Assembly (NCBI GenBank): GCA_016765495.1
Contig: JAESPV010000081.1
Location: forward strand, 1 to 64,000
Direction: 5' to 3'
Length of the DNA stretch: 64,000 bases
Source of the DNA: Desulfocapsa sp.
Lineage (GTDB): Bacteria > Desulfobacterota > Desulfobulbia > Desulfobulbales > Desulfocapsaceae
A program made the position numbers and the translations under genes. Under the pieces are notes generated by a model. It was not told where the DNA came from. It did not search any database and worked only from the letters and a program-made list of their open reading frames with translations. Positions 1 through 64,000 of this stretch are shown piece after piece. Each line of letters starts with the position of its first letter. Position 1 is the stretch's first letter.

Positions 1-7
1 CTTCGCC

Positions 8-55
8 CATTCTGACCAACTTGAGTAGCACAAGTACTCATCGTTGCTCAGAATG
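8..55. other. Imperfect hairpin at the left edge
   Basis: CATTCTGA (8-15) pairs with TCAGAATG (48-55), and GAGTA (23-27) pairs with TACTC (35-39) around a short loop. It lies upstream of the gene starting at 162. It may be a terminator or regulatory hairpin of a gene left of the window. There is no T-run, so the role is unknown. Confidence 0.4.
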
Positions 56-161
56 AACGAATATGAGGCACTTCTGAACAGTTACAACTCAGAGGTTAGG
101 GTAATATCCTGCCCTGCTGAATAGTTACCATTATTCTATTACACTCTACAAACAGGACACT

Positions 162-752
162 ATGGCTGAGATACGAAGTACACTTGATATGGTTATGGAA
201 CGTGCAGCACGAATGGCTGCACGCGCTGAAGATATTCCCGCAGACAAAGAAATCGAACAACAGGGAATGCGTCTTATTGCTGACTTCTTAAGTGGTAAAC
301 AATCGGGACTGACAGAGATTTTGAAGCAGGAGACACCGGAAAAGCAAATGGCTCTGCGTCGGGGAATGGCAAAGGCATTGGTTCGAAACATTGTCATTCC
401 ACGGGATGATATGCTGATGAATAACAGTGCAGTAGCCCTTAGCGGACTCCTTGATCTTTCCGGAGAAACAGGCGGTGAAGTGGAATCTGTCTGCGCCGAG
501 CTGACACAACTCTTAGAGCAGTACGGTCAGCATAAAGAACAGATGAAAAGTCAGCTTGAAGATACAATCCGGGCGCAGTTAGCCCAGCAGCTCCAGGAGC
601 AGACAGGCCAGGATCCCGATTCCAGTACAATTGACCCGAGCATGCATCCCCAGTATCAGAAAGAGTGGACACAGGCTCAGGCAAATCTGAACGATCAATA
701 TACTCAGGCTTTTAACCAGCGTAAAGAGATCCTTCTGCAACGATTTTGCTGA
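162..752 (+). CDS. Conserved hypothetical helical protein
   Basis: This is a 196-residue soluble protein with no signal peptide or membrane segment. It is rich in Gln, Glu, Ala and Leu; roughly residues 105-150 and 165-195 look strongly helical and possibly coiled-coil. I recognise no catalytic motif and assign no function. The ATG is preceded by AGGAC at a short distance. The stop codon overlaps the ATG of the downstream M24 peptidase (ATGA arrangement), so the two are probably co-translated. A link to protein turnover would be only guilt by association. Confidence 0.75.
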   Translation: MAEIRSTLDMVMERAARMAARAEDIPADKEIEQQGMRLIADFLSGKQSGLTEILKQETPEKQMALRRGMAKALVRNIVIPRDDMLMNNSAVALSGLLDLSGETGGEVESVCAELTQLLEQYGQHKEQMKSQLEDTIRAQLAQQLQEQTGQDPDSSTIDPSMHPQYQKEWTQAQANLNDQYTQAFNQRKEILLQRFC

Positions 753-1852
753 TGAGTATTGCAAAACGTATCAAGAAAATCCAGGCCGGACTACGCAGAA
801 AGAAAATTGATGCCATCCTCATCACTCAGCCCCATAATCGTCGCTACTTAAGTGGGTATTCTGCCCCTGACCACGATATTAGCGAAAGTTCAGGGGTCTT
901 ATTAATCCCTGCGCGTCGTTCCCCATTTTTACTTACTGATTTCCGCTTTAAAATCCAGGCTGAGCAGGAAGTTGAAAATATGGCAGTCATGCTTTACCCA
1001 AAAGGATTGTTAGCGCTGCTGGAAGTACTGCTTCCAGATCTTGGCATCCAATCTCTAGCCTTTGAAAGCCATTACACCTTGCATTCTGTAGCCGAAAAAA
1101 TGTGGTCCCTGGGAGAGAAGCTCTCCATCAAGCTTACTCCGGTTCATGGCCTGGTGGAAAAAATGCGTGTTATTAAGGATGAGTCAGAAATTGATAAACT
1201 GCGAAGCTCAGTGCATCTTAATGAGGAAGTTTTTCAGGAAGTCTATCCAACAATTTCCCAGGATCAGACCGAAATTGACATTGCACTTGCGCTTGAAGCC
1301 ACCATGCGTAAAAAAGGCGCCGAATCACCAAGTTTTGACACCATCACAGCCACAGGAAAACGGAGCGCCCTGCCCCATGCTGTACCCGGTCTTGTAAAAA
1401 TCCAAAAAGATCAACCACTGATGATTGATATGGGATTAATCCTTGACGGGTACTGCTCCGATATGACCAGAACTTTTATTCCGGGAAAAGCGGATGAAAG
1501 GTTCCTGAAAATCCATCGCCTCGTTCGTAAAGCCCAACTTGCAGCTACCAAAAAAATCCGTGCCGGAATCAGTGCAGCGGCAATAGATAAAGTTGCCAGA
1601 CAAACCATTAGCGATGGCGGTTATGGCAAATACTTCGGGCATGCTCTTGGTCACGGTGTGGGCCTTGCTGTACATGAAGAACCTCGCCTTTCATCACGCA
1701 ACCGGAAACACCTGCAAGCTGGAATGATTGTTACCGTCGAGCCGGGGATTTACCTGCCGGACTGGGGTGGAGTCCGTCTTGAAAATATGGTTGTTGTCCG
1801 TGAAGATGGGTGTGAAGTTCTCAATCAGGATACAACCTGGCTGGATATCTAG
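752..1852 (+). CDS. Xaa-Pro aminopeptidase-like M24 metallopeptidase
   Basis: This cytoplasmic peptidase of the pita-bread (M24B) fold is predicted to remove an N-terminal residue preceding proline. Residues 1-130 form a creatinase-type N-terminal domain. The catalytic domain follows, with the five expected metal ligands at about D226, D237 (in CSDMTRT), H301 (in GHALGHG), E330 (in TVEPGIY) and E344 (in RLEN). Length (366 residues) is normal for the short PepQ/YpdF-like members. I chose ATG 752, which overlaps the preceding stop, over an in-frame TTG two codons earlier. Whether it acts on Xaa-Pro dipeptides or longer peptides cannot be told from sequence. Confidence 0.9.
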   Translation: MSIAKRIKKIQAGLRRKKIDAILITQPHNRRYLSGYSAPDHDISESSGVLLIPARRSPFLLTDFRFKIQAEQEVENMAVMLYPKGLLALLEVLLPDLGIQSLAFESHYTLHSVAEKMWSLGEKLSIKLTPVHGLVEKMRVIKDESEIDKLRSSVHLNEEVFQEVYPTISQDQTEIDIALALEATMRKKGAESPSFDTITATGKRSALPHAVPGLVKIQKDQPLMIDMGLILDGYCSDMTRTFIPGKADERFLKIHRLVRKAQLAATKKIRAGISAAAIDKVARQTISDGGYGKYFGHALGHGVGLAVHEEPRLSSRNRKHLQAGMIVTVEPGIYLPDWGGVRLENMVVVREDGCEVLNQDTTWLDI

Positions 1853-2019
1853 CTCTGCTCCCAACAGACTCTCCTGTGCAGTTGAAAAAACGAACGAACA
1901 TAGTATATATGGGCAGGTTATTTTAACTAATAGTGAAAGAAGCTCGCCATCAGCCATTGCTGCTGACTATTTATGATGGCGTCGTAAAATATTCCCCTTA
2001 ATCACCCACTGAACAAACT

Positions 2020-2352
2020 ATGCGTAAATTCGTTATTGATGATCTTTCCCCCATGGAGCGGGACAACATAGACTCGTACTTGAAACGTCATTTAAAAATG
2101 GGTCCCATGATCGGGATCTACTGGATTGTGTTACCCGATGAGATTTTATCAGACAAGCAGAAAGACCACACAGATTGCGCTCCCTTTTATTTTGGCGTAG
2201 AAGTAGAAAAAGACTCAGTCTGTTTTGAACTGCTGGTTCGCAGCAATGCACATCTGCATTGTGACTGTATTGCCCATGCCACATCTGAACAACGTCAGTA
2301 TGTACTCGACTTTCTGGATACCATGCTTGATGAGGAACTGATTCGTTCCTGA
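2020..2352 (+). CDS. Conserved hypothetical protein, 110 aa
   Basis: This small soluble protein has an acidic C-terminus. It contains a short HCDC motif (around residues 85-88) and two further Cys, but no recognisable zinc ribbon. No domain was recognised. It lies in the same direction as the peptidase upstream and aconitase 50 bp downstream. No good Shine-Dalgarno is visible before the ATG, so the start is less certain. Coding character and isolation from other frames support a real gene; function is unknown. Confidence 0.6.
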   Translation: MRKFVIDDLSPMERDNIDSYLKRHLKMGPMIGIYWIVLPDEILSDKQKDHTDCAPFYFGVEVEKDSVCFELLVRSNAHLHCDCIAHATSEQRQYVLDFLDTMLDEELIRS

Positions 2353-2404
2353 AAGATACAACCATCCCCACACATAACTTATTGATTATATTTACGGAGA
2401 ATCC

Positions 2405-4672
2405 ATGAACACTTCGGTTGATTCCACCCCCGCTTTTATTGAAGCCACATATAAAAAGATGGATGCAAACATTGCAATTGTCAAAGAGCGACTTCGTCGT
2501 TCACTCACCTACGGAGAAAAGATCCTCTACGGTCATCTTGATAATGCAGCCGATGCGGAACTCGTTGCCGGCAGTTCATACATCAAAACCAGACCTGATC
2601 GCATTGCCCTCCAGGATGCAACGGCACAAATGGCTGTTCTCCAGTTTATGCTGGCTGACAAGGATTACGCTGCGGTACCTGTAACGGTTCATTGCGATCA
2701 TCTTATCCGTGCCCAAAAAGGTGCGATAAGCGATCTAAATATTGCTCTTACCGAAAATAAGGAAGTGTATGATTTCCTCTCCTCAGCATCCCAGCGTTAT
2801 GGCTTTGGCTGCTGGCTACCGGGAGCTGGGATTATCCATCAGGTACTTATTGAACAGTACGGTTTCCCGGGACTCATGATGCTTGGAACTGACTCCCACA
2901 CTCCACATGCCGGCGGTCTTGGAGCCTTCGCATCGGGTGTTGGCGGTGCTGACGCCGTGGATGTCATGGTTGGCCTCCCTTGGGAAGTACTGCATCCAAA
3001 ATTCATTGGTGTTCATCTCACGGGTGAACTGCAAGGATGGGCTGCACCAAAGGATGTTATCTTAACTCTCCTTGGAAAACTTGGTTGTTCCGGTGGAACC
3101 AACCGTGTCTTTGAATATTTTGGTTCTGGGACTGACACCATTTCCTGCACAGGAAAAGCCACCATCTGTAATATGGGTGCTGAATTTGGAGCCACCACCT
3201 CCACCTTCCCCTACGATGAACGTATGGCCACATTTATGAAGGCATGCAACCGTGCAGATGCAGCCGCCATGGCAGATAAATATGCGCATCTGTTACGTGC
3301 TGATGATGACGTCCTGAAAAACCCTGAAAACTATTTTGACCAGGTTATTGAACTTGATCTTTCCACTCTGGAACCCCATCTGGTTGGCCCCCACTCGCCT
3401 GATCGGGCTTCAACTGTTGCTAACATGGCTCAGTATGTAAAAGATGGTAATCATCCTGAGAATGTCACCTATGCACTTGTCGGATCATGCACAAACTCTT
3501 CCTATGAAGATATGGGCAGAATTGCAGCCATGGCCGAGCAAATTGCTGACAAAGGTGTAAAACTCAAGATCCCCATGCTTCTTACTCCAGGCTCCGAACA
3601 GGTTCGAGCCACAATTGAACGGGATGGTCAACTTGCGAAATTGGAAGCCATTGGTGCCACACTGCTTGCAAACGCCTGTGGCCCCTGTATCGGACAGTGG
3701 AACCGTGAAGGGATTGAGGAAGGATTCCCGAACTCCATCGTTACCTCGTATAATCGAAATTTTCCCAAACGAAATGATGGAAATTCCGGAACCAGTGGTT
3801 TTATCGGCAGCCCCGAGACCTGTCTTGCCTATGCCATGACCGGCAGCTTCACTGTTAATCCTTTTACTGAAGAATATACAGCAGCAGACGGCTCCACCTT
3901 TACTCTGAGTCCTCCGGGAAAAGTTGCTGAAGTACCCGCTGGAAATCTTGTTCGTGATGAAAGAGGATTCCTTGCTCCAATTGATGACAACACCAGTATC
4001 ACTGTTCAGATTTCCCCTGATTCAGAACGGCTGGCAATTCTCACGCCATTTGATTCCTGGGACGGAAAAGATTACAAAGGATTGCGGCTATTACTGAAAG
4101 CCAAAGGAAAATGTACCACGGATCATATTTCTCCTGCCGGCCCATGGCTGCGTTTTCGGGGCCATCTTGACAATATTTCCGGCAATATGTTTAGTGGAGC
4201 GGTGAATGCCTTTAGCGGCGAGGCTGGCAACGCAAAAAATCAACTGACCGGAGAATCACAGGAATATAACACGATTGCCCGAGCATATACCGCGGCTGGC
4301 GAAAACTGGGTGGTTGTTGGAGATACCAACTATGGAGAGGGCTCCTCACGGGAACATGCAGCCATGTGTCCGCGCCATATGGGCGGAAGAGCTGTGATTA
4401 CCAGATCTTTTGCCAGAATCCATGAAACAAATTTAAAGAAGCAGGGAATCCTGCCACTCACTTTTGCAGATGCTGCTGATTATGATCTTGTTCAGGAGGA
4501 TGACACGATTGATCTTATGGGAGTTGCTGAGATTGCTCCAGGTTCTACTATTACAGCAGGCCTCAACCACGCCGATGGAACAACTTCAACAGTGACACTG
4601 AACCACTCCTTGAACAAAGAACAAATTGACTGGTTCAAGGCAGGATCTGCTTTAAATTTTTTAAGGGGATGA
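2405..4672 (+). CDS. Aconitate hydratase
   Basis: This enzyme interconverts citrate and isocitrate through cis-aconitate in the cytoplasm, using a 4Fe-4S cluster. At 755 residues it matches the mitochondrial-type monomeric aconitase (catalytic domain first, swivel domain last) rather than the longer AcnA. The three cluster cysteines are visible: C362 in GSCTNSSYEDM, and C425 and C428 in ACGPCIGQW. The swivel-domain signature YGEGSSREHAA is near the C-terminus. The ATG follows a TACGGAGAATCC ribosome-binding region. It probably serves a complete or biosynthetic TCA branch. A strong terminator 37 bases after the stop ends this transcription unit. Confidence 0.95.
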   Translation: MNTSVDSTPAFIEATYKKMDANIAIVKERLRRSLTYGEKILYGHLDNAADAELVAGSSYIKTRPDRIALQDATAQMAVLQFMLADKDYAAVPVTVHCDHLIRAQKGAISDLNIALTENKEVYDFLSSASQRYGFGCWLPGAGIIHQVLIEQYGFPGLMMLGTDSHTPHAGGLGAFASGVGGADAVDVMVGLPWEVLHPKFIGVHLTGELQGWAAPKDVILTLLGKLGCSGGTNRVFEYFGSGTDTISCTGKATICNMGAEFGATTSTFPYDERMATFMKACNRADAAAMADKYAHLLRADDDVLKNPENYFDQVIELDLSTLEPHLVGPHSPDRASTVANMAQYVKDGNHPENVTYALVGSCTNSSYEDMGRIAAMAEQIADKGVKLKIPMLLTPGSEQVRATIERDGQLAKLEAIGATLLANACGPCIGQWNREGIEEGFPNSIVTSYNRNFPKRNDGNSGTSGFIGSPETCLAYAMTGSFTVNPFTEEYTAADGSTFTLSPPGKVAEVPAGNLVRDERGFLAPIDDNTSITVQISPDSERLAILTPFDSWDGKDYKGLRLLLKAKGKCTTDHISPAGPWLRFRGHLDNISGNMFSGAVNAFSGEAGNAKNQLTGESQEYNTIARAYTAAGENWVVVGDTNYGEGSSREHAAMCPRHMGGRAVITRSFARIHETNLKKQGILPLTFADAADYDLVQEDDTIDLMGVAEIAPGSTITAGLNHADGTTSTVTLNHSLNKEQIDWFKAGSALNFLRG

Positions 4673-4708
4673 TGCTTTTGTTTTTTGCAAATAGAGCAGA
4701 CAAAAAAA

Positions 4709-4738
4709 GCCGGTGGAATAACTCCACCGGCTTTTTTT
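4709..4738. terminator. Bidirectional intrinsic terminator between aconitase and the oxygen-defence operon
   Basis: GCCGGTGGA (4709-4717) and TCCACCGGC (4723-4731) form a perfect 9-bp stem with a five-base loop. A seven-base A run lies before it and a T run after it, so it can terminate both the + strand aconitase transcript and the convergent - strand operon. Confidence 0.92.
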
Positions 4739-4765
4739 ATTTTAATTATTTTTGGCTTCTTTAGA

Positions 4766-5089
4766 TCACTCGGCACATTCCATAGGCCTACCACAACACA
4801 CAGGCACAGCATCGCCACCCTTCAACGCCATATACTTATTACAGGTTGTACAGATAACGGTACACTCCTCAACTGCCTTATCTTCAGTATATTGAGTGGT
4901 TGCTGAAACACCTTCTATATGAAACCTTGCAAGATTCTGTTTAGAAGGAACATACTCACCAATGGCTACCATACGCTTATTAGTAGCAGCACAATCAACC
5001 ACAACCCTCCACAGGGTCTCCATGGAAGCAGTTTCCTGCTCATTCTCAGGTACAAATTCAACTACATTTTTATCTATTTGGATTTTCAT
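4766..5089 (-). CDS. Small protein with C-terminal desulforedoxin-like Cys4 site
   Basis: This is a 107-residue soluble protein, the last gene of the oxygen-defence operon. The C-terminal 35 residues carry CTTC, then about 17 residues, then CCGRPM. That is the CxxC/CCGxPM spacing of the rubredoxin-like FeS4 site of desulforedoxin and of the desulfoferrodoxin N-domain. The N-terminal 70 residues are not recognised. I chose ATG 5089 because AGGAG lies just upstream; a longer frame starting 22 codons earlier has no such site. A small electron carrier or iron-binding partner of ROO is plausible; this is inference from the motif and position. Confidence 0.75.
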   Translation of the reverse strand: MKIQIDKNVVEFVPENEQETASMETLWRVVVDCAATNKRMVAIGEYVPSKQNLARFHIEGVSATTQYTEDKAVEECTVICTTCNKYMALKGGDAVPVCCGRPMECAE

Positions 5090-5179
5090 AACTACTCCTC
5101 GCAGATTGATTGGCACTTCAGAAATTCTTTTCATCTTTTTTGCAAAGAATCTCATGAAGTGCCTATATTGGCCGATATG

Positions 5180-6379
5180 CTATTCGCCAGCGCGTTCCTT
5201 TATTGCCTTTCCTACTTTTCGGCCAAGCTCCACACACTGAACATAATCAGCATCTTCAGGCACATACTTGACCTTAAGTCCGTCATCAATAATATCAAAC
5301 TTCATCTCAGTCATTGCGGTATTAAGCAGCTTCACAGCCTCTCCAGACCAACCAAAAGACCCAAATGCTGCACCCACTTTACCCAGAGGACGAAGACCGC
5401 GCATATACATGAGGAATCCTGCCATCCGGGGAAGCAGACCATTATTTAATGTGGGACAACCAAGAACGATAGCACTTGCGTTCAGTACTTCACGCATAAC
5501 ATCGCTGCGATGATTGTACCGAAGATTGAGAAGCTGGTAAGAAATGCCTTCATCCTGTAATCCGGCGCCAACCCGTTTGGCCATTTCTTCAGTGGAATGC
5601 CACATGGTATCGTAAATGACAAGAGCCTTACCATCACTTTTTCCCTGGCTCCATTTATCATAAGCCTCAATAACCATACCAGGATTTGTACGCCAGATAA
5701 CACCATGATCAGGAGCAATCATCTTGATCTGCAGATTCATTTCCTTAACCTTGGCAATCAGTTTCTTGACCAGTGGTGAGTAGAGAGTAAGGATATTTGC
5801 ATAATATTTTGTGACTTCTTCCATAAGGATCGCTTGGTCAACTTCATCATCAAAGCGCTCACTGGTTCCAAGATGCTCACCAAAAGCATCGGAAGAAAAA
5901 AGAATCTGATCTTCCACAAGATAGGTAAACATGGAATCGGGCCAATGCAGCATCCGTGTTTCAAGGAAGGAAAGAGTCTTTTCTCCAAGGCTGACATCCT
6001 CGCCCGGCTTGGCAATCTGATAGGGCCAGTCTTCACGATGAAAATGCTGAAGCAGAGCCTTCTCACCCATCTTTGAACAGATAATTTTTTCAGGCTTAAT
6101 CAACTCGACCATATCCGGTAAACTTCCGGAATGATCCATCTCCACATGGTTCACCACAATATAATCAATCTTTTCAGGATCAACGATCTCTTTAATCCTG
6201 GCGAGCATGTCACCTTTCAGTCCTTTCTTGACGGTGTCAATAAGAGTGATTTTCTCATCCATGATAAGAAAAGCGTTATAAGTAGTTCCTCTGTTTGTGG
6301 AATACCCGTGAAAATCACGAACATCCCAATCCACAGCACCGACCCAATAAACATTTTCGGTAAGTTTAACTGGATTCAT
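5180..6379 (-). CDS. roo: Rubredoxin-oxygen oxidoreductase (flavodiiron protein)
   Basis: This cytoplasmic enzyme reduces O2 to water, and in some members NO to N2O, with electrons from rubredoxin. The N-terminal metallo-beta-lactamase-like diiron domain (about residues 1-245) shows H78-x-E80-x-D82-H83 and the later His and Asp ligands (MLHWPDS, FSSDAFGEH). The C-terminal flavodoxin domain (about 250-399) starts at ALVIYDTMWHSTEEMA and binds FMN. Length (399) is standard for the two-domain class, with no fused rubredoxin. The start is fixed by GAAGGAGG upstream. A tandem rubredoxin two genes upstream is the likely electron donor. Confidence 0.95.
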   Translation of the reverse strand: MNPVKLTENVYWVGAVDWDVRDFHGYSTNRGTTYNAFLIMDEKITLIDTVKKGLKGDMLARIKEIVDPEKIDYIVVNHVEMDHSGSLPDMVELIKPEKIICSKMGEKALLQHFHREDWPYQIAKPGEDVSLGEKTLSFLETRMLHWPDSMFTYLVEDQILFSSDAFGEHLGTSERFDDEVDQAILMEEVTKYYANILTLYSPLVKKLIAKVKEMNLQIKMIAPDHGVIWRTNPGMVIEAYDKWSQGKSDGKALVIYDTMWHSTEEMAKRVGAGLQDEGISYQLLNLRYNHRSDVMREVLNASAIVLGCPTLNNGLLPRMAGFLMYMRGLRPLGKVGAAFGSFGWSGEAVKLLNTAMTEMKFDIIDDGLKVKYVPEDADYVQCVELGRKVGKAIKERAGE

Positions 6380-6405
6380 TGCTAGTTTCCTCCTTCGGAA
6401 AAAAA

Positions 6406-6753
6406 TTAAAAATTTAAAACTTCAAAACCGTTTTCAATATATTTCGCCATTCCTGGATGACCTGACATGTCATCCAGCATGGGAATGCCTGTTTTTACAA
6501 CCTGTTCAAAAACCTGCATTTTCATAGAGCAGGCCTTACACACTCCCTCAATCAAGCCAGCATCTTTTGCCTGATTAAAAAGGCCGTGAAGAAAATGCTC
6601 CTGCTTGATAATCTCAGGAATTAAGGTAGTTGCCTCACCTTCTATTATAATTTTACATTCATGCCCTGCATCTTTCATTTCCAGTCCATTTAAAAGGACA
6701 TGGATAAAGCACATGGGCTGCCCTTGGAAAGCCACAAGCAAAATCTTCTTCAT
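6406..6753 (-). CDS. DsrE-family protein
   Basis: This small cytoplasmic protein (115 residues) has the DsrE/DsrF-like fold. The N-terminal beta strand MKKILLVAFQG is followed by a glycine- and leucine-rich helix, and the CKAC motif (about residues 71-74) sits where DsrE-type sulfur carriers hold their active cysteine. Relatives bind persulfide or transfer sulfur. It sits between the tandem rubredoxin and ROO in a tightly spaced operon, so a role in redox or sulfur handling under oxidative stress is plausible. The exact substrate is unknown. Confidence 0.8.
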   Translation of the reverse strand: MKKILLVAFQGQPMCFIHVLLNGLEMKDAGHECKIIIEGEATTLIPEIIKQEHFLHGLFNQAKDAGLIEGVCKACSMKMQVFEQVVKTGIPMLDDMSGHPGMAKYIENGFEVLNF

Positions 6754-6875
6754 ACCTATACCTGTTTTTCAAGAATTTTCAAAGAGGTAACACCAAACTC
6801 GAACTTGCGTGTGATGGCTGAGCATGGCTAAAGACAGGGACTGCCATGATGGCAGCCCCGCACAAATCGATTCGT

Positions 6876-7316
6876 TTATATTTCGCTGAAATCTTCCTTC
6901 CCTGCACCACAGACAGGACATTCATAATCGTCGGGGAGATCGTCAAAAGATGTCCCTGGAGGAATATCAAAGGCATCATCTCCCACAGCAGGGTCATACA
7001 CATATCCACAGATATCACATCTATATTTCTTCATACCGTTTTCTGCTCCTTTTATTTCAGTTTCAGTTTCAGTTTCAGTTTCAGTTTCAGTTTCAACGAC
7101 AGAGGTCGCTGCATTTTCAGCACTAACAGAACCAGGCCCCGCCAGAGGTTTGAACGCTTTTACAGTTGCGCCGCACACTGGACACTTCCATCCATCAGGA
7201 AGATCTTTAAACTGTGTTCCTTTTTTAATTTTCCCTTTACGATCCCCTCTATCCGGATCATAAATATAGCCGCAATTCATTGTTTGACACTGATACATTT
7301 CTTCTGGTGACGACAT
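6876..7316 (-). CDS. Tandem (two-domain) rubredoxin
   Basis: This is an electron-transfer protein carrying two FeS4 rubredoxin domains. Domain 1 (about residues 8-62) has an unusual CQTMNC spacing (CxxxxC) with the second pair CPVC. Domain 2 (about 95-146) is canonical, with CDIC and CPVC. The linker is a Glu-Thr repeat of six units encoded by a hexanucleotide microsatellite. Domain 2 begins at a Met codon with its own AAAGGAG site 11 bases upstream inside the reading frame, so a free 52-residue rubredoxin may also be made. The full-length start has AGAGGAG upstream. Probable partners are ROO and the rubrerythrin in the same operon. Confidence 0.92.
7032..7052 (-). promoter_or_regulatory. Internal Shine-Dalgarno and start for the second rubredoxin domain
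   Basis: On the - strand AAAGGAG (7052-7046) lies 11 bases before an in-frame ATG (7034-7032) that begins [10 protein letters not shown]. Here it is read through as the linker peptide KGAENG. It may allow a separate 52-residue rubredoxin (6876-7034). Confidence 0.55.
7055..7095. repeat. Hexanucleotide microsatellite (TTTCAG)x6 plus partial unit
   Basis: There are six perfect TTTCAG units followed by TTTCA. Because the unit is six bases, gain or loss of copies keeps the rubredoxin frame and only changes the length of the Glu-Thr linker. Confidence 0.97.
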
Positions 7317-7349
7317 TTCCCAGCTCCTCTAAATTTATCTGTATTGCTA

Positions 7350-7576
7350 TTAAGGCTTCCAAAGCCCATGGAGATTGCAACGAGTCCGTGCGCCTACTGA
7401 ATCTGCAGACACTGTAACGCTGCCCCCGGTGTATCGCAAGGATTTAGGAATTTTTTGTAACAGAAATTACCTGCAATCAGTTCAATCCACTCAATATAAT
7501 GTTCTTTGATCATGGGCGCACCACAGCAACTCATCTCACTGCTTCCTGCGTGGACGATTCCTGCCAACGTTACCAC
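7350..7576 (-). pseudogene. Desulfoferrodoxin (superoxide reductase) remnant
   Basis: The frame contains HAGSSEMSCCGAPM, like the second half of a desulfoferrodoxin N-domain. It runs directly into EHYIEWIELIAG and YKKFLNP, which are hallmarks of the superoxide reductase core. The intervening region with two His ligands is missing, as is the first CxxC pair. The frame then hits TAG at 7396-7394. In the +1 frame the C-terminal signature CNLHGLWK is present and ends at TAA (7352-7350). One extra G in the GGGGG run near 7424-7428 would rejoin the frames. So there is an internal deletion plus a frameshift in a gene that once fitted this oxygen-defence operon. Confidence 0.8.
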
Positions 7577-7644
7577 AAATATTATACTTATAAATGACTA
7601 ATTTTTCAGTCATGTTCAATTCATTATTGAACTGGAATTCATCT

Positions 7645-7686
7645 GACTCTTCTGGAGCACCCTGTTTCCGGTGGTCCAGAAGAGTC
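7645..7686. terminator. Long hairpin downstream of the peroxiredoxin gene
   Basis: GACTCTTCTGGA (7645-7656) pairs perfectly with TCCAGAAGAGTC (7675-7686), and CACC pairs with GGTG inside, with one G-G mismatch. There is no clear T-run on either strand, so it may attenuate, process or stabilise the operon transcript rather than end it. Confidence 0.5.
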
Positions 7687-7713
7687 TCAAAAACCCTTAC
7701 TGGCTATAATTCT

Positions 7714-7766
7714 TTGAGGAACGAGAACGAAATAAGGTGTTCAAGTTATTTCGTCTACGTTCTCAA
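7714..7766. repeat. Palindromic intergenic repeat, copy C
   Basis: The left end TTGAGGAACG with inner ACGAAATAAGG is matched in inverted orientation by ACGAAATAACTTGAACAC and the right end CGTTCTCAA. It is a short member of the family seen at 31548, 44108 and 60602. Its right end contains the stop codon of the peroxiredoxin gene. Confidence 0.7.
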
Positions 7767-8356
7767 GCCATATGGTCAGTCAGATATTTCGCCACACCTT
7801 CTGCAGTCGGAACCATGGCGTCATCACCTTGAATCCAGTTGGCTGGACAAACTTCACCATGCTCCTCTGTGAACTGAATGGCATCGAGCATACGCATGGC
7901 CTCTGAAACACTCCTGCCAAGAGGAAGATCATTAACTACCTGATGACGAATAACACCTTCTTTATCAATCAGATATAGACCACGAAGGGCAATCCCAATG
8001 TCCAGCAACACGCCATATTTTTTAGAGATAGACTTATCCAGATCAGCAACCAGAGGAAACTGGATCGGACCAATACCGCCATCATTTATCGCAGTATTTT
8101 TCCAGGCAAGATGACTGAAATGAGAATCAATAGAAATGCCCACAATCTCACAATTCTTCTCTTTGAACTGTTCCACAGCAGAGTTAAAGGCAAGGATCTC
8201 AGAAGGACAAACAAAGGTGAAGTCCAAAGGGTAAAAAAACAGCAAAACATGTTTTCCGCGCAAATTGGAGAGCTTAAACTCCTCATTAAAGGTGTTATCA
8301 GGCATAACTGCGATTGCGGTAAAGTCAGGGGCTTCATTGGTTACTAATGGTTTCAT
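7763..8356 (-). CDS. 2-Cys peroxiredoxin (AhpC/TSA family)
   Basis: This protein reduces hydrogen peroxide and organic peroxides in the cytoplasm. The peroxidatic cysteine C50 lies in DFTFVCPSE and the resolving cysteine C170 in GEVCPANW, giving a typical 2-Cys arrangement. Length (197 residues) is standard. The ATG follows GTGGAGACC. No AhpF or thioredoxin reductase is adjacent, so the reductant may come from thioredoxin or the rubredoxin system. The stop codon is embedded in an intergenic repeat element, which suggests that the element inserted at or reshaped the gene end. Confidence 0.95.
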   Translation of the reverse strand: MKPLVTNEAPDFTAIAVMPDNTFNEEFKLSNLRGKHVLLFFYPLDFTFVCPSEILAFNSAVEQFKEKNCEIVGISIDSHFSHLAWKNTAINDGGIGPIQFPLVADLDKSISKKYGVLLDIGIALRGLYLIDKEGVIRHQVVNDLPLGRSVSEAMRMLDAIQFTEEHGEVCPANWIQGDDAMVPTAEGVAKYLTDHMA

Positions 8357-8401
8357 GTCAGGTCTCCACTACTTTTTAGTATAGTTTTTATTTTTTCTTA
8401 C

Positions 8402-8977
8402 TTATACGTTCTCAGCCAACATCTCAAAATATGCCTGAGAATGTGCACAAGCGGGACACTTTTTGGGTGCTTTACTTCCTTTGTGGGTAAAACCACATTT
8501 AGAACAGTACCAATTTACTTCTTCATTCTTTTCAAACACTGCATTTGTTTCGATATTTTCAATCAAGGTACGATACACCTTAGCATGTTGCTTTTCAGCA
8601 ACAGCAATGGATCGCATGGTAGCCGCTACAACAGGGAAACCTTCTTCCTCTGCAATTGCTGCAAATTCAGGATACATGGTTTCATATTCATGTTCTTCAC
8701 CCGCTGCTGCGTTCTGCAGGTTTTCCATGGTACTTCCAGGGGCGATTGCAGGATATTTCGCTGTAATTTCAACCTCACCACCTTCAAGAAACTTCAGGAA
8801 AGTTTTCGCATGGGCCCGTTCCTGCTCAGCGGTACGTTCAAAAATTCCTGCAATCTGTACATACCCGTCCTTCTTGGCCACTTTTGCATAATAGGAGTAT
8901 CGGTTTCTCGCCTGAGACTCACCTGCAAAAGCAATCAGAATATTCTTTTCAGTTTTACTTCCTTTCATATCGACCAT
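8402..8977 (-). CDS. rbr: Rubrerythrin
   Basis: This is a non-haem diiron peroxidase that reduces H2O2 using electrons from rubredoxin. The ferritin-like four-helix domain (about residues 1-145) has the expected Glu and ExxH iron ligands (FAGESQARNRY, EQERAHAKTF, VAEKQHAK). The C-terminal rubredoxin-like domain has CSKC and CPAC. Length (191) is normal. The start is supported by GGAG nine bases upstream. It lies directly downstream of the regulator, and a second paralogue lies at 54639. The two clusters therefore duplicate peroxide reduction. Confidence 0.96.
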   Translation of the reverse strand: MVDMKGSKTEKNILIAFAGESQARNRYSYYAKVAKKDGYVQIAGIFERTAEQERAHAKTFLKFLEGGEVEITAKYPAIAPGSTMENLQNAAAGEEHEYETMYPEFAAIAEEEGFPVVAATMRSIAVAEKQHAKVYRTLIENIETNAVFEKNEEVNWYCSKCGFTHKGSKAPKKCPACAHSQAYFEMLAENV

Positions 8978-8996
8978 AGTTATATTCTCCGATCAA

Positions 8997-9650
8997 TCAT
9001 ACTCTGAGAGCAGTCTTTCCTTCACTGGTTATCCCATACTTACAACGTACAGGACTCTCCACATACCCTTTTTTCTTCAGTGCGGTAATCCGGCAACTCA
9101 CCTGCTTGGCCTCAAGCCCGGTGGCAGCAGCAATATCTTTTGAAGCACAAGGCCCATCACAATTATTCATTGCTTCAAGAATCTGTTTCTGCTCATCACT
9201 TAATGTATCTTTTTTACATCCACACGCCATGGTGCTCTCTCCTTTGTTTTTATTTTGAGTTTTTTGCATTTGTTCTTTCTGACATTTAGGGCACATTCCG
9301 GTTACTTCCAGACGACGCCCTGTAACTGTATACCCTTTCATATCCACAGCAGCCAGATTCACACCAGTCTCCCCAATATCAAGGTTCTCAATACGATGAC
9401 ACTGTACACAGTAAATATGATCATGATCCTCAAGCTCACTGTCAAAACGTTTTTGCCTGCCGCTGATCTCCAGTTTTCGAATCATTTTAACATCAGACAG
9501 AATCTCAAGATTCCTGTACACCGTTGCCAAGCTGATCCTTGGCATAAATTTTTTAACACGCTCATACAGCTCATCGGCTGTAAGATGTTTTTTACTTTTT
9601 TTAAGTTCCCTGAGGATCATCTCACGCTGATTAGTCATTCGTAGTTCCAT
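8997..9650 (-). CDS. Fur/PerR-family regulator fused to a Cys-containing winged-helix domain
   Basis: Residues 1-135 are a Fur-family repressor: a winged helix (ISLATVYRNLEIL recognition region), a metal-binding HDH stretch, and two CxxC zinc pairs (CVQC, CPKC). A second winged helix of 77 residues follows, beginning MACGCKKD, with several cysteines (CGC, CDGPC, SC, RC). The total of 217 residues is much longer than Fur's usual 140-150. The second domain has its own AAAGGAG site eight bases before its Met, inside the frame. I chose ATG 9650 because AAGGAGG lies just upstream; a longer frame begins nine codons earlier. As first gene of the operon it probably controls the operon and itself in response to peroxide or iron. 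Confidence 0.88.
   Translation of the reverse strand: MELRMTNQREMILRELKKSKKHLTADELYERVKKFMPRISLATVYRNLEILSDVKMIRKLEISGRQKRFDSELEDHDHIYCVQCHRIENLDIGETGVNLAAVDMKGYTVTGRRLEVTGMCPKCQKEQMQKTQNKNKGESTMACGCKKDTLSDEQKQILEAMNNCDGPCASKDIAAATGLEAKQVSCRITALKKKGYVESPVRCKYGITSEGKTALRV
9228..9245 (-). promoter_or_regulatory. Internal Shine-Dalgarno and start for the second winged-helix domain
   Basis: AAAGGAG (9245-9239 on the - strand) is eight bases from an in-frame ATG (9230-9228) starting MACGCKKD. It is read through as KGEST in the fusion. It could give a free 77-residue winged-helix protein (8997-9230). Confidence 0.55.
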
Positions 9651-9662
9651 ACTTCCTCCTTC

Positions 9663-9693
9663 GATAATGATTTCCAACTGTAAATAATAATTC
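9663..9693. promoter_or_regulatory. Candidate Fur/PerR operator upstream of the oxygen-defence operon
   Basis: GATAATGATT (9663-9672) equals half of a Fur box. The following AT-rich TAAATAATAATTC resembles PerR-type sites. It lies just upstream of the regulator's start, where an autoregulatory operator is expected. Confidence 0.35.
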
Positions 9694-10077
9694 TTCGCAA
9701 GTCAAGTTTTTTTCGACACTCTTTAGCACAAGACATTTTCAGTAAAAGTACACTCCCAAAGAGTACTCTTTTATTGCTTTTGGACAAAGGCTGTAAACCT
9801 TGGCCCGCCAGTATAAATAACGTTTTCAAGCAAGAGGGTATAAAAAAAACGAAGGAAGAAGAAAAGGACCCAAGGCAGATTCGCACCAGGGTTAAGACGT
9901 TGTTAACGAAATCTTATCCAACAATATTCACACTATTCCCTGTATTCCCTGTATTCACGGTCATCCAACATGTATTTATTTTTACAAAAATTCGCATTAT
10001 ACATTTTGGTGACCATGAATTTTTAAGATAAAACACTTTATTTCAACAGGGTATGAACCATACAAGACCTTAACTGG
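9694..10077. other. Non-coding gap upstream of the oxygen-defence operon
   Basis: I see no convincing gene here. It holds a weak hairpin near 9742-9773 (TAAAAG against CTTTTA) and a short direct repeat, ATTCCCTGT twice near 9933-9951. The promoter of the - strand operon should lie in its left part. Confidence 0.5.
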
Positions 10078-10134
10078 CCAAGAAACGTACACGAAACAGT
10101 TACAGCATAATATGCTCAGCTTATTGCGTTCCCG
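10078..10134. repeat. Palindromic intergenic repeat, copy E
   Basis: The left end CCAAGAAACGTACACGAAACAG and the right end GCAATAAG/GGGAACG (read on the other strand) flank a central palindrome, AGCATAATATGCT. It is a diverged member of the family. The stop codon and last codons of the rhodanese-rubrerythrin gene lie within it. Confidence 0.55.
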
Positions 10135-10942
10135 CCCCTATCACTTTGTCGTACTCATCACTCAAAAATTTTAAATGCTGTTTTTCTTCACCAACCATAA
10201 ACAGAAAAAAATCTTTCGCTTCAGCGGTATCCGCCTTTTCCGCCAGACGACTGTAGAGATCAAAAGCCTGAGTCTCAAGCATCATTCCAAGCTGAATAAC
10301 ATCATCCGATGTTACTTTACGAGATTGAAAATGATTCAGGAGCTGCTGCCTGTCAAATCCACCTTCCAGGGAATCTGAGCTGACTTGTTCACCAGTAAGT
10401 TCCGCAGGGAACAGAGCTTTCATTTTAGCCTTGTGCCCCTCCTCAAACTTTGCAAGTCGCCCAAGAAGATGCTTCACATCACGTTCATCACACATTTCTG
10501 CCAACAGAAGATACAGTTGCTGTAACCCTTCTTCCATGGCATAGCTCATCCGGAAAACATCACTGAAATCTCCACTGACAAAATACTCTATACCAAAAGC
10601 CTCATCACCAACAGCCTTACCGCCTTCATAGGCGATAATCCCACCTTTCATATTATAAATTTGTTGAAAATCTGCTTTACGTAACAACTGGGCAGCAGCC
10701 TTGCTGCGCACTCCGGAGCGTCAGTAAACAAATGTTGGCTTAGTCGAATCCAACTCATCCAGCCGATCCGCCAGTTCTTTAACGGGAATTAATTTAGCAC
10801 CGGGAAGATGCTCTTTTTCATACTCCTTGGGCTGCCTGACATCGAGTAGCTGGTATTCTTCAGGGTTATGCTCTGCCATGAAGATTTTCACATCTGCCGG
10901 ACTCATGTTACTATCTGATGCAAACAAATTTCTCCAATTCAT
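10121..10942 (-). CDS. Selenoprotein: rhodanese domain fused to rubrerythrin-like diiron domain
   Basis: This is one 273-residue protein read through an in-frame UGA at 10723-10721 (residue 74). Residues 1-110 are a rhodanese domain whose active-site loop reads YURSGVRSK, with U exactly where the catalytic cysteine of CRSGxRS belongs. Strong homology continues on both sides of the UGA in the same frame. The rest is a ferritin-like diiron domain with Glu and ExxH motifs (AMEEGLQQLY, FEEGHKAKM, LETQAFDLY, GEEKQHLKF). A candidate SECIS hairpin starts 13 bases after the UGA. The ATG overlaps the stop of the upstream selenoprotein gene and has AAGGAG before it. A persulfide- or selenium-linked peroxide-reducing role is inference. 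Read conventionally, the gene would look like two broken fragments. Confidence 0.88.
10692..10707 (-). promoter_or_regulatory. Candidate SECIS hairpin for the rhodanese UGA
   Basis: On the - strand GCAGCA, loop AGGC and TGCTGC form a perfect 6-bp stem beginning 13 bases after the UGA, with Gs in the loop. Spacing and loop position resemble bacterial SECIS elements such as that of fdhF. Confidence 0.6.
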
Positions 10943-11277
10943 CCCAATATCTCCTTATACATGTCATCGTTATAACCAATATATATCTTTTCCCCGACTC
11001 GCAGAGTTGGGGCCCGCAAGTTTCCGGTACGCCCAAGGCTTACCTTCAGAATTTCTTCTTTTGATTCAACATCAGGAGTATAAACAACCGTTTTTTTCCC
11101 TCTTCCCACATGAAGAGAAACAGCATCTTTTAAAATATTCCACGCACCATCGGTCTTGATCACTTCTTTTCGCGCATCAACAGTTTCATCAACTTTTACA
11201 TTTGCTTTCTCAAGGGCCCCTTGAGCTTTGGTGCAAGAGGTTCAACCTTTACGGAAATACATCCAATCTACTTTCAT
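10939..11277 (-). CDS. Selenoprotein of the ArsC-like (thioredoxin-fold) family
   Basis: This 112-residue protein has an in-frame UGA at 11244-11242 (residue 12). The N-terminus reads WMYFRKGUTSCTKAQ, a UxxC redox motif in the first strand-loop-helix of an ArsC/Spx-type thioredoxin fold. The later GNLRAPTLRVG stretch contains the cis-Pro loop. The ATG at 11277 has AGGAG upstream, while no other good start exists downstream of the UGA. This matches the deltaproteobacterial family annotated as ArsC family (seleno)protein. Its in vivo reaction is not known; a redox partner for its two neighbours is plausible. It overlaps the rhodanese selenoprotein gene by four bases. Confidence 0.88.
11209..11225 (-). 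promoter_or_regulatory. Candidate SECIS hairpin for the ArsC-like UGA
   Basis: CTCAAGG, loop GGC and CCTTGAG form a perfect 7-bp stem starting 16 bases after the UGA on the - strand, within the usual window for bacterial selenocysteine insertion. Confidence 0.65.
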
Positions 11278-11297
11278 TTTATTACTCCTATTGAATT

Positions 11298-12398
11298 TCA
11301 CTTAAACGTTCTTATAAATTTCCTATCAATCCAATCTTTAACCAGAAAAGCAGGTTTTCCAGACATCTGGAACCACTTTTTACGCAGAACTCCCTGCCCG
11401 TTGCCAAGATTCAAGATGAGAAGGTAGTCACCGCCAGGATCAAAATCCTGAAGCGCCTCACCCTGCAGAAAGGCCTTCAGGTTATGGAACAGCACCGGAT
11501 TTTCTCGCACCGCATAGACTCCAACCTTGTCAAGGGGTTGATCTTCATACCAGATGCAATCACCGCCCCCAAAGATTTCCGGATGATCGGGACACTGTAG
11601 TTTGCTATTCACAAGCAGTCCACCTTCAGGGCCTGTTTTTAAACCAGCTTCCCGGAAAAACCGGGAAGGGTGGACGCCTGTGGCAAGAATAATAAAATCG
11701 GCCTTTTCAGCAAAGCCTGAGTCAAAATGAAGACAATTATCCAGAATGGAGAGAAGATGCCCCTTTTCCCTTATAATCACACCACTCTTTGTAAGAATCT
11801 GACGGCTTTTATTCTGTACGGACTTAGGAAATTTTGTAAGTAATGCACGCCCTGCATACAAAATAACCCTGGAGGAATGGCTGCTTTTACTTAACAGTGC
11901 TGCAACATTTCCAGCCACCTCGGTACCGGCAGGACCACCTCCAACAACAGCAACAGTAACGGATTGCCTGTGGGCAAGCTTTTCAATTTCAGCCCTGGCC
12001 AGGTAGAGACGTTCAATGGGTTTAACAGGATAAATTCGTTTGGAAATAATATCAATTTTTGGTAAATCGACATAACTTCCGGTGTTGAATGAGAGAACAT
12101 CATAGGAAATTTTTCCGCCCGACTCTAATTGTAGTTCCTGACTGGCAGGATCAACACCCACCACAGAATCCCGAAGAAAGACTCCTCCCTGATCCTCAAT
12201 GTTTTTCTTCACTGCAAAACGAATATCATCCGGCTCATAGCCACCACCCAGCATCCCTGGCCCCATGCCTGAATAATAGTGATAATCCGAGGGGCCTATC
12301 ACTGTCACCCGATGTCCCAGCTCACAAAAGACATGGATATTAGCCATGGTCACCATATGGGCATGACCAGCTCCTGCCAGGACAAGATGTTTTCCCAT
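11298..12398 (-). CDS. FAD-dependent pyridine nucleotide oxidoreductase (SelD-N-terminal/Ndh-like)
   Basis: This flavoprotein of 366 residues has an FAD-binding start LVLAGAGHAHM and a second nucleotide-binding GGGPAGTE motif near residue 155. A C-terminal FAD site reads GGGDC. The GAGHAH and YYSGMGPGMLGG motifs resemble the oxidoreductase domain that in some organisms is fused to the N-terminus of selenophosphate synthetase (TIGR03169-like), as well as NADH dehydrogenase II and sulfide:quinone oxidoreductase. I chose ATG 12398 with AGGGAG upstream over a TTG eleven codons earlier. It is first in an operon with two selenoproteins, so a selenium- or sulfur-linked electron-transfer role is likely but unproven. 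Confidence 0.85.
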   Translation of the reverse strand: MGKHLVLAGAGHAHMVTMANIHVFCELGHRVTVIGPSDYHYYSGMGPGMLGGGYEPDDIRFAVKKNIEDQGGVFLRDSVVGVDPASQELQLESGGKISYDVLSFNTGSYVDLPKIDIISKRIYPVKPIERLYLARAEIEKLAHRQSVTVAVVGGGPAGTEVAGNVAALLSKSSHSSRVILYAGRALLTKFPKSVQNKSRQILTKSGVIIREKGHLLSILDNCLHFDSGFAEKADFIILATGVHPSRFFREAGLKTGPEGGLLVNSKLQCPDHPEIFGGGDCIWYEDQPLDKVGVYAVRENPVLFHNLKAFLQGEALQDFDPGGDYLLILNLGNGQGVLRKKWFQMSGKPAFLVKDWIDRKFIRTFK

Positions 12399-12522
12399 AG
12401 CAACACTCCCTGCTTGCGCGACTGTTTCCAATACCTATTCAAGTTCTTCTACCAAAGACAGCTTCATAAAGAGAAAATACACTTCATTGTCAATTCTAGC
12501 AAAACAATCGTTCAGAAGCATA

Positions 12523-12558
12523 AAAAAATGCCCTGTTTCCCAAACTGAGAAACAGGGC
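12523..12558 (-). terminator. Terminator of the chemoreceptor gene
   Basis: GCCCTGTTTC (12530-12539) and GAAACAGGGC (12549-12558) form a perfect 10-bp stem. On the - strand it is followed by a seven-T run. Confidence 0.9.
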
Positions 12559-12590
12559 AAAATATCTACATTTTATGCAACGCCAACAAA

Positions 12591-14735
12591 TTACACTTTA
12601 AACTTACCCACCAGTTCCTTAATTTTATTGGCAATCCCGGAGAGCACCTCAGAGCTGTTATGAACCTGTTTCGAGCTTTGAATCACTTCCTCGGTAACAG
12701 CACTGACTTGAGTAATGTCACCGGCAATCTCATCGGCCACCATTGTGGTCTGAGCTACATTTTCGTTAACCTCAGCGATCCCCTGGGCCGCCTGCATCAC
12801 ATTCGATCCAATTTCACCGGTGGTGGCAGCCTGCTCTTCAATGGCAGAACTGATAGTATCAACAATATCATTCATCTTATTGATAACTTCAGTAATCTCC
12901 TGAATTTCGGAAACGGTTTCATTTGTGGAACTCTGCATCCCTTCAATTTGCTGTTTAATTTCCTGAGTTGCATCAGAAGTCTGACGAGCCAGTTCCTTGA
13001 TTTCATTAGCTACAACAGCAAAGCCCTTGCCAGCCTCACCCGCTCTGGCTGCCTCAATTGTGGCATTCAAAGCCAGAAGATTTGTCTGTGCAGAAATATC
13101 TGTTATAACTTCAGTGACCTTACTTACCTCATTGGCAGCCTGACCCAGTACACTCACTTTATCCGTAGCACTTTTGGCCTGTTCCACTGCTGTGGTGGCA
13201 ATCTGGCTTGCCTCAGCAGTATTACGTGAGATTTCAGAGATGGTTGAAGTCATCTCTTCAGTTGCTGTAGCCACCATATTAACATTGGTTGATGCCTCTT
13301 CACTGGCTGCTGCCACAGAGTTCATATTCACACTCATCTCTTCTGCTGCTGCGGCCACGGCAGTTGTTCGTTCGGCGGCAGATTCAGCACCGGTATTCAT
13401 CCCATCTGCCAAACCAGAAAGTTCTGCTGATGAATCAGCCATCTCCCTGGTGCTACCCTGTATTTCAAGAAGCATGCGCCGCATATTTGCCAGGAAAGCA
13501 TTAAAAGTTGTGGACAATTCTGCAAACTCATCAAGAACACAATCTTTGTACAACTTGCACTCACAACAACTGGAATATTCTCCATTCAATATTTTAGGAC
13601 ACTCTGCAATCGTCGAAAAAGATCCACTCTTTTCCCAGCACTTGCCGGTTACTTCATAACTCGAGCAGTCTGTTTTCCCACACTTCATACTGACTGAACA
13701 ATCTATACAATGAAGATTTTTACTATCCATCACAACGGTCAAATCTCCCTGACCTGCCAGTTGGAATTTTTCTATCAGCTCCTTCATGGGTCTATTGATA
13801 AGAGCATTCATCAAGATAGAAAGAGTAATCATGGTAACGATGAGAATAAGCAGGCCTACTCCAGCGAGCCAGTAAGTATTAGTGCGGATAGCCGCTACGG
13901 TTCCACTTATATCAAGGGGAATGGCCAACACACCAATCGCCTTACCACTATAATCCTTCAGAGGACCGTAAACCGTTAATAAATATTTCCCATCCTTATG
14001 GATCTGTTCAATCCTTACCTTTCCCTCTTCCATAATCATTCTCAGCTTAGGATAGCCTTTCTCAGGGATATTCAGGGAATGAGTCTTGGCCAGATACTTA
14101 AATCTCTGACCATCAGGGACAATTACTGAAATATCAACATCCAATACCTCCTTCATAGAATTAAGCAATTTATCATTCAGTTTAATACCGAACTCAACTG
14201 ATCCCGTATGATTACCTCTCATGAAAACCGGAACCACACCTCTGATTCCAAGACCTGCACGGCCTTTTTCTATACCGGAAACATTCTTTTTAGTCCTGTT
14301 TACTTCAATAACAGTTTGACGAATGGAAGAGAGATCATCACCAAATTTTTCCGGCTTATGAAGCCTGAGAAATGAGGTTGCAGGTGCAATATGGAACTGG
14401 AATTGAGCCAAAGCAAGATGTTCTTTCTCTTGTTTAAAAAAAGGCAGAGTAAGGCCTGTAAGCTGTCTCCGGTTACGAAAACCAAATGCCTTTTGCACAT
14501 CAGGCATGGCAGCAACAACCAGAGCCAGGGAAGTAGCCAACTCTGCTTTATCTTCAAAACCCCTTTGTACTCCATTGTACTTTGCCATGAGTTTCAGTTC
14601 TTCAGCCTGGATAAAACTATTTTTCCGTTCAATGGCTGTGGATACGACAAGAGCACCGATCAGCAGAGAGAAAGAACCCCCGATTAAACTTAACAATCTG
14701 GCTTTTACAGTTTGTGGCAAGAATTTTTTGAACAT
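12591..14735 (-). CDS. Methyl-accepting chemotaxis protein with cysteine-rich linker
   Basis: This 714-residue membrane chemoreceptor would signal to CheA/CheW. A first membrane segment is at about residues 14-36, followed by a periplasmic Cache-like sensor of about 240 residues and a second membrane segment near 285-310. A HAMP-like start ([19 protein letters not shown]) is interrupted by a stretch with ten cysteines at about 342-398, including CIDC, KCW and CCEC. The cytoplasmic coiled-coil signalling domain follows, with the hairpin tip near [19 protein letters not shown]. The Cys-rich module resembles CW-type cysteine clusters of deltaproteobacterial sensors and may sense redox or metal. 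Ligand unknown. Confidence 0.92.
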
Positions 14736-14861
14736 AACGTCTCCCCGAATTAACTCATCTTTGAAAAATACTTTTCAAAATAGCCTGTACTCTTCAAGTA
14801 TATGTGCTGGACAAACAAAAATGGAAGGGAAAAATAGTTCTTCACCCTATTTATTGTCTTT

Positions 14862-14903
14862 AGACCGTTGTCTCATTGAGCAATACAATGAGACAACAGG
14901 TCT
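14862..14903. terminator. Strong hairpin between the exporter and chemoreceptor genes
   Basis: GTTGTCTCATTG (14867-14878) pairs perfectly with CAATGAGACAAC (14886-14897). The stem extends by AGACC/GGTCT after a one-base bulge. It lies after the exporter stop on the - strand. It has no long T-run, so termination is likely but not certain. Confidence 0.6.
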
Positions 14904-14921
14904 CCAAGGTGGGGGATCTCT

Positions 14922-15839
14922 TTACGAATCGCGATGTTCCATCTGCTGAATAACAATCATAGCTGCTAATACAATCACAATACCGGGAAGGATTTGAATT
15001 CCGGGCCATACGCCGCCAAAAAGCAGTTCGAGCACAAGAACAAGCCCCGGATACAGGTAGGAGTAGGCCGCAACTCTTGTGGGTCCTAAAAAAAGAAGGG
15101 CATACTGAGTGAGAAAAAAAGTGATGATGGTTGAAAAAACAGCAAGGTAGCTAATAGCAACCCAGACCTTGAAAGAAACATCAGGCCAGGACACAGTTAG
15201 CAGCTTAGGGCCTGCCAGAAGCGAGAGCCAAAAAGTACCGGTAAGCATAATCCAGAAGGACATCTGCAACATTGATTCTCCTCTGTGAAACAAGCGAACC
15301 AGGGGAGTATACAGTCCCATGAACAGGCAGCCGACAAGAAAGATAAGATCTCCTTTGTTCCAGGAAAACTCAGCAAGCAATGCAACATCACCCCTGAAAA
15401 GTACCCATAACGCTCCAATGATTCCTAAAAACAAGGCAATAAGGCGTACCCGCCCCAAGCGTTCCTTGTTCAAAACAATGGCATAAATACCTGCCAGGCC
15501 GGGAACAATTGTAAAAATTGTACTGACATTCAGGGCAGTGGTGTACCGAAGAGCAAGGAACATACTCCAGAAACAAATCACCAGGGATGCAGAAATCAGG
15601 GAATAACGTACAAGTGCTACAAAGGAAACAACCAGAGTATAACGAAACCAGATAAATGGGGCAAAAAGGGCACTGGCAAGGGCAAAACGAATCAGGGTAA
15701 GTACTATGGGATCAAGATCATTACTAATGGCAGCCACAACCGGAAAAGAACCGGAAACAAGGACTGCAGCAAAAAGCATGAGGAGGTGGACTTTAAACAA
15801 ATGTATTGCCGCCTCTTCTAAAAAGAATATACACGCCAC
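14922..15839 (-). CDS. EamA/DMT-family transporter
   Basis: This inner-membrane protein of about 305 residues has ten predicted membrane helices arranged as two EamA repeats. The repeat starts are near LLMLFAAVLVSGSF and KGDLIFLVGCLFMGLY. Members export amino acids, metabolites or drugs; the substrate cannot be predicted. The start is uncertain: the listed GTG has no good ribosome-binding site, and a TTG or ATG 16-20 codons further in would give a shorter N-terminus that fits the family better. It stands alone between two hairpins. Confidence 0.82.
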   Translation of the reverse strand: MACIFFLEEAAIHLFKVHLLMLFAAVLVSGSFPVVAAISNDLDPIVLTLIRFALASALFAPFIWFRYTLVVSFVALVRYSLISASLVICFWSMFLALRYTTALNVSTIFTIVPGLAGIYAIVLNKERLGRVRLIALFLGIIGALWVLFRGDVALLAEFSWNKGDLIFLVGCLFMGLYTPLVRLFHRGESMLQMSFWIMLTGTFWLSLLAGPKLLTVSWPDVSFKVWVAISYLAVFSTIITFFLTQYALLFLGPTRVAAYSYLYPGLVLVLELLFGGVWPGIQILPGIVIVLAAMIVIQQMEHRDS

Positions 15840-15869
15840 ACCGCCACGGGAGTGCGACGTGAATTTTCT

Positions 15870-17486
15870 TCAATTATGTTTCTGTTCGATTTCCTCAGAA
15901 ATCTCTTCCGATTCTTCTGTTTCTTCAACCTCATCCGCTAACTCATCTTCCGGATCTTTTGCTCCATTTCCATCAGATCCAAATAGGTGTATATACAGAA
16001 CACCTATGAGCACAAAGCACATGGGAACAGTCCAGATCAGTCCCAAACCAAGCGGAATGACAGAGACGACAAAGAGAAGAATCATCACCAGATACAGGCC
16101 AAACACTGTCCACCATTTCTTATGAATAGCTTTACGCGAAGTCTCAAGTGCTTCCCATGGCCCCATTCCTTTTTCAAGAATAAGTGGCAAGGTGAGTGCA
16201 TACCCAACCGAAAGATAGACCCCTGGAATAACAAGAAGAACAAAACCAATACCAATCAGAATGGTCTGAAGAACCACGGCAATGGTTATTGAAAGAACTT
16301 TTGAGAATCCGGCAAACACCATCTTCCAACTTACCCTCTGTTTAAGCACATGCCGGACACCAATAAGCATAATACCGCCGGTCATAAGCATGGACAGCCA
16401 GGATGTAATAAGCTGTAAACCGCCATTTACATATATGGCAACTGTCGGGTCGCCTCCTTTATAGAATTCCGGAAAAGCTACCACTCCCCCCAGGCTGACA
16501 CCAAAAATAACGGCATAGAGAAAGAGTACAGCCCCCCAAATAGAGGCCTTCGCCCCTTTGGTTTTCTGCCACGCTTCTTTGATAAGCTCGCCAACGGTGA
16601 AGTCTGTGCTGCCCGTGGAAGCTTCTGCATCTGTTTCATCTTCACCCTCACCTTCCCCGGCAGCTGCAACCCCGACTACCGCGGCTGTACCTGCACCTGC
16701 TGCTGCCATAATCATGTTATCATCTGTCCCAGCTTCGATCATTTCAGGCTGACAGATTCCACAGTACAGTTTAGAATCAACTTCCAGCATAAAATCGGGG
16801 TGTAATTTTTCACCACAAACCGAACAAGGTACCTGGGAGGATTCCTTTTCCTCTTCCAACATGATACTGATATCTTCAGTTTCTTCATCCGCAAGCTCTT
16901 CTGGAGCACAAAGAGCGCAATAGCGTAAAAATCCTACTGTTTCAAGAAAATCAGGATGTAATGACTCTCCACACCCTGAGCATATTTCCTGCTCATCGGG
17001 ATCTCCACCCTGTTCTTCTTCGAGAACAATTTCAAGATCTTCATCGTCCTCACCGTTGATCTCGTCCCCCATCAGGGCAAGAAGTTCATCGTCTTCAGTG
17101 GAAGTTCCCCCGCTATCGACTATGAACGTATTCTCTTCAGTGATTTCCAGAGTCTCTTCTTCCAAATCTTCTGCGTCAGTCTCTTCTTCAAGCAGACCAA
17201 GATGTTCTTCTTCAGACTCAGGTTGGCATAAAGCACAATAAAAATCAGAATCGACCTCCACCAGGAATTCAGATGCAAAGAGTTGACCACATGCCGAGCA
17301 CGTTTCCAGACTGTTCTCATCATCAGACAGAGTTTCCTGACCCACTACTTCAATATCATCATTCTCTGGAAGGATCTCCTCAGGAACAAGAAATACCTTG
17401 TTGCATTTTGGGCAACGCAGTTTTTTATTTGCAAGGGAATCATCTATGGAACCAGCCACCCCGCAATGGGGACAATCTATCTTCAT
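15870..17486 (-). CDS. Membrane protein with an array of zinc ribbons
   Basis: This is a 538-residue protein. Residues 1-38 are an MJ0042-type zinc finger (CPHC, CPKC). Three similar modules follow, each CxxCG...F...YCxxCxPE (about residues 60-95, 165-205, 215-250), separated by very acidic linkers of Glu and Asp. After an Ala- and Gly-rich segment comes a hydrophobic C-terminal half with about six membrane helices resembling the YciC/GlpF-like 'glycerophosphodiester phosphodiesterase membrane domain' group, ending in another acidic tail. No signal peptide is present, so the ribbons face the cytoplasm. Function is unknown; membrane-organising or nucleic-acid-tethering roles would be guesses. 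Confidence 0.8.
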   Translation of the reverse strand: MKIDCPHCGVAGSIDDSLANKKLRCPKCNKVFLVPEEILPENDDIEVVGQETLSDDENSLETCSACGQLFASEFLVEVDSDFYCALCQPESEEEHLGLLEEETDAEDLEEETLEITEENTFIVDSGGTSTEDDELLALMGDEINGEDDEDLEIVLEEEQGGDPDEQEICSGCGESLHPDFLETVGFLRYCALCAPEELADEETEDISIMLEEEKESSQVPCSVCGEKLHPDFMLEVDSKLYCGICQPEMIEAGTDDNMIMAAAGAGTAAVVGVAAAGEGEGEDETDAEASTGSTDFTVGELIKEAWQKTKGAKASIWGAVLFLYAVIFGVSLGGVVAFPEFYKGGDPTVAIYVNGGLQLITSWLSMLMTGGIMLIGVRHVLKQRVSWKMVFAGFSKVLSITIAVVLQTILIGIGFVLLVIPGVYLSVGYALTLPLILEKGMGPWEALETSRKAIHKKWWTVFGLYLVMILLFVVSVIPLGLGLIWTVPMCFVLIGVLYIHLFGSDGNGAKDPEDELADEVEETEESEEISEEIEQKHN

Positions 17487-17651
17487 GTACAGCCTCCACG
17501 GTCTTGGACTCTAACCTGAATAAAAATACGGTAAGAAGGAAATAAAACAGGTATATTGATAAAGTGTAGTACAGAACAACAGGTAAAATACAGGAAAAAC
17601 AACACTTCCACTTTATTTTTTGCATTTTTCTAAAATCACCCACATTTTACT

Positions 17652-18146
17652 ATGAAACTGATCCTCATTGCAGCAATGGCTAAAAACAGGGTTATCGGTA
17701 AAAACAATACGATTCCCTGGCACATCCCTGAAGAAATGCAGTTCTTTAAAAAAAGCACCATGGGGCACGCTGTGATTATGGGCCGAAAAACCTATGAATC
17801 CATCGCAACTCCACTGCCCGGGCGTTTTAATGTGGTGCTCAGTAGAAATATGTCTCTCCATATTCCCGGATATCAGTTTGCAAGCAACCTTCAAGAGGCC
17901 ATAGCCTGCTGTCGCAATCAGGAAAAAGCCTTCATCATTGGTGGGGGAACTTTATACGAAGAATCCATGGATCTGGCTGATTCCATTCTGCTCACAGTCC
18001 TTGACAGGGAATATGAGGGGGACACCTACTTTCCCAATATCCCTACAGAAACTTTCCAGCAGATTTCCAAAAAACGTATGGGAAAGAAAGATGCTTTTAC
18101 CATTTACAGATACCAGCGAAAAAACAATACCCCGCTATCCGGGTAA
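17652..18146 (+). CDS. folA: Dihydrofolate reductase
   Basis: This cytoplasmic enzyme reduces dihydrofolate to tetrahydrofolate with NADPH, supporting thymidylate and purine synthesis. The sequence starts LILIAAMAKNRVIGKNN and has the substrate-binding W-H-I-P-E-E-M and the NADPH-binding MGRKTYESI and IIGGGTLYEE motifs. Length (164) is typical. The acidic active-site residue is the Glu of IPEE. It is followed at 120 bp by HrpB in the same direction. Upstream is an AT-rich intergenic region facing the divergent zinc-ribbon gene. Confidence 0.95.
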   Translation: MKLILIAAMAKNRVIGKNNTIPWHIPEEMQFFKKSTMGHAVIMGRKTYESIATPLPGRFNVVLSRNMSLHIPGYQFASNLQEAIACCRNQEKAFIIGGGTLYEESMDLADSILLTVLDREYEGDTYFPNIPTETFQQISKKRMGKKDAFTIYRYQRKNNTPLSG

Positions 18147-18265
18147 TCCTAACGAGGAAAAAAGTCAGCGATTTTCTCCATTCACCAAAATGCCATCTTC
18201 TTTATTTATACCTTTCCCCATACCAATAGATTGAGAAGAGCCAAAAGCAGTGGTACTGTCAGGGA

Positions 18266-20752
18266 ATGATAAACAACCTGCCACACTTACCCATTCATGC
18301 AATACTGCCTGAACTTCATAATCATCTGGAAAAGCACCCATCTGTAATTCTTGCCGCAGAACCGGGTTCCGGTAAAACAACTATTGTTCCACTAACCCTG
18401 CCAGATACTCCATGGTTACAAAACCGGAAAATCATCATCCTGGAACCAAGACGCCTTGCGGCACGTTTTGCTGCAAAGCGAATGAGTAATCTCGCTGGAG
18501 ATACTGTGGGAGGTCTTGTCGGTTATCGCATTCGCTTTGACAAAAAGATCTGCTCAAGAACCCGTATTGAAGTAGTTACAGAAGGTATTTTCCTGCGGAT
18601 GATTCAAAACGACCCTGAACTGAAAGGAATAGGACTCGTTATTTTTGATGAATTTCATATCAGATCAATTAATTCCGACCTGGCACTGGCCCTGTGCCTT
18701 GATGTTCAGGAACTGCGTGATGATCTGAAGATACTGATAATGTCTGCTACCATGGACAGCATACGGGTATCGCAACTTATGAACAAAGCACCAATCATCA
18801 CAGGTGAAGGACGATGTTTTCCTGTGGAGACAATCTATCTTTCCCGTCCTTCCAGTGATTATCTCGTTCCCCGTACAGTAAAAAGTATCCATCGTGCCAT
18901 GGCAGAACAGGACGGTGATATTCTGGTGTTTCTACCTGGTGCCGGTGAGATTAAAGCTGTGCAACGGCAGATTGAAGGCAACATCCATTGTTTGCCTCTT
19001 TATGGAGACCTGCCCCTGGAAAAACAGGATCTGGTTTTTGCAGCAACTGATAAAAGGCGGCTTATCCTGGCCACACCCATCGCCGAAACAAGCCTCACCA
19101 TTGAAGGAGTTTCCGTTGTTATTGATTCCGGGCTTATGAAAACCCCAAAGTTTTCTCCTGCAAGTGGCCTAACAGCACTCCATACCGTTTCGATATCAAA
19201 AGCATCCGCTGAGCAGCGCGCCGGACGTGCCGGAAGACTTGAACCCGGCATCTGCTATCGCCTATGGACAAAAAATGAAGATTACTCAATGGCCAATTTC
19301 CTTCCCCCTGAGATTTCAGGGGCAGATCTTGCGCCACTGCTTCTTGAAACCCTGCAATGGGGTGTAAAAGATCCCGGTGAACTTGCCTGGCTTGATCCCC
19401 CGGGAAGTGGACAGGTAAAGCAGGCACAAAACCTTCTTCGCAAGCTTGGAGCAATTGATCGCAGAGGAAGACTGAGCAGACAGGGAAAAGAGATAGCAGC
19501 GCTCCCGCTACATCCACGCCTTGCACTTATGCTATTATATGGCCGGGACACAGGACAAGTCACCCTTGCCTGCCGTCTTGCTGCACTCTTACAAAACCGT
19601 GACCTGTTTCGCAGAAGTGACGAACAGATAAGCACAGACATTGAAGAACGTCTTGAAATTTTACGCCTGTTTGATCAAAAACAAACCGGGGCAATTCGTG
19701 CAAGAGGTGCAGACCCGTCCCTTTGCAGACGTATCCTTCGAGAGGCTGATCAATACCTGCGACTACTCAGAACGAAAAATCAGGAACAGAACTTTCGGGA
19801 AGCGGGTAATCTGTTAGCCGTTGCCTATCCTGATCGTATTGCAAAAAAGAGTTCCGGGGCGGGTCAACTTCTGCTGTCTTCCGGGCGGGGGGTTGTGCTT
19901 TCACCTCACGACCCTCTGCAGCGGGCTGATTTTTTAGTTGCAGCAAATGTATACGACGGAGAAAAACAGGGTAGAATTGTCCTTGCTGCTGAACTCTCCC
20001 TTGAAGAGATTGTCTCTCACCATGGCCACCTGCTAACCAAAGACGATAAGGTGGAATGGAAGAACTCTAAAGTTGAAGCGGTATCTATTCTTTCCCTTGG
20101 CAGTCTTGAAATAAAAAAAGAGCCGCTTCAGGATAGTGATCCCATGGGTATTCAACAATGTCTCATTCAGGGTATTCAGAGCACTGGAATCAACTGCCTG
20201 AACTGGCAGAAAAAAAGCCGTGATTTTCAAGCAAAAATGCAAACTGCTCATGAATTTTATCCAGAAAAATGGCCGGACATTTCAGATGAAACACTTCTGA
20301 AAAGTCTCTCCTGGCTTGAGCCATATCTTGGTTCCATGTCAAGTCTTGCGCAACTTCATAAACTTGATCTGCACACCATACTCCTGTCACAGCTCTCCTG
20401 GCAGGAACAGCAGGAACTTGATCGTCTGTTTCCAGACCATCTTCTTGTCCCCAGTGGCACACGAATAAAACTTCGATACACACCGGGAAAGGCACCTGTT
20501 CTTGCTGTGCGCATTCAGGAGATGTTTGGCACAACAGAGACGCCAGCAGTTTGTAACGGCAAGCTCCCCGTAATTATCCACCTTTTATCCCCTGCCCGAC
20601 GTCCCGTTCAGGTAACTGCTGACCTGAATTCCTTCTGGAAGAACACCTACCCGGAAGTTAAAAAAGAACTTGCCGGCCGCTACCCTAAACATTACTGGCC
20701 CGATAACCCTCTGGATGCCCCGGCAACAGCACGTTGTAAACCCCGCCGTTAG
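18266..20752 (+). CDS. hrpB: ATP-dependent RNA helicase-like protein HrpB
   Basis: This is an 828-residue DEAH-family helicase of the HrpB type, commonly annotated as an ATP-dependent helicase of unclear cellular role. Walker A is GSGKT (residues 34-38), the Walker B variant is DEFH (128-131), motif III is SAT and motif VI is QRAGRAGR near residue 318. The helicase-associated and HrpB C-terminal domains follow and account for the long tail, including the ATARCKPRR end. Length agrees with the family. It is probably transcribed with or just after folA and ends convergent to the antiporter operon. Confidence 0.95.
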   Translation: MINNLPHLPIHAILPELHNHLEKHPSVILAAEPGSGKTTIVPLTLPDTPWLQNRKIIILEPRRLAARFAAKRMSNLAGDTVGGLVGYRIRFDKKICSRTRIEVVTEGIFLRMIQNDPELKGIGLVIFDEFHIRSINSDLALALCLDVQELRDDLKILIMSATMDSIRVSQLMNKAPIITGEGRCFPVETIYLSRPSSDYLVPRTVKSIHRAMAEQDGDILVFLPGAGEIKAVQRQIEGNIHCLPLYGDLPLEKQDLVFAATDKRRLILATPIAETSLTIEGVSVVIDSGLMKTPKFSPASGLTALHTVSISKASAEQRAGRAGRLEPGICYRLWTKNEDYSMANFLPPEISGADLAPLLLETLQWGVKDPGELAWLDPPGSGQVKQAQNLLRKLGAIDRRGRLSRQGKEIAALPLHPRLALMLLYGRDTGQVTLACRLAALLQNRDLFRRSDEQISTDIEERLEILRLFDQKQTGAIRARGADPSLCRRILREADQYLRLLRTKNQEQNFREAGNLLAVAYPDRIAKKSSGAGQLLLSSGRGVVLSPHDPLQRADFLVAANVYDGEKQGRIVLAAELSLEEIVSHHGHLLTKDDKVEWKNSKVEAVSILSLGSLEIKKEPLQDSDPMGIQQCLIQGIQSTGINCLNWQKKSRDFQAKMQTAHEFYPEKWPDISDETLLKSLSWLEPYLGSMSSLAQLHKLDLHTILLSQLSWQEQQELDRLFPDHLLVPSGTRIKLRYTPGKAPVLAVRIQEMFGTTETPAVCNGKLPVIIHLLSPARRPVQVTADLNSFWKNTYPEVKKELAGRYPKHYWPDNPLDAPATARCKPRR

Positions 20753-20808
20753 GATTTGAACCTGTTTTTATCTTTTTTGTTTTGTCATGTGAACAGTTGA
20801 TCACGTGA

Positions 20809-22614
20809 CTACCAGATAACAAAAAGCAGCAAATAAGCCAGAGTACATAGAGCAGTACAGCCTATGGAAAAATTGGCCAGGGTAAATTTACGGATAAATT
20901 TGCCGGCCAGAACATCTTGATCCTTATAACTGATGCCGCTGAGTGCCCAGACTGGCCTGACAAAGAGTAGGCAGAACCTGGCTGAGCCATCTGCAAAGAA
21001 ATCTGCAAGGCGACCGGTCATTCCCTGGGCGATGATAGTATTCGCAACTCTATTGATGCTATTGAATCCCCTGCTAATACCCTCGTTAATAAAATACCCT
21101 CCCCTGCGGTAAAACCAGTCAAAATCAAGAGCTATGGTATTGGTCCGCTTTAGCATTGGCAAGAAGAGAAAAAAGACCAGTCCGGAAAAGGCGAGAAGCT
21201 GCACCTGTGTCACAACATGAGCAAAATGGTGGATGTAGATTTCATAAAAGGTATAGGGCATGACCTGTTTGACCAACTCAGAATTCGGAAGGATATTGTA
21301 AAGTCTTTCCGGAAACATCCCCAGATAGATACAGAGGAAGGAGAGAAATGCCATGGCCGCCAGCATGCTTTTCGGGGCTTCCTTGGGTCGCATCCCCTTG
21401 TCCTTGGCAAAAAAGACAAAATAGGGGAATTTGATGCCAGCATGGAGAAAAACACCGGCAGAAGCGATTTCAAGCACCAGCCAGACCCAGAACAAGTGAG
21501 AGTCTGCCGCCGCAGCAATGATAATGGTCTTGCTTGTAAAGCCGGAAGTTAACGGCACGGCCGAGATGGCCAGTGCCCCTACACAGCCAAACACCAGCGT
21601 CCACGGCATGGAGTTGTACAGTCCGCCGAGATCCGTACACTTGCTCTTGCCGGTTCGGTATAAGACGGCCCCAGCACTCATCCATAACAGAGCCTTGTAG
21701 ATAATATGACAAAAGGCATGGGCCACAGCACCGCTTAAGGCCAGGGAGGTGCCAATACCCACAGCGCAGACCATGAATCCCACCTGATTGATAATGGAAA
21801 AGGCCAGAATACGACGCATGTCGTTTTCCAGGAGTGCATAAATAATCCCGTACACACTCATGGCACAGCCAAGTACGATAAGGATATCCCAACCGGCAAA
21901 GCCGCGTAACAGGACGTAGACTGCTGTTTTTGAGGTGTAGGCGCTGAGGATAACCCCGCCCAACACGGTTGATTCCGGGTAGGCATCAGGCAGCCAGGAT
22001 GAAAAGGGCATGGCTGCGGCATTGACCAGGACACCCGCCAGAATTAACCAGCTGCCCATGGTGGCCATTTCAGAATCAAAGGCATCGAAACCTATGGAAC
22101 CGGTTTGATGGATCGTTAAAATAATTCCGGCCAGCAGAACCAGGCCGCCAAAGATATGCACCAGTATATAGCGGAAGGAGGCCTGATAGCTTTTCTTCGT
22201 CTTTCTCCCAAGGATCAGATACACCGAGGTTACAGCCATCACCTCCCAAAAGATATAGAGGGTGATAAGATCACCGGCAAAGACCACCATCAGGGAACTG
22301 CCAATATAGAGCAGAGCACTGACGAACTGGGTAGAATTCTTCTCGTAAAACCCATACAAAAAGGCGGCAAAGGCACTCAGGGTGAAGATATAGCCGAAGG
22401 CTTTGGACCATTTGTCGACCCGTAAGGTCTGCAGTTCAAAATCTGCCAGATGAAATGACAGGCTGGCAGCCATGTCCAGTTGACCGATGTGCCAGAAGGT
22501 CAGGGCTGGCAGAGCAATGACATACCAGTTCTTCACCTTGCCAGGTAGGAAGGGAACCAATAAGGCTCCCAGGATTAAAAGGAGACCGGGGGGCAAATTA
22601 TTTATCAGCGTCAT
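20809..22614 (-). CDS. Antiporter/complex I-like NuoL/MrpA-type membrane subunit
   Basis: This inner-membrane protein of 601 residues has about 14-16 helices of the proton-conducting antiporter family. The conserved lysine and glutamate helices are visible around LYIFWEVMAVTSVYLI (the Glu of the FWE motif) and HAFCHIIYKALLWMSAG. A C-terminal extension (about 480-601) includes an amphipathic stretch and a last helix. It is the last gene of the Mrp-type operon and overlaps the small upstream gene by 17 bases; GGAGAGG precedes the ATG. It probably supplies one of three ion-translocating modules. Confidence 0.9.
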   Translation of the reverse strand: MTLINNLPPGLLLILGALLVPFLPGKVKNWYVIALPALTFWHIGQLDMAASLSFHLADFELQTLRVDKWSKAFGYIFTLSAFAAFLYGFYEKNSTQFVSALLYIGSSLMVVFAGDLITLYIFWEVMAVTSVYLILGRKTKKSYQASFRYILVHIFGGLVLLAGIILTIHQTGSIGFDAFDSEMATMGSWLILAGVLVNAAAMPFSSWLPDAYPESTVLGGVILSAYTSKTAVYVLLRGFAGWDILIVLGCAMSVYGIIYALLENDMRRILAFSIINQVGFMVCAVGIGTSLALSGAVAHAFCHIIYKALLWMSAGAVLYRTGKSKCTDLGGLYNSMPWTLVFGCVGALAISAVPLTSGFTSKTIIIAAAADSHLFWVWLVLEIASAGVFLHAGIKFPYFVFFAKDKGMRPKEAPKSMLAAMAFLSFLCIYLGMFPERLYNILPNSELVKQVMPYTFYEIYIHHFAHVVTQVQLLAFSGLVFFLFLPMLKRTNTIALDFDWFYRRGGYFINEGISRGFNSINRVANTIIAQGMTGRLADFFADGSARFCLLFVRPVWALSGISYKDQDVLAGKFIRKFTLANFSIGCTALCTLAYLLLFVIW

Positions 22615-22858
22615 AATAATCCTCTCCTTTTTTCAGGAAAAATCCGACGAGCTTAGCAAGCAAAATACTGCAGGAGCAGGCAATAAAACCAAGGAGCCCA
22701 TAAAAGCCAAAAAAATCTTCCTGGGGAAAATGGACTTTTCGCTGAATAAAAAACTCGAGCAGCAGGGAGAGAATACATATAGCCCACAGCAGTCGCCAGA
22801 GCATTTTCTTCGTCTTTGGCTGATCAAAATATCCTAATTTAATATCCGTCTCCGGCAT
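22598..22858 (-). CDS. Small two-helix membrane protein of the antiporter operon
   Basis: This 86-residue protein has two predicted membrane helices (about residues 20-38 and 48-72) and charged ends. It has no assigned family from sequence alone. It sits between the second MrpD-like gene and the NuoL-like gene and overlaps the latter, so it is likely an accessory subunit of the same complex. The position recalls small proteins of membrane-bound hydrogenase and antiporter operons; that comparison is inference. Confidence 0.7.
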   Translation of the reverse strand: MPETDIKLGYFDQPKTKKMLWRLLWAICILSLLLEFFIQRKVHFPQEDFFGFYGLLGFIACSCSILLAKLVGFFLKKGEDYYDADK

Positions 22859-22966
22859 GTTTAACTCCTTTTAACAAGCAGTGAAGAGTTCAGAACTGGT
22901 CATCGCCCCTTTTATTTCTTTCACTACTCTATTCCTCTATTTTTCCAATCAGGCCCTTTGTCCAAT

Positions 22967-23010
22967 TTAGGAACGAATACAACACAACGTTACCATCTCA
23001 CTTGCCCTTT
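22967..23010. repeat. Palindromic intergenic repeat, copy H (one end)
   Basis: TTAGGAACGAATAC, then CATCTCACTTGCCCTT, matches the left half and inner block of the copy at 60602 (GGAACGTATAC, CATCTC, CTTGCCCTT). The right terminal end is absent or diverged. Confidence 0.5.
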
Positions 23011-23015
23011 GCTCT

Positions 23016-24506
23016 TTACCTTCCACTCATCATAACCTGGGCAAAGCCGAGAAAGATGGAGGGGTAAAAGAATAAGATCACGGTCATTGTTGCCGTTATT
23101 GCAGGTGGCAACCAGCACCAGAGTGGCGCTTCATTGATCTTGTTTTCAAAGAGGGACTCTTCCTCTGTACAGAAAAAAGCCTTGTAGACAATGGGGAGGA
23201 AGTAGGCGGCATTGAGAAACGAACTGATCAAATAGACAGCCAGGACCCAAGCCATGTCGGCTTCCAAGGCACCACGAACCATAAACAACTTACTGATCAG
23301 TCCCCCTGCTGGTGGCAGGCCGATGATACTTAATGACCCCACGAAAAAAGCAAACATGGTAAAGGGCATTTGCCTACCAATACCCACCATCTCGCTGATA
23401 TATTTTTTTCCGGTGGCTACAAAAATGGCCCCGGCACAGAAAAACAGGGTGATCTTACCAAAGGCGTGCATGCCAATATGAGTCATGCCGCCTTCAACCC
23501 CCAGTTTTGAGGCAAGTCCAATGCCAAGAATGATATACGCTAATTGCCCCACCGTGGAAAAGGCCAGCCGCCTCTTTAAATTGTCCTGGGAGAGGGCGAT
23601 AAGCGATGAAACAAGCACCGTAAAAGAGGCAATGACACAGACGATGGTGTTGAGATTTTGACTGGCCAAGAGATCAATACCAAAAATACCTGTCAAAACT
23701 CTGCCAATGCTGAAAACACCTACTTTGACCACGGCCACAGCATGTAACAGAGCACTTACCGGAGTTGGCGCCACCATGGCGCCGGGCAGCCATGAATGGA
23801 AGGGCATCAGCCCGGCCTTGGAAAAGCCAAAGATAAACATGAGGAGTAAAGCGACCAACATTCCCTTTGATACCCCTTCCGGGAAAACCCCCATCGCATC
23901 AAAATCCAGGGTTCCGGTAATGGAGTAAGTGATCAACATGGCGGGCAGAGCCAGGCCAATGGATGTAGAAAGCAGATAGGTCAGGTATTTCCGGCCTCCT
24001 CCCCTGGCCTCTTTGTCCTGATGATGGGTTACCAGGGGGTAGGTGGATAGGGAAAGCAACTCATAAAAAAGGTAGAGGGTCAGGAGGTTTCCGCTGAAGG
24101 CCACCCCAAGGGTGGATGACAGGGCCAGGGCAAAAAAACAGAAGTAACGGGTTTGGGCATGTTCTTTTTCTGCTCGCATATAGCCGATGGAGTAGATGGA
24201 GGTAACGATCCACAGCGACGAGGCCACGATGGCAAAGAGCATCCCAAAGCCGTCAACGGTAAAAGAAAGGGAAATCCCGGGTAAAATTTTCCACAGTTCA
24301 TAGGTGTGGGTATTACCGTCCAAAATCCAGCCGGCCATGGAAAGAACCAGGAGCAACTTGATACCGCCGGCCAGAAAGGTCCAAAATTCGCGCAAGTTTG
24401 GTTTGCTCCCGCTTACGGCAATCAGGGGGACAGCCACAAGAGAGGTCAGGATGGCCAGAAGGGGAGTGGCTTCTAGAAAAGGTATTTGTTCCATATTCGT
24501 GACCAT
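23016..24506 (-). CDS. Mrp-type antiporter subunit D (first downstream copy)
   Basis: This 496-residue inner-membrane protein has about 14 helices, homologous to MrpD/NuoM/NuoN. Characteristic motifs are LYLFYELLSLSTYPLV (conserved Glu in helix 5), SKAGLMPFHSWLPGAMVAPTPVSA and MHAFGKITLFFCAGAI. It is one of three large antiporter-like subunits in the operon. The start is uncertain between the listed ATG and an ATG four codons later. It is separated from the preceding mrpD-like gene by 90 bases, the largest gap inside the operon. Confidence 0.92.
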   Translation of the reverse strand: MVTNMEQIPFLEATPLLAILTSLVAVPLIAVSGSKPNLREFWTFLAGGIKLLLVLSMAGWILDGNTHTYELWKILPGISLSFTVDGFGMLFAIVASSLWIVTSIYSIGYMRAEKEHAQTRYFCFFALALSSTLGVAFSGNLLTLYLFYELLSLSTYPLVTHHQDKEARGGGRKYLTYLLSTSIGLALPAMLITYSITGTLDFDAMGVFPEGVSKGMLVALLLMFIFGFSKAGLMPFHSWLPGAMVAPTPVSALLHAVAVVKVGVFSIGRVLTGIFGIDLLASQNLNTIVCVIASFTVLVSSLIALSQDNLKRRLAFSTVGQLAYIILGIGLASKLGVEGGMTHIGMHAFGKITLFFCAGAIFVATGKKYISEMVGIGRQMPFTMFAFFVGSLSIIGLPPAGGLISKLFMVRGALEADMAWVLAVYLISSFLNAAYFLPIVYKAFFCTEEESLFENKINEAPLWCWLPPAITATMTVILFFYPSIFLGFAQVMMSGR

Positions 24507-24596
24507 AACCTGGAGAAGTTACGGTAAAATGTCTGAATTAAGGGTTGTAATAAGTTGCCCGTAAGGTGGACTCTCATATCTCAAGGTTAAGCATTT

Positions 24597-26132
24597 TTAA
24601 AAGAGTCCCGGCGGGATGGAGGGACGAATCAGACCGTTGATAATATCCTTACTGTAGAGACCTATTAACAGCAGAGAGAAGGCGGTGATCACCATGGGCA
24701 GGAGCATGGATAAGGGTGCTTCAGCCACAAGCACTTTTACGTCATGGTGTCCAGACTTTTTCTCTTTGCTGAAATCAGGGAAAAATCCCGTTTCGATAAT
24801 GCGGAAGAAAATTATGGCATTTATCAGACTGGAGAAGAGCAAGGCTCCCAGGAAGAACCATTGCCCCGCCTCATAAGCCCCAGTCACCAGGTACCACTTG
24901 CTGAAAAATCCGCAGGTTGGCGGGATACCAATCATGGCAAAAGCGCCAACCACAAAAACGGTGGCGGTGATGGGCATCTTTCTGAAAATACCGCGCATTG
25001 ATTCCAGGCTTGAATCGCCTGTTTTATAGGTTACGGCGCCAAGGGCCATAAATACGCATAAGGTCATCATACCGTCTGCGAGAATATGGTAAACGGCACC
25101 GATATACCCATTTGCGTTTCCCAGCCAGGCTCCGCCCACCATATAGCCGACTTCTGCAATAACGATGTAGGTGAGCATCCGCTTAAGATTTTTTTGGCCA
25201 AGGGCAGAAATGGAGCCAAAAACAATCGCCACGGCAGCCATGGGCACCACCAGATTCTGCCATCCCAGAGTAACGAAAACATAGTTGGCGCTAAACACAG
25301 AAAACATCAAGCGAACCATCATATAGACGGACACCTTGGTCATCAGGGGGGCAATCAGGCAACTGGAGGTGTTGGAGGCCAGTGTATAGGCGTTGGGCAA
25401 CCAGCCATGGAGAGGAAAAAAGGCCATCTTTACCCAAATTCCCACCATAATCATGGCAAAGGCAATGGTAATGGACGTTGATTGATGCATGCTAAGCAAA
25501 TCGAGAATTCCATGCAAATCGGCCATATTCAGAGAGCCGGTCTTGGCGTAGAGATAACCGACGCCGAGAAGATAGAAACTGGCACCAATGGTGCCCATAA
25601 TCAGATATTTAAAGGTAGCAAAATAGGATCTGCCCCGACCGAGCGCCAGCAGGCCGTAGGAAGCAAGGGCAGCGATTTCCAATGATACATAGAGATTGAA
25701 GGCGTCCCCCGTGGCTGTCATAGCTAACAGGCCGGAAATCAGTAGGCAGTACAGAGTGTAGTAGTTCGGAACCCGTTGTGGCACTCGTTCCTGCTCTGTT
25801 CTAAAGGGCACTTCTGCCGGGACGGTTCTTTTCGAATATAGCCCCACAAGGAGAGCCACCCCGGATACCATGCACAGAACCATACTGCTCAAGTGATCAA
25901 TCACCAGTTCAATACCATGGGGAGCAGGCCAGCCTCCGAGGTAATAATGGATTTTTTCACCTGTGGCGAGCACCTGATTTAAGGCGCCCAGGGCTGCGGC
26001 AAAGGTTCCTGCCATTCCCAGAACAAGCAGATAAAAACAGAGGGTATCGTTTTTCCGTCCAAAAATGGAGATGGCCAAGGCCATAAAGAGTGGAATTGCA
26101 ATAATGAGGATGGGAAGTTGGCTTTGTATCAT
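24597..26132 (-). CDS. Mrp-type antiporter subunit D (second copy)
   Basis: This 511-residue protein has about 14 helices of the proton-conducting antiporter family. The motifs LYVSLEIAALASYGLLAL, KMAFFPLHGWLPNAYTLA and YHILADGMMTLCVFMALGA place the conserved Glu, Lys and His residues. It is a distinct paralogue from the 23016 gene. It overlaps mrpC by four bases (ATGA), showing translational coupling. Together with MrpC it should form the core ion path of the Mrp complex. Confidence 0.92.
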   Translation of the reverse strand: MIQSQLPILIIAIPLFMALAISIFGRKNDTLCFYLLVLGMAGTFAAALGALNQVLATGEKIHYYLGGWPAPHGIELVIDHLSSMVLCMVSGVALLVGLYSKRTVPAEVPFRTEQERVPQRVPNYYTLYCLLISGLLAMTATGDAFNLYVSLEIAALASYGLLALGRGRSYFATFKYLIMGTIGASFYLLGVGYLYAKTGSLNMADLHGILDLLSMHQSTSITIAFAMIMVGIWVKMAFFPLHGWLPNAYTLASNTSSCLIAPLMTKVSVYMMVRLMFSVFSANYVFVTLGWQNLVVPMAAVAIVFGSISALGQKNLKRMLTYIVIAEVGYMVGGAWLGNANGYIGAVYHILADGMMTLCVFMALGAVTYKTGDSSLESMRGIFRKMPITATVFVVGAFAMIGIPPTCGFFSKWYLVTGAYEAGQWFFLGALLFSSLINAIIFFRIIETGFFPDFSKEKKSGHHDVKVLVAEAPLSMLLPMVITAFSLLLIGLYSKDIINGLIRPSIPPGLF

Positions 26133-26527
26133 TCCGCGATTTTCTCCAGAATTTCGTCTTCTTCAATGGTGCCATAAACCCTATAGACCTTTTGAATAAT
26201 GGCCAGCGCCACCCCAAGAGTTGCAACACCAACGACAATGGCGGTAAGCATAAGAACATGGGGAAGAGGGTTAGCATAGGCAGCAGCATCAATGGCGTGG
26301 GCGACAGCCCCATGGCCATGACCATGGTCAACAATTGGTATAGTGGCACCCTTTTTCATAGAAACGGACACATAAAACAGGATAATGGCCGATTGAAAAA
26401 TGGACATACCGATGACCTTTTTCATCAAATTATTTTTGGCAATCATGGCGTACATGCCAATCATTAATAATACGATAAAAGCCCAGTTATTGAATTGAGC
26501 CAGTACGATTTTGAAAAATTCTTCCAT
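26129..26527 (-). CDS. mrpC: Mrp antiporter subunit C (NuoK-like)
   Basis: This three-helix membrane protein (132 residues) is homologous to NuoK. It has the typical IGMYAMIAKNNLMKKVIGMSI first-to-second helix region and a third helix, PHVLMLTAIVVGVATLGVALA. Between helices 2 and 3 is a His-rich loop, HGHGHGAVAH, which is unusual. I chose ATG 26527 right after the mrpB stop with a GAGGG/AGG site; a longer frame of 15 codons overlaps mrpB and looks unlikely. Confidence 0.92.
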   Translation of the reverse strand: MEEFFKIVLAQFNNWAFIVLLMIGMYAMIAKNNLMKKVIGMSIFQSAIILFYVSVSMKKGATIPIVDHGHGHGAVAHAIDAAAYANPLPHVLMLTAIVVGVATLGVALAIIQKVYRVYGTIEEDEILEKIAE

Positions 26528-26528
26528 C

Positions 26529-27278
26529 CTATAAGCCCTCGTCCATTTCTCCGCCTGACGCAAGGTCTGCATACAGGGAAATAATAATAAAGGTTACCGT
26601 GATGAAGACACCGATCTCAATGCCTAGCATTCCGTGGGATCTGGCCTCAACCTCTGTAGCCGGAAGGATCTTACTCAAACGGCTGTAGTCCAGAAAGTTC
26701 CCCCCAAGAAACAAGCATATAATACCAATCCCTGCATAAATAAATACGCCCAGGCCTGAAAAGAACATTATCACCCGCTCCTTTATCTGGTTGAGAACCA
26801 TCTTAAGGTCGTAGGAGATGGCCAGCAGGATGAAGCTGGCTCCTGCGATGGCTCCCCCCTGAAAACCGCCACCGGGGCTATGGTGCCCATGGGCAAGAAC
26901 ATACAGGGCAAAAAGCTGCATCATAGGGACAATAAGCCGCGCTGCTGACTGAAGAATGATATCCTGGTCGGAACGGGAGGGCCGGGGCTTGACATCCTTT
27001 TTCTTACGGCGATGACTCCTGCGCAGAATTGTGAGTACGGTAATGCCGGCACAGAAAATCACCGCTGTTTCAAACATGGTGTCGTAGCCTCGATAATCGG
27101 CCAGGACAGCGGTCACAAAATTAGGAACAGACGTTTGTTCCATCGAGTTTTCGATATAATACCTGGAGAGATGGACGCTGGCTGGAGATTGTGGGTCACC
27201 CCAGTCAGGCAGGTCGCTGGTTGCTACCAACAGGACTGCACCAAGTGCTACACAGACGAGCAAAGCTATGAATTTCAA
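26529..27278 (-). CDS. mrpB: Fused MbhE/MrpB-type antiporter subunit
   Basis: This is a 249-residue membrane protein. The N-terminal third (about residues 1-90) resembles MbhE or the MrpA C-terminal tail (RGYDTMFETAVIFCAGITVL). The rest is MrpB/MnhB-like, with LYVLAHGHHSPGGGFQGGAIAGAS and three to four helices. Such a fusion or close linkage is common in Mbh/Mrp clusters of anaerobes. It overlaps the upstream DUF4040 gene by four bases. It contributes to the small-subunit side of the antiporter. Confidence 0.9.
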   Translation of the reverse strand: MKFIALLVCVALGAVLLVATSDLPDWGDPQSPASVHLSRYYIENSMEQTSVPNFVTAVLADYRGYDTMFETAVIFCAGITVLTILRRSHRRKKKDVKPRPSRSDQDIILQSAARLIVPMMQLFALYVLAHGHHSPGGGFQGGAIAGASFILLAISYDLKMVLNQIKERVIMFFSGLGVFIYAGIGIICLFLGGNFLDYSRLSKILPATEVEARSHGMLGIEIGVFITVTFIIISLYADLASGGEMDEGL

Positions 27279-27538
27279 TCTTTAGTCCTCCGTTTGACAT
27301 GAAGTGCGGTGCCCAAAAATAAAAACGTGGACACCCCGGCGCCGACCGCCGCTTCGGTGAAGGCTACGTCCACCGCAAGCATTCCCGTCCAGAGAATACA
27401 CATGAAAAAACTATAGGCTCCAAGGACAATGGCTGAGCTCACCAGGTCTTTCAGTTGCAGGGCAACCACGGCACAGACCACCACCATGAGCAGAACTAAC
27501 ACATCAAATTGCCACAATATCGCGTTGCTTACTTCCAT
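27275..27538 (-). CDS. DUF4040/MbhD-like antiporter subunit (MrpA C-terminal part)
   Basis: This is an 87-residue protein with three helices, including DLVSSAIVLGAYSFFMCILW and DVAFTEAAVGAGVSTFLFL, typical of the MbhD or DUF4040 segment that in classical MrpA is the C-terminal end. Here it is a separate gene. I chose ATG 27538, just after the mrpG stop with a GAGG site; the longer frame would overlap mrpG by about 90 bases. Its separation from the NuoL-like gene shows a split MrpA. Confidence 0.88.
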   Translation of the reverse strand: MEVSNAILWQFDVLVLLMVVVCAVVALQLKDLVSSAIVLGAYSFFMCILWTGMLAVDVAFTEAAVGAGVSTFLFLGTALHVKRRTKD

Positions 27539-27542
27539 ATCC

Positions 27543-27911
27543 TCACGACCTCTCGTCTTTTTTGGTAAGAGAGTGGGAGACGGAGCCGTCTCTGATCCCC
27601 CAATGAGCAATTTTTGAACCAAATCCAGCATCCATTATGGCGTGGGTCGCAGTGGGAGCACTGATGAATATTAAGACAGCGATAAAAATAATCTTAAAAG
27701 CCACCAGCAGATTCGCCATATCCGGTTGATGGAGCTGATATGCGGCAAAACCGAATAAAATCATCACGGTCGAGAGGGTATCCCCCTTGCCCGCAGCGTG
27801 CATACGAGTATAAAAATCAGGAAACCGCAAAACCCCAACTGTCGCTCCGAGAAAGAATATCCAACCGATTGCTGTAAACAGGACAACAGCCACATTTATA
27901 TATGTACTCAT
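27543..27911 (-). CDS. mrpG: Mrp antiporter subunit G
   Basis: This 122-residue membrane protein has three helices. The motif GVLRFPDFYTRMHAAGKGDTLST near residue 28 is the diagnostic MrpG/MnhG signature. The C-terminal tail after about residue 95 is polar. It overlaps mrpF by four bases (ATGA). It is required for Mrp complex integrity in characterised systems; that is family knowledge. Confidence 0.95.
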   Translation of the reverse strand: MSTYINVAVVLFTAIGWIFFLGATVGVLRFPDFYTRMHAAGKGDTLSTVMILFGFAAYQLHQPDMANLLVAFKIIFIAVLIFISAPTATHAIMDAGFGSKIAHWGIRDGSVSHSLTKKDERS

Positions 27912-28207
27912 GGTTCAACCTCTTCTTTTTTAGCTATTCCACCGCCAAATCTGGTTCTCTGGAAGAACCGAGCCGTGGCCAGAGATACCATAAAGTTCAA
28001 CAATGCATAAGCAATGGCAATATCAATAAACATATCAACTCGGCCATTGGAGGCACCGATGATAATAATCAGTAATGTTGCTTTGGTGCCAATCATATTG
28101 ACGCCAATAAGCCGATCAATGGCAGTTGGGCCCTTGATAACACGAAGCAGGGTCAAAAACATTAGTAGAATGATGGCTGTGCCCAGGAGGACGAAATAGG
28201 TTTCCAT
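27908..28207 (-). CDS. mrpF: Mrp antiporter subunit F
   Basis: This 99-residue membrane protein has three helices. RVIKGPTAIDRLIGVNMIG is the diagnostic MrpF loop. I chose ATG 28207, which overlaps the mrpE stop in a TAATG arrangement, over a GTG three codons upstream. It is tightly coupled to both mrpE and mrpG, consistent with a single polycistronic message. Confidence 0.94.
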   Translation of the reverse strand: METYFVLLGTAIILLMFLTLLRVIKGPTAIDRLIGVNMIGTKATLLIIIIGASNGRVDMFIDIAIAYALLNFMVSLATARFFQRTRFGGGIAKKEEVEP

Positions 28208-28740
28208 TATTTCCACCCCTTCATGTTGTGAAGAATTTCCGGTTCAAATACAGCAGCAACACGCCGTTCCATGTCACTGAGAATTTCCCCGTCCCCACCA
28301 AGGTCTCCCGCAGCAGGTTCCGTTATGGCATGGACGAGAAAGATGCCGTCTTCAATTCGTATTGTCACCGTCCCTGGTGTCAAGGTGATGGAGTTTGCCA
28401 GGACAAATTGGGCAAAGGGTGTTTTCAGGTGTGACTCGAAGGTAAACATGTATGGATCAAGGACTTCTTCCATCTTCTTGGTGGTCAGAGCCAATCTGAC
28501 AACATACATATTGGCATAAATGATCTGGATCACCAGCCACACAGCGTAGTGAACAAATCGACCACCCTGCATAATCCTGTAGCCCAAACCCTTTTCACGA
28601 TCCTGAAAAAGTACATTTCCAGACATCATTGCAACAATGGCGCTGGATATCACACCCAAAACCAAATGAAACAGATCAAATTTCCCTGACATGGCGATCC
28701 AAAGGATAAACATCAGTACGAATGTCATAAAACCGAACAT
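28207..28740 (-). CDS. mrpE: Mrp antiporter subunit E
   Basis: This is a 177-residue protein with two or three N-terminal helices and a cytoplasmic C-terminal domain. ANSITLTPGTVTI (about residues 113-125) is the hallmark of MrpE/MnhE. It is the first gene of the operon, so the promoter should lie in the 28741-29000 region. The operon reads E, F, G, DUF4040, B, C, D, D, small membrane protein, NuoL-like. Confidence 0.94.
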   Translation of the reverse strand: MFGFMTFVLMFILWIAMSGKFDLFHLVLGVISSAIVAMMSGNVLFQDREKGLGYRIMQGGRFVHYAVWLVIQIIYANMYVVRLALTTKKMEEVLDPYMFTFESHLKTPFAQFVLANSITLTPGTVTIRIEDGIFLVHAITEPAAGDLGGDGEILSDMERRVAAVFEPEILHNMKGWK

Positions 28741-29572
28741 AATTTTGTATGATCCTCTTTTTAGTTAGCCCATGGTCACTGTTGTCACGGGTAAATAATG
28801 AAAGGTGATAAATAATCGTTTTTCCGTGAGCAAAAGGAGAAAAAACGCACCACAGTCAGGTTTCCAGGAACAAAGGTTCCAGCTGCAATGGCTTCTGTAA
28901 TATCCGTTCCTCGCAAAATTGATACAACACACCTAAGAACACCACTTCATCTGACCGCCCCGACAACAAATACAAAAAAACCGTCAGAACATCAAGATTA
29001 ATTCATTTAAAAAACCACAAATAGCGAGATAACGGTGGTTCTGAAATTTCTGCACTGGTTTCGTTTGCTTCTAATACAACGCCCTTAAAATTTAGAAAAT
29101 CAGATGTAAATCACGTTCAAGCCAAAATCCCAGAGAGCCTGAAATAAAAATATAAAACGGATTTTTTGTCAACTAGTTACACTCTTTTTGAGAGAGAATT
29201 TGTTTTAGCGAAATTGTTCATTACCGCATTGCAAGTTTTTAAACCTTAAAGATCAATCAAACGGAACCAGCGCCCATCGTTAATGAAAAGATAGGGAACC
29301 GGAATTACTGCTTTCCTCTTGACTTTTCTTACCATAAGTATCCCCTACTTCTCTCTCTAATCGTATTGCAATCAAAAACAAACGTCACACTAATACTCGC
29401 CATGTTGAATATGTCTCTGAAATGAAAAACAGAATAATGGAATGGAGTTAAGAGTAAACTCCTGCCCCTGCTTTTGTCCAAACATTTTCTTGCATGACAT
29501 AATTAATTGTAAGTTCCTACTGTTACAATCAATTCAGTGTAAATTTAAACTCAATTTCAAAGGCAAACAATT
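28741..29572. other. 832-bp divergent intergenic region
   Basis: This AT-rich spacer lies between the antiporter operon and the Na/phosphate transporter. It should hold both divergent promoters. I see no full-length gene. A 29-codon - strand frame with a ribosome-binding site lies at 29246-29335. ATTTTTTGTCA...AGTTACACT at 29161-29183 recurs in near-identical form at 32916-32941. Confidence 0.6.
29246..29335 (-). CDS. Possible 29-aa small ORF
   Basis: ATG 29335 is preceded by AGGGG and encodes a basic start followed by VIPVPYLFINDGRWFRLIDL, then TAA. The aromatic-rich string looks protein-like and may be a small protein or the end of a lost gene (for example a mobile-element fragment). No family was recognised. 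Confidence 0.25.
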   Translation of the reverse strand: MVRKVKRKAVIPVPYLFINDGRWFRLIDL

Positions 29573-30745
29573 ATGGTTACGACAGCGGCAAAACATCCAA
29601 AAGACCCTCAGTTATCTTCGAGTAGCTCTAATGGACTACAGTGGTTCTACGTAGCCATGTTAGTGTATTTATTATTAGTTGCCGTCTCATTGATCGGCGG
29701 CGGCTTTAAAATTGCAGCGGGTGACCAGGCGAAAGAGCTGTTTGCCTTCGCCAGCAATCCCGTTACTGCGCTAGTTGTTGGCATCGTTGCCACTGCGTTG
29801 ATCCAGTCATCTAGCACAGTGACTGCAATTATCGTTGGCTTAGTAGCTGGTGGGTTGCCAGTATCCATAGCCATCCCCATGGTAATGGGGGCTAATATTG
29901 GAACAACAATTACCAACACAATTGTCAGCCTGGGACATGTAAAAAAAGATGACGAGTTCAGACGCGCTTTTGCGGCAGCAACGATTCATGACTTTTTCAA
30001 TGTTATCAGTGTGGTCATATTTCTGCCATTGGAAATCGCTTTTGGCTTTTTGGAGAAAATTGGTGCCTATTTAGCAGAATTTATGGTAGGCGGTGATGCC
30101 ATGTCGACAAAGGGATTTAACTTCATTAAACCATTAGTGAAACCCCCGGTAAAATTTCTTCAGGATAATGTATTTGGCTTGCTACCTGATACAGTTAGCG
30201 GAATCATGATGATAGTGCTAGGCATTACCATGATCCTTCTTGTAATTACTCTAATTGGCAAGTTACTAAAAGTACTCATGGTTGGCAGGGCGAGAAAGAT
30301 TATGCATACTGCGGTAGGCCGTGGTCCTATTTCTGGCATGGCTTCCGGTACGCTGATCACTACGTTAGTACAGTCTTCGTCTACAACGACGAGCTTGATC
30401 GTACCTTTGGCCGGTACTGGCATTTTTACACTTCGCCAAGTATACCCATTTACTCTGGGTGCTAACATTGGAACCTGCATTACAGCTCTGCTTGCAGCAA
30501 CTGCAATCACTGGCCCTAATGCCATTTTTGCATTACAAATTGCCTTGATTCACTTCATGTATAACCTGATCGGCGTAATAGTGATCTATGGCATACCCTT
30601 TTTAAGGGAAATGCCGATATGGGCGGCTGAGAAGTTAGCGGATGCAACAGTGAAAAACAAGGTATATGCAGTTGCGTATATTGGCTCAGTTTTTTTTGTA
30701 GTACCCGGACTTTTAATCGGATTGAGTCAGCATTTCGGCTGGTAA
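29573..30745 (+). CDS. Na+/phosphate cotransporter family protein (NptA/PhoU-less type)
   Basis: This inner-membrane protein of 390 residues has about nine helices with two inverted repeats. The duplicated signature is clear: ALIQSSSTVTAIIVGLV (about residues 62-78) and TLVQSSSTTTSLIVPLA (about 263-279), each followed by GANIGT. These QSSS motifs bind Na+ and phosphate in the SLC34/NptA family. There is no PhoU tail. A Ser- and Thr-rich N-terminal tail precedes the first helix. It is followed by a small coiled-coil protein and a periplasmic PepSY-like protein, probably one operon. Style and composition look more like gammaproteobacterial genes than the neighbours do, hinting at transfer. Confidence 0.9.
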   Translation: MVTTAAKHPKDPQLSSSSSNGLQWFYVAMLVYLLLVAVSLIGGGFKIAAGDQAKELFAFASNPVTALVVGIVATALIQSSSTVTAIIVGLVAGGLPVSIAIPMVMGANIGTTITNTIVSLGHVKKDDEFRRAFAAATIHDFFNVISVVIFLPLEIAFGFLEKIGAYLAEFMVGGDAMSTKGFNFIKPLVKPPVKFLQDNVFGLLPDTVSGIMMIVLGITMILLVITLIGKLLKVLMVGRARKIMHTAVGRGPISGMASGTLITTLVQSSSTTTSLIVPLAGTGIFTLRQVYPFTLGANIGTCITALLAATAITGPNAIFALQIALIHFMYNLIGVIVIYGIPFLREMPIWAAEKLADATVKNKVYAVAYIGSVFFVVPGLLIGLSQHFGW

Positions 30746-30772
30746 TAAATTAGACATAAAGGAGAATACGTT

Positions 30773-31045
30773 ATGAGCTCAGCAATCTCAAATAAACATG
30801 AATTAAACAATCGAATCTCAGATCTTGAAGATTCCTTAAAACAGTTAAAAACACAACTGCACCGTTTAGAAGAAGATGAGCAGCATGAGGCAATAGATAA
30901 CCTGGAAATATACTTGGAGCAAATCGACCATAAATACGACAATCTTCGTAGTTTCTGGGGAGTTGTTGCCAATGAATTTCGAGAGCTGTTTGGAAAGTCA
31001 AAAACCGATGGTACATCTGAGCAAGGTGGTAAAAATGAAAGTTAA
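30773..31045 (+). CDS. Small coiled-coil protein
   Basis: This 90-residue soluble protein has residues 5-60 forming a heptad-patterned helix rich in Leu, Glu, Gln and Lys, with a short C-terminal tail. It has no known domain. AAAGGAG lies before the ATG. It overlaps the next gene by 11 bases. A link to the upstream transporter is suggested only by its position. Confidence 0.75.
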   Translation: MSSAISNKHELNNRISDLEDSLKQLKTQLHRLEEDEQHEAIDNLEIYLEQIDHKYDNLRSFWGVVANEFRELFGKSKTDGTSEQGGKNES

Positions 31046-31517
31046 AAAAGCTGCTGGTGTATGCGCATTACTATTAATTTTAAATTGCTCTTTCTCAATT
31101 GCAGGCGTGGAAACAATCATACCTTTAAGCAGTGTACCGCAAAATTTGCTTTCTGAAGCTGAAAAATTACTACCCACTGCGACTTTCAACACTGCCAATA
31201 CTGAGAAAGAAGCTGATGGAACGTTGGTATACGAAATCCAGGGTACCCTGGAAGATGGCCGGAAAGTAGAGGTAGATGTGTTGGAAAATGGAGATATACA
31301 AGAGTTTGAAGTCGTGTATAGCCTGGATCTAGTTCCCCGAGCTGTTATGAAAGCGATAGAAAAAAAGATGCCTGGTTTTACTCCGAGCTTTATTGAAGCG
31401 AGCCATTCGGCTAGTAAGAAGGTTGTAGGCTATGAGTTTGTGGGTGAGCTAGGCGGAAAACAACTGGACATTGAGGTCTCGGCAGATGGTCGCAGAATTG
31501 AGATTGCAGACCAATAA
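31035..31517 (+). CDS. Periplasmic PepSY-like protein
   Basis: This protein has a signal peptide (MKVKKAAGVCALLLILNC, Ala/Gly-rich cleavage site near residue 24). Two tandem PepSY-like (putative beta-lactamase-inhibitor-like) repeats follow: TLEDGRKVEVDVLENGDIQEFE and a second copy ending LGGKQLDIEVSADGRRIEI. It is secreted to the periplasm; the ligand is unknown. I chose ATG 31035 because it begins the signal peptide and follows GGTGG, whereas the longer frame overlaps the preceding gene by 80 bases and starts with non-signal residues. Confidence 0.78.
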   Translation: MKVKKAAGVCALLLILNCSFSIAGVETIIPLSSVPQNLLSEAEKLLPTATFNTANTEKEADGTLVYEIQGTLEDGRKVEVDVLENGDIQEFEVVYSLDLVPRAVMKAIEKKMPGFTPSFIEASHSASKKVVGYEFVGELGGKQLDIEVSADGRRIEIADQ

Positions 31518-31547
31518 TTCCCAAGAACAAAGGTCATAGCCGTCAAA

Positions 31548-31677
31548 TTAGGAACGGGAGCTAAATTACTTGAGCATATTACGCTGCAATTTTTTCAAGT
31601 ACAGGTTGGCGGAACAAAGGACAAGCAGGTAAACACAGACTCCTTGATGCTCAAGTTATTTAGTGTTCGTTCCTTAA
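31548..31677. repeat. Palindromic intergenic repeat, copy B (130 bp)
   Basis: The left end TTAGGAACGGGAG-CTAAATTACTTGAGCAT is matched in inverted orientation by the right end, which reads on the other strand TTAAGGAACGAAC-ACTAAATAACTTGAGCATC. The interior carries GGACAAGCAGGTAAACACAG, shared with the copies at 60602 and 33268. Confidence 0.85.
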
Positions 31678-31744
31678 GAACCAAAACAGGGGATAACCCA
31701 CTATTGTTTCAATAGAGGGAATCTCGCCCATTCACCCTCAAATT

Positions 31745-32743
31745 TCAAAAGAGTTCTTTTTTTGTGTGCACCATCCGTTCCTGAAGCATCAAATCTGCAA
31801 GTACAATGGCTGTTGCACATTCAATCACCACAGGAATTCTTATCGCAATACAGACATCGTGACGCCCTTCTATCAGCAGGGTGGAAACGGTTTTTTCTTT
31901 GAAATTATATGTCTCCTGAGGCAAGCCAACACTGGACGTTGGTTTAATGGGTACCCGAAAAATAATATCATTCCCATTGGTGATGCCACCATTTATGCCA
32001 CTGGCATAATTCGTGGCTGTTTTTCCATATTCATCAGTGATACAATCATTGTGTTCACTGCCCTTCATGGAGGCCGATGCAAATCCAGAGCCAAATTCAA
32101 TTCCACGGGTAGCTGGCACTGCAAAAATCATATGAGCAATTAAGGCTTCCGCTGAATCAAAAAACGGCTCACCAAGCCCCACCGGCATATTAGTACATCG
32201 ACATTCAATAAGACCACCGATGGAATCTTTAGCATCTATTGCCGCCTCCACAGCTGCTGCTATGTCTTGGCTACCACCGGCTTCAATAAGCGTAGCAGAG
32301 ACTGAGATTGCACCAATAATTTTCTTGGCAACAACTCCTGCGGCAACAATCCCCAAGGTAATTCGGCCTGAAAAATGACCGCCGCCTCTTGGATCATTAA
32401 AACCGCCATACTTTTGCTGAGCCGTATAATCTGCATGCCCCGGCCGTGGCTGGTCCCAGAGATTGGAATAATCATCCGATTTAATATTGGTGTTCTCAAA
32501 AACAATGGTGAGCGGCGCTCCTGTTGTTTTTCCTTGAAACACTCCTGAGACAATAGTGGGAATATCGGGTTCCACTCGTGGAGTTGTACCACGACCACCA
32601 GCACGCCTCCGTGCGAAATCCTTTTTCAAATCATCTTCGACCAGCGATATTCCCGGAGGGCAGCCATCAATCACCACACCAATTTGAATACCATGACTTT
32701 CACCAAAAATTGAGACCCTAAACATACGACCAAAACTATTCAT
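31745..32743 (-). CDS. aroC: Chorismate synthase
   Basis: This enzyme catalyses the last common step of aromatic amino acid synthesis, converting EPSP to chorismate with reduced FMN. The N-terminal FRVSIFGESHG, ARRRAGGRGTTPR, RPGHADYT and GGGHFSGR motifs are all present, as is EGRHDVCIAIRIPVV near the C-terminus. At 332 residues it is at the short end for the family. I chose ATG 32743 behind a GGGGGGTG site; a longer frame adds nine codons not found at the normal N-terminus. It is a single gene, flanked by repeat elements on both sides. Confidence 0.96.
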   Translation of the reverse strand: MNSFGRMFRVSIFGESHGIQIGVVIDGCPPGISLVEDDLKKDFARRRAGGRGTTPRVEPDIPTIVSGVFQGKTTGAPLTIVFENTNIKSDDYSNLWDQPRPGHADYTAQQKYGGFNDPRGGGHFSGRITLGIVAAGVVAKKIIGAISVSATLIEAGGSQDIAAAVEAAIDAKDSIGGLIECRCTNMPVGLGEPFFDSAEALIAHMIFAVPATRGIEFGSGFASASMKGSEHNDCITDEYGKTATNYASGINGGITNGNDIIFRVPIKPTSSVGLPQETYNFKEKTVSTLLIEGRHDVCIAIRIPVVIECATAIVLADLMLQERMVHTKKELF

Positions 32744-32770
32744 AACGACACCCCCCCGTATAACATGCAC

Positions 32771-33350
32771 ATCTTATATCGCATATTGTCTGAAAAAAGC
32801 TTTCCCTTCAAGCTCACCCGCCATTCCGATCCGTTGATAAAGGGAGCTGATTTGCAGTATATAACGTACCTTTAAAAAATGCTATTTCTCTCCAGTGACC
32901 ACCAGCGTTAATCTAATTTTTTGTCATTCACCAGTTACACTGAACCATCAGCGTTCGCCGCGAAACATATCGAAACGTTTCGACACACGAGTGTTCCGTT
33001 TCGGTTCACACGTCGCTTGGGTTCCCTCCCCTACCGACAACACATAACACCATGAAACAACATCACTTATTAGATTATTCCAATTATGGCACCCTTCATG
33101 CTACCCCAAGAACAAAATGAATTGCACCAGAGTGGGACTCCACTAACCTGTTTACCGGTTCAACCGAAAATAGTACAGTTCACTGGATAATGAATGGGAA
33201 CAAAGAGCAAGTAAGACGTTCAAGCCAACTCACGTATGTCCCCAAGTACCTTATCAAAATCATTGTAGACAAGACAAAGCAGGTAAACGTAGACTCCGAG
33301 AAAATGATTTGCAAAGATCTAAAACAATCCATTAGAAATGGGAGCTGAAC
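32771..33350. other. 580-bp intergenic region with repeat remnants
   Basis: No gene is apparent. The region contains ATTTTTTGTCA...AGTTACACT (32916-32941), matching the copy near 29161, and two palindromic-repeat remnants at 33193-33300. The promoter of the 33351 gene should lie at its right end. Confidence 0.6.
33193..33300. repeat. Palindromic intergenic repeat remnants, copy G
   Basis: AATGGGAACAAAGAGCAAGTAAGACGTTCAA at 33193-33223 matches the reverse strand of the copy at 44108. ACAAAGCAGGTAAACGTAGACTCCGAG at 33274-33300 matches the interior of the copies at 31548 and 60602. Two decayed pieces or one rearranged element are possible. Confidence 0.55.
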
Positions 33351-34568
33351 ATGTCCTCAATCGCACTTTTTAACACTATTTTTATTGAAGAAAAAAAAGT
33401 CAGAGAACGACTTGCAGCGACAACTGACTTTCGAATTCTTCAAGATACTCATATCATAAGTGAAGTATCCCGGAAATACAGCATCGGTGGAGAGAAAGTG
33501 GAACGTGCACTCTACGGCCCGCAGTCAGTTTTTAACAGATTCACCCTGGAACGGGAACGAATCACTGCGTACCTTAAAGTGATTGTGGCAAACCACCTGA
33601 AATCTTCAGGCATTATCTATTCGGGCCATATTGCCCTACTTATTCCCTCCACCGTAACCCATGTTTTACGAGTGGGGCTATTTGATAAAACGAGTAATCG
33701 TATTCAGCGTGCACTGAAAGAGGGACTCACAGAAAAGAATACGCTGAAAGTCATCAAGAAAAACGACACCAGCGCTGCAAACTGGGCAGACTATCTTTAC
33801 AAAAAAGAAATGAGTGACCCTTCCCTGTACGACATCATTGTCCCCATGGGAGACCATTCCCCAGAATCCGCAGTGCAGTTAATCCTGGAAAACTACCATA
33901 AGCCAGCAGTTCTTGAGCAGGAAACATCCCGCCAGGCGGTTGAAGATATGGCGATCAGTGCCCAAGTTGAATTGGCACTTGTTGAAAAGGGCTACACCAC
34001 TGAAGTAAAAAGCTTTGACGGAGAAATCACTCTGCTCGTAAACAAGAGTGTGGCCAACTTTGCAAAACTTGCATCCACTCTTACTGCAATAGCAGAAAGT
34101 GTGGATGGAGTCCGTGAAGTTCAAGTGCTTACTGGTAAAGAGTATCACGTATCAATCTACAGGAATCAGGAATTCACTCTCCCTCCAAAGGTATTATTGG
34201 TTGACGATGAACAGGAATTCGTCCAAACTCTTTCAGAACGCCTCAACACACGTAACTATGGCTCATATCCTGTCTTTACAGGTGAACACGCCCTGGAATT
34301 CTTAGAGAACGAACTTCCTGATGTTATGGTTCTGGATTTAAAAATGCCTGGAATAAGTGGAGTAAATGTCCTTCGCAAGACAAAAGCACTTAACCCGGAA
34401 ATTGAGGTTATCATTCTCAGCGGTCACGGTTCCGAGGAAGACAAAAAAATATGTATGGACCTTGGCGCCTACGCCTATTTGCACAAACCAGTGGATATTA
34501 CGCAGCTGACCGAAATCATAGATGAAGCACATGCTAAGGTCGCCGCAGCTAAAATGACTCATATATAA
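33351..34568 (+). CDS. Cytidylate kinase-like / BON / receiver-domain protein
   Basis: This is a 405-residue cytoplasmic protein of unusual architecture. Residues 1-200 resemble the cytidylate kinase-like family (FNRFTLERERITAYLK, SGIIYSGHIALLIP) but lack a clear Walker A. Residues about 205-265 look like a BON domain (VELALVEKGYTTEVKS, DGEITLLVNKSV). Residues about 283-400 are a response-regulator receiver with phospho-Asp D329 in MVLDLKMPG and a KP lysine motif. It starts the signalling block and is followed 50 bp later by a second receiver. It may be a phosphorylation-controlled effector; the output is not known. Confidence 0.82.
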   Translation: MSSIALFNTIFIEEKKVRERLAATTDFRILQDTHIISEVSRKYSIGGEKVERALYGPQSVFNRFTLERERITAYLKVIVANHLKSSGIIYSGHIALLIPSTVTHVLRVGLFDKTSNRIQRALKEGLTEKNTLKVIKKNDTSAANWADYLYKKEMSDPSLYDIIVPMGDHSPESAVQLILENYHKPAVLEQETSRQAVEDMAISAQVELALVEKGYTTEVKSFDGEITLLVNKSVANFAKLASTLTAIAESVDGVREVQVLTGKEYHVSIYRNQEFTLPPKVLLVDDEQEFVQTLSERLNTRNYGSYPVFTGEHALEFLENELPDVMVLDLKMPGISGVNVLRKTKALNPEIEVIILSGHGSEEDKKICMDLGAYAYLHKPVDITQLTEIIDEAHAKVAAAKMTHI

Positions 34569-34618
34569 CAGCAACACGTAACTTTCAATTTCCTAAACCA
34601 GGCAAGAGAGGAGAACAC

Positions 34619-35059
34619 ATGGAAGATTCATGGGCAGCAAAGATCTTACTCGTAGATGATGAAGAAGAGTTTATTGATCTTATGTCTCAGCGGCTTGAAA
34701 CCAGAGGGCTCAAGGTCGTCGCCGTGTCATGCGGTGAAGCAGCTGTGACTACTGTAGCAGATCAAAGTTTTGATGTCGCCGTTGTAGACTTGGCCATGCC
34801 AGGTATTGACGGCATTGAAACACTAAAGCAGATCAAAGAAGCACGACCGGATATTCAAGTAATTATGCTGACCGGGCAGGCAACTGTAAAAAGCGGTATC
34901 GAAGCCATGAAGCATGGTGCAACCGATTTCCTTGAAAAACCAGTGGATCTCAATGTGCTGATGGACAAAATATGGGTGGCAAAAAAAGAACGAATGCGTT
35001 CTCTGGAAAAAAAGTCCAATGATGAAATGAAAAACATCATGAAAAGTAAAAGCTGGTAA
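34619..35059 (+). CDS. Single-domain response regulator
   Basis: This 146-residue protein is a CheY-type receiver: acidic pocket DDEEE, phospho-Asp in VVDLAMPG (near residue 60), conserved Thr in MLTGQ and Lys in EKPVD. There is no DNA-binding output domain; a charged C-terminal tail of 25 residues follows. It has AGAGAGGAG upstream. Likely partners are the histidine kinase at 39232 or the 33351 protein. Its last codons and stop form part of a very long hairpin (35050-35099). Confidence 0.93.
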   Translation: MEDSWAAKILLVDDEEEFIDLMSQRLETRGLKVVAVSCGEAAVTTVADQSFDVAVVDLAMPGIDGIETLKQIKEARPDIQVIMLTGQATVKSGIEAMKHGATDFLEKPVDLNVLMDKIWVAKKERMRSLEKKSNDEMKNIMKSKSW

Positions 35060-35099
35060 AAATCTGTTTCTCACAAGAGAAACAGATTTTTACCAGCTT
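35050..35099 (+). terminator. Perfect 23-bp hairpin overlapping the end of the receiver gene
   Basis: The left arm 35050-35072 and right arm 35077-35099 are perfect complements around the loop ACAA. The left arm includes the last two codons and the stop. The distal arm contains a TTTTT run. It is a likely terminator or strong RNA-stabilising stem. Confidence 0.85.
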
Positions 35100-35116
35100 A
35101 AACTGTGTACGAGAGA

Positions 35117-35131
35117 TAAGGAACGGGAACG
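35117..35131. repeat. Isolated terminal block of the palindromic repeat family
   Basis: TAAGGAACGGGAACG matches the GGAACG-GGAAC end of other copies, but no partner end is found nearby. It is either a decayed remnant or chance. Confidence 0.3.
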
Positions 35132-35224
35132 CCATACCCCCCGAACAGGTTTCGTGCATCCATTGGCATCCGCAGAGTACAAGAGATTGATTGTAAGGAA
35201 GCATTGAAAAGGAGAAAAGAAATT

Positions 35225-35761
35225 ATGACCGACAAAACAGTACTTATAGGGGATATACTCATCCCTTTGGATCGCTATCCGCACCTGAATGAGAATCAGA
35301 CCCTGCAAGAGGCGATAGAGGCAGTTATTGCTTTCCGTACAGAGCAACAGGATCGCCTGCACTGCGCCGGTATTTTAGTAGTTAATGACAAGAATGAACT
35401 CGTTGGAAGACTCTCACTCATTGACATTCTACACGGATTGATACCACGTCTTGTTGATACCAGCAAGCTCCATAAGTTTGAGGGAAAAGAGGTAGAATAT
35501 CATGACCTTGCATTCCTTTATGAAGATAACACCTCCGCGGAATGCGAGAAAACTCAGAAGAACCCTATCAAACCGCTATTGACGGCGATTGATTTCTCAC
35601 TGCCAGCTGATACCCATATCCTACAAGCCCTGGTAATGATGACACATCGAAACGATTTTAACGTTCCTGTAACCGATAACGGAAACATTATCGGCGTTCT
35701 GTGTCTTGAGGAAATATTTAATGCGATGTGCGCCACCTACTGTGGTATCGAAATACAGTAA
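35225..35761 (+). CDS. CBS-domain protein
   Basis: This 178-residue cytoplasmic protein has two CBS motifs (about residues 35-75 and 130-175), separated by a longer insertion than usual. CBS pairs bind adenine nucleotides and regulate partners. The start ATG 35225 follows AAAAGGAG; a TTG seven codons earlier is less likely. It lies directly upstream of the DASS-type transporter (20 bases), so it may regulate that transporter in response to energy charge. This is inference. Confidence 0.85.
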   Translation: MTDKTVLIGDILIPLDRYPHLNENQTLQEAIEAVIAFRTEQQDRLHCAGILVVNDKNELVGRLSLIDILHGLIPRLVDTSKLHKFEGKEVEYHDLAFLYEDNTSAECEKTQKNPIKPLLTAIDFSLPADTHILQALVMMTHRNDFNVPVTDNGNIIGVLCLEEIFNAMCATYCGIEIQ

Positions 35762-35781
35762 TTTCAAAAGAGGATATGCTA

Positions 35782-37278
35782 ATGACTGATGCAGAGTCTC
35801 CAACGATGAGCCTTCCTGAGGCCAAAGAGCCTTTCAATATAAAACGGCTTCTATTTATGTTCCTGGGCATTGGGCTGTTTTGCTTTGTCTATTACTGTCC
35901 CCCATGGCCGGATGCCATTGATCCCATGGGTGAACATTTCGTCCTGAGCCAGCAGGCAAAGGGGGCGATTGGTGTTTTTCTACTGGCTGCCACCTGGTGG
36001 GTTTTTGAAGTTGTGCCCATTGGTGTTACAAGTTTAACCATTGGTGTGCTCCAGGCACTTTTCATGATCCGTGACCCAAAGGTTGCATTTAAAGACTTCA
36101 TGGATCCGTCCGTCCTTTTTATCTTTGGCTCTATTGTCATTGGTATGGTTTTCACCAAAACTGGTCTGACCAAGCGCATCGCCTATAAAATGCTCTCCAT
36201 TGTTGGCGAGAGAACAAGCATGATTTATCTGGGCTGCTTTGTTATGACTGCAGCACTAACCCATGTCATGGCACATACCGCAGTTGCCGCCACCATGTTT
36301 CCGCTGTTAATGGCTATTCACGCGCTCTATTCCGATGACGACGACCCCACCAGGTTTGGAAAAGGTCTTTTTATTGGTATGGCTTATGTGGCCGGTGCCG
36401 GCAGTATTGTCACCCTGCTTGGTGCAGCACGTGGTGCTGTAGCCCTTGGTTTTTACAAAGACATTATGAATATAGACATCAGCTTTTTTAAGCTGACCTG
36501 GTACATGTTCCCCATTGGTTGGATTATGACTTTTGTACTTTGGGGATTTTTCATGCTTTTTTTCAAACCTGAACGAGAACGAATCCCCGGTTTAAAAGAC
36601 AAAGCAAAACGGATGTATAGCGAACTTGGCAGCTGGAGCTCGAAGGAAATCATAACTGCATCCATTGTTATTATTACCATTCTGGTAATTGCCCTGAAAA
36701 ATTTCATCCCTGCCCTTGCCGGGTTGCACAAAACAGGCATTCTACTATGCTCCACCATCGGTTTTTTCCTCTTTAATATTCTTGATGTGGATGATCTGGA
36801 GGAAATTCCCTGGAACATTATCCTTCTTTTTGCCGGTGCCATGTCTATCGGTTTCTGTCTCTGGGAGACCGGAGCTGCAAAATGGATGGCTGTAAACTGG
36901 TTGGTACTTTTTCAAAGTGCACCTCCCATTGTTTTTATCCTTGGCATGGCTTTCTTTGTCATGATGATGACCAACTTCATTATGAACGTGGCGGCCATTG
37001 CTATCTCCCTGCCGGTTGCACTTGTCATTGCTCCGTATCTTGGAGTAGGTGGTGAGGTTATTCTTTTCTCCGCTCTCGTTGTTGCCGGTATGCCATTCCT
37101 GTTGCTCGTAGGTGCTGCGCCCAATGCGATTGCATACAATTCCAAGCAGTTTACTACAGCTGAGTTCTTCCTATGGGGGCTTCCTGCCAGTGCAATCCTC
37201 ATGCTGGTTACCTGGCTTGCAGTTGCAGTTATCTGGCCTATAATGGGGATGGAAATCTATGTTCCAAGAGTAATGTAA
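35782..37278 (+). CDS. SLC13/DASS-family anion transporter
   Basis: This 498-residue inner-membrane protein has 11-12 helices of the divalent anion:Na+ symporter fold. Signatures are the early WWVFEVVPIGVTSL segment, the Ser/Gly hairpin FGSIVIGMVF and the second-half TNFIMNVAAIAISLP with a later helix VAGMPFLLLVGAAPNAIAYNSK. The two SNT-like motifs are altered (AHTAVAATM and TNFIMNVAAI), so the substrate (dicarboxylate, sulfate, other) is unclear. I chose ATG 35782 because AAAGAGG lies eight bases upstream; other in-frame starts run into the CBS gene. A hairpin follows the stop. Confidence 0.88.
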   Translation: MTDAESPTMSLPEAKEPFNIKRLLFMFLGIGLFCFVYYCPPWPDAIDPMGEHFVLSQQAKGAIGVFLLAATWWVFEVVPIGVTSLTIGVLQALFMIRDPKVAFKDFMDPSVLFIFGSIVIGMVFTKTGLTKRIAYKMLSIVGERTSMIYLGCFVMTAALTHVMAHTAVAATMFPLLMAIHALYSDDDDPTRFGKGLFIGMAYVAGAGSIVTLLGAARGAVALGFYKDIMNIDISFFKLTWYMFPIGWIMTFVLWGFFMLFFKPERERIPGLKDKAKRMYSELGSWSSKEIITASIVIITILVIALKNFIPALAGLHKTGILLCSTIGFFLFNILDVDDLEEIPWNIILLFAGAMSIGFCLWETGAAKWMAVNWLVLFQSAPPIVFILGMAFFVMMMTNFIMNVAAIAISLPVALVIAPYLGVGGEVILFSALVVAGMPFLLLVGAAPNAIAYNSKQFTTAEFFLWGLPASAILMLVTWLAVAVIWPIMGMEIYVPRVM

Positions 37279-37285
37279 GAGAGAG

Positions 37286-37320
37286 TGACATGCCGGCTGC
37301 CTGTGTTGTCCGGCATGTCA
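37286..37320 (+). terminator. Terminator-like hairpin after the transporter gene
   Basis: TGACATGCCGG (37286-37296) and CCGGCATGTCA (37310-37320) form a perfect 11-bp stem, eight bases past the stop. It is followed by a short TTT run only. Confidence 0.7.
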
Positions 37321-37441
37321 TTTACCAGACAAAATTATTTTCAAACTCGAAAAAAAGGAAACGCGTTTAAGACGATCATCTTCCTCAAGGAGAAAAGCAT
37401 ATACGTGAATACTATAATCCAGTACTGTAGTTTCATATATG

Positions 37442-37456
37442 GTTCCATATTGGAAC
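37442..37456. promoter_or_regulatory. Candidate operator, inverted repeat
   Basis: GTTCCA-TAT-TGGAAC is a perfect 6-3-6 inverted repeat 44 bases before the sigma-54 activator start, next to an AT-rich promoter-like stretch. It may be the site of an autoregulator. No database match could be checked. Confidence 0.35.
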
Positions 37457-37500
37457 AGAGTTGAGCCTTTTCAGGGAAATTTCCCCCTCACGTGTAAAAA

Positions 37501-38868
37501 ATGAAGATTGATTCAACACTCCAAAACATACCTGTCTTGGGTGAGTTGCTAAATGGTATTCCTAGTGGCATTGCCATTCTGGATACAAATCTGTGCATTG
37601 TCACGATGAATCGGTTCCTTGAAGCCATGACCGGATATGTCACAGATGAGGCAAAGGGCGTCTATGCTGAGTTTATCCTGCGCTCAAATATTGGCAGCAA
37701 AAACCAGGTATGGAAGGAAGTGCTTGAAAGCGGGAAATCAGTTGCAATTGATGGCAACATTATCAATTGCCGCAGGAAAAAAATCCCCATCCTTTTCAAC
37801 CTTACCCGTCTTCATGACACCAAAGGGGAACCCATTGGTGTTCTCATTGTTTTAGAAGACAGTTCAGTTGCAAAAGGAGATGTTTCCAAACATCAGGACA
37901 ATTCCATAACCACTGGAATCCTTGGTCACAGCCCACAGATAGAAAAAGTCTTTAAGCTGATGTCTGTTCTTGCCCGCACCGACGCCTCGGTACTGATTAC
38001 AGGAAAAACGGGAACCGGAAAAGACATGATCGCCGAGGCACTGCACAAATCGTCACAGCGAGCAAGGCAGCCGTTTATCAAGGTTAACTGTGGTGCACTC
38101 CCCGAAGCACTGCTTGAGTCTGAACTCTTTGGACATGTCAAAGGGGCTTTTACCGGTGCTGTAAATGAAACCGTTGGTATGTTTCGCCTTGCTGATAAGG
38201 GAACGATTTTTCTCACGGAGATAGGCGACCTTTCCCTCCCCCTGCAGGTAAAACTTCTTTCCGTATTGGATGATCGTGAATTTTTTCCGGTTGGAGGAAG
38301 TAAAAAGGTAAAAGTTGATGTGCGCATCATTGCTGCAACCCATCGCTCACTCAGGCAGGAGGTGCAGGAGGGTAATTTCAGGGAAGATCTTTTTTACCGA
38401 CTTAATGTGCTACATCTGCATATCCCCTCTCTTTGGGAACGTGAAGGTGATATCCGTCTGCTACTTGATCATTTCCTGCGACAGTTCAGTGTGAATCTTG
38501 GCAAGAACATTACCGGTTTTACCAGGGAAGCAATTGAAATTTTAAGCAACTATTCTTTCCCTGGAAACGTTCGAGAACTACGCAACATTGCAGAATATTC
38601 GGCCAACATCTGCCAAAGCAACAGGGTTAAAGCAAAAGATCTCCCACAGTATTTATTGCGGCCAGCACCCTCAATCACAGCCTCTCCCTCACCTCCTGTT
38701 GCCCCCACCCCCGTGGAAAACATAAGCGGAGAATGGGCAGGAATCGAAAAAGAAATGATCCTGAATGCCTTGCGTACCAGCGGGGGAAACCGTACCAAAG
38801 CGGCAGAAATACTGGGATGGGGGAGAACAACCCTTTGGCGGAAACTCAAAAAACACGATATAGCCTGA
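37501..38868 (+). CDS. Sigma-54-dependent transcriptional activator with PAS domain
   Basis: This is a 455-residue regulator: a PAS sensor domain (about 15-120), AAA+ domain with Walker A GKTGTGKD (near 163), the sigma-54 contact loop GAFTGA and Walker B-like FLTEIGDL, then a Fis-type helix-turn-helix (GGNRTKAAEILGWGRTTLWRKL) at the C-terminus. It has no receiver domain, so activity should be set by the PAS ligand or partner rather than phosphorylation. It is flanked by transporter and kinase genes of the signalling block. No good -24/-12 promoter was found by eye near the neighbours. Confidence 0.93.
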   Translation: MKIDSTLQNIPVLGELLNGIPSGIAILDTNLCIVTMNRFLEAMTGYVTDEAKGVYAEFILRSNIGSKNQVWKEVLESGKSVAIDGNIINCRRKKIPILFNLTRLHDTKGEPIGVLIVLEDSSVAKGDVSKHQDNSITTGILGHSPQIEKVFKLMSVLARTDASVLITGKTGTGKDMIAEALHKSSQRARQPFIKVNCGALPEALLESELFGHVKGAFTGAVNETVGMFRLADKGTIFLTEIGDLSLPLQVKLLSVLDDREFFPVGGSKKVKVDVRIIAATHRSLRQEVQEGNFREDLFYRLNVLHLHIPSLWEREGDIRLLLDHFLRQFSVNLGKNITGFTREAIEILSNYSFPGNVRELRNIAEYSANICQSNRVKAKDLPQYLLRPAPSITASPSPPVAPTPVENISGEWAGIEKEMILNALRTSGGNRTKAAEILGWGRTTLWRKLKKHDIA

Positions 38869-38881
38869 GGAAACAATATCT

Positions 38882-39235
38882 ATGAAAATTATGATTAGTA
38901 CTCGTGGTGACTTCGTCTCTCCCCGTTTTGATTTAAGTTCTGAGGTCACCATAGCAACATGTTATGACCAACAACTCATGGAAGAACCACGGACACTTAT
39001 TTTATCCGAAATTTCTGCCGAAATACTTTGTGATCTGGCTTTGAAAGAAAATGTTGCGATTATTATCTGCGGGGGAATTCAAGAAGAGCATTATCAGTTT
39101 TTGACCTGGAAAAAAATAACGGTCATTGATGCTGTAGTCGGCCCCTATGCCGATGCTTTGCGGCTGGCAATGGAAAACCAGCTCCAATCAGGAACCATAT
39201 TGCCTGGAGTAAAATCAAGAGAGGTAGCGTCATGA
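38882..39235 (+). CDS. NifX/NifB-C-terminal-like (dinitrogenase Fe-Mo cofactor biosynthesis family) protein
   Basis: This 117-residue protein has the Rossmann-like fold of the NifX/NafY family. MKIMISTRGDFVSPRFD at the N-terminus is the family start, followed by VAIIICGGIQEEH. Many family members outside nif operons have no assigned role. It lies between the sigma-54 activator and histidine kinase (overlaps the kinase by four bases), so it is part of the same transcript; a small-molecule or metal-cofactor sensing role is possible but unproven. Confidence 0.82.
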   Translation: MKIMISTRGDFVSPRFDLSSEVTIATCYDQQLMEEPRTLILSEISAEILCDLALKENVAIIICGGIQEEHYQFLTWKKITVIDAVVGPYADALRLAMENQLQSGTILPGVKSREVAS

Positions 39236-41010
39236 GGACACAGCCCCATTGGTTGGAAAGACTTCTCCCTACCCCGTCAGAAGAGTACGGCGGTGGTGGC
39301 ATTACCCGTGGTTACAAGCGTTTTTCAAAAGGGCTGTCATTAATCCTCCTGACACTCGTTCTTGCACCATTAACACTCATTTCCGTCCTTTCACATTATC
39401 AATACAAACAGCTGCTGCAGGATGAGGAAATGGCTCAGCTGGTTCTGAACTTGGAGGAGGCCCAAAATACCATCGAGGCATTTGTTTCAGAACTACAGTC
39501 AGTCCTAAAGTTTGTCGCCCGCGATGATCGTTACGAAGAACTATTAAGTCCCAAAAAACTGGAAACACTTTTTATCCGTTTACAAGACGAATATCCGGGA
39601 TTTACAGATATTGAGGTCATCGATTCAAAAGGTACACAAAAGGCATATTACGGCCCCTACACACTCAAGGACCGCAGCTACACAGACCAGACCTGGTACA
39701 AGGAAGTCCTCCTTCATGGCACCCACATAAGTGATATATCTACAGGTTTTCGCAACAGTCCCCACTTTGTCATAGCTGTAAGTAGCAAGCATCCAAGGCA
39801 ACAGGGGCATTGGGTATTACGGCTAAGCTTTGAGGCGAAAATCCTCCAGGATTTAAACGACACAATCAGAACCAGCTATGCTGATGATATGTTCCTGGTT
39901 GACTCAGAACGTATCATACAGACCCAACCGAAAAAATTTGGTCAAATTGGTGAGAAATGTATCTTATACGACACAAAAGATCAGATTAAACGCCATATCG
40001 ATGGCCCCCTGAAAAAGCAGAATGATATCAGTAAAAGAGCCGGCGATATGCTCATTGTGCAAAAAACATTTAATGGACAAAAGATCAACCATGCAACTGT
40101 TGCTCTTTTAAATACCCCGTGGGAACTGGTTTTAATTAAAGAACAATACCTGCATGCGCCCCCGTGGAGACAGTTCAAGATAAAACTTACGGCAATATTT
40201 TTTTTCTGTGTCATTGTTGCTGTATTCCTCATTTTTGAAATCAGCACTGCAATCACCAATCACCTGCGTGAAGTTGATCAAAAAAGGCAACAGTTATATA
40301 TTGAAGCTGAACAAAGGGACAAGCTCGCCTCCATCGGCAGATTAGCTGCGGGGGTAGCTCATGAGATCAACAATCCTCTTTCGATTATAAATCAGAAAAC
40401 AGGCCTTGTTCAGGATTTCATGGAAATGATGGATGATTTTGAATATAAGGAAATGATGAGAGAAGCACACGAGTCAATCCAAAAAAGTGTGGATCGCTGC
40501 AAGACAATCACCCACCGTTTACTTGGTTTTGCCCGTGTGACAGATGCACAGACAGAAGAATTTGACATTAATACTACAATCAGGGAAGTTATTGATTTTC
40601 TGGCAAGAGAAGCCATGTACAACCAGATTCACATTGATTTTGAATTGGATCCGAATGTAAGTAAAATAATCAGTGACCGTGGCCCATTACAACAAATCTT
40701 TCTCAATATCACCAACAATGCCATTGATGCCATCGGGCAGCACGGCAACATTACCCTTAGCAGTAGACAGCTCGATCAGGACACTATTCAGGTGAACATC
40801 TCAGATGACGGCCCGGGGATACCTGAAGACGTGCTAGAGCGAATCTTTGAGCCGTTTTTCACCACAAAAGAGACTGGAAAAGGTACGGGACTTGGCCTCT
40901 CCATATCCTATGGTCTAATCAGAAAACTAGGTGGAGATATCAAAGTGAAAACTGAAGCCGGGGTAGGAACAACCTTTGAAATCACTTTGCCGGTTAAACA
41001 GAGTAAATAG
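39232..41010 (+). CDS. Sensor histidine kinase with extracytoplasmic Cache domain
   Basis: This is a 592-residue membrane kinase. The first helix is at about 35-55. An extracytoplasmic double-Cache sensor (about 60-310, with the YTDQTWYKE-type motif) is followed by the second helix near 318-338. The dimerisation and H box reads [11 protein letters not shown] (H377). The HATPase domain has the N box NNAIDAI and G boxes DDGPGIP and GTGLGLSI. It is complete and likely active. The ATG overlaps the preceding stop (ATGA). A single receiver follows 45 bp downstream as the presumed cognate partner; the ligand is unknown. Confidence 0.94.
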
Positions 41011-41054
41011 ATGTTTTTTCAAAATAGAACTAAATCAAATTTCCAGGTGAGCAT

Positions 41055-41462
41055 ATGATTAAATCGGAAGTATTAATAATCGATGACGAGATAGAGTTTG
41101 CATCAACCCTGTGTCAACGACTAAAACTTCGTGGAGTTGCAGCAGTCGATGTCCACAGTGGTACGGAAGGAATAGCAAGCCTGACAAAAATGAACCTTGG
41201 AATAGTTCTTCTTGATTTGAAAATGCCCGACATGAACGGACTTGATGTTCTAAAAAAGATAATAGAATATGATCCGAGCATTGAAGTCATTATGCTGACC
41301 GGTCATGGTTCTTCCGATTCTGGTGTGGAGGCCAAGGAAAAAGGTGCTTTTGATTATGTTATGAAACCACTCGACATTACAGAACTTATGGATATAATTG
41401 AATCAGCGGACAACAAACGCTGTAAGGAACAGGTCTCTTATGGATGCAAAAACGGAAAATAA
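41055..41462 (+). CDS. Single-domain response regulator
   Basis: This is a 135-residue receiver with IDDE acidic pocket, phospho-Asp in LLDLKMPDMNG, MLTGHGSS and MKPLDI Lys motif. There is no output domain. It is probably phosphorylated by the upstream Cache kinase. Its 3' end overlaps the start of the degenerate kinase-like gene by 23 bases, indicating translational coupling of regulator and kinase-like protein. Confidence 0.93.
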   Translation: MIKSEVLIIDDEIEFASTLCQRLKLRGVAAVDVHSGTEGIASLTKMNLGIVLLDLKMPDMNGLDVLKKIIEYDPSIEVIMLTGHGSSDSGVEAKEKGAFDYVMKPLDITELMDIIESADNKRCKEQVSYGCKNGK

Positions 41463-42120
41463 TCTCCGCCGGGAACATATCGATTCTTTTGGCAGATTGA
41501 TGGCAGGGTTGGCCCACGATATGAAAAATCACCTGAGCATTATACGGGAATCCAACGGCTTGATGGCTGACATTATTGCAATGGGTACCTTGGGTGAAGA
41601 TCCAACAATGGTGGAACGGTTGCAGAAGTCAATCGCAGCCATTGAGCGAAGAGTGGTGATTTCAGCTAACATGATGCATCACCTCAGTGGCCTGGCTCAC
41701 AGGTCTGACACTCCGTACTCTTCCTTCCTGATCAATGATCTAATTGAGGAAGAGCATATTTTTCTGGAACGTTTTTCCAGATTGCAGCAGATTGAGATTG
41801 AGTTGGAGCTTGGCGAAGGACTTCCAGCAGTGTACAGCGAACCATCACTCCTCCAGTATATCTTACACAGAGTGTATTCACAGTGCCTGGAACAGCTTGA
41901 CAGCGGTCAGCGCCTTGCAATAATAACAGAAACTGCAACTAAAGGTGTTATGATCACATTTCGTCTTTATGGAAACTCTCAAATCAATTTTGAACAGTTC
42001 TCCAGTGCCACTCTTCCGATAGCAATTCAAAAGCTGAAAGGCACACTGGAAATGGGTAAAAATTCTCCGGAATATTCGGATATTGTGTTTACAATACCCT
42101 CTTTATCCGACAAAGAGTAA
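41440..42120 (+). CDS. Degenerate histidine kinase-like protein
   Basis: This 226-residue soluble protein has the H-box helix of a histidine kinase, MAGLAHDMKNHLSII (H26). The C-terminal half keeps the outline of an ATPase domain, but the N box is reduced to LQYILHRVYSQCLEQL and the DxGxG and GxGxGL boxes are missing. It may act as a phosphotransfer protein, phosphatase or scaffold. I chose ATG 41440 overlapping the receiver gene; a longer frame would overlap more. It is followed by the DUF1538 pair. Confidence 0.8.
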   Translation: MDAKTENNLRREHIDSFGRLMAGLAHDMKNHLSIIRESNGLMADIIAMGTLGEDPTMVERLQKSIAAIERRVVISANMMHHLSGLAHRSDTPYSSFLINDLIEEEHIFLERFSRLQQIEIELELGEGLPAVYSEPSLLQYILHRVYSQCLEQLDSGQRLAIITETATKGVMITFRLYGNSQINFEQFSSATLPIAIQKLKGTLEMGKNSPEYSDIVFTIPSLSDKE

Positions 42121-42196
42121 TCGGCCACCAAAAAGAATACTTAAAAAATAGTGGTGCCGTAGAGCATCATGCTCTCTAAGGCAGATTCATGACGGG

Positions 42197-42952
42197 ATGC
42201 AAAACAACATGAAGAGTATGATCATTTTCATAATCCTGAAAAAACTAAAGAATGCTCTGACCGACCTGCTTCCCATTGTACTGGTCATCGCTTTTTTCCA
42301 GATTGTGGTCATACGACAGCCGTTACCGCAAATGGGAGACGTCCTTTTTGGTACCCTTCTCATAGTGGTGGGTCTTAGTCTATTTATTCAGGGCCTGGAA
42401 ATGGGCCTGTTTCCCATTGGTGAAGCCATGGCTCAGGCACTGGCTAAAAAAGGAAGCCTGTTCTGGCTTCTCTCTTTTGCTTTTGCCCTTGGCTTTTCAA
42501 CCACCGTTGCAGAGCCTGCCCTCATTGCTGTGGCTGCCAAAGCCGCCGACATTGCAGGTCAGGGAGGATTGATTGATCCAGGCGTGGAATCCCTCAAACA
42601 ATATGCATTTGGACTTCGTATGTCTGTTGCATTATCCGTAGGACTTGCCATTTTACTCGGTGTTATGCGAATCCTTCGTGGGTGGCCTATTCATTATTTG
42701 ATTATTGGCGGTTACGGGCTTGTTATGGCAATGACTACTATTGCACCAGAAGAAATTATTGGCATAGCCTACGATGCTGGTGGTGTCACCACATCCACGA
42801 TCACCGTGCCGCTTGTTGCAGCATTGGGAGTGGGGCTTGCCTCAACGATTCGAGGACGAAGCCCCTTAGTTGATGGTTTTGGTCTTATTGCTTTCGCTTC
42901 TCTTATGCCCATGATTTTTGTAATGGGCTACGGGCTTATTATTTTCAGGTAG
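42197..42952 (+). CDS. DUF1538 membrane protein (UmpA/UmpB-like), first half
   Basis: This 251-residue inner-membrane protein has about seven helices. The internal signatures [15 protein letters not shown] (about 93-107) and [20 protein letters not shown] (about 193-212) define DUF1538. The paired DUF1538 proteins have been reported as a two-component Na+/H+ antiporter (UmpAB) in a halophile. The start is uncertain between two nearby ATGs. It is followed 17 bases later by its paralogue. Confidence 0.88.
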
Positions 42953-42969
42953 AAAAACTCACTTATCGT

Positions 42970-43755
42970 ATGGAATTCATAAAAGACTTCACTACAATAC
43001 TCCTTACTACCTGTAGAGACGTACTGCCCATCGTCATTCTCATTACGGTGTTTCAGCTTCTTGTTCTGCGGCAGAAAATCCCTGACTTACCTCGTCTTAT
43101 CATAGGTGGTGTGTATGTTGTTCTTGGGCTTGCACTCTTTCTTGCCGGGCTGGAAAAAGCACTATTTCCCCTGGGAAAGATCATGGCGACCCAGCTGTCT
43201 GACCCTGCTTTTATTTATGGTACAGATGCAATTATCACCACTAGCGACTGGAAGGCTTACGGGTGGGTCTATTTATTTGCGGCCATGATCGGCTTTGCAA
43301 CCACCATTGCCGAACCGTCGCTCATTGCAGTGGCATACAAGGCAAATGAAGTATCGGCAGGAACTATCTCCACCTGGGGATTACGAATCACTGTGGCCAT
43401 TGGAGTTGCTTTTGGAATCAGCCTTGGAACATTTCGGATAGTAAGTGGTACCCCTCTGTATCTGTATATTCTTGCAGGATATTTAATTGTTATTGTCCAA
43501 ACTCTTCTTGCCCCTAAATCGATTATTGCACTTGCCTACGACTCGGGTGGTGTCACCACTTCAACTGTCACCGTGCCGCTGGTTGCAGCACTTGGTCTTG
43601 GGCTGGCCAGCACAGTGCCTGGACGGAATCCTGCTCTTGATGGGTTCGGGCTTATTGCTTTTGCCAGTCTTTTTCCAATCATTGCAGTAATGGGCTATGC
43701 TCAACTGATGGACTGGAAAACAAAACGCAGTAGAAAAAATAATGGAGTAACCTGA
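42970..43755 (+). CDS. DUF1538 membrane protein (UmpA/UmpB-like), second half
   Basis: This 261-residue paralogue of the preceding gene has the same helix pattern and signatures: GFATTIAEPSLIAVAYKA and [20 protein letters not shown], plus a long loop after the third helix. The two proteins probably form a heteromeric transporter. The stop overlaps the start of the P-II gene by one base, suggesting that the regulator is made in step with the transporter. Confidence 0.88.
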   Translation: MEFIKDFTTILLTTCRDVLPIVILITVFQLLVLRQKIPDLPRLIIGGVYVVLGLALFLAGLEKALFPLGKIMATQLSDPAFIYGTDAIITTSDWKAYGWVYLFAAMIGFATTIAEPSLIAVAYKANEVSAGTISTWGLRITVAIGVAFGISLGTFRIVSGTPLYLYILAGYLIVIVQTLLAPKSIIALAYDSGGVTTSTVTVPLVAALGLGLASTVPGRNPALDGFGLIAFASLFPIIAVMGYAQLMDWKTKRSRKNNGVT

Positions 43756-44102
43756 TGCGCTTTAAACTTATTTTATCTTCAGTAAAACCGGATATCACAG
43801 ATAAAATTGTGGATGCGGTAAAACTGGCTGGAGCCACCGGTGCAACAATTATCCCGGCAAGAGGAACTGGTATCCGTGAGGCAAAAAGTTTTTTTGGTCT
43901 TTCACTCGAAGCACAGAGTGATATTATCATGCTGCTTATTGAAGAACACCATGTTACCAAAATTCTTGATGTGATAAAAGAAACAGGTGAATTTCATAAG
44001 CCCGGAACTGGAATTGCGTTTGTACTTCCAGTGGAACATGTGATAGGTTTGGAAAGCCAAATGGAACGATTTAAAGAAGATGTTCGGGAAAGTTACTTTT
44101 AA
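43755..44102 (+). CDS. P-II (GlnB-like) regulatory protein
   Basis: This 115-residue protein has the P-II fold. The T-loop region (about 36-55, ARGTGIREAKSFFGL) lacks the uridylylated Tyr of classic GlnB, so it belongs to the divergent P-II-like group. The B-loop is near residue 85 (KPGTGIAFVLPVE). P-II proteins bind ATP/ADP and control membrane transporters. It is directly coupled to the DUF1538 pair, which is therefore the probable target. Confidence 0.88.
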   Translation: MRFKLILSSVKPDITDKIVDAVKLAGATGATIIPARGTGIREAKSFFGLSLEAQSDIIMLLIEEHHVTKILDVIKETGEFHKPGTGIAFVLPVEHVIGLESQMERFKEDVRESYF

Positions 44103-44107
44103 CTGAG

Positions 44108-44167
44108 CTTAAAGAACGTACACGAAATACTTTGAGCATCTTACTTGTCCGTTGTTCCCATTCTTAA
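44108..44167. repeat. Palindromic intergenic repeat, copy D
   Basis: CTTAAAGAACGTACACGAAATACTTTGAGCATC forms the left half. The right half reads on the other strand TTAAGAATGGGAACAACGGACAAG. It separates the P-II gene from the next CBS gene. Confidence 0.7.
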
Positions 44168-44189
44168 TTTTCTATTTATGGAGAGACAT

Positions 44190-44594
44190 ATGCCACCTGA
44201 TGAAAAATCAATAATACGAGCAAAAGACGTTATGCAGAAAAGAATTGTTTCCATTGATGGCATGGCAACAGCTCAGGAGGCTGCCGCACTGATGCGGACA
44301 GAAAAAAAGAGATGCCTACTTGTAAAAAAACGGAATGCTGACGATGCCTGGGGTATAGTGGTGATACAGGATTTTATAAAAGGGGTTCTCGTTGCCGGAC
44401 GTTCTCCAGCTGAAGTCAATATTTATGAAATTATGACAAAGCCTGCTATCACTGTGCCTGCGGATATGGACATTCGCTATGTTGCCCGTCTGCTCTATCA
44501 TGCTGGTATTCGAAGGGCTCCGGTTGAAGATAAAGGTGAACTTATCGGCATAATTTCGCTCTCTTCACTGATTCTTGAAAATGAGTTTTTCTAG
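44190..44594 (+). CDS. CBS-domain protein
   Basis: This 134-residue cytoplasmic protein consists of little more than one CBS pair (about residues 10-60 and 75-130), with the motif start RAKDVMQKRIVSIDGMATAQEA. It is expected to bind adenine nucleotides. ATG 44190 follows GGAGAG; longer frames lie over repeat DNA. It is the last gene of the signalling block and probably modulates a neighbour in response to energy state. Confidence 0.88.
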   Translation: MPPDEKSIIRAKDVMQKRIVSIDGMATAQEAAALMRTEKKRCLLVKKRNADDAWGIVVIQDFIKGVLVAGRSPAEVNIYEIMTKPAITVPADMDIRYVARLLYHAGIRRAPVEDKGELIGIISLSSLILENEFF

Positions 44595-44731
44595 GAGCGT
44601 GTCCGGGGGATATCCATATATAGCCAGTATTGACAGATATGACGATACGTTGACATAACACTGGTGCAGAGAAGTATGCATGAGCATAAAACAAACAATA
44701 AAAAGCTATTCATACGTAAACAAATTCAAAA

Positions 44732-45157
44732 ATGACCAAAAGAGATATTCCAACACCAACCTGTGCAACTTGCGGAGAAACGGACAGTAAAAGCTACAGA
44801 AACGGTGAAACTACGTATCTCTGCAAAAATTGTGGCACAGTAATGAGATACATGCCTGCCGGAGAACTGTTACATTCCGGGAGCAGTAAAACTAAGGCAA
44901 AAGAGTATAATGGTTGGGTAACAAGTTTTTCCGTGAGCAGCTCGGAGCTGTATTCCAGCCAAGCCATGTTTGTTTTAGGTATTTCAATTCTGCTTTTAAC
45001 CCTTGTATTTTTATCGTTAGGTAAAATCGGGACTGACGCTGCTCTCTGGAGCGCCGGCTCTGGAATTTTCCTCAGCATCATCGGCAAAATACGAACTACC
45101 AGGCAAAAGAGAAAAACGCAAACAACTCTCAATCAGTATCCCTACTGGCAGAAATAA
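44732..45157 (+). CDS. Zinc-ribbon and two-helix membrane protein
   Basis: This 141-residue protein has an N-terminal zinc ribbon, CATC and CKNC (residues 12-36), resembling the InsA-type ribbon of IS1-related proteins. A polar stretch and two membrane helices follow (about 80-100 and 104-122), then a basic tail. Function is unknown. No strong ribosome-binding site is visible before the ATG. It is isolated between the signalling block and the bd-like pair. Confidence 0.6.
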   Translation: MTKRDIPTPTCATCGETDSKSYRNGETTYLCKNCGTVMRYMPAGELLHSGSSKTKAKEYNGWVTSFSVSSSELYSSQAMFVLGISILLLTLVFLSLGKIGTDAALWSAGSGIFLSIIGKIRTTRQKRKTQTTLNQYPYWQK

Positions 45158-45434
45158 CACGATTACAGATGGTCACCAACTCCCATCGACTCAAGTCATT
45201 AACACACTTTTTTTGTGTTGTCCCCCAACGACAATTGTCTTTACGAGTACAGACTGTTGACCGGTTTCACACTATTGTTCAAGGCATGGTTCCGGGTAGC
45301 CTTTCAGGTCACATCCCACTGTATCGGCTGGAGACGCTACATTTGTCAGTGTTTTCCACTCGTACTTTCATGCAAAACTTTTGGAGACCAATGTCCTCGT
45401 CTTTTCCATGCAGAATAAAACAGGAGTTATCATA

Positions 45435-46499
45435 ATGGATGCTGCCCGGCTAATCCCGACACCTGATGTACTTCAGATTCCATGGGGCTGGTTTCAGGTT
45501 CTTTTAACCGTCACCTTCTTTTTTCATTTAGTGGTAATGAATATCCTTCTTGGCTGCTCCATTATTACGTTCTTTCGCCACGCATTCGGTAGAACTACAG
45601 GTGTCAATAAGGAAATATCCAAGAAACTGCCAACCACCGTGGCTTTTACCATAAACTTTGGCGTTCCTCCGCTCCTCTTTCTTCAGGTCATTTACGGCCA
45701 CTTTATGTACGTAAGCTCCATTCTTATAGGAGTGTACTGGTTGTCCATCGTCGCAATTCTGATTCTTTCATACTACAGCACGTATATCTACAGTATGAAC
45801 TATGATAAAATTGGAGTTTTTCGCACGGTTCTTACAGGATTTATTGCAGCTACTCTGCTGGCTGTTGCTTTTATTTTCACAAATAATTTCTCTTTAATGA
45901 TTAATATTACCGCCTGGCCAGCGTATTTCGATAATCCTGAAGGAACTCTTCTCAATTTGTCCGACCCTAGTCTGTTCCCTCGTTTTTTTCATTCTGTACT
46001 CGGTGCAATTGCCGTTGGCGGCCTGGCCATAGGTCTCTTTTATGATTTCAAGAAACGAAAAGGAGATGAGACTGCTGAAGAGGGAATAGCAGTTGGGATG
46101 AACTGGTTTGCCGGTGCAACCATGCTTAATTTTGGTGTTGGTCCCTGGTACTGGGGCAGTCTGCCTGAGTCGGTTCGATCTCTCACCGGAGACGGCAGTG
46201 CTTTTTTCCTGTTTTTTCTTCTCGCTGGTATTGTCGCAGCAATTTTTTCTCTCATTTATGGAATGCGGCATCAGGTACGGCCTGCGGTTTATTATCTCAT
46301 GGGGACACTCTTTTGTATGGTTTTGGTTCGTGAGTTTACAAGACGCCTTGCACTTGCTCCCTGGTTTAAAACATCTGACCTTGAGGTTGTACCCCAATAT
46401 TCACCGTTTATCGTCTTTCTCATTATTTTTGCAGGAGGACTTGGCCTAATCTATTATATGATCCGGCTTGTTCTCACCGATAAGGGAGCTCATCCATGA
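45435..46499 (+). CDS. Cytochrome bd-like quinol oxidase membrane subunit
   Basis: This 354-residue inner-membrane protein has eight to nine helices, beginning WGWFQVLLTVTFFFHLVVMNILLG. It resembles the cytochrome bd subunit I-related proteins seen in deltaproteobacteria. It lacks a c-type haem motif; several His residues in the first helices could bind b-type haem. I chose ATG 45435 after CAGGAG. It overlaps the next gene by four bases (ATGA), so the two products likely form one complex. Confidence 0.8.
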   Translation: MDAARLIPTPDVLQIPWGWFQVLLTVTFFFHLVVMNILLGCSIITFFRHAFGRTTGVNKEISKKLPTTVAFTINFGVPPLLFLQVIYGHFMYVSSILIGVYWLSIVAILILSYYSTYIYSMNYDKIGVFRTVLTGFIAATLLAVAFIFTNNFSLMINITAWPAYFDNPEGTLLNLSDPSLFPRFFHSVLGAIAVGGLAIGLFYDFKKRKGDETAEEGIAVGMNWFAGATMLNFGVGPWYWGSLPESVRSLTGDGSAFFLFFLLAGIVAAIFSLIYGMRHQVRPAVYYLMGTLFCMVLVREFTRRLALAPWFKTSDLEVVPQYSPFIVFLIIFAGGLGLIYYMIRLVLTDKGAHP

Positions 46500-49027
46500 A
46501 TTATCCAGTATGGGTACTCGATGTTTTTGGCGGTGGAACCCTTATTGCCTTGATTGCAATTGTCCATGTCTATGTTGCTCACTTTGCGGTGGGTGGTGGA
46601 TTGTTTCTGGTTATCACCGAGATGAAGGGCTTGCGTGAAAACTCTCCTGCGATCTTGGAGTACACCAGAAAGCATACAAGGTTTTTTCTTCTGATTACCA
46701 TGGTCTTTGGTGGACTGACAGGCGTTGCGATCTGGTTCACCATCGGACTTCTCAGCCCTGCAGCAACTTCATCTATCATCCATAGCTTTGTTTTTGGGTG
46801 GGCCATAGAATGGATTTTTTTCCTGAGCGAGATTGTTTCTCTACTGCTTTATTACTATTATTTTAACAAGATCAGTTCCAGAAGCCATTTGATCCTGGGC
46901 TGGATCTACTTCGCCTGTGCCTGGGGTTCCCTCTTTGCCATTAACGGAATCATTGGTTATATGCTCACACCGGGAGAGTGGCTGAACAACCATAACTTCT
47001 GGTCAGGATTTTTTAATCCCACCTTTTGGCCTTCCCTTTTCTTTAGAACCTTTCTGGCTCTGATGATTGCCGGACTTTTTGGATTTCTCACAAGTACAAC
47101 CATTAAAGACGCGGAAATGCGTCATAAAATGGTTCGTTATTGCGGGATATGGCTCATGGCACCTCTTGTTCTGCTCATTGCATCTGCTGTGTGGTATAAA
47201 GCAGCATTGCCACCTGCACAGCAGGAGATGATTTTCAGCAAGTCACCGGAACTGAAACCGTTTCTTTCCGGATTCATCTATATATCACCACTCCTGTTTG
47301 CTGGAGGTTTGCTCATTGCAGCCTTTCGTCCCCAGAGTGTGCGTCGCTCCACGGCGATTGTTCTGTTTTTTCTCGGTTTTTTGTACATGGGATGTTTTGA
47401 GTTTATACGTGAAGGCGGTCGCAGGCCCTATATTATCCATGGGTACATGTACTCAACCTCTATTCTCAAACAGGACCTCCCGGAAGTGCAGAAGACAGGA
47501 GTTCTTCAGAGTGGTCGCTGGATTAAAAATCGGGAAATAACAGCAGATAACAGAATAGAAGCAGGAGAAGAACTCAACACAATTCTTTGTTTGCCCTGTC
47601 ATTCAACCGGGGGGGTTCTAAATGATATACTTCCCCTCGCCAGACGTTTTACCCCCAATGGCTTGGAAGCGTTTATTGGCAGTATGGGTGTTGCAAACCC
47701 CTACATGCCGCCCTTTTCCGGGAGTGGGGAAGAGGCAGCGGTGTTAGCAGAGTATCTTACCACATCACTGGTGCCGGGTTTTATGCCGGTAGCACCGGAT
47801 ATTACACCGATAAGTGTTTCTCCAGCTCCATTTAATCCGGAGACCTCCAAGTATGTCCTGTTGTCTGGATCAACTCTTGGTACGATTCTCTTTTCAGAAC
47901 CGGAAGAATCCGGGATTGATCTTTCCTATGGTGCGCCCGTTCTTCGTGCTCAGCTTATTTTTCGTGATGAAAGCCCAAGCGTAATAATGGACGAAGCCAC
48001 AATCAGCTTTATAATACATACGGGAAAAGGAAAAATTGAAGGCAGGATGGAGGAAAAAGATGGGTTCTTTGAAGCCACACTTGCAGAAATTCCAACTCCG
48101 GTCAAACCGTATCAACCATTTTTTATGGCTGATATCAATGCAGAAGTGGAAGGAAAGATTGTTGCAGTAAGTCAGATGAAAATTGGAGTGTCAACGGAGC
48201 TTGGTTGTCGTAACTGCCACGGTGGCAACTGGCGTCAGGATGGACGCAGTGGCATATCCAGAGTTACTGCTGCCGGCATCCTGAAGTCCCATGACACGCA
48301 GAGTAACACCAATCTGAGTGAAGATTTCAATAAAGGCAAAATCATAGTCTGTTCAGCGTGTCATGGTGATGTCAGTCGTGGCACAGAGAGTAAGCCCGGA
48401 CTGCTGAGTCTTTCCACTGCCATACATGGCTTTCATGCCGGATTTTTGTCGAAGGGAGATAACTGTGCTCTTTGTCATGCATCCAGTGATACCGGTGCCA
48501 GTCATTCTTTCGATGGCATTCATAAACAATTAGAGCTTTCCTGCAGTAACTGTCATGGAACACTTACCGATCATGCTGTCAGTCTCTTAAAACAGGAAGG
48601 CGAAACCGGTCAGGCGGAGAAGCTGCTTTCTTTACTGGAGAACAGAGGAGAAGTTGACATAGATGAGATTATTCCTCGTACACCATGGACTATGGAACCC
48701 GATTGCCTTACCTGCCATGTGGACTTTCAACCTCCGGAAACGGACAATGCCTTTAATATCTGGACTGAAGATGAAGAAGAACTCTTTCATAACCGTATGG
48801 GCGAGGCGGGGGCCATTCTTTGCAGCTCCTGTCATGGGCCGCCGCATTCTCTTTATCCGGCTATAAGTCCGTATGGAGAGGGTCTGGGGTCTTTACAACC
48901 CATGCAGTACCAGAAGAGTCCGTACCCCATTGCGGCCGATAAGGGATGTGCAGTGTGCCATACGGTGGAAATGGAAGAAGACATGCATCATCCCGGATCT
49001 CTGGGAATATTTAGAAATAAAGAATAA
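46496..49027 (+). CDS. Cytochrome bd-like subunit fused to an octahaem c-type cytochrome
   Basis: This is an 843-residue protein. Residues 1-310 carry about eight membrane helices and the segment FIREGGRRPYIIHGYM, which recalls the GRQPW region of CydA. A cytochrome c domain with CLPCH follows (about residue 366). Then comes an extracytoplasmic region with seven more CxxCH sites (CRNCH, CSACH, CALCH, CSNCH, CLTCH, CSSCH, CAVCH), giving eight haem motifs. It could connect the quinone pool to periplasmic electron carriers. Direction and acceptor are unknown. It is terminated by a strong hairpin. Confidence 0.85.
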   Translation: MNYPVWVLDVFGGGTLIALIAIVHVYVAHFAVGGGLFLVITEMKGLRENSPAILEYTRKHTRFFLLITMVFGGLTGVAIWFTIGLLSPAATSSIIHSFVFGWAIEWIFFLSEIVSLLLYYYYFNKISSRSHLILGWIYFACAWGSLFAINGIIGYMLTPGEWLNNHNFWSGFFNPTFWPSLFFRTFLALMIAGLFGFLTSTTIKDAEMRHKMVRYCGIWLMAPLVLLIASAVWYKAALPPAQQEMIFSKSPELKPFLSGFIYISPLLFAGGLLIAAFRPQSVRRSTAIVLFFLGFLYMGCFEFIREGGRRPYIIHGYMYSTSILKQDLPEVQKTGVLQSGRWIKNREITADNRIEAGEELNTILCLPCHSTGGVLNDILPLARRFTPNGLEAFIGSMGVANPYMPPFSGSGEEAAVLAEYLTTSLVPGFMPVAPDITPISVSPAPFNPETSKYVLLSGSTLGTILFSEPEESGIDLSYGAPVLRAQLIFRDESPSVIMDEATISFIIHTGKGKIEGRMEEKDGFFEATLAEIPTPVKPYQPFFMADINAEVEGKIVAVSQMKIGVSTELGCRNCHGGNWRQDGRSGISRVTAAGILKSHDTQSNTNLSEDFNKGKIIVCSACHGDVSRGTESKPGLLSLSTAIHGFHAGFLSKGDNCALCHASSDTGASHSFDGIHKQLELSCSNCHGTLTDHAVSLLKQEGETGQAEKLLSLLENRGEVDIDEIIPRTPWTMEPDCLTCHVDFQPPETDNAFNIWTEDEEELFHNRMGEAGAILCSSCHGPPHSLYPAISPYGEGLGSLQPMQYQKSPYPIAADKGCAVCHTVEMEEDMHHPGSLGIFRNKE

Positions 49028-49047
49028 CCTGGGATGTTTTACAAAGA

Positions 49048-49082
49048 TGAATAGCAGGGCGAAAATTTCCCCCTGCTATTCA
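49048..49082. terminator. Bidirectional terminator-like hairpin
   Basis: TGAATAGCAGGG (49048-49059) and CCCTGCTATTCA (49071-49082) form a perfect 12-bp stem between convergent genes. Confidence 0.8.
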
Positions 49083-49101
49083 CTTTCTCGATAACAGTAT
49101 A

Positions 49102-49515
49102 TTATTTCCCTGCAGCACCCCATGCTTCATCAAGACGAGCTTCAATATATTTCACCAGATTATCGTCCTGTTCTTCAAGATCAAAACAAACCGCATCTTC
49201 ACCCAGCAGGCCACCCGGTACAAAATCGCCTTTCCCGTCAGGATCTGTTATCATATCCCCGTAAAAACAGATCGAAAGCCATCTCGTAACATCTTCGATC
49301 ACATCAACCATCACAAAAAGGTCTTTTGCTTCCTGGTCTTTATGGATTCCTCGAAGTGAGTAAGTGACTCCCGGGCGTGCGATAAAGTCGAGATCGACAC
49401 CTTCTTTGCTGCTCAGATAGTCTTTGAGATGTAAAAATGTGGTTTTATTTTTTTCAGGTGTGTTTTGCCATTCTGCAATAAAAGTATTCAGTAACTGCTC
49501 TGTTTCCTGTTTCAT
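49102..49515 (-). CDS. Conserved hypothetical protein, 137 aa
   Basis: This soluble acidic protein begins with an N-terminal helix, and mid-protein strands (GVTYSLRGIH, LFVMVDVIED) suggest a compact alpha/beta fold. No catalytic motif or known domain was recognised. It stands alone, convergent with the bd-like pair and divergent from the MORN protein. Function not assigned. Confidence 0.75.
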   Translation of the reverse strand: MKQETEQLLNTFIAEWQNTPEKNKTTFLHLKDYLSSKEGVDLDFIARPGVTYSLRGIHKDQEAKDLFVMVDVIEDVTRWLSICFYGDMITDPDGKGDFVPGGLLGEDAVCFDLEEQDDNLVKYIEARLDEAWGAAGK

Positions 49516-49720
49516 ATTCTACTCTTTTTAAGTGTATGCTTGTTTATAATGAGTCCTGGAAATGTGTTTAATTGACCTTGACTCCAATGGAAGTGAAGGG
49601 TACAAAACTTTTTATCCAGCTTTTCTTGTACGAATTATTATTTGTACTATAGAATATATATACGTTGTGGTGGCAATTTGCCGCAGATTAAAAGTTTTCG
49701 TTATATTTTATAGGTGTTTT

Positions 49721-50668
49721 ATGGGATTTGTTCGTGTATTTCTGTTCCTGTTTTCTGTTTGTTTGACTTTCTTTCTCACAGGCTGCGCCTCCGATTGTGT
49801 GCAGGGCAACTGTTCGAACGGTGAAGGAACCCTTATGCTTGAAAGCGGAGAATATCTGCAAGGGGCGTGGAAAAAGGGAAAGCTACATGGCTACGGAACC
49901 TTTACGAAAGCCAACGGCGATAAGTATACCGGTCTCTGGCAAGATGGCAAAAGACATGGGCCGGGCATTGCCACCAGTGCCAAAGGTGATCGTTACGATG
50001 GGAATTGGCGTAACGATAAACAGGAAGGAAAAGGGTGTTTGACTTTTTCTTATGGTGATCGCTTTGAAGGATCCTGGAATGATGGTAAGAAAAATGGTCC
50101 GGGCCGATTTGTTTACAGCAACGGTGATACCTACGAAAGCGAATGGCGTGAAGATGTTGATATTGGCAATGGACAATTTACAACAGCAGCCGGTGAATAT
50201 TATGTTTCAACCTGTGTCAGTGGCGATTGTCGAAATGGTCATGGCGTTTTTACCTGGTCAAATGGTGAGCGTTACACCGGTGAATGGGTAAATGGGCAAA
50301 AGAACGGTCATGGCACCCTTGTCTATCCAAATGGAGATCAATATACCGGTGAATGGAAGTATAATCGAAAGGATGGTTACGGAAGCTTTCGGCAGAAAAA
50401 TGGAGCAAGTTACATTGGTACCTGGAAAGATGATGAATGGAGCGGTCATGGAACATATCAGGCCCCCAGCGGCGGTCGTTTTGTCGGTGAATGGAGAGAC
50501 GGAAAAATGAGTGGTCATGGAACACTCCGAATGGCCAATGGAAACCAGTACGTTGGAGGCTGGAAAGAAGGACAGAAGCATGGACGGGGAACATATATTT
50601 ACCCCGGTGGCTTTCAGTATGTTGGTGAATGGAAAGAGAATAAAATGATTAAGGTGTACCCTCAATAG
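49721..50668 (+). CDS. MORN-repeat lipoprotein
   Basis: This 315-residue lipoprotein has a signal peptide ending in LTGC (lipobox), so it should be anchored to a membrane on the periplasmic side. The mature part is 12 MORN repeats of about 23 residues (G-x-Y/F-x-x-x-x-G-D-x-Y-x-G-x-W). Two copies of CVxGxCxNGxG split the repeats into blocks of six. I chose ATG 49721, which opens the signal peptide; the longer frame upstream has no plausible start. MORN repeats bind lipid or proteins in other systems; no role here is known. Confidence 0.85.
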   Translation: MGFVRVFLFLFSVCLTFFLTGCASDCVQGNCSNGEGTLMLESGEYLQGAWKKGKLHGYGTFTKANGDKYTGLWQDGKRHGPGIATSAKGDRYDGNWRNDKQEGKGCLTFSYGDRFEGSWNDGKKNGPGRFVYSNGDTYESEWREDVDIGNGQFTTAAGEYYVSTCVSGDCRNGHGVFTWSNGERYTGEWVNGQKNGHGTLVYPNGDQYTGEWKYNRKDGYGSFRQKNGASYIGTWKDDEWSGHGTYQAPSGGRFVGEWRDGKMSGHGTLRMANGNQYVGGWKEGQKHGRGTYIYPGGFQYVGEWKENKMIKVYPQ

Positions 50669-50799
50669 ATTTGGATTTATCTTGAGTTTCTCTCTGGGAG
50701 CTTGTAAACAGATCAGTCCTGAGTATGATATGTTATATATATGAATGTCTCTATTCCGAGTGTTCGGGAAGGGACGTTTCTTTGTTATAGGAAAAAAAT

Positions 50800-52413
50800 A
50801 TGATTACTGCAAATGATGTTGCTCTTTCCTACGGGAAAAGGGTTATTTTTCAGGATGTGAATATAAAATTCATCCCTGGTAACTGCTATGGACTTATTGG
50901 TGCCAATGGTGCCGGAAAAACAACATTCCTGAAGATTCTAGCCGGTGATTTCGAACCGGATCGGGGGAGTGTTTCCATTGGCAGCAAGGAACGCCTTGCA
51001 GTTCTCAGGCAGGATCAGTTTGCCTTTGATGATGTAAAGGTGCTTGATACTGTAATCATGGGCCATGAACGTCTCTACGAATTACTGGTCGAACGTGAAG
51101 CATTATACGCAAAAGAGGACTTCACAGGAGAAGACGGAATTCGCAGTGGAGAGCTTGAAGCCGAAGTTGATGAATTAAATGGCTATGAAGCTGAATCCGA
51201 TGCCGCAGTTTTACTTAGCGGGCTTGGTATCACAGAGGAGCTTATCCATAAAAAGATGAAGGAACTGGAAGGTGGTGAGAAGGTGCGTGTTTTGCTTGCT
51301 CAGGCCCTTTTCGGAAACCCTGATATTCTTCTGCTTGATGAGCCGACAAATAATCTGGATATTGATTCCATCGCCTGGCTTGAAAACTTTCTGGACAGGT
51401 TTCAAAATACAGTCATTATCGTTTCCCATGATCGCCACTTTCTTAACCAGGTGTGTACCCATGTGGCAGATATTGATTTTGGGAAAATCACCATTTATGT
51501 CGGTAACTACGATTTCTGGTATCAGGCTAGCCAATTGGTACTGCAGCAAAAACAGAATGAGAATAAGAAGGCAACAGCCAAAGCAAAAGAACTGAAAGAT
51601 TTTATTCTGCGTTTCTCCTCCAATGCTTCTAAAGCTAAGCAGGCAACATCGAGGAAGAAACTGCTGGATAAACTAACCCTTGAAGAGATGCCGACCTCAT
51701 CCAGAAAATACCCCTTTATCTCTTTTAAGGCGGGCAGACCCTGTGGTGATATCATCTTGGAGATTAAAGGTCTCAGCAAAACAATTGATGGCGTTGTCCT
51801 GTTTAAAGATATTGACATTACAGTGAATAAAGGTGAAAGAATCGCTTTTGTTGGCAGTAACAGTCTTGCTAAAACCACTCTTTTCCAGATCCTTACCGGC
51901 GAACTTGAACCAGACAGCGGCAGCTTTCGCTGGGGAGTTACCATTAGTCACTCCTATTTTGCCAAGGAAAACAGTTCTTTTTTTAATAAAGATGTCACCT
52001 TGGTGGAATGGCTTGGTGAGTATACTCCTATCACAGAGGGTGAGACCTTTGCCCGTGGCTTTTTAGGGAAGATGCTTTTTTCCGGCGAAGAGGCTCTCAA
52101 GAAGACCGGTGTTCTCTCCGGTGGTGAAAAAGTACGCTGTCTGCTGGCAAAAATGATGCTTTCGGATGCCAATTGTCTTATTATGGATGAACCCACCAAT
52201 CATCTGGATCTAGAGTCGATCACTGCTTTAAATAATGGGCTTATCGCTTTCCCGGAAGTGATACTGTTTTCATCCCACGACCATCAGTTTGTTGATACCA
52301 TCGCCAATAGGATCATTGAATTATTACCAGGTGGTGTGATTGATAAGATGATGCCTTTTCAGGATTACCTGGAAGATGAAGGTGTGGCTTCGCTACGGGA
52401 TGCATATTCCTGA
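50800..52413 (+). CDS. ABC-F family ATPase (YbiT-like)
   Basis: This 537-residue soluble protein has two ABC domains joined by a linker; there is no membrane segment. ABC-F proteins act on ribosomes. The first Walker A is GANGAGKTT (about residue 36) and signature 1 is LEGGEKVRVLLA. The second domain has signature LSGGEKVRCLLA and MDEPTNHLD. The second Walker A reads GSNSLAKTT instead of GxNGxGKTT, so ATP binding at that site may be altered. Length and order match YbiT. It stands alone with a weak upstream region. Confidence 0.93.
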   Translation: MITANDVALSYGKRVIFQDVNIKFIPGNCYGLIGANGAGKTTFLKILAGDFEPDRGSVSIGSKERLAVLRQDQFAFDDVKVLDTVIMGHERLYELLVEREALYAKEDFTGEDGIRSGELEAEVDELNGYEAESDAAVLLSGLGITEELIHKKMKELEGGEKVRVLLAQALFGNPDILLLDEPTNNLDIDSIAWLENFLDRFQNTVIIVSHDRHFLNQVCTHVADIDFGKITIYVGNYDFWYQASQLVLQQKQNENKKATAKAKELKDFILRFSSNASKAKQATSRKKLLDKLTLEEMPTSSRKYPFISFKAGRPCGDIILEIKGLSKTIDGVVLFKDIDITVNKGERIAFVGSNSLAKTTLFQILTGELEPDSGSFRWGVTISHSYFAKENSSFFNKDVTLVEWLGEYTPITEGETFARGFLGKMLFSGEEALKKTGVLSGGEKVRCLLAKMMLSDANCLIMDEPTNHLDLESITALNNGLIAFPEVILFSSHDHQFVDTIANRIIELLPGGVIDKMMPFQDYLEDEGVASLRDAYS

Positions 52414-52509
52414 GGGAAGAGAACGAGTACCAAGAACAATTCCTATTGACAGAAGATCACTGGTGTCCTATCTTACTTAGGAACAGATCTTACAAGAAGG
52501 GATGAATAC

Positions 52510-52962
52510 ATGGAAATCGAAAAACCTGGCAAACAACATCTTCATCAGCTCAAGCAACTCTGCAATGATGCCGGTATTAAGCTGACACACCAGCGACTGG
52601 AGATTTTCAGAGAACTAATGTCTGTCAGTGATCATCCATCTGCTGAGCTAATTCATAAAAGGCTTCACAAAAGACTCCCTACCATTGCCATTGATACTGT
52701 TTATCGAACCCTAACCACATTTGATGAATTGGGCCTGGTCAAAAAACTACATATCATGAATGAACGGACTCTATTTGATACAAACGTGACTATTCACCAT
52801 CATTTTATTTGTAGTCACTGCAAAAAGGTAACCGACATTTACTGGTCTGATTTCGACAACTCAAAACTCCCTGAAATGGTGGAAGGTATGGGGAAGATAC
52901 AATCCAGGCATCTTGAAATCCATGGCGTTTGTAACGACTGTCTACACAAAAGTGAAGAATAA
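52510..52962 (+). CDS. Fur-family regulator (PerR-like)
   Basis: This 150-residue metalloregulator has a winged helix with TIAIDTVYRTLTTF, His-rich metal site HHHFICSHC and the structural zinc pairs CSHC and CNDC. It is complete and of normal length. It lies 136 bp before the catalase gene in the same direction, so it likely represses catalase and the following rubrerythrin until peroxide appears. GAAGGGATGAATAC precedes the ATG. Confidence 0.93.
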   Translation: MEIEKPGKQHLHQLKQLCNDAGIKLTHQRLEIFRELMSVSDHPSAELIHKRLHKRLPTIAIDTVYRTLTTFDELGLVKKLHIMNERTLFDTNVTIHHHFICSHCKKVTDIYWSDFDNSKLPEMVEGMGKIQSRHLEIHGVCNDCLHKSEE

Positions 52963-53098
52963 CCGCTGTTACATTGAAAACTTTTTTTTATCCTCAAACA
53001 AGAACATGTCTTATTAAAGACGCTAACTGAACAGAAAGCTCATATTAATGAAACCATGCTCTGAAAAGCATAAAACTCAACCATAGAGGAGAAGAAAC

Positions 53099-54553
53099 AT
53101 GTCAAACAAAAAGAAATTAACCAACAACGCCGGTGCCCCAGTAAGTGACAACCAAAATGTAATAACCGCCGGTGCACGTGGACCAATGCTACTGCAGGAT
53201 GTATGGTATCTTGAGAAGCTTGCCCATTTCGATAGAGAAGTCATCCCGGAACGCCGTATGCATGCAAAGGGATCTGGAGCATACGGAACATTTACTGTTA
53301 CACATGATATTACCCAGTATACCAAAGCAAATATATTTTCAGAGATTGGTAAAAAAACAGAATTATTTTCCAGATTTTCCACTGTGGCCGGGGAACGAGG
53401 AGCAGCCGATGCAGAACGTGATATCCGTGGATTTGCATTAAAGTTTTACACTGATGAAGGCAATTGGGATCTGGTTGGCAATAATACACCGGTATTTTTC
53501 CTTCGTGATCCCTTAAAATTTCCAGACCTTAACCATGCTGTAAAAAGGGATCCGAGAACCAATATGCGTAGTGCCAAAAACAACTGGGATTTCTGGACCT
53601 CCTTACCAGAAGCTCTACACCAGGTAACGATCACCATGAGTGAACGTGGCATTCCTGCCAGCTACCGGCATATGCATGGTTTTGGCAGCCATACTTTCAG
53701 CCTGCTTAATGCACAAAATGAGCGATTCTGGGTTAAATTCCATTTTCACACACAACAGGGAATAAAAAACCTTACCGACGCTGAGGCTGAGGCAATTGTG
53801 GGGAAATGCAGGGAAAGCCACCAGGAAGACCTTTATCAAAGTATCGAAAAAGGAGATTTTCCACGTTGGACCATGTTTATTCAGGTGATGCCGGAAAAAG
53901 AAGCTGCAAGCTGCCCCTACAACCCATTTGATCTGACTAAGGTCTGGTACCATAAAGACTATCCGCTCATTGAAGTTGGTGTCCTGGAATTAAACCGCAA
54001 TCCGGAAAATTATTTTGCAGAAGTTGAACAATCTGCTTTTAATCCTGCCAGTGTTGTACCGGGGATAGGTTTTTCTCCAGACAAAATGCTGCAGGGAAGA
54101 CTTTTTTCCTATGGTGATGCGCAACGTTATCGCCTTGGAATAAATCACCAGCAAATACCAGTTAATGCTCCACGTTGTCCCTTCCATAACTATCATCGGG
54201 ATGGAGCCATGCGAGTGGACGGCAATCACGGCAGTACCATAGGATATGAACCGAACAGTTATGGCGAATGGCAGGAACAAGCGGATTTTAACGAACCACC
54301 GCTCAGTCTCGAAGGTGCAGCTGATCATTGGAACCACAGGGAAGATACTGATTATTTCAGCCAACCTGGAAAACTCTTTCAGCTCATGAACACTGAACAG
54401 CAACAGGCATTATTTGATAACACAGCCAGAGCCATGGGCGATGCTCCGAAAGAGATTAAAATGCGTCATATCGGAAATTGTCTCAAAGCTGACCCTGCAT
54501 ATGGAGCAGGAGTTGCAAAAGCACTCGAAATGGAATTGAATCAGACTCAATAA
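53099..54553 (+). CDS. katA: Haem catalase
   Basis: This enzyme dismutates H2O2 to water and O2. It is a 484-residue small-subunit monofunctional catalase. Catalytic His lies in [16 protein letters not shown] and the Asn in [12 protein letters not shown]. The proximal haem Tyr is in [14 protein letters not shown]. Oxygen released by catalase must be cleared, and ROO in the other cluster can do this. It follows a Fur-type repressor and precedes rubrerythrin, forming a peroxide-defence unit. GAGGAGAAG is a good ribosome-binding site. Confidence 0.97.
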
Positions 54554-54581
54554 AAATCATAAAACTTTACGGTAACAAGTT

Positions 54582-54600
54582 GTAATAATGTCCATATTAC
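54582..54600. promoter_or_regulatory. Candidate PerR-type operator before rubrerythrin
   Basis: GTAATAATG-TCC-ATATTAC (inverted GTAAT...ATTAC) lies 38 bases upstream of the rubrerythrin start. AT-rich palindromes of this type are typical of Fur/PerR sites. Confidence 0.4.
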
Positions 54601-54638
54601 TCTAAACCATTAAATTTATCACACGTGAGGATTGTACA

Positions 54639-55214
54639 ATGGCGTCATTAAAAAACACCCAAACTGAAAAAAACATTTTAACTGCTTTTTGCGGTGAATC
54701 TCAAGCTCGCAACCGTTACACATACTTTGCATCCAAAGCAAAAAATGAGGGTTTCGTTCAGATTTCTCATATCTTTGAGGAAACAGCAAACCAGGAAAAA
54801 GAGCATGCAAAACGACTTTTCAAGCTGCTGGAAGGAGGAGAAGTAGAGATATCCGGTGTCTTCCCTGCCGGTGAAATTGCGAGCACCCTTAAAAATCTTG
54901 AAGAAGCAGCAGGTGGTGAACATTATGAACACACTATCATGTATCCAAACTTTGCCGAGACTGCCCGTGAAGAAGGATTTGATCATATCGCCATAATCTT
55001 TGAAGCCATTGCCGTTGCCGAGAAACAACATGAAAAACGCTACCTGGATCTAATGAACAACATTAAAGCCAGTCGTGTCTTTAAGCGTGATGAAGCGGTT
55101 AGCTGGAGATGCCGCAACTGCGGTTATCTCCACACAGGAACAGATGCTCCAGAGATGTGCCCGGCCTGTGCCCACGCACAAGCTCATTTCGAGCTTCTTG
55201 GAGAAAACTGGTAA
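54639..55214 (+). CDS. rbr: Rubrerythrin (second copy)
   Basis: This is a 191-residue diiron peroxidase. Ferritin-like ligands lie in CGESQARNRYTYF, NQEKEHAKRL and VAEKQHEKRY. The rubredoxin-like C-terminus has CRNC and CPAC. It is a close paralogue of the copy at 8402 with equal length, so both are probably functional. It is part of the catalase cluster. The downstream rubredoxin-membrane fusion may interact with it. Confidence 0.96.
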   Translation: MASLKNTQTEKNILTAFCGESQARNRYTYFASKAKNEGFVQISHIFEETANQEKEHAKRLFKLLEGGEVEISGVFPAGEIASTLKNLEEAAGGEHYEHTIMYPNFAETAREEGFDHIAIIFEAIAVAEKQHEKRYLDLMNNIKASRVFKRDEAVSWRCRNCGYLHTGTDAPEMCPACAHAQAHFELLGENW

Positions 55215-55259
55215 ATTAACAATACATCAATAAATAACTATTCAGTGAGGATTAGAAGT

Positions 55260-55919
55260 ATGAAGAAATGGGAATGTTCAGTTTGCGGTTATATCCATGA
55301 AGGTGATGAAGCTCCCCAAGAATGTCCGATCTGTGGAGAAGGAAAAGAGAAGTTTTTTGAGAGTGCCGTCTCAAGAGCCCCCATTAACCAGGAGCCCAGG
55401 GAAAGTAAGGCCCAGTTGGTGATGGACAAAGGAGATACTGCCATAGCTGAGCAGTCTCAAACTCAGCTTACTCTGCTGGATAAAGTGACAGGCATTGTCC
55501 TTAAAAACCATCTGCACTCCATCAGTGTACATAGCCCGAATGGAATCGTCCCTGTGGCCTTTTTTTTCCTTGTCCTGGCCCTGTTATTCAATTCTCAAAG
55601 CCTTGGCAACGCAGCCTATTACAATTTGATCGCTGTACTTCTCAGTATGCCCCTGGTTATACTCACCGGTTACCTAGCCTGGCAAAAAAAGTATAACGGG
55701 GCAAAAACTTCTGTGTTCAAAATTAAAATTGCTGCCAGTTCTGTTGCTACTACCATTCTATTCGGCCTTATTATCTCTAAAATAAGACAGCCGGACATAC
55801 TCACTAATGCCTCATTGGATCGTTGGATATTCCTTTTCTGGTCATTGGTCTTGCTTGCGGCAGTAGGTCTTGCCGGACACATGGGCAGCAAACTTGTCTT
55901 TGCAAAAAAAAGTAGTTAA
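55260..55919 (+). CDS. Rubredoxin-like domain fused to a four-helix membrane domain (DUF2231-like)
   Basis: This is a 219-residue protein. Residues 1-35 are a minimal rubredoxin-type knuckle pair (CSVC, CPIC) like the rubrerythrin C-terminus. A 50-residue polar linker follows, then four membrane helices with the [16 protein letters not shown] motif, where His residues could bind haem b as in DUF2231-type proteins. Such a protein could pass electrons from the membrane to rubrerythrin. I chose ATG 55260 because GTGAGG precedes it; a GTG five codons earlier is possible. Confidence 0.8.
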
Positions 55920-55956
55920 AAAGTCATTTATGCAGGACACGTTTCCCTAGTGGCGC

Positions 55957-55989
55957 AGCTGATTTTATTCTGACTGAATAAAATCAGCT
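55957..55989. terminator. Hairpin overlapping the 3' end of the acyl carrier protein gene
   Basis: AGCTGATTTTATTC (55957-55970) pairs perfectly with GAATAAAATCAGCT (55976-55989). The stem contains the stop codon of the acyl carrier protein gene. It lacks a T-run and also sits after the convergent rubredoxin-fusion gene. Confidence 0.6.
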
Positions 55990-56234
55990 AAAGCATTAAT
56001 GGTTGTGACATACCGACGAAATTCCTTGCTGTCCACAATCCGTGTTCCAAACTGTTTTTGTAACCCCATCGAAATCTGCAGAGCGTCCAGTGAGTCCAGT
56101 CCAAGCGGGCTTGCATCGGAAAAGAGAGCGATATCATCGTCAAGCTCTTCCGGCTTGAGGTCTTCGATATCACATTCTGTGAAAATCATGGTTTTGAGGC
56201 GCAGTTTTAACGCCTTATCAAGTGAACCTTTCAT
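55965..56234 (-). CDS. Acyl carrier protein
   Basis: This 89-residue acidic protein has the phosphopantetheine attachment site LGLDSLDALQI (Ser about residue 45). It is separate from any fatty acid operon. It overlaps the upstream ABC permease gene by four bases, so it is made with the exporter and may serve synthesis of a secreted lipid or polyketide whose other enzymes lie outside this window or have been lost. The last codons form a hairpin. Confidence 0.88.
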   Translation of the reverse strand: MKGSLDKALKLRLKTMIFTECDIEDLKPEELDDDIALFSDASPLGLDSLDALQISMGLQKQFGTRIVDSKEFRRYVTTINALADFIQSE

Positions 56235-57427
56235 AATCCATTCCTTGTCCTGCGGCTAAATACTCCCCATGCAACGAGAAGCAGAATAATACCAAAACCA
56301 GCAAGAGCCAACGATTCAGGTAATACTGCACGTGCACCAGATCCACGCAGAAAAACATCCAGGAATCCTTCCAGTCCCCAAGACATGGGGGAGATATTGC
56401 TAAGTGTCTGCATGCTTTGTGGCATAAAAAATTTAGGTACCATAACCCCACCAATGGCGCCAAATAAGATATTGCTTATCCCGCCAATGGTTGTTGCCTG
56501 CTCCACAGTATTTACAGATACAGCAATTATAATCGATGTGCCAATGGCTGCAAGGCTGAGTCCGGTGGATACCATAAACAATCCGAACACCGAATTTCCA
56601 AGGGTGAGGGCATCGGCACCAAGAAGCGGTACAATAAAAATTCCCACTCCGATCATCAGCCACACCTGGATCTGATTAATAAGCATATAGGGCACAATTT
56701 TGCCAATAAAAAGTACGGGAATAGAGACATTCATGGCCTGCATACGCATCAGAGTGTTTTGTTTACGCTCATTGATAAAGATGGTGGACATGGGGATGAT
56801 GATAAAAAACATTCCAAAAACTATCCATGACGGTACACTTTGCTGAGTAGAGGTCGGGTGTTGATCCGGCTTCAGGCCATTAAAATGAACCTCTACCCTG
56901 CTCTTCATGCTTTGCATTGCCACTTCTGATTCTTCAGTGATCCCAGGCAACATGGGTTCCAGTTGCCGCAGCATTTCCTGGATGCGTAACTGCATGGTAA
57001 TCCGTGTCAGTTCCCCCCTAAACAAGCTCAGCATATCCCGTTTGACATCACTTGCAACATCAAGATGCAGAATTCTGTCAGAAGTATCTTCAGTGAGTTT
57101 ATCAGAATATCCGCTCGGGATGGTGAGGGCGAAGTGAAGGCCACTGTTTAGTGCCTGCTGTAACTGCTCCTGCCCTGTGATGATCTCGTCATATAGGAGA
57201 AGTGTTTTGTTGCTCTTGAGGGAGGATGCAATTTTTTTGCTGATGACAGTTTGATCCTGATCAATCAGGGTATAGTGTATAAATGCGCGCTCACTGTTAA
57301 AGGTATCCTTCAGTGCCATGGACATGATCAGGATAAAAATTGATGGCATGATAAAGAGTGCAGCAAGGGCATGCTTATCCCGCAGGATAAGGGTGAATTC
57401 CTTTTTGAGCATTGCCCTAATTATCAA
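56231..57427 (-). CDS. ABC-2 type transporter permease
   Basis: This 398-residue protein has an N-terminal helix, a large extracytoplasmic domain (about 45-195) and five C-terminal helices. It has the form of an ABC-2 exporter permease (YhhJ/YbhR-like). It pairs with the ATPase gene upstream (overlap of 11 bases). The substrate is unknown; the attached acyl carrier protein hints at a lipid-like product. Confidence 0.88.
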   Translation of the reverse strand: MIIRAMLKKEFTLILRDKHALAALFIMPSIFILIMSMALKDTFNSERAFIHYTLIDQDQTVISKKIASSLKSNKTLLLYDEIITGQEQLQQALNSGLHFALTIPSGYSDKLTEDTSDRILHLDVASDVKRDMLSLFRGELTRITMQLRIQEMLRQLEPMLPGITEESEVAMQSMKSRVEVHFNGLKPDQHPTSTQQSVPSWIVFGMFFIIIPMSTIFINERKQNTLMRMQAMNVSIPVLFIGKIVPYMLINQIQVWLMIGVGIFIVPLLGADALTLGNSVFGLFMVSTGLSLAAIGTSIIIAVSVNTVEQATTIGGISNILFGAIGGVMVPKFFMPQSMQTLSNISPMSWGLEGFLDVFLRGSGARAVLPESLALAGFGIILLLVAWGVFSRRTRNGL

Positions 57428-58160
57428 AATCTTCCCTGTGGGGGTGGGTCAAATGAATAAAAAGAGCCTCAAGGGTCATAGATAGATCGTCAGCCTCATG
57501 GAGCATTGTTTGTAACTGTCCCTGCCGGATGACTTCGCCATGATTGATAATGGCAGCCTCATCACATATTTTTTCGATTTCGTCCATGTAATGTGATGTA
57601 TAGATGACTGTTTTATTGTCCTTTTTAAAGCTATGGATGGTTTCAAGAATTTCATTTCGTGATTCCGGGTCAATCCCGATGGTCGGTTCGTCAAAATAGA
57701 GAATCTCAGGATTGTTTAACAGGCCGATTGCAATATTGAGCCGTCTTTTTTGTCCTCCTGAGAGCGTGGCAGCTTTTTGGTCCAACATTTTATGAAGCTG
57801 GTTCACAGAGATGGCATGATCAAGATTGCTCTGAAGAGTGGCACCTGTAATCGATTGGATACCTGCAAAAAAACGAAGATTTTCAATAACACTTAAGTTT
57901 TCATAAAAGGCAAGAGACTGAGGGATAAAAGTACAGCGTTTGCGTATCTGCCTGAGATTGCTATGGAGTGGAAGACCGAATATTTCAACTTCACCTTCCT
58001 GGAAAGCAGTCAGCCCGTTCAGGATTGAGATCAGAGTTGTTTTCCCGGCACCATTGGGACCAAGCAGCCCGAAAATGACTCCTTTGCCAATGTTCATGTT
58101 GAACTGATTTAGGGCAGGAACAGTATCGTAACGCTTGGTGAGATTTTTTATACGTATCAT
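57417..58160 (-). CDS. ABC transporter ATP-binding protein
   Basis: This 247-residue ATPase has Walker A GPNGAGKTT (about residue 36), signature LSGGQKRRLN, Walker B ILYFDEPTIGID and the H-loop in YTSHYMDE. Length is typical of exporter ATPases. It is the first gene of the three-gene unit ATPase, permease, acyl carrier protein. The upstream hairpin (58218-58252) separates it from the haem protein gene. Confidence 0.93.
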   Translation of the reverse strand: MIRIKNLTKRYDTVPALNQFNMNIGKGVIFGLLGPNGAGKTTLISILNGLTAFQEGEVEIFGLPLHSNLRQIRKRCTFIPQSLAFYENLSVIENLRFFAGIQSITGATLQSNLDHAISVNQLHKMLDQKAATLSGGQKRRLNIAIGLLNNPEILYFDEPTIGIDPESRNEILETIHSFKKDNKTVIYTSHYMDEIEKICDEAAIINHGEVIRQGQLQTMLHEADDLSMTLEALFIHLTHPHREDFDN

Positions 58161-58217
58161 GTTACGAAAAATTATGCTCTCAGAAGTTTTTTTATATACT
58201 CCTCTTTCTGGCGTCGC

Positions 58218-58252
58218 CCAGCCATAATCCCTGCTTTCAGGATTATGGCTGG
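58218..58252. terminator. Perfect 13-bp hairpin
   Basis: CCAGCCATAATCC (58218-58230) and GGATTATGGCTGG (58240-58252). It is downstream of the octahaem gene on the - strand and upstream of the ABC ATPase. There is no T-run. Confidence 0.6.
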
Positions 58253-58290
58253 ACTTTCACCAGTTAGAACCATTCCTCTGGATCTAAAAG

Positions 58291-59598
58291 CTATTTTTTC
58301 GTTAGCTCATGCAAAGTACGCAGTTTTTTGGCCTCGGCCTGAATCTTGCCAAGTCCCTGAGTCATCATGGCCCAACCATACCAGTAGGCATAGTCTGGAT
58401 TGACATGAAACTGTCCCTGATACGTCCGCATCCGATGCTTCATATACAGTTCAAGAAGGGTCTGGTCAATACTTGACAGATTCTCCATATCACCCCCACC
58501 GGTTTGCATGAAATAGAGCAAATCAGGATAGGCAAAGGCGTAGGCTTCGGGTTTCTTAATAATGCCGTCTTTGTAGAGGCCTGCAACAATCTCAATGGCC
58601 TGTGCCATAACCCGATCAGCTTTCTGAAGCATCGAGTCACCCATTTCAAGTTGGGTTGTGGCGTAGGATGTCGAGTGGCACTGACTACAGGTTTGAATCA
58701 TTTTGTCACGTTCGGTCTGCCAGGCTTCCTGAGTTGCTCGAACCATATCAAGTGAAGTCACCATCTCCAGGCGGTCAGTCGGTTCACCGGTATTGGGATT
58801 TAACACTCCCAATGCCTTCAGAATGGTAACCCGGTCAGCGGCCCACTGTTTATCTTCGGGAAGTGGCAGGCGAACCGCAAGAAATCCCCAGGCGGTACGG
58901 TTTTCATGGGTGCCATTGGGGAGATGACATGTCTGGCAGGTGGGTGCTGCAGCACCTTCAGGCAAACGTCCTGCTTCTTTAGCAAACCAGCGGGTTCCGT
59001 GTTTGGCACTACTCCACATTTCCCACTGCGGGTGGTCATAGCCCATATGACACTGTTGACAGGCACGCGGGTCCTGAGCTTCCTTTTTAGAAAAACTATG
59101 CCGGGTATGGCACTCATCACAGGAGTTAGTCTGATAACGATGTCCCTTGGCCAGCTGATCTTTTTTCTCCTCTTCACTTTTGATCCCCATATTATGACAG
59201 CCACCGCAGCCACGTCCTCCCTCCATCAGTTCATCGGGTTCAACGTGGGTGATCGGCATGGCATTTAGAGATCTCCAGCCAAAGTTATGTTTTCCTTTGG
59301 CAAACGATTCAAACTGGTCTTCATGGCACTCTTTACAGACTTGCTCATCCGGCATTTGAGCAAGCTTGGCATCCTCGGCAGTCGTATGATTATCGCCGTG
59401 ACAATCAACACAGCTGATGTCCGATTCGGCGTGCTTGCTGACCCTCCAATCCTTCACCTGGCCCGGCGTACTTTTTTCATGGCAACTGACACATGTATCC
59501 GTATCAGCAGCCCACAGTGGTGTCACTGAAAACCCCAATAGAAGGATAGTTGGGATAGTTAGCAGGAAACTGCTCTTCCAGAACGCGATCTTCATCAT
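58291..59598 (-). CDS. Octahaem cytochrome c of the hydroxylamine oxidoreductase-like family
   Basis: This 435-residue periplasmic protein has a signal peptide ending near residue 30 (PLWAADTD) and eight CxxCH sites: CVSCH, CVDCH, CKECH, CGGCH, CDECH, CQQCH, CQTCH, CSQCH. The C-terminal domain has no haem motif and includes the family's helical end. Members oxidise hydroxylamine or, in anaerobes, reduce nitrite or hydroxylamine; the direction cannot be told here. GGGAG lies before two adjacent ATGs. The neighbouring CcsB-type gene probably helps attach haem. Confidence 0.88.
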   Translation of the reverse strand: MMKIAFWKSSFLLTIPTILLLGFSVTPLWAADTDTCVSCHEKSTPGQVKDWRVSKHAESDISCVDCHGDNHTTAEDAKLAQMPDEQVCKECHEDQFESFAKGKHNFGWRSLNAMPITHVEPDELMEGGRGCGGCHNMGIKSEEEKKDQLAKGHRYQTNSCDECHTRHSFSKKEAQDPRACQQCHMGYDHPQWEMWSSAKHGTRWFAKEAGRLPEGAAAPTCQTCHLPNGTHENRTAWGFLAVRLPLPEDKQWAADRVTILKALGVLNPNTGEPTDRLEMVTSLDMVRATQEAWQTERDKMIQTCSQCHSTSYATTQLEMGDSMLQKADRVMAQAIEIVAGLYKDGIIKKPEAYAFAYPDLLYFMQTGGGDMENLSSIDQTLLELYMKHRMRTYQGQFHVNPDYAYWYGWAMMTQGLGKIQAEAKKLRTLHELTKK

Positions 59599-59630
59599 TT
59601 TTCTCCCTTTGTGAAAATGATTAACTACTT

Positions 59631-59677
59631 AGGTGCTATTACAAATTAATCATTACAATTCTTTCACAATAGCACCT
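59631..59677. promoter_or_regulatory. Inverted repeat upstream of the octahaem gene
   Basis: AGGTGCTATT (59631-59640) and AATAGCACCT (59668-59677) form a perfect 10-bp inverted repeat with a 27-base spacer. It lies 33 bases upstream of the start on the - strand. It could be an operator or a hairpin. Confidence 0.4.
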
Positions 59678-59735
59678 TAATTGCCACGTGATTATACTGA
59701 GAAAAAGTATTAACACGCAGCCGCTTTCATGATCT

Positions 59736-60569
59736 TTATCCGTAACTATGCAGGCCAGCCAGGAGATAATTTACTCCGTAGTAGGTGAACATCACCGAGA
59801 CAAATCCTGCGATAGCAAACCAGGCAATTCTGTTTCCGCCCCATCCTCTGGTAAATCTGGCATGTAATGCTGTGGCATATACAAACCAGGTAATAAGGGA
59901 CCAGGTCTCCTTGGGATCCCAGCTCCAGTAGGTTCCCCAGGCAGAATTTGCCCATATGGCACCGGTAATGATGCCTGCTGTCAACCAGAGAAATCCGGTC
60001 ACCAGAGTCTTGTGCATGATATCGTCAAGGATTTTCAGGGGGGGGAGCTGCAACAGAAATTTCCCTTCAGTACCCTTTGCTTTCTTTCTGTCTTTCAGAA
60101 GATATACCACACCGAAGCCACAGGCTACTGCAAAGGCGGCATAACCGATGAAACAAGTGACCACGTGGGCAATAAGCCAGTTACTTTGCAGGGCTGGCAC
60201 AAGGGGTCTGATTTCGGGATTCTTCATCTCAGCCAGGAGCATTGCCACTGCCGCAAATGGTATGGCAAAAGCGCCAAGGAAACGATTTTTGTATTTATAT
60301 TCAAGACCCAGGTAAAAAACAGCAATGGACCAGGAGAAGAAAACCAACGATTCATACATATTTGATAAAGGGGCATAGCCAATCCCCAGCTGATGCGACT
60401 CAACCCATCTCATTCCAATACCAGCGGTGTTGACCAGAAGAGCAAGAGCTGTTACCGTGGTTGCCACAGAGCCAAATTTTTCCGCTCGAAAAATAAAAAG
60501 GCCAATATAAACGATTGCAGCCAGTAGGTATGCAAAGGTTGTGATACCGAGAAGCGTGGAGCTATCCAT
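59736..60569 (-). CDS. ccsB: Cytochrome c maturation protein, CcsB/ResC type
   Basis: This 277-residue membrane protein has about eight helices. The WWD-type motif reads WGTYWSWDPKETWSL (about residues 211-225). Conserved His residues are in LIAHVVTCF and ALHARF. This family exports or handles haem for System II cytochrome c assembly. It lies immediately upstream of the octahaem gene, so it may be needed to mature that protein. No ResB is in this window. Confidence 0.9.
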   Translation of the reverse strand: MDSSTLLGITTFAYLLAAIVYIGLFIFRAEKFGSVATTVTALALLVNTAGIGMRWVESHQLGIGYAPLSNMYESLVFFSWSIAVFYLGLEYKYKNRFLGAFAIPFAAVAMLLAEMKNPEIRPLVPALQSNWLIAHVVTCFIGYAAFAVACGFGVVYLLKDRKKAKGTEGKFLLQLPPLKILDDIMHKTLVTGFLWLTAGIITGAIWANSAWGTYWSWDPKETWSLITWFVYATALHARFTRGWGGNRIAWFAIAGFVSVMFTYYGVNYLLAGLHSYG

Positions 60570-60601
60570 AAGGTTATCCTTTTGTTGCTTGCATTGGGGT
60601 C

Positions 60602-60680
60602 TAAGGAACGTATACTAAATAACTTGAACATCTCGGAGCCTGCGCTTACCTGCTTGCCCTTATTTAGTTCCCGTTCCTAA
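60602..60680. repeat. Palindromic intergenic repeat, copy A (79 bp)
   Basis: The left end TAAGGAACG-TAT-ACTAAATAAC and the right end (other strand) TTAGGAACG-GGA-ACTAAATAAG are near-perfect inverted repeats. The centre reads on the other strand GCAAGCAGGTAAGCGCAGGC-TCCGAGATG. It is the best-preserved copy. Confidence 0.85.
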
Positions 60681-60838
60681 ACTATTTCAACCAGTAAAAG
60701 AGAAAATGAATTAGTATAATATAAATTACCAGCTGTGACTAATTAAAAATATCAGTACCTCCTTTCGACAAAAGCGAACAATTACTTTATGGGGCTGTTG
60801 GCAGCTAATTCACTTTGCTTATAAATAAGGTAAGGAAG

Positions 60839-61210
60839 ATGCACAGAACAAAAGGACAGATTGAGGCTGAGATCAGCGAAGCAATTATCAAGTTCGAAAA
60901 AGAATACATGGGGCGCGGCCCGCTGGAGACCAAAACCTTCATCATTAATGATATGGTGCTTGTACGCCTGAAAGGTGTACTCACCCAAGCCGAGCATCAG
61001 CTTGTCGGGACAGGTGAAGAAACCAAGGGGCGGGATCTTATCAAGCAGGTACGCATTGCGTTGCTGGAAAAAGGCAGACCACTCCTTGAAGCCGTTGTAG
61101 AATCAATTACCGGGTGCAAAGTAAAAAGTCTGCACACCGATATCAGTACCGTCACAGGCGAAAGGGTTATTTTATTCACCCTGGATACCTCTCTTGATTT
61201 TAGGGAATAA
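60839..61210 (+). CDS. DUF2294-family protein
   Basis: This 123-residue soluble protein matches the DUF2294 pattern: EISEAIIKFEKEYMGRGP at the N-terminus and the later VESITGCKVKSLHTDIST. No function is known for the family. ATG 60839 follows TAAGGTAAGGAAG; a TTG eight codons earlier is not supported. It lies between the repeat at 60602 and the carB leader. Confidence 0.85.
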   Translation: MHRTKGQIEAEISEAIIKFEKEYMGRGPLETKTFIINDMVLVRLKGVLTQAEHQLVGTGEETKGRDLIKQVRIALLEKGRPLLEAVVESITGCKVKSLHTDISTVTGERVILFTLDTSLDFRE

Positions 61211-61217
61211 GATTAGA

Positions 61218-61245
61218 TTGACATTCTCAGGACTCCATTTATATT
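61218..61245 (+). promoter_or_regulatory. Sigma-70-type promoter before the carB leader
   Basis: TTGACA (61218-61223), then 16 bases, then TATATT (61240-61245). It starts eight bases after the DUF2294 stop. Transcription would begin near 61252. Confidence 0.55.
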
Positions 61246-61251
61246 GCTGAC

Positions 61252-61468
61252 TGTGAATAGAATATTGGTGGAGGCCTGAGAGGACACTAATGAAATCCTG
61301 GCAGGAATAATCCGTGAAACGATACCGGTAAAATCGTAAGCGGATCCTTTCTTTACCCAAAAACACAAAGACGACACCACGTTCAGGCAGGCTCTCCAGA
61401 GAGTGTGAACTGGAACATAAGGTCGAAGTATCGCTACGTTACACAAGCGGTCTTCGACCTTTTTTTTT
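61252..61468 (+). ncRNA. Candidate carB leader RNA or small RNA
   Basis: About 215 bases run from the predicted start to the terminator at 61460-61468, 80 bases before carB. It includes a possible short reading frame, ATG at 61290 (MKSWQE) behind GAGAGG. No riboswitch class was recognised. It may be an attenuated carB leader or an independent sRNA. Confidence 0.4.
61420..61468 (+). terminator. Intrinsic terminator 80 bases before carB
   Basis: AGGTCGAAG (61420-61428) and CTTCGACCT (61452-61460) form a perfect 9-bp stem, with an inner CGCT/AGCG pairing. A nine-T run follows at once. Confidence 0.88.
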
Positions 61469-61548
61469 GCTTTTTCCATAGAGCGACACACCGGGACAAG
61501 GCAAAGTGGCAGGAAAAAATTGAAATCAGCACATAAACAAGGATAGAA

Positions 61549-64000
61549 ATGCCAAAACGTACAGACATTCAGAAAATAATGCTCATCGGTTCCGGGCCTA
61601 TTATCATCGGTCAGGCCTGCGAGTTTGATTACTCCGGAGTACAGGCCTGCAAAGCACTGAAGGAAGAGGGCTACGAAGTGGTGTTGGTCAACTCCAATCC
61701 AGCCACCATCATGACAGACCCGGAATTTGCACACCGCACCTATATCGAACCACTCAGGGCAGATATCATTGAGGCCATCATTGCAAGAGAAAAGCCCGAT
61801 GCCTTGCTGCCAACTCTTGGCGGGCAAACCGCCCTGAACCTTTCCCTGGATCTTGCCGACCGCGGCGTGTTAAAGCAGCATGGTGTCGAGTTGCTTGGAG
61901 CCAACGCCCCTTCCATCCGCAAGGCAGAAGACAGACAGTTATTTAAAGAGGCCATGGCTAACATCGGGCTTGATCTTCCACGCAGCGGTACTGCCCATAC
62001 CTTTGAAGAGGCGGTACAGATCAAAGAACAGCTGGACGTCTGGCCTCTGGTTATCAGACCCGGTTTCACCCTTGGCGGTACCGGCGGCGGTATCGCATAC
62101 AATGAGCAGGACTTTAAAGAAATCGTCATACGGGGACTTTTTTACAGCCCCACCTCTGAGGTGCTCGTGGAAGAGTCTATTCAGGGATGGAAGGAGTTTG
62201 AGCTGGAAGTCATGCGGGATGTGAAGGATAATTGCATGATTGTCTGCTCCATTGAAAACCTTGACCCCATGGGTGTTCATACTGGAGACTCCATCACAGT
62301 AGCTCCCATCCAGACCCTCACTGACCGGGAATATCAGATCATGCGTGATGCCGCCCTTGCAGTCATGCGTGAAATTGGGGTGGAGACAGGTGGCTCCAAC
62401 GTCCAGTTTGCCTTGAATCCTAAAAACGGCAAGATGGTCATCATTGAAATGAACCCCAGAGTCTCCCGCTCAAGTGCGCTGGCCTCCAAGGCCACCGGTT
62501 TTCCCATAGCAAAAATTGCCGCTAAACTTGCCGTTGGCTATACCCTGGACGAACTGCGCAATGATATCACCCGGGAAACTCCGGCCTGTTTTGAACCGAC
62601 GCTGGATTATGTAGTAACCAAAATCCCCCGATTCACCTTTGAAAAATTTCCAACCGCCGATGACACCCTGGGCACTCAGATGAAGTCAGTCGGGGAGACC
62701 ATGAGCATTGGCAAAACATTTAAACAATCCCTACAGAAGGCATTACGTTCACTTGAAACCGGCAGGGCCGGCTTTGGTGCCGACGGTAAAGATAAGCCTT
62801 TTGAGGAGCTGAGTGACGAAGAGCTTGAAAAACAGCTGCGTATTGCAAAACCAGATCGGATATTTCTGATACGAGCAGCCTTTAAAAGAGGCTGGAGCAT
62901 GGAAAAAGTACACGAGCTTTGCAGCGTTGACTTCTGGTTTCTTGGGCATTTTGCCGAACTTTCCGCCTATGAAGAAGAAATCAGGAACACTGGCTCGCTA
63001 ACTACTCTTGCTCAGGATCAGCCGCTGTTCAGACAGGCCAAGGAGTTTGGTTACTCAGACATTCAAATTGCGTATCTCTTGCATGATACAGAAGAGAAGG
63101 TACGGCAGGCCAGAATGGAGTGCGGACTTCTTCCCGTCTTCTCCCGGGTGGACACCTGTGCAGCAGAGTTCGCAGCCCATACCCCTTATTTCTATTCAAG
63201 CTATGGTGAGATCAATGAAAGTATAGCAACGGACAGAAAAAAGATAATGATCATTGGCGGTGGACCAAACCGTATTGGTCAGGGAATCGAGTTTGATTAT
63301 TGCTGTGTCCATGGTTCATATGCCCTGCAGGGAGCAGGATTTGAAACCATCATGGTGAACTCAAACCCTGAAACGGTGAGCACCGATTATGATACCAGTG
63401 ACCGCCTCTACTTTGAGCCCTTGACCCTGGAAGATATTCTTCATATTTACCGGAACGAAAAGTGTGATGGTGTCATTGTGCAGTTTGGCGGCCAGACCCC
63501 GCTGAATCTTGCTCGTGATCTTGAACAAAACGGAGTGACCATTATCGGTACCCGCCCTGCTGATATTGAAGCCGCTGAAGACCGTGACTTTTTCAGCAAA
63601 CTTGTGAAAAAACTTGGCATTCGCCAGCCTGAAAACGGCATGGCATCCACTATTGACAAGGCCAAAGCCATAGCCTCAGGGATCGGGTATCCGGTGCTCA
63701 TGCGTCCCTCTTTTGTGTTGGGTGGACGTGCCATGTTGATCGTCCATGATGAAAAGATGCTCACTACATACATGGCTGATACGGTGGAGGTCTCGGAACA
63801 CAGGCCGGTACTGATTGACCGCTACCTTGAGGCTGCGGTGGAGGTTGATGTGGACTGTATCTCGGATGGCAAAACAACGGTTGTTGCTGCGGTCATGGAG
63901 CACATTGAACACGCAGGAGCTCACTCCGGTGATTCTGCCTGTATGATCCCTGCCGTCAGCCTTTCAGCGCAAGTAGCAGAAACCATAAAAAACCATGCCC
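61549..64000 (+). CDS. carB: Carbamoyl phosphate synthase large subunit (truncated by window edge)
   Basis: This is the large, ATP-grasp subunit that makes carbamoyl phosphate for pyrimidines and arginine. About 817 of roughly 1075 residues are in the window; no stop is reached. The first synthetase half has [17 protein letters not shown], the ATP-grasp motif [12 protein letters not shown] and [18 protein letters not shown]. The second half begins near [19 protein letters not shown]. The N-terminal [10 protein letters not shown] is the family start, with AAGGATAG upstream. No carA is in view. The gene is intact as far as seen. Confidence 0.97.

Follow-up and report, generated by a model that had tools for sequence, protein, structure and literature searches.

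A gene in the window, the 64,000-nucleotide stretch of Desulfocapsa sp. DNA analyzed here, encodes a rhodanese domain joined to a rubrerythrin-like diiron domain, and its in-frame UGA at codon 74 is almost certainly decoded as selenocysteine (Sec) with the help of a hairpin located downstream. This reading is strongly supported by the alternation of Cys and Sec among homologs, by constraint on the SECIS region, and by the sel genes of the same genome; Sec would thus be expected to be inserted at codon 74 in vivo. Besides being recoded, the gene pairs a Sec-rhodanese with a diiron domain, a combination that lacks a description in the literature searched. The features of the locus are collected in Table 1.

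Table 1. Features of the fusion gene and of the two genes upstream of it (window positions).
Feature	Positions	Strand	Basis or detail
Sec-rhodanese/diiron fusion gene	10121..10942	(-)	ATG...TAA, 273 residues
In-frame UGA, codon 74, predicted Sec at rhodanese nucleophile	10721..10723	(-)	Cys/TGA in 135/135 loci
Rhodanese domain PF00581, residues 25-105	10628..10870	(-)	Pfam
Rubrerythrin-like four-helix diiron domain PF02915, residues 129-263	10154..10558	(-)	Pfam, ligand columns
Predicted bacterial SECIS, 6 bp, loop AGGC, GCAGCA-AGGC-UGCUGC	10692..10707	(-)	Comparative
ArsC family (seleno)protein, KGUTSC motif	10939..11277	(-)	NF041106 125.4 bits, cut-off 85
In-frame UGA of ArsC-like gene, predicted Sec	11242..11244	(-)	Sec in 25/25 distinct loci
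Predicted SECIS of ArsC-like gene, 7 bp, loop GGC	11209..11225	(-)	Energy -10.5, single sequence, no control
FAD pyridine-nucleotide oxidoreductase, TIGR03169-like	11298..12398	(-)	254 bits, below cut-off 310

The fusion gene contains a single in-frame TGA, in the context TFVY-U-RSGVRSK. An earlier reading of this locus, made from the sequence alone, had placed the UGA at the rhodanese nucleophile; rereading of the minus strand agrees, and the corresponding column holds Cys or TGA at every homologous locus. Both domains exceed their Pfam cut-offs (Rhodanese, 68 bits against 22.2; Rubrerythrin, 40 bits against 22.8), and the loop U-R-S-G-V-R-S is of the CxxGxRS type. The fusion proposed by the sequence-only reading therefore stands, although not as a one-off, since its relatives are spread widely through the phylum. 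That reading recognized the fusion selenoprotein but missed a second, ArsC-like selenoprotein gene that overlaps it upstream.

Among 135 homologous loci, the codon-74 column contains Cys in 100, TGA in 35, and nothing else; Cys homologs aligned at U74, which the earlier reading had suggested looking for, are thus plentiful. After reduction to 120 distinct proteins, 89 carry Cys and 31 UGA. Since Cys is required by one of the two scan patterns, the Sec share of loci is a biased estimate. Some match to the fusion protein occurs in 53 of 56 genomes (the genome of the window included), many of them through the rhodanese part only. Full-length fusions that match closely, at E 1e-90 or better, occur in 15 of 20 genomes of the genus, again counting its own, with TGA in 11 and Cys in four; another genome (G013) has a fragment with TGA, and both G013 and G008 additionally contain a full-length match that is remote and uninterrupted by a stop. 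Across the phylum, a family profile at E 1e-25 finds matches in 124 of 395 sampled genomes, the weakest of which cover the rhodanese part only. The best 80 of 494 relatives in named genomes bear labels including Desulfocapsa sp., Desulfobulbaceae, Desulfofustis, Desulfopila, Desulfospira, and Desulfosarcina. The UGA form also occurs in a cultured relative, Desulfospira joergensenii DSM 10085 (L114). None of the 220 matching plasmid records has a place covering 80% of the fusion query, none of 10 pattern matches in viral contigs encodes a relative of the fusion protein, and a PHROGs search gave no match at E 0.001.

Homology had also been said to run unbroken on both sides of the UGA, and dN/dS values bear this out by indicating purifying selection before and after codon 74. 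Compared with one relative (L010), the ratio is approximately 0.09 before the UGA, 0.14 in the next 36 codons, and 0.09 in the diiron part; compared with a Cys-form relative (L012), it is again 0.14 in the 36 codons after the UGA. A third comparison (L014) gives 0.61 in these codons, where dS is only 0.38, and the high ratio is attributable to this low dS, as expected from silent constraint; several other dS values in these comparisons are saturated. A pseudogene or a true stop at codon 74 is therefore very unlikely. If the UGA were a true stop, either the gene would be broken or the locus would encode two separate products, one of 73 aa and one of 196 aa that starts at a GTG (10711); both frames do exist as open reading frames. 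Such a stop would cut the rhodanese domain, and it is opposed by the constraint on either side of the codon, by the Cys found at this column in most loci, by silent-site constraint past the UGA, and by the sel genes of the genome, so that we consider this explanation scarcely credible. An annotation ending at the UGA would split the genes of the fusion family.

The predicted hairpin of the window gene starts 13 nt past the UGA, with 19 nt from the UGA to the loop. The sequence-only reading had pointed to a 6-bp hairpin 13 bases after the UGA; its position is confirmed, but it does not rise beyond chance in its own gene, as 31% of synonymous redraws do as well (0.31). Folded alone, it gives z-scores of +0.56, +0.37, and -0.68, none of them significant, and an Rfam scan of the 64-kb window returned nothing at the gathering threshold. 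Support for the hairpin is instead comparative. Constraints on bacterial SECIS elements (bSECIS) were taken from a figure legend of PMC13188914 and applied through our own implementation: a loop of 3-9 nt, a stem of 4-16 bp, a distance of 16-37 nt from the UGA, a G in the first two loop positions, and an energy of at most -7.5. Synonymous codon redraws from each gene served as the null. All 31 distinct UGA genes satisfy these constraints, with 17.7 expected from the redraws, and their mean hairpin energy is -17.9 vs. -8.7 for the redraws. Thus, the bacterial SECIS prediction that had been proposed as a check succeeds for the UGA genes taken together, although the window gene alone is not significant. 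Taken one by one, 13 of the 31 UGA genes reach 0.05 against their own redraws; in one (L134), the hairpin is worse than its redraws (0.63). The loop starts 18-20 nt past the UGA in 29 of the 31.

Genes of the Cys form also lie above their redraws, but less clearly: 60 of 89 qualify, compared with 46.9 expected, at mean energies of -10.7 vs. -8.1. The gain over redraws is -9.25 for Sec and -2.55 for Cys genes (Mann-Whitney p 5e-7; the sequences are related and the counts not independent). This difference can be followed to single base pairs, scored by gapless column count. Of the eight pairs counted, 15-26, which involves the third base of the +9 codon, shows the largest difference: it is formed in 29 of 31 UGA genes but only 10 of 89 Cys genes. 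The corresponding figures are 30 of 31 and 36 of 89 for pair 14-27, and 31 of 31 and 61 of 89 for pair 13-28; two of the eight are present in almost every gene of either group. At the +9 position, the Ala codon is GCT in 29 of 31 UGA genes, as opposed to eight of the 84 Cys genes with Ala there. The same contrast appears within the genus, where the hairpins of UGA genes average -15.7 against -6.2 for redraws (n = 11), whereas those of Cys genes average -5.0 against -6.1 (n = 4); two of these four Cys genes lack a qualifying hairpin, and the other two have a weaker one (-9.7 and -10.4).

The sequence-only reading had also called for a search of the genome for selA, selB, selC, and selD. All four are present above their cut-offs, at 598 (selA, contig C7), 370 (selB, C10), 73.9 (selC, C82), and 365 bits (selD, C74), in an assembly that is listed as 7.28% contaminated, such that these contigs could in principle be foreign. 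The selD gene (L056, C74:6705-7643) itself carries one TGA. Two further rhodanese genes of the genome are of note in their own right: L002 (C3:101192-101470) has an in-frame TGA in LYCAUPS, a motif resembling the CxU form NF041203, and L003 (C7:251627-251914) reads YCGGPTU, with a TGA five codons past the Cys. Within the genus, selB exceeds its cut-off in 15 of 20 genomes. All 34 phylum genomes with a TGA in their family match also appear in the selB list (cross-checked by eye; TGA is confirmed at column 74 for seven of these 34). As a correlate of the Sec form, selB carries little information, being present in 353 of the 395 sampled phylum genomes. Loss of the Sec system was rejected as the origin of the Cys form in the genus, given that four genomes (G002, G007, G009, and G010) combine the Cys form with selB above cut-off.

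Judging from a tree of 118 distinct proteins (87 Cys and 31 Sec; a quick method without bootstrap), Sec and Cys have been swapped repeatedly across the family: at least 13 changes of state are needed, nine of them forced by well-supported branches. The family is thus a natural experiment, in which Sec and Cys are exchanged time and again in similar proteins, even within one genus whose Cys-form genomes retain selB. Past the codon, UGA genes are under strong constraint and Cys genes under weak constraint. Together, the repeated exchange and this contrast in constraint make the cost and the gain of Sec testable.

In the C-terminal domain, the likely diiron ligands are E137, E167, H170, E223, E253, and H256. 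Across 104 sequences, five of these (E137, H170, E223, E253, and H256) are invariant, as are Y144 and Y230, and E167 is conserved in at least 90%. The ligand columns match the six-ligand pattern E, ExxH, E, ExxH of ferritin-like diiron proteins, from which binding of iron by the fusion protein may be expected. Classical rubrerythrins carry an extra Glu three residues past the helix-3 Glu; in the fusion protein, E223 is followed at this spacing by A226, and Ala occupies the position in at least 90% of the 104 rows. Pfam and NCBIfam results up to E 0.1 contain no match of the fusion protein to a rubredoxin-like domain. The columns conserved in at least 90% of the sequences include no second Cys, so that any resolution would depend on an external thiol.

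Structure models are consistent with these assignments. The AlphaFold model of the full fusion protein has a pLDDT of 89.2 and a pTM of 0.85, and the first-listed matches of its fold search are rhodanese domains. When a profile of the diiron domain was compared with solved proteins, the matches included 2fzf, TM1526 (1vjx), and symerythrin. Modeled alone, the C-terminal part (pLDDT 84.8) retains its helices; its fold matches are weak, comprising ferritin-like and other four-helix proteins, with none at E 0.001 and the best being 2oh3, a COG1633 protein (E 0.0043, TM 0.64).

The fusion gene lies at the end of a series of three genes on one strand, which are probably co-transcribed. The ArsC-like gene and the fusion gene share the bases ATGA, in which the TGA stop of the former overlaps the ATG of the latter, and a terminator-like hairpin was found by consensus scan at 12559-12529, upstream of the flavoprotein gene. 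An ArsC-like gene occurs in 25 of 120 distinct loci, always with Sec at UxSC (strings read by eye), and the ATGA overlap is kept in all 25, whether the fusion gene is of the Sec (nine) or Cys (16) form. Of the 105 loci with enough flank for a neighbor search, 30 (17 Cys and 13 Sec) have a relative of the flavoprotein no farther than 700 bp from the fusion gene and in the same orientation, 15 times upstream and 15 times downstream; none has one on the opposite strand. Clustering of neighboring ORFs without a query (single linkage; names assigned by eye) likewise ranks FAD oxidoreductases first, at 33 of 120 loci, with 33 on the same strand and none on the opposite one. Conversely, tblastn with the window proteins finds no adjoining flavoprotein in 75 of 105 loci and no ArsC-like gene in 83 of 105; a fixed three-part chain is thus not general. 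An Ndh-type FAD oxidoreductase has been named as a new selenoprotein of Desulfosediminicola in the part of PMC12013277 consulted. The flavoprotein was considered as a further selenoprotein and rejected as such, as the aligned stretch contains no in-frame TGA in any of the 33 neighbors.

Farther downstream on the same strand, the window encodes a Fur-family regulator, a rubrerythrin (8402-8977, exceeding the NF045767 cut-off), an AhpC/TSA peroxiredoxin, a double rubredoxin, and a flavodiiron-type protein. The regulator is nearest to PerR models (99 bits against a cut-off of 180), and a Fur gene within 700 bp on the same strand recurs at only seven of 105 loci. Some loci of the Cys form, among them those of Desulfopila and Desulfofustis, have a relative of the flavodiiron protein upstream (nine of 105). 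This company of genes favors a role in oxygen and peroxide defense, and it accords with the peroxide reductase that the sequence-only reading had suggested.

Taken as a whole, the best explanation of the locus is a genuine selenoprotein acting in a short redox chain, to which we assign an even chance of being correct. The more specific proposal, that the three-gene unit is an electron route which begins at NAD(P)H and ends at the diiron site, where peroxide or O2 would be reduced, falls at or slightly short of that. Here, the FAD protein would take electrons from NAD(P)H and the ArsC-like UxxC redoxin would pass them on; the Sec of the rhodanese loop would cycle between selenolate and a selenenyl-sulfide or selenopersulfide, and the diiron centre would reduce hydrogen peroxide (or O2). 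The Sec-rhodanese would then play the part of the rubredoxin domain of classical rubrerythrin. The lack of a CxxC in the flavoprotein translation was counted against its reducing a redoxin. If this mechanism is true, reactive sulfur or selenol chemistry is tied to oxygen defense in anaerobes. A bolder version for the phylum, a selenium-sulfur rubrerythrin in which Sec-rhodanese replaces rubredoxin as the entry point for electrons or sulfane sulfur into a diiron enzyme that reduces peroxide or O2, with the flavoprotein and the second selenoprotein as suppliers in some lineages, is possible but doubtful; were it true, this chemistry would be wired directly to the diiron center.

The rhodanese domain and some of its structural relatives favor persulfide as a substrate. 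A rival explanation is that the Sec carries a selenopersulfide derived from polysulfide or thiosulfate, which is oxidized by the diiron domain or reduced to sulfide by the flavoprotein. The loop C/U-x-x-G-x-R-S is conserved; sequence and fold searches with the rhodanese part match solved proteins such as the persulfide dioxygenase-rhodanese 5ve3 and the NADH or CoA persulfide reductases 3nta, 8a56, and 6pfz; and several of the best 80 of 494 relatives are labeled Desulfocapsa. For D. sulfexigens, disproportionation of sulfur and nine rhodanese-related genes are given in the part of PMC3739170 consulted, which was counted for this rival. The flavoprotein is distantly like the sulfide:quinone reductase model (34.8 bits, cut-off 525) and the small neighbor at 6406-6753 looks DsrE-like, yet the named neighbors with a family match at 5180-9650 are of peroxide, O2, or redox-defense types, and the flavoprotein scores far too low for the listed CoA-disulfide reductase models. 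We regard a persulfide enzyme as a serious alternative, though less likely than not.

Another rival assigns the locus to selenium handling, with the rhodanese holding Se and passing it to SelD and the flavoprotein being a stand-alone version of the domain fused to SelD elsewhere. According to the portion of PMC4561486 used, fusions of SelD with an NADH-dehydrogenase-like domain are common, and the 254-bit likeness of the flavoprotein to TIGR03169 fits this picture. However, that score lies under the cut-off of 310 bits, selD is on another contig (C74), the Cys forms keep the same neighbors, and the diiron domain is left without a role; this explanation is accordingly judged highly improbable.

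Several known systems resemble parts of the fusion protein. The sections of PMC13188914 drawn on here list rhodanese-like selenoproteins, in forms 1-5, as well as ArsC-like ones, and similar lists appear in those of PMC9312934. The earlier statement that rhodanese-like selenoproteins are known in deltaproteobacteria is borne out by PMC8318568, which, in the part consulted, names a rhodanese-like domain among the selenoproteins of a marine deltaproteobacterium. The UxxG listed for forms 2 and 4 fits the U-x-x-G of the fusion protein, whereas no diiron domain is mentioned for forms 1-5 in the same sections, and the word rubrerythrin is absent from the main text (PMC13188914). Forms 2 or 4, exemplified by the records MBM9537886.1 and MCY3690685.1, may already include the fusion family, with its second domain unmentioned. 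NF041203 and NF045694 TsoB are also rhodanese-type selenoproteins, but the fusion protein misses both (22.2 bits against 115 and 12.9 bits against 805), and they correspond to CxU and UxxxxU motifs in a table of PMC13188914, unlike the fusion protein.

Rubrerythrin (NF045767) shares the PF02915 diiron domain; the fusion protein differs in having no rubredoxin-like domain match and an N-terminal rhodanese. Like the fusion protein, 5ve3, 3nta, and 8a56 hold a rhodanese in one chain with a redox enzyme; their rhodanese partner is presumably not a diiron four-helix domain, and we take their rhodanese nucleophile to be Cys. The upstream gene belongs to the NF041106 ArsC family, and here its stop overlaps the Sec-rhodanese start. 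Literature searches, whose scope did not extend to Kryukov and Gladyshev (2004) or Zhang and Gladyshev (2007), found no description of a Sec-rhodanese/diiron fusion, no paper joining selenoprotein, rhodanese, and rubrerythrin, and none joining rubrerythrin, diiron, peroxide, and selenocysteine. Sec-rhodanese and ArsC-like selenoproteins are known; the domain architecture and gene company of the fusion look new.

Some further observations concern the neighboring genes themselves. The Fur-family regulator (8997-9650, minus strand) is extended at its C terminus by approximately 90 residues, which match the winged-helix models FaeA, HTH_24, and ArsR-like. Two small genes of the redox cluster on the minus strand have no Pfam match at E 0.001: by eye, the product of 4766-5155 is Cys-rich and redoxin-like and that of 6406-6753 is DsrE-like; for each of them, L059 and L060 contain a relative that is 80-86% identical. 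Finally, 22 of 120 loci (e.g., L145) encode, no more than 400 bp from the fusion gene and in the same orientation, a membrane protein of approximately 264 residues that by eye resembles a sterol desaturase or fatty acid hydroxylase.
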